From: an uncultured Paracoccaceae bacterium
GTDB lineage: Bacteria; Pseudomonadota; Alphaproteobacteria; Rhodobacterales; Rhodobacteraceae
NCBI GenBank assembly: GCA_937900975.1
Contig: CALCPC010000183.1
Location: forward strand, 1-20,350
Direction: 5' to 3'
DNA: 20,350 bases
The notes under the pieces were generated by a model. That model was not told where the DNA came from. It saw nothing but the letters and a program-made list of their open reading frames with translations, and ran no database searches. Below, one piece after another: positions 1 through 20,350 of the stretch. Numbering within the stretch: position 1 is the stretch's first letter; each line of letters starts with the position of its first letter. The translations under genes and the position numbers were made by a program.

Positions 1-80
1 GCCATGATATGGCCGAGACAACTCAGGCGGTGCGGCTATGGCGCGCACTCCACCCCGGAGCGGCAGGGAGACAGCGATGA
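1..80 (+). CDS. folP: Dihydropteroate synthase, C-terminal end (partial)
   Basis: Only the last 25 codons and the stop are in the window. Reading from base 3 gives [16 protein letters not shown] followed by a short tail and TGA at 78-80. The HD-x-x-ET-x-x-A pattern is the end of the dihydropteroate synthase barrel, where RVHDV-x-ET precedes the last helix. The enzyme condenses p-aminobenzoate with dihydropterin pyrophosphate in cytoplasmic folate synthesis. The stop overlaps the glmM start as ATGA (77-80), which suggests translational coupling, and a folP–glmM operon is common in bacteria. The call rests on a short tail plus gene order, so it is probable rather than certain. Confidence 0.72.
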
Positions 81-1426
81 CACGGGCGTATTTCGGCACC
101 GATGGGATCCGTGGGCGGGCCAACACGCATCCGATGACGGCGGAACTCGCACTCCGCCTCGGGGCTGCGGTTGGTCGCTACTTTGCCCAAGGGGCCGCGC
201 CGGGCCACCGGGTCGTGATCGGCAAGGACACGCGCCGCTCCGGCTATATGCTAGAGAACGCGCTGACGGCTGGGCTAACCTCGGTCGGGGCGAATGTCCT
301 TTTGCTGGGCCCCGTGCCAACGCCGGCTGTGGGGATGCTGACCCGGTCGATGCGCGCCGCTCTCGGCGTCATGCTCTCAGCCTCGCACAACCCTTATCAC
401 GACAACGGGATTAAGTTTTTCGGCCCCGACGGCTTTAAGCTCTCGGACGCGGCGGAGGCGGATATCGAGGCCTTGCTCGATGAATTGCCGGCCCTGGCCC
501 CGCCCGAGGAGATTGGGCGCGCAACGCGGATCGAGGGTGACCGCGCACGGTATGTCGAGATTGCCAAACGCACGCTGCCGGGCGACCAGCGGCTTTCCGG
601 CCTGAAAATCGTTGTCGATTGCGCACATGGTGCGGCCTACAAAACCGCGCCAGAAGTGTTGTGGGAGTTGGGGGCGGAGGTCATTTCCATCGGCGTCTCG
701 CCCGACGGGTACAACATCAACCGCGATTGCGGGTCCACCGATACCGCCGCGGCCGCGGCCCGGGTGGTGGCGGAGGGCGCGGACCTGGGGATCGCGCTCG
801 ACGGAGATGCGGACCGGGTGATGATCTTGGACGAGACCGGGACGGTTTGCGACGGCGATCAACTGATGGCTCTTATCGCGGGGCTTTGGGCCGACCAGGG
901 GCGGCTGAGCGCTGGGACATTGGTCGCCACCGTGATGTCGAATTTGGGGCTTGAGCGGTATCTTTCGGGGCGCGGTCTGACGCTGCGGCGAACCCAGGTC
1001 GGCGACCGCTATGTGGTGGAGGCGATGCGCAAGGGTGGTTTCAACCTGGGGGGGGAGCAGTCGGGCCACATTGTGATGACCGATTACGTGACCACCGGCG
1101 ACGGTCTTATCGCGGCGCTGCAGTTTTTGTCGGCAATGGTTGCGACAGGGCAGCCGGCCAGTGCACTTTCCCGAACCTTCCAACCGGTGCCGCAGCTTTT
1201 GAAAAACGTGCGCTACGACCGCAACCGCCGCCCGCTGGAAAGCGACAGCGTCCGGGCGGCGATCGAGGCGGCGGAGGCTGAACTTGCCGCGAGTGGGCGG
1301 CTTCTAATCCGTAAATCCGGCACCGAGCCGCTGATCCGCGTGATGGGCGAAGCCGAGGATGAGGCGCTTTTGGCCAAGGTGGTCGAGGGATTGGCAGACG
1401 ATATCGCCCGCGCCGGGGCTGGGTGA
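77..1426 (+). CDS. glmM: Phosphoglucosamine mutase
   Basis: The enzyme converts glucosamine-6-phosphate to glucosamine-1-phosphate in the cytoplasm, a step toward UDP-GlcNAc for peptidoglycan and LPS. The protein has 449 residues, close to the 445 of E. coli GlmM. Visible signatures are the N-terminal YFGTDGIRG, the phosphoserine loop SASHNP (101-106, catalytic Ser103), the metal-binding DGDADR (242-247), the sugar-binding GEQSGH (326-331) and the phosphate-binding RKSGTEP (412-418). All key residues are present. The ATG at 77 is preferred over upstream in-frame codons because it gives the family N-terminus, has a purine-rich GGGAGA a few bases upstream, and overlaps the folP stop as ATGA. 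Activity in this family requires phosphorylation of the active-site serine. Confidence 0.97.
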
Positions 1427-1483
1427 GGCAGACAACCCGTGCCCGGCCGCCGCGCCCCCTCGCCACGGACACGGCGCCTGGGC

Positions 1484-1512
1484 TTGCGGGGGCGCAGGTC
1501 GCAGGGTATAGG
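1484..1512 (+). promoter_or_regulatory. Candidate sigma-70 promoter of tRNA-Val
   Basis: TTGCGG (1484-1489) and TATAGG (1507-1512) are separated by 17 bases, and the -10 box lies 9 bases before the mature tRNA 5' end. Each box matches 4 of 6 consensus positions. The placement fits a short tRNA leader, but there is no experimental support. Confidence 0.45.
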
Positions 1513-1521
1513 GTCGCGCAT

Positions 1522-1596
1522 GGGTGATTAGCTCAGTGGTAGAGCGCTTCGTTCACATCGAAGATGTCGGGAGTTCGACTCTCTCATCACCCACCA
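1522..1596 (+). tRNA. tRNA-Val (anticodon CAC)
   Basis: A complete cloverleaf can be folded by eye. The acceptor stem GGGTGAT pairs perfectly with ATCACCC (1586-1592). The D arm is GCTC/GAGC. The anticodon stem CTTCG/CGAAG encloses TTCACAT, placing CAC at 1554-1556. The T arm GGGAG/CTCTC (one G-U pair) encloses TTCGACT. Discriminator A1593 is followed by an encoded CCA (1594-1596). CAC reads the valine codon GUG. No intrinsic terminator is visible downstream. There is no duplicated tRNA 3' end nearby, so no sign of use as an integration site. Confidence 0.97.
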
Positions 1597-1627
1597 ATCT
1601 GCCCAATGGTCCTTGGCTGGCCGCGCC

Positions 1628-2881
1628 CTAGGGATCCAAAAACTCATCGGGCACGTCGATATCGGCGACCAGGAAATAGATCCGCGCCGCATCTTGGTTG
1701 ATCAGGGCAAGCGCCTCGGGGTCGCGGCGGTTGATCGGATCCTCGCCGCAGCTTAGCGGGCTAACCAATTGGCGGACCTGGCGTTCCGGCGGCAAATCGG
1801 GATCGACGGTCGCGATCCAGATCACACCCGGATCAACCAAGCCATTGTCGCCGGCATGGCTGACAAAGGTCATGAACGACCGGTCGCCAACCACAAAGGG
1901 CGCGTGGCTCGACGTATAAGGATATTCGGGACAGATCGGGGGGATCGTGCTCCACCGCTCCCATCGGCCATCGTCGGTGGGGCGATAAATCGCGACATCC
2001 GCGCCTACGGTGCCGGTCACGGGATCGATCTTGACCGCAATCGCGTCGTCCCCGTTCAGCTCCGGCGCGGCAAACGGAAACGCGAAACTGCGACTGACGC
2101 CATCGTCAAAAAACCGCGTGAAAACGCCTGTTTCGGCGTCCAGCGCGACGACGTTGCGGGATTGCGGCGCCATTTCCGTCAAAAGCAGCCGGCGCCCGTC
2201 GCGCATCCAGCGCCCGCTGGCCAGGCCGAGGGGGATATCGACATCGCGTGGATTGCGCGGCCGATCCACGCGATAGCCATAAATTTTGGGCCCGCTGTCG
2301 CGCACCTCATAATGGGTCTTGGGAACCCGGGCGCTTGGGTTGCGGCGTGGGTCCTTGGCCATAAATCCAACACTGTCAGCGACTTGCGAAAGCTGCCAGT
2401 CGCCGGTTTGAAACCGGCTAAGCCGACACAGCGAGGGCATGGCCGTCGCCGCGTCGTTGCAGGTGAAAAACACCTCCGGTCCCCGCTGGCTTAGCGCCCA
2501 TTCCGGCCCGTTGGCATAATCGCGCACCGAGGGCGCAAGAAACGGCATCGGTGCCGCGAGATCGACCTGGACTGCGCCGGTCTCGGGGTCGACCGGCGCG
2601 ACGAAGGCAAAGCCATAGCCCTCCCGCCCCAGATCCTCTGGGGCCTCCTCCACCCATGTTGCAAGATACTCAAACGCCGTGAATTCCAAATCGCGAAGGT
2701 TGCGCTTTGGCGTCTCGGCCCGGCAATCGACGGCACCGGTCGTGGGCCCCTCAAGCGCCACACCGCAACTGACAAAAAGATAGCGCCCTTGCAGGGGTTC
2801 GGTGGCCGTTGCGGGCCCGACGGTTGCGCCAATCAAAACGGACGCGGCCCAAAGGCTGCGATTTGAAAAAGGTTTAAACAT
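1628..2881 (-). CDS. Predicted secreted protein of unknown function, possibly beta-propeller-like
   Basis: I do not recognise this family. From the ATG at 2881 the protein has 417 residues and starts with a Sec-type signal: FKPFSNRS, then the hydrophobic stretch LWAASVLIGATVG, with likely cleavage after PATA before TEPLQG. The mature part is rich in short beta-strand patterns such as VALDAETGVF and RWMRDGRRLLLTE, reminiscent of WD40-like/TolB-type propeller blades. It has several spaced cysteines (VSCGV, VDCRA, FTCND, SLCRL, PICPE, LSCGE) that could form disulfides in the periplasm. An in-frame GTG three codons upstream (2890) is an alternative start; neither has a strong ribosome binding site. 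The gene converges on the tRNA-Val gene and lies 117 bases downstream of the regulator gene on the same strand. The function is open. Confidence 0.8.
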   Translation of the reverse strand: MFKPFSNRSLWAASVLIGATVGPATATEPLQGRYLFVSCGVALEGPTTGAVDCRAETPKRNLRDLEFTAFEYLATWVEEAPEDLGREGYGFAFVAPVDPETGAVQVDLAAPMPFLAPSVRDYANGPEWALSQRGPEVFFTCNDAATAMPSLCRLSRFQTGDWQLSQVADSVGFMAKDPRRNPSARVPKTHYEVRDSGPKIYGYRVDRPRNPRDVDIPLGLASGRWMRDGRRLLLTEMAPQSRNVVALDAETGVFTRFFDDGVSRSFAFPFAAPELNGDDAIAVKIDPVTGTVGADVAIYRPTDDGRWERWSTIPPICPEYPYTSSHAPFVVGDRSFMTFVSHAGDNGLVDPGVIWIATVDPDLPPERQVRQLVSPLSCGEDPINRRDPEALALINQDAARIYFLVADIDVPDEFLDP

Positions 2882-2900
2882 TTCGCCCACTCTGAGATTC

Positions 2901-2916
2901 GTTAACAGAGGTTAAC
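2901..2916. promoter_or_regulatory. Symmetric GTTAAC pair upstream of the secreted-protein gene
   Basis: GTTAAC-AGAG-GTTAAC places two self-complementary GTTAAC hexamers 20-35 bases before the start codon of the secreted-protein gene. The TTAA cores are 6 bases apart. The alphaproteobacterial cell-cycle regulator CtrA prefers TTAA-N7-TTAA, so this is close but one base short. It may be a regulator site or chance. Confidence 0.25.
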
Positions 2917-2998
2917 CTAGCCGATGGCGGACGTGATTCGCACCGTGACGCTGGTCGCAGAGCCCAAAACCGTGGCCGATGCCGGATTAAACGGCAGT

Positions 2999-3796
2999 TT
3001 AAGTCGCCATCGCGACCAGGCTTTCCGCCACCTTGTCCGGCGTGACGACCGAGGCGCGCACCAGCGTGTCGAAGCGGCGCGTGAAAAAGCGCACCTCATC
3101 GGTCCCGGTCACCGAAACGAAGGCCTCCCCCACATAGACCGCGGCGCGCATGCGGCCAAACACCGTGAAGGGCGCGCAAAAATGCGTGGCGCCGTCGAAA
3201 AGATGCAGCCGCAGCACGGGATAGTGGATGTCGCAAAGCTCTGCGATATGGATCAGCTGGTGGCGCGCGATGTCGGGCGGCGTCGCGCGCCAGATCCCCT
3301 GCTGCCGGGCCAGTGTCGCAAGCGTCTGGATCGGCATCGCAATCTCCAGATCCATCTCGCCAAGGTCGAAACCCGACAGCACCTTCTCCTCCCCCTCTGC
3401 GCCATCGGATTGGCTGGACAGGCTCAGCATGTCGGGCAGCGTCGCGGGCACATACCGGACCTTGTGGCCCGCGGCCTCCGCGTGCCACCGCGACAGGGGG
3501 GAGCTTCCGGCCTCTGGGTCGTCGGACAGAAGCGCACTGCTGTCGGTCATCTCCTGCCGCCCTTCCCGGGCATTGTCGCGGGCCAAAAGCCAATCGACCG
3601 ACACCCCGGTCGCATCGGCGATCCGGCGCAAGGTCTCTGCGCGGGGCAGGCGGTCGCGCTTGGGGTCGCGCAGCTGGCTTAGCGCGGACCGATCAAGCCC
3701 GGTAGAGCGTAAAAAGCCCGGAATATCGTCGCCGACATCCTGAAGGACGGTCCGAAATCGGTCGCGAAAGGCGGCTGAAAGCGCGCGTCTATCCAT
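2999..3796 (-). CDS. XRE-type helix-turn-helix transcriptional regulator
   Basis: The protein has 265 residues. The N-terminal part (about 10-73) reads as a Cro/CI-type helix-turn-helix: STGLDRSALSQLRD as the first helices and PRAETLRRIADATGVSVDWLLA as the typical closing helices of this family. The remaining 190 residues are an uncharacterised domain with patterns such as LDLEIAMPIQ-like and HLFDGATHFCAPFTVFG, possibly for ligand sensing or oligomerisation. The ATG at 3796 lies directly at the divergent intergenic region shared with the fatty acid desaturase, so control of that gene and of itself is the simplest inference. Repeated ATTTACAC sequences overlap and precede its start and could be its operator. 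The ligand is unknown. Confidence 0.87.
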   Translation of the reverse strand: MDRRALSAAFRDRFRTVLQDVGDDIPGFLRSTGLDRSALSQLRDPKRDRLPRAETLRRIADATGVSVDWLLARDNAREGRQEMTDSSALLSDDPEAGSSPLSRWHAEAAGHKVRYVPATLPDMLSLSSQSDGAEGEEKVLSGFDLGEMDLEIAMPIQTLATLARQQGIWRATPPDIARHQLIHIAELCDIHYPVLRLHLFDGATHFCAPFTVFGRMRAAVYVGEAFVSVTGTDEVRFFTRRFDTLVRASVVTPDKVAESLVAMAT

Positions 3797-3822
3797 TTAC
3801 ACGATCTGTTGTAGATTTACAC
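3795..3822. promoter_or_regulatory. Direct repeat ATTTACAC, candidate regulator operator
   Basis: ATTTACAC occurs at 3795-3802 and again at 3815-3822. The 20-base start-to-start distance is about two helical turns, so both copies face the same side of the DNA. The first copy overlaps the regulator start codon. The placement suits autoregulation by the HTH protein, but binding is an inference. Confidence 0.35.
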
Positions 3823-3898
3823 ATTTTACGGAACATCATCACAAAAAAACACCGTTTGCAACGAACTTGCCAAATTGTGCAACTGCCAGAAACCCGCC

Positions 3899-3932
3899 TA
3901 ACGTCTGGATACCCCAGACTAAAAGGACGTTA
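3899..3932 (+). promoter_or_regulatory. Two alternative stem-loops in the desaturase leader
   Basis: GTCTGG (3903-3908) pairs with CCAGAC (3914-3919) around a 5-base loop. The outer TAACGTC (3899-3905) pairs perfectly with GACGTTA (3926-3932). The two stems share bases 3903-3905, so they cannot both form fully. The outer stem's 3' arm includes part of the ribosome binding site AGGA (3924-3927), 9 bases before the ATG at 3937. This could be a translational switch or simply a palindromic operator. Confidence 0.4.
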
Positions 3933-3936
3933 GCTC

Positions 3937-4839
3937 ATGTCGAAAGACGAATGGCCCACGCTTGGCCTGCTCTTGCTTTGTTATCTTGCCTTTGCCCTGA
4001 TCACGATGTTCGCCGAGGCGTTGACGATCCCGCTCGCCGTTCTTCTGCTGGCGCCGGTGATTGCGCTGCACTCTTCGCTCCAGCACGAGGTTGTGCACGG
4101 CCATCCGTTCGCGGATGCGCGGGCGAACGGCGCCCTGGTTTTCCCAGCGCTCGGGCTTTTCATCCCGTATATCCGCTTCAAAGACATCCACATCGCGCAT
4201 CACTACGACCCCAATCTGACGGACCCCTATGAGGATCCCGAGACCAATTTCCTCGATCCCGTGGTGTGGGAGACGCTGCCGGGCTGGCGACGGCGGCTTT
4301 TGGAGTTTAACAACACACTCCTTGGGCGCATGGCGCTTGGGCCGATGATCAGCCTGATCACCTTGTACACGGACGATTTTGCCGCCCTTCGGCGGGGGGA
4401 GCGGCGGGTCATCCTGGCCTACACGCTGCATGTCTTAGGGCTGCTGCCGCCGGTGCTTTGGGTCTTGGGCTGGGGTGCACTGCCGCTTTTGGCGTATGCG
4501 ATCAGCGCCTATCTTGGGTTTTCGCTTCTGAAGATCCGCACGTTTCTTGAGCATCAGGCGCATGACCGGGCTGCGGCACGCTCGGTTATCATTGAGGATC
4601 GGGGGCCGCTTGCGCTGCTTTTTCTCAACAACAACTACCATGCCGTCCATCATGCCCATCCGGGCGTGGCCTGGCACAAACTGCCTGGCCTTTTCGCCGC
4701 CCGGCGGGAGCTTTTCTTGGCGCGGAACGGGGGCTATGCCTATCGGTCTTATTGGCAGGTGATGTCGCTTTACTTTTTGGTCGCGAAAGAACCCGTCGCG
4801 CACCCGCTTTGGTCTTCCCGCCCGCCGGCAGGGGGCTAG
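3937..4839 (+). CDS. Membrane fatty acid desaturase
   Basis: This 300-residue protein belongs to the membrane di-iron desaturase/hydroxylase superfamily, which uses O2 and electrons to introduce a double bond into lipid acyl chains. Three histidine clusters supply the iron ligands: HEVVHGH (50-56), HIAHH (85-89) and HAVHHAH (235-241), with additional His206 and His209 in FLEHQAH. Hydrophobic segments lie at about 8-45, 66-78, 131-143 and 159-200, as expected for four membrane spans. The ATG at 3937 is preceded by AGGA at 3924. The gene is divergent from an XRE-type regulator and is followed after a single base by a PhnD-like gene, so those two are probably cotranslated. The exact substrate (phospholipid acyl chain, free fatty acid or another lipid) cannot be read from sequence. 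Confidence 0.9.
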   Translation: MSKDEWPTLGLLLLCYLAFALITMFAEALTIPLAVLLLAPVIALHSSLQHEVVHGHPFADARANGALVFPALGLFIPYIRFKDIHIAHHYDPNLTDPYEDPETNFLDPVVWETLPGWRRRLLEFNNTLLGRMALGPMISLITLYTDDFAALRRGERRVILAYTLHVLGLLPPVLWVLGWGALPLLAYAISAYLGFSLLKIRTFLEHQAHDRAAARSVIIEDRGPLALLFLNNNYHAVHHAHPGVAWHKLPGLFAARRELFLARNGGYAYRSYWQVMSLYFLVAKEPVAHPLWSSRPPAGG

Positions 4840-4840
4840 C

Positions 4841-5590
4841 GTGGCGGCCAGCCTTGCGATGTATGCGCGACCAGAGCTTTTGGCCGAGACGGCGGCGTTT
4901 TGGGCGCTGATCCGCGGGGCGCTGCGCACCGAAGGTGTTGCCGCGCCCAAGGACCTGACCGAGGACGGGATCGGTCTGGCGTTTTGGCAGCGGCCCGACC
5001 TCGTGCTCAGTCAGACTTGCGGCTATCCTTACCGCCGCTTTTTGAAAGGACGCGTGACCCTGATCGGAACCCCCGACTATGGTGTCCCGGGCTGCCCGCC
5101 GGGCTATTACCGCAGTGTGCTGGTGGTCGGACGGACATCGGCGCTGGCGGCCGGTCGGGCGCTTGACGGTGCGGCGCTTGCCTATAACGCCGACGACAGC
5201 CAGTCGGGCTATCACGCCGCGTTGGCCAATGCGGCGCGCCACCGGATTGCCGTCCTGCCAAGGCTGCAAACTGGGGCGCACCGGGCCTCGGCGCAAGCGG
5301 TCGCTGCCGGCCACGCGGAGGTTGCGGCGATTGATGCCGTCACTTGGACCCTGATCCTGCGCTATGACGCGTTCGCGGCGGAACTGCGCGTGATCGACCA
5401 CACCGACCCCGTCCCCGGTCTTCCCCTGATCGCCGCCGCGGGCGCGGACCGCGCCGCCACGGCCCGGGCTGTCTCGGCGGCGATCGCGGCGCTGCCTTCG
5501 CCGACACGCGCGGCCCTGTGCCTCCGCCGCCTCGTGCCGCTGACCGATGACGCCTACACCGACGCGGCTTTCGCCCGGCCAGCCGCCTGA
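4841..5590 (+). CDS. PhnD/SsuA/transferrin-like solute-binding domain protein, no signal peptide
   Basis: The 249-residue protein resembles the periplasmic-binding fold used by phosphonate (PhnD) ABC transporters. It has GIGLAFWQRPDLVLSQTCGYP near the N-terminus, the hinge-type VTLIGTPDYGVPGCPPGYYRSVLVV, and the ALAYNADDSQSGYHA loop where PhnD-type proteins contact ligand (NxxxSxSGY). There is no signal peptide or lipobox, and no ABC permease or ATPase is nearby, so it is probably cytoplasmic and not a normal transporter subunit. The GTG start at 4841 is supported by GGGGG at 4831-4835; it begins one base after the desaturase TAG, which implies translational coupling. An in-frame ATG at 4859 has a poorer upstream sequence. 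Ligand and role are unknown. Confidence 0.78.
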   Translation: MAASLAMYARPELLAETAAFWALIRGALRTEGVAAPKDLTEDGIGLAFWQRPDLVLSQTCGYPYRRFLKGRVTLIGTPDYGVPGCPPGYYRSVLVVGRTSALAAGRALDGAALAYNADDSQSGYHAALANAARHRIAVLPRLQTGAHRASAQAVAAGHAEVAAIDAVTWTLILRYDAFAAELRVIDHTDPVPGLPLIAAAGADRAATARAVSAAIAALPSPTRAALCLRRLVPLTDDAYTDAAFARPAA

Positions 5591-5674
5591 AATGCCCCCC
5601 GGGGTGCTGTGCCGACAGACACGCCGAGCCCGACGGCCAAGGCTGCGTGGGCCTGGCCGCCACGTCGCCCTTCT

Positions 5675-5783
5675 AGCGCTTTGTGAGGGCTTGAAGCCGA
5701 TAACGCGTTGAAGCCAAAGACTTCAACGCGTTGTACTGTGCCTCATGTCTCAGGTCTTTCACGAAGCGCCAGAGCATGGCGCT
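5675..5783 (+). repeat. Interspersed repeat copy 1 with two hairpins
   Basis: This is one of four related copies in the window. From AGCGCTTTGTGAGG (5675) it runs through the shared block CTTCAACGCGTT, GTGCCTCATGTCTCAGG and TTTCACGAAGCGC. It contains a perfect 12-bp inverted repeat, AACGCGTTGAAG (5702-5713) with CTTCAACGCGTT (5721-5732) around a 7-base loop. A second 7-bp stem, AGCGCCA/TGGCGCT (5765-5783), ends the unit. No T-run follows either stem. It lies 85 bases after the PhnD-like stop codon. Confidence 0.7.
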
Positions 5784-5839
5784 GGGGGGGGCCGCGCCCA
5801 GCTTGTGTCAGACCAGACAGCTATGGATCCGGACCGAAA

Positions 5840-5976
5840 CAGTTTTTGCCAAAACCCGCCGCCAGAACGGCGCTGAAGCGTATCGTGAGAACCTCAATCC
5901 AATAGCGCAGCCAGACATCGAAGATTTCAACGTGGTATGGGTGCCTGATGTCTGGGGTATTTCACAAAGTGATAAG
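5840..5976 (+). repeat. Interspersed repeat copy 2
   Basis: The core starts at AGCGTATCGTGAG (5877), 202 bases after the same point of copy 1 and in the same orientation. It shares AAGATTTCAACG, TGCCTGATGTCT and GGTATTTCACAAAG with the others. Its upstream flank CAGTTTTTGCC-AAAACCCGC (5840-5859) also matches the flank of the inverted copy after prfB, so the homology extends beyond the 100-base core. The 12-bp hairpin of copy 1 is not kept. Confidence 0.68.
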
Positions 5977-6209
5977 CCGGGCTTGGCGCGCCGCTGCTGT
6001 CCCCAGGTTTGGCCCAGTGGCGCGCGAAGTCGTTCGCGACCGCCGCCGGAACCCCTTGCCAAGGCAGAGCCTACGCGGAGCCCATAACAACCGACATTTG
6101 CGAGAGGCGCCGCGAAAACCGGTATAAAGCCTGCCGCGTCATAGCGCTGTTCGCGTTTGCGGTCGGCCGCCCTTGCGCTCGGTTTTGGGCTGGCGCCAGC
6201 GGCCGCGAC

Positions 6210-6233
6210 GGCCAGGGGCGCGGACCCCTGGCC
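6210..6233 (-). terminator. GC-rich stem-loop just after rne
   Basis: GGCCAGGGG (6210-6218) and CCCCTGGCC (6225-6233) form a perfect 9-bp stem with a 6-base loop, 7 bases past the rne stop codon. There is no T-run on the minus strand after it, so it is not a classical intrinsic terminator. It may protect the mRNA 3' end or act with Rho. Confidence 0.45.
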
Positions 6234-6239
6234 ATGGTG

Positions 6240-9200
6240 TCACGATGTCGATGCCCGAGACCACCATCCGCGTTTTTTCGGGGCCGCATCGCCCGACGCC
6301 GGGTCGGGCGCTGCGGCCAAAGCCACAGTGCCAGCCGGCGCGCCGTTGGCAGCATCGGCTGCCACTTGCGCAATGGTTTCCTCGGCGGACGCGCGGGTGC
6401 GCGGCTTAGGGCCTTTGCGGGTCGGTGTTGTGTCGGCGGATGCAGCGTCGTCGGTCGCCGCAGCAACTTCGGGTGCTGGTGCCGCGTCCGCCGCGGCCCC
6501 TTCGCCCGGGACGGGCGAGGACGCAACAGCGCCCGGGACGGGCGAGGACGCACCAGCGCCCGGGACAGGCGAAGACGCTATAGCGGCCGGGACGGGCGAA
6601 GACGCAATTTCGTCCGGGGCTGGCGAGGACGCAACAGCGTCCGGGGTTGGCGCGGACGCAACAGCACCCGGGACGGGCGCGGCTTCAACGTCGTCGGAAG
6701 CGTCGGGCGACGCAGCCGCCTGCGCCACGCTTTGAGATCCAACCGCGGCCGCGAGCGGGTCTGGTTCCGCGTAGTCTGTCAGAGGGGCCGCTTCCACGGT
6801 GCCGGTGCCGGGTGCAGTCCCTCCGTTTTGGGGGTCCGACACAATGTCCTGCTGCGCTGCGGCATCGGTCGGGGCCGGGCCAGTGGGGTTGGCGGCCGTC
6901 TGGTCCGCCGGTGGCGCTTGATGGCTTTCCACGCCGTTCGTCTGCTGCGCGGCGTCATCGGTTTCGGTCCCACCGCTTTGCGCAGCCGCGTCAACCGGTG
7001 CTGCGTCGTCGTTTGGCGCAGCGGCTGCAACGGTGACAAGCGTTCCATCTTCGGCCGCATCCGAACCGGCCTCGACCGTGGACGATTTCCGCGAGCGCCC
7101 GCGCGAGCGGGAGCGCGAGCGCGATTTTGGTTTCTCGTCAACATCGGACGCCGCTTCGGCCTCCGCTTCGGTCGGCTTGGTCTCCGCTACCTGCGCCTCG
7201 GCCTCAGCCGCCTCGTCGCCCGAACCGCTGCCTTTGCGCCGCCGCCGGCGCCGGCGCTTTTTCTTCGTCGGCTGCTCGTCGCCCGCAACCTCCACCCGGT
7301 CGACCTCCGCCTCGGTCGCAGCGTCTTCGACCTCCGGCTCCACCTCCGCCTCATCAAGCTCTGGCAGGGCTTCGACAACGCCTTCGATCACCTCAGGCTT
7401 GGGCAGGATGCGTGTCGCGTGCTTCAAACGCTCGATCTTGTATTCGGGGCTGATCAGCGCCGGGTCACCCTCCACGCGCACCGACAGGCCGAACCGGCCC
7501 TCGATCATCGCGACATGCTCTCGCTTGGCGTTGAGGATGTAATTGGCGATGCCAACGGGGCAACTGACCACAACCTCCTTGGCGCGGCGCCGCACGCCCT
7601 CTTCCTCCAACTCCCGCATAATGGCCAGCGCCAGACTGTCATCGGACCGGACCCGGCCGGTGCCATGGCAATGCGGGCAGGGCGCGGTTGTGGCCTCCAA
7701 CATACCGGGGCGCAGCCGCTGACGGCTCATCTCCAAAAGACCAAAGCCCGAGATGCGGCCGACCTGGATCCGCGCGCGGTCGGTCTTTAGCTTGTCCTTC
7801 AGACGTTTCTCGACTGCGGCGTTGTTGCGCCGATCCTCCATGTCGATGAAATCGATAACGATCAGCCCGGCCAGATCGCGCAGCCGCGCTTGCCGCGCGA
7901 CCTCCTCGGCGGCCTCAAGATTGGTCTTAAGCGCGGTTTCCTCGATCGAGCCCTCTTTGGTCGAGCGGCCAGAGTTGACGTCGACCGCCACCAGCGCCTC
8001 GGTCACGTCGATAACGATGTAGCCACCCGATTTCAGCTGTACCGTCGGGTTGAACATCGCCGACAGATAGCTTTCGACCTGATAGCGTGAGAACAGCGGC
8101 AAAGGCTCGTCATAAAGCTTTACGTTCTTGGCATGGCTCGGCATGAGCATGCGCATATAGTCCTTGGCCTCGCGGTAGCCGCGCTCCCCTTCGACAAAAA
8201 TCTCATCGATTTCGCGAGAGTAGAGATCGCGGATCGAGCGCTTGATCAGGCTGCCTTCCTCATAGATGGGGGCCGGGGCGATGGAGCGCAGCGTCAGGTC
8301 GCGGATCTGCTCCCACTGGCGCAACAGGAATTCATAATCGCGCTTGATCTCGGATTTGGTGCGTTTGGCGCCGGCGGTGCGGATGATCAGGCCAGCGCCT
8401 TGCGGCACGGTGATCTCTGACGCGATGTCCTTGAGTTTCTTGCGGTCGGTGGCGGACGTGATTTTGCGGCTGATCCCGCCGCCCCGGGCGGTGTTCGGCA
8501 TCAGAACGCAATAGCGGCCCGCGAGGCTAAGATAGGTGGTCAGCGCGGCGCCTTTGTTGCCGCGCTCCTCCTTCACGACTTGCACTAGAAGGATCTGGCG
8601 GACCTTTATAACCTCCTGAATGCGATAGCGTTTTGGCCGGGCCCGGCGCGGCGCGATCTCTTCCTTCATGTCTTCGGCGGCGACGCTGTCGTAATGGTCG
8701 TCTTCCGGTGCATCGGCGTCGGGATCTGTCGCGCCCTCGGCCGCGCCCACGGTTGCGTCGTCATCTGTCGATGCGTCGCTTTGCGCCGCTTCGTCTTCCG
8801 CCTCGCCCTCGATTGGATCTGCAGCGCCCGCGGTGTCGGGCGCAGCCTGTGCGGCATCACCTTCGGATGCCGCCTCGGGCGCGGGCCGAGATACGTCGTC
8901 TGCCGGCGCGCTTTGACCGGTTTCAGCGTCGGGTCCCGCTTGAGCGCTGTCGGATGCACTTGACGCCCCTGACGCCTCGGCGGGGGGCGCGTCCTGCGTG
9001 CTTTTCGGGGCATCCGGGTCGGCGTTCGCGGCGATGGGCGATGGATCATCCGGCCCGCCGTGGCCATCGACCGGTTCCAGGTCACCCGCTGGGCCGGACA
9101 GGGCACCGGCATCGCCCGCACCTTCAGGCGCGGTGCTGTCGGCGTCGGGTCCTTCGGCGCTTGGCGAAGCGTCTTGGTTTGGCTGCTCCCCGCTTTGCGC

Positions 9201-9674
9201 GGCGCCATCGGGGGCGCGTTTGGCCGTGCTGCCGTTTTCAGGCAGATCTTCGACCAGGGTCGACGCGGCTTCGGTTGGCACCTCTTCGGCCAAAACGGCA
9301 TCCGCGGGGGTGGTTTTCGCGGCCCGCGTGCGCCGGCGCGACTTTGGTTGGGTCTCGGCTTCCGCTTCTGCCTCTGCCGCGGCGTTTAACGCGGCTTCCT
9401 CGGCCAGCAGCGCCTCGCGGTCCGCGACGGGTATTTGATAATAGTCGGGATGAATTTCCGAGAATGCGAGGAAACCGTGCCGGTTGCCGCCATACTCGAC
9501 GAAGGCCGCTTGCAGCGACGGCTCTACCCGCGTGACTTTGGCAAGATAAATGTTTCCGGCAAGCTGCCTTTTGTTCAGAGACTCATAGTCGAAATCCTCA
9601 ACTTTGTTTCCGTCTGCGACCACGACGCGGGTTTCCTCCGCGTGCGTCGCATCGATCAGCATTTTCATGGACAT
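6240..9674 (-). CDS. rne: Ribonuclease E
   Basis: This is the essential endoribonuclease that starts mRNA decay, processes rRNA and tRNA, and scaffolds the degradosome. The protein has 1144 residues from the ATG at 9674, giving MSMKMLIDATHAEET; an ATG at 9668 is also possible. The S1 domain begins at about 38-80 (AGNIYLAKVTRVEPSLQAAFV), is interrupted by an acidic Ala/Asp/Pro/Glu insertion (about 85-348), and resumes with KVRQILLVQVVKEERGNKGA. Catalytic metal ligands are Asp565 in VAVDVNSGRS and Asp608 in VIDFIDM. The zinc-link is CPHC (666-669). The C-terminal half is disordered, with a basic KKKRRRRRRRK tract (804-814), an SR-rich patch (849-864), seven 9-residue repeats (995-1057) and a final KKRGWW (1133-1138), which matches the PNPase-docking peptide known from Caulobacter. 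Family members autoregulate through their 5' leader. Confidence 0.97.
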   Translation of the reverse strand: MSMKMLIDATHAEETRVVVADGNKVEDFDYESLNKRQLAGNIYLAKVTRVEPSLQAAFVEYGGNRHGFLAFSEIHPDYYQIPVADREALLAEEAALNAAAEAEAEAETQPKSRRRTRAAKTTPADAVLAEEVPTEAASTLVEDLPENGSTAKRAPDGAAQSGEQPNQDASPSAEGPDADSTAPEGAGDAGALSGPAGDLEPVDGHGGPDDPSPIAANADPDAPKSTQDAPPAEASGASSASDSAQAGPDAETGQSAPADDVSRPAPEAASEGDAAQAAPDTAGAADPIEGEAEDEAAQSDASTDDDATVGAAEGATDPDADAPEDDHYDSVAAEDMKEEIAPRRARPKRYRIQEVIKVRQILLVQVVKEERGNKGAALTTYLSLAGRYCVLMPNTARGGGISRKITSATDRKKLKDIASEITVPQGAGLIIRTAGAKRTKSEIKRDYEFLLRQWEQIRDLTLRSIAPAPIYEEGSLIKRSIRDLYSREIDEIFVEGERGYREAKDYMRMLMPSHAKNVKLYDEPLPLFSRYQVESYLSAMFNPTVQLKSGGYIVIDVTEALVAVDVNSGRSTKEGSIEETALKTNLEAAEEVARQARLRDLAGLIVIDFIDMEDRRNNAAVEKRLKDKLKTDRARIQVGRISGFGLLEMSRQRLRPGMLEATTAPCPHCHGTGRVRSDDSLALAIMRELEEEGVRRRAKEVVVSCPVGIANYILNAKREHVAMIEGRFGLSVRVEGDPALISPEYKIERLKHATRILPKPEVIEGVVEALPELDEAEVEPEVEDAATEAEVDRVEVAGDEQPTKKKRRRRRRRKGSGSGDEAAEAEAQVAETKPTEAEAEAASDVDEKPKSRSRSRSRGRSRKSSTVEAGSDAAEDGTLVTVAAAAPNDDAAPVDAAAQSGGTETDDAAQQTNGVESHQAPPADQTAANPTGPAPTDAAAQQDIVSDPQNGGTAPGTGTVEAAPLTDYAEPDPLAAAVGSQSVAQAAASPDASDDVEAAPVPGAVASAPTPDAVASSPAPDEIASSPVPAAIASSPVPGAGASSPVPGAVASSPVPGEGAAADAAPAPEVAAATDDAASADTTPTRKGPKPRTRASAEETIAQVAADAANGAPAGTVALAAAPDPASGDAAPKKRGWWSRASTS
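6505..6693. repeat. Seven tandem 27-bp units inside rne
   Basis: Units start at 6505, 6532, 6559, 6586, 6613, 6640 and 6667. On the minus strand each encodes a variant of PVPGAVASS (for example PTPDAVASS, PAPDEIASS, PVPAAIASS). The first two units on the plus strand are nearly identical, suggesting recent expansion by slippage or unequal recombination. They add length to the disordered RNase E tail. Confidence 0.92.
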
Positions 9675-10000
9675 TGAGTGTGGGTGTCTTTCGCAGCCCA
9701 ATCCAGCGATCCGGGCCAAGCGGGCCAGGGTCGCGGGGTTGCGGCGTCATTGGGGTCCGAAGCGGGGACCAGCCTGGCCGCCGAACCCACCCGCCAAAGG
9801 GCGGACGTTCGGGCAGGCATAGGGTCTCGGAACGCTCCATCGCGGTTAATCTCCAGCGCCAGGGGGCGCTCATCGGTCGTGCCCTGGAAAATCGGGCGGG
9901 GCGGTGAAGGGGCACCGGGCGCAGGGCGGGGAGTAAAAGTGTCGCGGCGATCCAGTCGCCTATCGCCCAGAAATCACGCTTCTGCGCCAAATTTACTGGC

Positions 10001-10016
10001 TCCGACACATGTCGGA
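10001..10016. promoter_or_regulatory. 16-base palindrome, candidate operator
   Basis: TCCGACA-CA-TGTCGGA is a perfect 7-bp inverted repeat with a 2-base centre, lying in the divergent rne–mrcA region about 240 bases before the mrcA start and 330 bases before the rne start. The form fits a dimeric transcription factor site. The protein is unknown. Confidence 0.35.
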
Positions 10017-10118
10017 TCTCGTCAGACTATCGCCTGCGGCAGGCGAAACACAATCGCTTTTTACCCGCTTTTTTAAGACAGTGCGCCGGCGGCCACCCGC
10101 CGGGCGGCCCGACAGCCC

Positions 10119-10147
10119 TTGATCGACCGCGCGGAACAGACGATAAA
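10119..10147 (+). promoter_or_regulatory. Candidate mrcA promoter
   Basis: TTGATC (10119-10124) and GATAAA (10142-10147) are separated by 17 bases, and each matches 4 of 6 consensus positions. Transcription would begin near 10154, leaving a leader of about 90 bases before the GTG start at 10242. This also argues against the upstream TTG and ATG codons as starts. Confidence 0.35.
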
Positions 10148-10241
10148 CATGTCAAGGCCGCGGGATCGGATTCCGTGCCACAGCGAAGCCCCGGCCACGG
10201 GCCCGGGCCTCGCCACATTATTAGAGACAAGGACCGTCACC

Positions 10242-12785
10242 GTGCGTGCAGTGCTGAATTTCTTCGGGTTTCTCTTCGCCTGGGCCAGCCTCGGCCTGAT
10301 CGCCGTCATGATGGCCATCGGGGCGATTTTCTTTTTCTACAGCAAAGATCTGCCCGATCATGAGCAATTGGCCCAGTATGAGCCGGCGACGATCAGCCGG
10401 GTTTATTCGGCCCGCGGGCTGGTGATGGACGAATTCGCGCAAGAACGCCGCATCTTCACGCCGGTCGATGAGGTGCCGGCGCTGATCAAGCAGGCCTTTA
10501 TCAGTGCCGAGGACAAGAATTTTTACACCCATGCAGGCTTTGATCCCTTGGCGCTTGGCAAAGCCATCTTTGACTGGCTGCAGGGCGGACGGTTGCGGGG
10601 CGCCTCGGGCATCACACAGCAGGTGATGAAGAACTTCCTTCTCGACGGGTCCCGCGAGGTGGAGCGTAAGATCAAAGAACTGATCTTGGCCGTGCGGGTC
10701 GAACAGGCGCTGACCAAGGACGACATCCTGGGGCTCTATCTTAATGAGATCTACCTTGGGCAAAACTCTTACGGGATCACGTCGGCGGCGCTGACGTATT
10801 TCGCCAAGTCGTTGGAGGAGTTGACGCCGGCGGAGGCGGCATACCTCGCGGCGCTGCCGCAACGCCCCGCACGGCTTCACCCCGTGCGCAACTACGATGA
10901 CGCGGTGTGGCGCCGGAACTTCGTTTTGAAAGAGATGTTCGAGAACGGGTATATCGACGGAGAGACCTATGAGGCCGAGAAGGCCGAGCCGTTGCGCACC
11001 GTGCAATCGGGGGATTTTCTGTCCGCGCGCGGCGCGCTGCCGCCGCGGGACTATTTTACCGACGAGATCCGGCGTCAGCTTTCCGCGCGGCTGCCGGGCG
11101 GCGAAGATCAGCTTTTCGGTGGCGGACTGCCGATCCGCGCCACAGTCGAGCCGCCGCTTCAGGCAAAGGCCGCCGAGGCACTGCGGCGCGGGTTGGAGAA
11201 ATACGACCGCTCTCGCGGGGGCTATCTCGGCCCGCTGGCCACGCTCGACCCCGAGGCGCTGGAGGATGAAGAGAGCTGGCGCGCCGCGCTTGCGCAGACG
11301 CGCGTGTCGCGCGACCTCGTCGGTTGGATCCCTGCGGTTGTGCTGGAGGTAGGGGACAACGCGGCCCGCATCGGCATCGAGGGTGTCGAGGAGGACGCCG
11401 ACGGCCATTTCTTGACGCTCCAGGATGCGAATTGGATCCAGCGGATCCGGGCCACCGACCGACCCAGCGCCAAGCCCCGCCGGCCTGCCGACCTTTGGCA
11501 AGTGGGCGATGTGGTGCTGGTGCGCGCGGTGATCGAGAACGGCGCCTTTCAGCGCTGGACGCTGCGCCAGATCCCCGAAATCCAGGGCGCCTTTATGGCG
11601 ATGGATGTGCAGACAGGCCGGGTTTTGGCGATGCAGGGCGGGTTTTCCTACCAGCACTCCGTCTTCAACCGCGCGACCCAAGCCCCGCGGCAGCCGGGGT
11701 CGAGCTTCAAACCCTTCGTCTATGCAGCGGCGCTGGACAGCGGCTACAACCCCAACACGATCGTGGTCGACGCCCCAGTCGAGGTCGACACCGCCGCTGG
11801 GATCTGGCGGCCGACCAATGCCTCCAACCGTTTCTACGGACCGGCGCCGATCCGCACAGGCATCGAGCAATCGCGCAACCTGATGACCGTGCGCATCGCG
11901 CAGGACATCGGCATGGACCGCGTCAGCCAATATGCCGAACGGTTCGGCGTTTATGAGGATATGCCGGCGTTCCTGTCCTACTCGCTCGGCGCGGGCGAGA
12001 CGACGCTTTACAAGATGGTCGCCGCCTATTCGATGTTTGCCAATGGCGGGCGGCAGGTGGAGCCTGCGCTGGTCGACCGCGTGCAGGACCGCTATGGCAA
12101 CACGCTCTTCCGCCAGGATCAGCGGAAATGTCGCTATTGCGGAGACGAGGACGCGCGGCCCGGGAAACTGCCCTGGATATGGAACGACGCCCGTCAGATC
12201 ATGGACCCGGTGACGGCGTATCAATTGTCCTCAATGATGCAGGGCGTGGTCAGCCGCGGCACGGCGGCCAACAGCGTCGGCAAGCTTGGCGTCCCGATCT
12301 CGGGCAAGACCGGCACCACGAACGAAAGCAAGGACGTCTGGTTCATCGGCTTTACGCCGCAGATCGCAGCGGGCTGCTATATGGGCTTCGATCAGCCCCG
12401 GCCGATGGGCCGAGGGGCCTATGGGGGAACCATGTGCGGCCCGGTCTTTGCCGAATTCATGAAGACCGCGTTGAAAGAGTTCAACAATTTTGAGCGTCCG
12501 CAGCCGCCAAACAGCGTGCTGGTAAAGATCGACCGCGGCTCTGGCGTGCGCGTTGGCAACAATTCCAGCGGCCGTCACATCGTGGCAGAGCTTTTCCGCC
12601 TGGGCGAGGAGCCGGCCATCGGCTCTTCCGGGCGCTATATCGATGGCGGTTTCGCAATGGGCGCCAACCTGCCCTTGTTCAGCCAGTCCACCGGCGGCGC
12701 GGCGGAGGTTACGGTGCGTGGGCAACGCACGGTCCTGCCGCAAAAACAGGGCTTTGGCGTCCTCCCGTCCGGGGGGCTTTACTAA
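10242..12785 (+). CDS. mrcA: Penicillin-binding protein 1A (bifunctional glycosyltransferase/transpeptidase)
   Basis: The protein polymerises lipid II into glycan strands and crosslinks the peptides in the periplasm. It has 847 residues and a single N-terminal membrane anchor (about 7-32). The GT51 domain shows EDKNFYTHAGFD (catalytic Glu90), GASGITQQVMKNFLL and LNEIYLGQNSYGI (Glu169). The transpeptidase domain has PGSSFKP with nucleophile Ser487 and Lys490, SRN (544-546) and KTG (689-691). Between the two domains lies an OB-like segment. A CRYC pair (630, 633) sits in a loop between the SRN and KTG motifs. The GTG at 10242 is chosen because it puts the anchor at the N-terminus and has AGGA 9 bases upstream; the open frame extends back to a TTG at 10119. 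The gene is followed by prfB on the same strand, 399 bases away. Confidence 0.96.
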   Translation: MRAVLNFFGFLFAWASLGLIAVMMAIGAIFFFYSKDLPDHEQLAQYEPATISRVYSARGLVMDEFAQERRIFTPVDEVPALIKQAFISAEDKNFYTHAGFDPLALGKAIFDWLQGGRLRGASGITQQVMKNFLLDGSREVERKIKELILAVRVEQALTKDDILGLYLNEIYLGQNSYGITSAALTYFAKSLEELTPAEAAYLAALPQRPARLHPVRNYDDAVWRRNFVLKEMFENGYIDGETYEAEKAEPLRTVQSGDFLSARGALPPRDYFTDEIRRQLSARLPGGEDQLFGGGLPIRATVEPPLQAKAAEALRRGLEKYDRSRGGYLGPLATLDPEALEDEESWRAALAQTRVSRDLVGWIPAVVLEVGDNAARIGIEGVEEDADGHFLTLQDANWIQRIRATDRPSAKPRRPADLWQVGDVVLVRAVIENGAFQRWTLRQIPEIQGAFMAMDVQTGRVLAMQGGFSYQHSVFNRATQAPRQPGSSFKPFVYAAALDSGYNPNTIVVDAPVEVDTAAGIWRPTNASNRFYGPAPIRTGIEQSRNLMTVRIAQDIGMDRVSQYAERFGVYEDMPAFLSYSLGAGETTLYKMVAAYSMFANGGRQVEPALVDRVQDRYGNTLFRQDQRKCRYCGDEDARPGKLPWIWNDARQIMDPVTAYQLSSMMQGVVSRGTAANSVGKLGVPISGKTGTTNESKDVWFIGFTPQIAAGCYMGFDQPRPMGRGAYGGTMCGPVFAEFMKTALKEFNNFERPQPPNSVLVKIDRGSGVRVGNNSSGRHIVAELFRLGEEPAIGSSGRYIDGGFAMGANLPLFSQSTGGAAEVTVRGQRTVLPQKQGFGVLPSGGLY

Positions 12786-13184
12786 AACGGGTTGCAGTTT
12801 GCAGTTCCGTCGCGTGCATGGCATCGGCCTTTGCCGTGTTGTGGAAACCGAAACCCCAGAATGTTGCCCGAAATCAGGGCTTTCAACACGGTATGGGACC
12901 CTTGATGGCTCGGGGGTTTGACCAAACGCGACGGGGCCGGAGAGCGGCGCTGGGCGATTTATGTCCCCTGGACGTTGATCGGCGCGACGCTGCGCCCCAA
13001 GGTCAGAACCGGCGGTGGACCGGTCGCACGGCCGCGAAGTCCCCGTCGCGCGCTGTGACACCGGCGCCGACCACCACCCCCCGAAACCCCGCGACGGCCA
13101 GGCGGCAGACCCCTTGCCGCCCGTTTGGACAGCGACTAAGACGAAGCGAACCCACCCGCTTATCAAGGACGTCGCCGCCACCCC
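12786..13184. other. mrcA–prfB intergenic region, 399 bases
   Basis: This contains one interspersed repeat copy (12833-12932). A 46-codon frame starting with TTG at 12918 is open but lacks a ribosome binding site and family features. No intrinsic terminator for mrcA is visible. Confidence 0.55.
12833..12932 (+). repeat. Interspersed repeat copy 3
   Basis: The copy begins GCCGTGTTGTGGAAACC and shares CTTTCAACACGGTATGGG, CCTTGATGGCTC and TTTGACCAAACGCG with copy 2, in almost the same spacing (TTCAAC begins at base 50 of the unit in both). Its own inner stem GCCC-GAAATCA-GGGC, flanked by TGTT/AACA, replaces the perfect hairpin of copy 1. It lies 47 bases after the mrcA stop and on the same strand. 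Confidence 0.6.
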
Positions 13185-14312
13185 ATGCGTGCCGAGACTG
13201 AAAACCACGTCGCCGAGATCGAAAAATCCCTCGCCCTCCTGCGCCAGCGGCTGGATTGGGACACGGCGGAGCATCGCTTGGAGGAGTATAACGCCCTCTC
13301 CGAAGCCCCCGCGCTTTGGAGCGACCCCGCGCGCGCGCAAAAACTGATGCGAGAGCGTCAGGCCCTGGCCAGCGCCATCGACCGGTTCAAGTCCCTATCG
13401 GGAGAGCTTCGGGACCAAATCGACCTTTTGGAGCTTGGCGAGGCCGAGGAAGACGCAGAAGTGACCGCCGACGCCGAGGCCGCCATCGCGGCGCTGAGAA
13501 CCACCGCGGCCGAAGCCGAGATCGAAGCCCTGCTCGACGGCGAGGCGGATGCCAACGACACGTATGTCGAGATCAATGCCGGCGCCGGTGGGACCGAGGC
13601 CAATGACTGGGCGCAGATGCTGGCGCGGATGTATGTCCGCTGGGCCGAAAAGCGCCGGTTCAAAGTGGAACTTGTCTCGGAAAACGGTGGCGAGGAGGTG
13701 GGCATCAAATCGGCCACTTATCTTGTTAAGGGCCACAACGCGTTTGGCTGGATGAAAACAGAAAGCGGGGTTCACCGGCTGGTGCGCATGTCGCCCTTTG
13801 GCTCTGCCGACAAACGCCAGACATCCTTTGCCTCTGTCTGGGTCTATCCGGTCGTAGACGACACCATCGATATCGACATCAACCCGTCCGAGATCCGCGT
13901 CGACACCTATCGCAGCTCTGGCGCCGGCGGGCAGCACGTCAACACGACGGATTCTGCCGTGCGCATCACCCATATTCCCACCAACATCGTTGTCACCAGC
14001 TCCGAGAAATCGCAGCACCAGAACCGCGCCAATGCCATGGCCGCGCTAAAGTCGCGTTTGTACGAGCTTGAAATGAGGAAGCGGACCGAGGCGATCCAAG
14101 AGGCGCATGACGCCAAGGGGGATATCGGCTGGGGCAACCAGATCCGCTCTTACGTGCTGCAGCCCTATCAGATGGTCAAAGACCTGCGGACCAATGTGGA
14201 AACCTCCGACACGCAGGGCGTGCTGGATGGAGAGCTTGACGGGTTCATGGCGGCAACCCTGGCCCTGGATATGAGCGGCAAGAGCCGCGGCGACGCGCAA
14301 GCCGAGGCGTGA
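13185..14312 (+). CDS. prfB: Peptide chain release factor 2
   Basis: RF2 recognises UGA and UAA stop codons in the ribosomal A site and triggers peptide release. The protein has 375 residues. The stop-codon reading tripeptide SPF is at 203-205 ([15 protein letters not shown]), and the peptidyl-transferase GGQ motif is at 248-250 ([17 protein letters not shown]). The C-terminal block [12 protein letters not shown] and [18 protein letters not shown] is characteristic of RF2. The frame is uninterrupted through [12 protein letters not shown], where E. coli prfB has its autoregulatory UGA frameshift, so that control is absent here. The ATG at 13185 has AAGGA about 15 bases upstream, a rather long spacing. 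Gene order mrcA–prfB is shared with other alphaproteobacteria. Confidence 0.97.
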
Positions 14313-14444
14313 GGGGCCGCCGGGCGCCGGACGATCCCGCCTGACGCGCCGATCTGGCCAAAAGGGTCGCCCACTGGCAAAACGCTCCTCTCAACGGGTC
14401 GTAACGCGGTTCGGACTGACACGACACGACGAACCTGCCGCTGT

Positions 14445-14475
14445 AAAAAGCAGGGCCGCCGCGGGCCCGTCCTGC
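14445..14475 (-). terminator. Terminator-like hairpin at the end of repeat copy 4
   Basis: On the minus strand GCAG pairs with CTGC and GGCC with GGCC around CGCGGC, with a 4-base bulge, and the structure is followed by TTTTT. It directly follows the repeat copy read in its own orientation, so it could end a transcript from that element. The bulge and short T-run make it weaker than the bactofilin terminator. Confidence 0.4.
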
Positions 14476-14592
14476 GCTTCATGGAATACTTGAAACATCA
14501 AGCACGCCAGAACGCGTTGAAATCTTTGACGTCGGGCAGCGTTGTGGATCCAGTTTATTGCGAAACGCTTATGCGGGTTTTGGGTCAAGCTG
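14468..14592 (-). repeat. Interspersed repeat copy 4, inverted
   Basis: Read on the minus strand it gives AAAACCCGC-ATAAGCGTTTCGC, AAAGATTTCAACGCGTT, GTGCTTGATGTTTCAAG and TATTCCATGAAGCGCAGG. It matches copy 1 best in the second half and copy 2 in the upstream flank (CAGCTTGACCC-AAAACCCGC). TTCAACG begins at base 49 of the core, against 48-50 in the other copies. Confidence 0.68.
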
Positions 14593-15273
14593 AGGCAAGT
14601 GCTGTTGAGATAGGCGTTCAAGATTGGCGATTTCTGAGCCAATGCGAACCAAGGGTGCGTTGGGGTCGGAAGGTTGTCGCTCCCGATCAGAACGCTGGGG
14701 CGCTGCGCCTTTGGCCCTCCGGGACCCGTGGCTGGCGTTGTATTTGCGAATGCTGGTTTCGGTTTTGGAGTGACGGGGTAGGGGTATCCACCGGTGGCTG
14801 GCGCTTGGCGCGGGTCCGTCGCCGGCGCCATGGCCCAAAACCCCCTTCCCGGCGCACGCGCATCCGGGCGCTTGCGGCCATGGCGGGGCCTAGCCGAGCG
14901 CTTTGCAAGCGGGATTGGACACGGTTGCTGTTTCCCCGCGCGCACGCCGCCGGATAAGCCCGGGGCTTTGGCCGCTGTGCCATGGCAGTGGGCGAAAAAC
15001 GCGCCCATCTGTCGCTGCCGGAAATCGGCGTTCTCTGCGCCACGCAGAAGACCGTGTGTCCCACGCTTTTCGCGCCATGCTGCGGGGCAAACCCAGGCCG
15101 GTTCAGGGCAAAGGGGTTGCGAAAAATCCGTCCGACTCGAGCATCGCTGCGATCCCTGCCGATGTAGAGCGCGCCCTGTGACCCGGCCCGTCATTCGCGC
15201 CAAGCGGCGTCGGACGCCTGATAGGGCCCTTAGCCCCGGGGCAATTCGCGGGATGGGCGGGGACGGTCGTGCC

Positions 15274-15299
15274 AAAAAAAAGCACCGCCGGAGCGGTGC
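15274..15299 (-). terminator. Strong intrinsic terminator of the lmdC-like–bactofilin operon
   Basis: On the minus strand a perfect 7-bp stem GCACCGC/GCGGTGC with loop TCCG is followed by eight T residues (A-run at 15274-15281 on the plus strand). It lies 27 bases past the bactofilin stop codon. Confidence 0.92.
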
Positions 15300-15325
15300 G
15301 TCAGTGGTTCCGGTCTTATGCCGGC

Positions 15326-15835
15326 TTATTCGGCGGCGGAGGCCTGGCTGGCCGGCGCCGCGGTTTTGGACGTCGCTTTCAGGGGGTCGTCGCTGCGCTG
15401 CACCGATCCCTCGAAATGAGCGCCGCTTTCGATCGCGATGGTTTTGTGGACGATGTCGCCCTCGACCCGCGCGGTTGAGGTCAGCCGCACTTTAAGGCCC
15501 CGAACGCGCCCGACGACGCGGCCCGTCACGACAACATCGTCGCCGACCACCTCGCCCTTGACCGTTGCACTTTCGCCGATGGTCAGAAGATGCGCCTCGA
15601 TATCGCCTTCGACATTGCCCTCGACCTGGATATCGCCAGAGGTTTTAAGGTGGCCTTTGATCGTCAAATCCGCCGACAGAATGGACGGGCTCGGCTTCGA
15701 TTTCGGCGCGCTGCTGACGGCGCTTGAGGGGCCGCCCGATGGCGGCGACAAGGGCGCGCCGGCGCCGGGCGGTGTGCTGGAGGGTTTGGGGGCCGTGCCC
15801 GGCCCGTCACCGTCTGGTTTGTTTTTAGAAAACAT
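15326..15835 (-). CDS. Bactofilin
   Basis: Bactofilins polymerise without nucleotide into filaments that position cell-wall enzymes and control cell shape. The protein has 169 residues: a Pro/Ser/Lys-rich disordered N-terminal tail (1-50), a DUF583 beta-helix core (about 51-148) with the repeating short strands SADLTIKGHLKTSGDIQVEG, VEGDIEAHLLTIGESATVKG and ARVEGDIVHKTIAIESGAHFEG, and an Ala/Ser-rich tail. The ATG at 15835 lies inside the upstream M23 peptidase gene, giving an 11-base overlap and strong evidence of one operon. The same pairing of bactofilin with a membrane-bound LytM peptidase is known from Hyphomonas (LmdC–BacA) and, functionally, from Helicobacter (CcmA–Csd1). A clear terminator follows. 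Confidence 0.94.
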   Translation of the reverse strand: MFSKNKPDGDGPGTAPKPSSTPPGAGAPLSPPSGGPSSAVSSAPKSKPSPSILSADLTIKGHLKTSGDIQVEGNVEGDIEAHLLTIGESATVKGEVVGDDVVVTGRVVGRVRGLKVRLTSTARVEGDIVHKTIAIESGAHFEGSVQRSDDPLKATSKTAAPASQASAAE

Positions 15836-17153
15836 CTTTTGCCGCCTTTATGAAGGTCATCGGGTTCACAGGACGGCCGCCGATACGGACTTCGTAATGC
15901 AGATGCACCCCCGTACTGCGGCCCGTCGTTCCCATATCGCCGATATGCTCGCCGCGCGCAATCCGCTGCCCCTTCTTGATATGGATTTTGTTAAGATGGG
16001 CATAGACCGTTTCAAAGCCGAACTCGTGCCGGATCTTGATCATCTTGCCAAACCCCGATTGCCGGCCGGCGAACACGACAACGCCCTCGGCCGTGGATAA
16101 AATCGGCGTGCCGCGCGGGCCGGCCAGATCGATCCCGTTATGCGCACGCCGCCCCCCGGTTTTGGGGTCGCGGCGCGTGCCAAAGCCCGAGGTAAAGCGG
16201 TGCGCCGCCTTGACTGGCATCGCATAGGGCACCTTGGTGGAGGCGATGCGCATCATGTTCATCTTGTCCATGCCGTCCATCACGGCCGCGAACCGCGCGT
16301 TCAGCTCTGGATCGTCGAAGCTGCGGGGTGAGATGGTGACAGGCACATCGCTGCCGCCAAAGCCCGAATAGCTGCTGCGGATCGTGCGCACCAGATTGTC
16401 GACGTCAAGCCCGGACCGGTCGAACATCTGCTCCAGCGGTTTGAACGCCATCTCCACCGCGTCTTCCAACCCGGCGACCAGCTGCGCCTGACGCTCAGAC
16501 GCGATTTCCATCGTCAGCTCAAGCGATGCGACTTCGGTCTCCAACCGGTCGAGATCGGTGATGGCTGTGTCGCGCGCCTTCACCGCATCTTCGAGCGCGC
16601 CGGTCATGGTGGTCAGGGCGTTGCCAAGCTCCAGCGCCATCAGGCCCTTCGATTGCGCGGCGCTTAGGTGCGACAGGCTTTCGGTCAGGCCCGCGACCTC
16701 AGCCTCCGCCGCGTCGCGCGCCGCGCCCAGTTCTTTTAGCTGCAGACGCGATGCTGCGATCTGGGCCGACATCTCTGTCTGGGCGCGGATCATCTCCATC
16801 ATGTCTTCTTCGCGCACCGCGATCTCAGCCAGCGCCGCGTCCAAGCGGCGCGCCGTTTCCGCATATCGCCGGCGGGTGTCGTCGCGCTCCTCGGTCAGGG
16901 CCGCAAGCCGCGCCTCGTAAGCGGCGGTCACCGGGCTGCTGGCGCTGGTTTCGGGCGCGTCGGTTAGCCCAAGCACGATGTAGGCACCCGCGCCGATGGA
17001 CCACAGCGTCAAAACGCCAAGGGCGGAGCCAATCGCGATCTGGGCACGCCGAGAAAGATGCGCGCCGGCTTCGAGATTTTCGGAAAGAGCGGTGTTTGTC
17101 ACAGTGCCCGCAGGCGGGGCGCACGTATCTTCACGCCCGTCAGTCTGGCTCAT
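15825..17153 (-). CDS. Membrane-anchored M23 (LytM) peptidoglycan endopeptidase, LmdC-like
   Basis: The 442-residue protein has a short cytoplasmic N-terminus, one membrane span at about 38-62, a long periplasmic coiled coil (about 75-235, Ala/Glu/Arg heptads) and a C-terminal M23 domain (about 315-432). Zinc ligands and catalytic histidines are intact: His338 and Asp342 in HNGID, His386 in YAHL, and His417/His419 in HLHYEVR. An active enzyme that cleaves peptide crosslinks is expected, unlike degenerate EnvC-type activators. The gene overlaps the bactofilin gene by 11 bases; in this family the bactofilin filament on the cytoplasmic face recruits the peptidase through its N-terminal tail. The ATG at 17153 precedes SQTDGRED; its ribosome binding site is weak. 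Confidence 0.93.
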   Translation of the reverse strand: MSQTDGREDTCAPPAGTVTNTALSENLEAGAHLSRRAQIAIGSALGVLTLWSIGAGAYIVLGLTDAPETSASSPVTAAYEARLAALTEERDDTRRRYAETARRLDAALAEIAVREEDMMEMIRAQTEMSAQIAASRLQLKELGAARDAAEAEVAGLTESLSHLSAAQSKGLMALELGNALTTMTGALEDAVKARDTAITDLDRLETEVASLELTMEIASERQAQLVAGLEDAVEMAFKPLEQMFDRSGLDVDNLVRTIRSSYSGFGGSDVPVTISPRSFDDPELNARFAAVMDGMDKMNMMRIASTKVPYAMPVKAAHRFTSGFGTRRDPKTGGRRAHNGIDLAGPRGTPILSTAEGVVVFAGRQSGFGKMIKIRHEFGFETVYAHLNKIHIKKGQRIARGEHIGDMGTTGRSTGVHLHYEVRIGGRPVNPMTFIKAAKDVF

Positions 17154-17288
17154 TCTGCACTACCCATGTCTGCGCGGCGCCGGATTTTTCCGGTTACCCG
17201 CACCCTGCCGTTCGGTCCACTTGGTCAAAAATCTGTGACAATGCAACAGGGTTGCCCCGCGCCCGGCGTCGGATCGGCAAAATTTCGC

Positions 17289-18101
17289 CTAAATTTCAGA
17301 ATCGGTCGCCAACGGCCAGTAGAAATCGGGGGGAATCCCCGCTTCAGCGCGCTTTTCGACGTTGAAAGGCGGCTTTAGCGCCCCGTGGAAGTATTTTCGA
17401 ACCAGCTTGTGAAACTGCGCCTTCGGGTCGTTTTCGTGGCGTCCGCAGAGGAAATGGAACCATTTGGACCCATAGGCCACATGCGCGACCTCCTCGGCGT
17501 AGATCGTCTTCAGCGCAGCGACCGTCATGCTGTCGTCGGCTTTCTCTAACAGAGCGATCATCCCGGGCGTGACGTCGAGGCCCCGCGCCTCCAACACCAT
17601 CGGCACCACGGCCAGCCGGGCCTCCAGATCGTTGGCGGTGTCCTCCGCCGCCCGCCACATTCCGGCATGGGCGGGGAGGTCGCCGTAAAAGCTGTCCATC
17701 GCCTCCAACCGATCTGCAAGAAGGGTGAAGTGCTTGGCCTCCTCATCGGCGGCTTGGACCCAGTCGTCGGCAAAGCCCGGCGGCATCGGGACATGCGTGA
17801 ACCGGGCTAGGATGTCGAGGTGCAGATCGACGGCGTTCAGCTCAATATGCGCAATCGCGTGCAGGATGGCGCGCCGTCCGGCGGCGGTGCCAGGCCGGCG
17901 GCGGGGCACGTCCATGGGGGCCAGGAGTTGGGGTGTTTACGGGCGCGCCGGGCGGGCGGGCGGATTGGCGTGCCCCAGCGCCGGCGCGGCACCGGTGGCA
18001 CGAAAAGCGCGCCATTCCGACGCCAGCGCGCGCGCAGCCTGGGTTTTGGCGCGCGCGTCGGCGGTCCGCAAAACCTCCGTTGCAGCCTCCGCAAGCCTCA
18101 T
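17289..18101 (-). pseudogene. DUF455 ferritin-like protein gene, interrupted by an in-frame TAA
   Basis: The reading frame starts at an ATG (18101) 13 bases after the bcp stop with MRLAEAATEVLRTADARAK, runs 54 codons, meets TAA at 17937-17939, and continues in the same frame with TPQLLAPMDVPRRRPG to a TAG at 17289. Without that stop the protein would have 270 residues, the normal DUF455 size, and no residues are missing or shifted. The downstream part keeps the ferritin-like ligands: HIELNAVDLH, DEEAKHF and YAEEVAHVAYG, plus the conserved C-terminus FHGALKPPFN and PPDFYWPL. Family members are predicted di-iron proteins of unclear function. A shortened 208-residue protein could start at the ATG at 17915, but no ribosome binding site precedes it. 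A recent nonsense mutation or a sequencing error are both possible. Confidence 0.82.
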
Positions 18102-18114
18102 CCCGGTGCTGGGG

Positions 18115-18591
18115 TCAAAGCGCTTTGACCGCGTCGAGCACGGCCTCGGCATGGCCTGGCACCTTGACCTTGCGCCAGGCCGCCGCGATCTGGCCGTCGC
18201 CGCCGATCAAAAAGGTGGAGCGTTCGATGCCCATATAGGTTTTGCCATACATCGATTTTTCCTTCCAAACCCCATAACGCTCACACATATCGCCATCCTC
18301 GTCGGACAAAAGCGGCATGCCGAGACCGTGCTTGGCCACGAATTTCTCGTGCTTTTTAACGCTATCCTTGGAGACACCGATCACCTTGGCCCCGAGGGCG
18401 GCGAAATCATCCAGCAATGTTGTAAAGGCGACAGCCTCTTTGGTACAGCCAGAGGTATCGTCTTTGGGATAAAAGAAGACAACCAGCGGACTTCCCGCAA
18501 AGTCTTGAAGCGACACAACATCGCCACCGTCGCGTGGCAGGGAGAATGCGGGGGCTGTATGTCCGATCTCGGCTGGGGTTTCGGTGGCCAT
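18115..18591 (-). CDS. bcp: Thiol peroxidase, Bcp/PrxQ-type peroxiredoxin
   Basis: The protein reduces hydrogen peroxide and organic hydroperoxides in the cytoplasm using thiol donors. It has 158 residues, standard for the family. The peroxidatic cysteine is Cys49 in YPKDDTSGCTKEA. The resolving cysteine often found five residues later is replaced by Ala, so the enzyme is probably of the 1-Cys type or uses another partner thiol; the only other cysteine is Cys103 in DMCERYGVW. The remaining motifs VIGVSKDS, LLSDEDG and RSTFLIGGDG are typical. The ATG at 18591 has GAGGGA just upstream. The DUF455 gene follows after 13 bases, so both were probably cotranscribed. Confidence 0.95.
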   Translation of the reverse strand: MATETPAEIGHTAPAFSLPRDGGDVVSLQDFAGSPLVVFFYPKDDTSGCTKEAVAFTTLLDDFAALGAKVIGVSKDSVKKHEKFVAKHGLGMPLLSDEDGDMCERYGVWKEKSMYGKTYMGIERSTFLIGGDGQIAAAWRKVKVPGHAEAVLDAVKAL

Positions 18592-18677
18592 TGGTCCCTC
18601 ACTATGATGGCTGCTAGCGGGCGATATGTTGCGATGACGACCAAGTGCAAGAGCGACCGCAGAGGCGGGATCGGCCG

Positions 18678-20350
18678 GTGAAACAGCTTTGGGGCGCGCA
18701 TGCGCCGGGGCATGCCGCCCCGGCCAGTCGGCCGCCCCTACGGGGGCGCCGCACTGCTTCGGTTTGCGGATTTTGTTTGCGAGAGCTTGGCTCTGTCATC
18801 GCTGCGGTGATGACCGGCGCGGCGCTTGCGGCGCTGGCGCTGTTGGTCGCGACCGAGGGCGGCACGGTGCGGATCCCCAGGCTTGATGGCCCCATCGCCG
18901 CCGCGATGCCGAAGGCGGCCGCCGAGGGCCGGGCACCAGAGGTCAGCATCGGCGGCATTGGCCTTTCGGTTGACCCCAGCACAGTCTCGGCGGGTCTGAC
19001 GTTGGACAATGTGCGGCTTTTGCAGGGCGATTTGGCCGTGCATCTGCCGCGTGTGATCACCGCTTTGGATATCGGCGCGGGGCTTGGGCAGATGCTGCGC
19101 CCCCGGGCGCTCCAGATCCAGGGCGGTGCTGTGCAGATCCTGCGCGACAGCGCTGGGCATCTCTCAATTGGCGCGGCCGATAGCGGGCCGATGATGCCCT
19201 TGATGACCGGCCGGGGCGCGCCCCGCGCCGACCTTGGCACGCTTGTCTCGGGCATGGCGGGCGGCAAGGCGCCGCCGCTTCTGGCCGCGTTGGAACGCGT
19301 CGAACTCTCTGGTGTGGCGATCGGCTTTCGCGATGAGCGTGGGGGGCAGCGGTGGGAGGCCACGGACGCCGAGGCGTCTGTGATCCGCCGCGACGGGCGC
19401 GGCACGGCGCGGCTGCGGGCCGAAATCGCCGGCGCGGCGGCCGAACCGACGGGCAGCGCCGCCGATGCCAGCGCCGATCTTTCGACCGGGGCCAGCCGCC
19501 TTCGATTTCGGATCACCAACGCACGGCCCGCGGATCTTGCCAGCCAATTTCGCGCATTGGATTGGCTGGCGCAGATCGACGCGCCGGTCGACGCCCATAT
19601 CGCCGTCGAACTGGCCCCGGATGAGACGCTGACCCGGATGGATGCCGTGCTTGCGCTTGGCGCTGGAACGCTGGCCTCCGGCACTGGTGCGCCACTGCCG
19701 TTTGAGCTGGCCTAGATCTATCTCGTCTACGATCCGTGGCGTGATTTGCTGCGCATCGATGCGGTGGAGGTTACGGCCCGGGACGCGACGCTGCGCGCCG
19801 AGGGCCAGGTTTTGCTAGAGCGGGGCGCAAGCGGGACGGTCACCCATCTGGTTGCGCAAATGCGCATCAACGGGCTGTCGGCCGACATGGATCCGCTGAT
19901 CGAACCGCCCCTGGCATTCGAGGGCGGCGATGCGACGCTGCGCATCGCCGTGGCGCCGCTAAAAGTCGAGATCGGGGCGGCGACGCTGATGGGGGCGGCC
20001 GGAACGCTTGGCTTGAGCGGTGCGGTCTGGCCAACGGCATCGGGCTGGGATCTGGCGCTTGATCTTGCCACCGACCGGATCGACCACCGCGCGGCGCTGG
20101 ACCTTTGGCCGCCGCGCATCCGCCCGAATGTCCGCCGCTGGCTGGCAGAGCATATCGACGCGGGCACGCTGTCCGATCTGCGGCTTTATCTGCGCCGCCT
20201 GGCCGGTGAGATGCACACCGCGATGACCTTCGGCTTTGCGGATGCGACGGTGCGCGTTCTGGGTGGCATGCCGCCGGTGACGGCTGGGCGGGGCCATGGC
20301 CGCATTATGGACGGGCGCGTCGATCTCACGCTTTTGGAGGGGCGGGCAGA
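18678..20350 (+). pseudogene. YhdP/AsmA-like (DUF3971) envelope protein gene, in-frame TAG, cut by window end
   Basis: From a GTG at 18678 the frame gives a membrane anchor (about 38-58, SVIAAVMTGAALAALALL) and a long periplasmic beta-rich part with LTLDNVRLLQGDLAVHLPRV, typical of AsmA-like proteins that span the envelope and are linked to phospholipid transport. At 19713-19715 the frame meets TAG after 345 codons (PFELA-stop-IYLVYDP) and then stays open in the same frame to the window end (211 more codons), keeping family features such as the RPNVRRWLAEHIDAGTLSDL block and LGGMPPVTAGRGHGRI. Full-length homologues usually exceed 1000 residues, so the stop would remove most of the protein. 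The start is uncertain. The gene is divergent from bcp. A nonsense mutation is likeliest; a sequencing error cannot be excluded. Confidence 0.8.

Follow-up and report, generated by a model that had tools for sequence, protein, structure and literature searches.

The stretch of DNA analyzed here (20,350 nt from an uncultured Paracoccaceae bacterium; hereafter, the window) carries several intergenic copies of a sequence of roughly 100 bases, and the question that it raises is what these copies are. A preliminary description of the sequence left three readings side by side: a family of small RNAs, a non-autonomous mobile unit or a 3′-end processing element. The evidence presented below makes it very probable that the repeats are a non-autonomous DNA transposon (MITE) of the Rhodobacteraceae, ~102 bp long and TA-duplicating, most likely moved by an IS630 transposase.

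Detection of the Repeats

The window holds four genuine repeats. The edges of the copies were set by model R1, and a second model, R2, was made from 35 copies, 34 of them taken from other genomes and the last from a different contig of this genome. Since no window copy entered R2, the test of the window copies with this model is free of circularity. The copies are listed below (E values of copies 1–4 refer to R2 in the 20,350-nt window, filters off).

5669..5776, (-) (strand of the family consensus AGCGTTTC...GAAACGCT): MITE copy 1; R1 71.3 bits; R2 43.9 bits, E 2.5e-10
5871..5979, (-): MITE copy 2, decayed; R1 61.0 bits; R2 26.4 bits at 5876-5979, E 2.9e-5
12827..12936, (-): MITE copy 3, decayed; R1 60.7 bits; R2 28.5 bits at 12829-12936, E 7.3e-6
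14467..14575, (+): MITE copy 4, decayed; R1 72.6 bits; R2 40.4 bits at 14469-14575, E 2.7e-9
14978..15087, (-): fifth MITE copy, probable, strongly decayed; R1 35.5 bits; R2 24.1 bits, E 1.4e-4

All four copies originally pointed out were thus found by a model built without them (E 2.5e-10 to 2.9e-5), and these scores rule out chance similarity. The window probably also holds the fifth, decayed copy at 14978-15087; the best match in the window that is not a copy reached 11.8 bits with R2, and the opposite-strand reading of copy 1 scored 16.6 bits. With the R1 edges, copies 1–3 run the same way and copy 4 is reversed, as had been reported, and the copies lie outside genes, beyond the 3′ end of one (gene ends, here and below, come from a simple purpose-built codon-usage caller). 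Copies 2 and 4 were said to share the upstream flank AAAACCCGC; this sequence is not part of the element, its distance from the element's edge differs between the two copies, and the resemblance is taken as chance.

The existence of further genomic copies, which the preliminary description had proposed to check, was confirmed by BLAST, a search that depends on neither model. When copy 4 was used as the query, 41 places matched at E<=10 in its own genome, three of them window copies (copy 4 itself and copies 1 and 2); copy 3 was not recovered in this search. The source assembly is fragmented (907 contigs, 78% complete). The regions of two congeners that correspond to the window contain no copy of the repeat, R2 giving no match at E<=10 with default filters in 62 kb of orthologous sequence.

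The window also contains a repeat of another sort, at 6476-6718, where seven overlapping copies of an 81-base unit with 27-base spacing lie inside the frame 6240-9719. They encode a nine-residue repeat near the C-terminal end of this frame, which resembles an RNase E.

Structure of the Element

The family unit, of ~102 bp, is an imperfect palindrome, a feature absent from the preliminary description. In one orientation the alignments read Y-TA-N-AGCG...CGCT-N-TA-R, with terminal inverted repeats NAGCGTTTC...ACCTGA that extend into the near-palindrome. The fold has two helices, the outer one terminal, which are separated on one side by ~11 unpaired bases, and a conserved hairpin at its center. 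For the comparison with other genomes, 79 copies were left of 100 matches after dropping 21 (17 opposite-strand duplicates, one cut at the end of its locus and three of a 121-base variant); this set was picked by an exact core pattern, a choice that guarantees a conserved central hairpin but has no bearing on helices 1 and 2. In the 49 best-scoring of the 79 copies, information drops to about nil just beyond YTA and TAR, symmetrically. These sharp TA edges, together with the empty site described below, argue against the idea that the repeats are decayed pieces of one gene.

Within the window, the folding of copy 1 stands far above that of shuffled sequences (z -5.4 and -5.7 on the two strands), the sole exception among the four, since copies 2–4 fold no better than shuffles. 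The element is too short to encode a transposase. The earlier remark that it has none is true of the copies themselves, and the likely mover would be encoded elsewhere.

The motif GANTC was observed in the right arm of 54 of the 79 other-genome copies, against 2.8 expected from shuffling, and in two of 47 copies of this genome. It may be connected with CcrM methylation, or it may just belong to the end that a transposase binds. Its reading as a CcrM signal was set aside, as the left ends of IS630 elements also have GANTC and nearly all copies here are without it.

Two size variants were also seen. Short forms of ~50 bases, with both ends and without the central hairpin, occur in two genomes (L366:165-219, L367:152-210 and L368:179-233), and the longer variant of 121 bases gave weak matches in one MAG (L152:1970-2090, L152:6834-6954 and L121:6432-6552).

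Distribution of the Family

The repeat family is abundant in the Rhodobacteraceae, a major marine bacterial family. Genome-wide searches with the models score top candidates only, and the following counts and absences are therefore incomplete: with R1, this genome had 118 matches (a number of copies being counted twice, once per strand), one congener had 47 and the second had none; at the family level, 28 of 248 genomes matched, each from a different genus and the own genome included; at the class level, matches were confined to two of 289 genomes, namely the own genome and another of the same family. In the loci of this genome that were analyzed, 48 copies were found, 47 of which entered the context counts and 45 the alignment A2.

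An exact-core scan of named genomes detected at least 118 stretches. Among 80 of these 118, the titles name Rhodobacterales, Rhodobacteraceae, Paracoccaceae or unplaced Alphaproteobacteria MAGs; the remaining titles among these 80 give genera of the same three groups. The element was also present on plasmids, in five of 72,556 records (Roseobacter three, Pseudosulfitobacter one, Alisedimentitalea one), including plasmids of Roseobacter denitrificans and R. litoralis. No match to the element was detected in phage records and viral contigs.

Movement and Age of the Copies

An empty site was obtained for a copy of R. cerasinus, whose context is GGGGCTC-TA-[102 bp]-TA-GGCTG. The same place is uninterrupted in two Roseobacter congeners, reading GGGGCTCTAGGCC in one and GCTCTAGCGCG in the other. 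The insertion in R. cerasinus thus hit CTAG, which holds the TAG stop codon of the gene upstream; because CTAG is split in R. cerasinus and intact in the two congeners, the TA was duplicated at this one empty site with both flanks. Three of 16 further congeners were aligned at the junction, and all three have diverged too far there for a judgment; plasmid searches for three more empty sites returned a single flank each. Short, repeated, with terminal inverted repeats and a TA target duplication and without a transposase gene, the element fits the description of a MITE.

The mean pairwise identity was 91–95% among the four to nine copies in each of four other genomes, which points to recent spread there. 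In this genome it was 63% among 27 copies, and the departures from the consensus that occurred most often, A to G and T to C, shift the copies toward the GC content of the loci (65%). The window copies look like old relics.

Covariation of the Arms

The complementarity of the two arms was compared between and within genomes. Between genomes (35 copies, about one per genome), the arms were paired in 85.2% of cells versus 78.5% after shuffling, and doubly changed cells numbered 103 versus 47.9, a value reached in none of 500 shuffles and far above slid controls. Whole ends vary in concert, as in the AGCGAAATCGG and AGCACAATGCGAA variants. Within this genome (45 copies, with a pairing scheme set by hand), 74.0% of cells were paired versus 73.4% after shuffling. 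Double-change pairs numbered 28 versus 22.6 (reached in 8 of 500 shuffles) and doubly changed cells 64 versus 54.0 (26 of 500); three of the five covariation measures were outside the tail (45 copies, 500 shuffles), and RNAalifold returned no structure from the 45 in-genome copies. We infer that transposition, rather than a role of the individual settled copies, requires the palindrome to be symmetric.

Position of the Copies Relative to Genes

The copies favor the gaps between convergent genes. This was the location of 46 of the 71 other-genome copies for which both neighbors were called, against 56 of 388 YTAR sites, and of 28 of 37 copies in this genome, against 5 of 35 sites. Exact contact with a stop codon was observed for 41 of 79 other-genome copies versus 86 of 529 non-coding YTAR sites, with no excess in this genome (12/47 versus 31/106). 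Inside convergent gaps of the other genomes the excess of stop-codon contact was modest (30/46 versus 22/56, p 0.01), and in tandem gaps it was not significant (8/20 versus 49/227, p 0.09). Overlap with a called frame was limited to one of 79 other-genome copies and four of 47 here. Avoidance of genes and promoters alone may suffice to explain these positions, which would then be set by the avoidance of harm and not by active targeting.

The Likely Mover

An IS630-type transposase is the likely mover of the element, because the MITE ends resemble the ends of IS630-family elements on Rhodobacterales plasmids. In a sample of ten such plasmid IS, all from Rhodobacterales, eight span 1053–1078 bp and both of their ends best match MITE ends at 19–23 of 26 letters, the best of 79 control sites with the common start YTANAGCR reaching 16–22 of 26; in the other two, no MITE-like ends were found by the script. 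Past the common start, MITE ends of other genomes share about 10 of 18 letters with the IS ends, those of this genome 8–10 and the controls 5 (p 1e-23 to 2e-12, for copies that are not independent). The right end of the MITE is nearer to the left end of the IS in the other genomes and in this genome, and its left end nearer to the right end of the IS in the other genomes only. The left ends of IS630 elements carry GANTC (CTGAATC) in the same place as the element does, and nothing in the IS corresponds to the interior of the MITE.

Genomes were searched with PF13358, which was found in one of 11 and five of 10. Four of the 11 loci in the second set have a MITE-like end flanked by TA and seven are without similar ends. 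In a Roseobacter genome, the remnant shares 24 of 26 letters with a MITE end (maximum of 500 shuffles, 22); for the remaining three the agreement is 20, 20 and 18 letters, with shuffle maxima of 19, 20 and 19, so that two of the four stay within the shuffle maximum and another passes it by a single letter. The R. litoralis remnant best fits MITE ends of other genomes and not those of its own subfamily. One remnant is an IS630 by NCBIfam, with relatives in 506 plasmid records, mostly Rhizobiales at <60% identity.

End lists were complete for three genomes, and none of the three yielded a full-length partner that bears the ends of a copy; in one genome the end patterns gave 75 left-end and 99 right-end matches. 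Ends similar to those of IS630 are present, as expected of an IS630-derived MITE, and a full-length partner of the same subfamily was not found in any of the three genomes. Some candidates were rejected: in two pairs of left and right ends ~3 kb apart, the right ends were already part of short copies, and two facing left ends 522 bases apart were two separate copies. Beside the best-scoring copy of this genome, on contig C577, an IS630-family transposase is split over two frames (L277:1655-2595); it was discarded as a partner, as it lacks the MITE's ends and the locus is without another matching end.

Additionally, a second repeat was noticed in this genome. It begins with TTAGAGCATTTTCCGTTCAAAGTGA, has a TA-GAGC start as in IS630 ends, and its exact core occurs at three distinct sites in the loci analyzed (L030:1607-1627, L002:29-49 and L009:31-51).

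Discussion

The results can be brought together in one mechanism. The element would depend on a transposase supplied from elsewhere, most likely an IS630-family enzyme, that recognizes both of its ends and inserts it at the TA inside YTAR (e.g., CTAG) with duplication of the TA. Insertions would survive where they are least harmful, chiefly between convergent genes. The insertion would often fall in the TA of a stop codon, and the first bases of the element could restore the stop. In lineages where the element still moves the arms would remain complementary, and settled copies would diverge, as in the window. Thus, of the readings initially offered, that of a non-autonomous mobile unit is the one borne out, by the TA duplication at one empty site, the IS630-like ends and the patchy spread restricted to the family.

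The strongest case for another origin is that of conserved structured RNAs, or of 3′-end processing or terminator hairpins, selected at each site. The covariation between genomes is strong and the preference for convergent gene ends is clear (46/71 versus 56/388), both as such hairpins would have it, and yet compensating changes are scarcely seen among the copies in place (74.0% versus 73.4%), three of the four window copies do not surpass shuffled sequences in folding, the matching regions of two congeners are without a copy, and the empty site shows a TA duplication. Moreover, at the gathering score the window contains no Rfam family, one tRNA excepted. We consider this explanation improbable. 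The suggestion of a conserved small-RNA family is not supported, given the little compensating change in the genome and the two congener regions without a copy; that of a 3′-end element does not stand as the main reading, although a secondary role of this kind is possible, since the copies favor convergent gene ends.

Two known classes of repeats were also weighed against the transposon. The CIR repeats (CcrM-associated intergenic repeats) of Caulobacter and Brucella are of comparable size, alphaproteobacterial and intergenic, with TA ends, in the available part of their description (PMC2229807), and a GANTC in the right arm, as 54 of the 79 other-genome copies have it, would suit them. However, CIRs are described there as two arms with GANTC at the loop, and here there is one long hairpin with GANTC in the arm; just two of 47 copies in this genome have the motif, which may belong to the end because IS630 left ends hold it at the same place, and class matches are confined to genomes of the own family. 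Membership in the CIRs is thus very improbable. It is still harder to credit that these are REP-like elements moved by a RAYT (Y1) transposase: they are palindromic, extragenic and present in many copies, as REPs are, but such movement leaves no target duplication, and here a TA duplication was found at the empty site and the 102-bp unit has IS630-like terminal repeats.

The transposon reading places the repeats beside other MITEs. According to the sections available of PMC2229807, Correia, ERIC and RUP are MITEs with TA at their ends and target duplication, and RUP, of ~107 bp, has terminal repeats, shares its ends with an IS630-family element and is considered to be moved by the transposase of that element. 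The RUP of Streptococcus pneumoniae, with IS630-Spn1, is hence like the present family in size, terminal repeats, TA duplication and the tie to IS630; by description it differs in its host and in being reported near IS elements, whereas the copies here lie at convergent gene ends. ERIC of enterobacteria and Correia of Neisseria are likewise palindromic, with terminal repeats, TA ends and target duplication (PMC2229807), but their descriptions set them apart in hosts, terminal repeats and lengths; the copy number of ERIC varies strongly between taxa (PMC10969869, available part). CIRs resemble the family in length (~110 bp), intergenic location, TA ends and GANTC (PMC2229807), and are set apart by description through their two arms, against one hairpin, and by the near absence of GANTC in this genome. 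In the material available, the nearest published MITE found in the same order is MITEPye1 of Paracoccus yeei, also intergenic and with a long stem-loop, but linked to IS1182 and present in 1–3 copies per chromosome (PMC11578231). Br-REP1 and Br-REP2 of Bradyrhizobium, as far as the accessible text describes them, are also alphaproteobacterial palindromes in the 3′-UTRs of convergent genes, but are shorter units with other sequences in another order (PMC5082802).

The accessible part of a 2024 review (PMC10969869) makes no mention of Rhodobacter, Alphaproteobacteria or IS630, and no description of this ~102-bp family was found in what is available of the open literature on Rhodobacteraceae/Roseobacter repeats and IS630 MITEs, ISfinder apart. 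On the published descriptions available, this is a new family of a known kind of element.

A more specific form of the transposon reading, doubtful in our opinion, is that the element is adapted to stop codons: its YTAR target would approximate overlapping convergent stop codons, both of its ends would supply a quick in-frame stop, and the host would use the hairpin as a two-way transcript end. If so, one insertion of the transposon could interrupt the stops of both neighboring genes and do no harm, and its spread would reshape the 3′ ends of many Rhodobacteraceae genes.

Therefore, an abundant and, in the literature searched, apparently undescribed repeat of marine Rhodobacteraceae gains an identity. 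As pairing is kept between lineages and scarcely among settled copies within the genome, the family is a naturally occurring case in which to test what maintains a palindrome. Together, the MITE and the IS630 element form a pair in which movement and any effects on convergent gene ends are directly testable.
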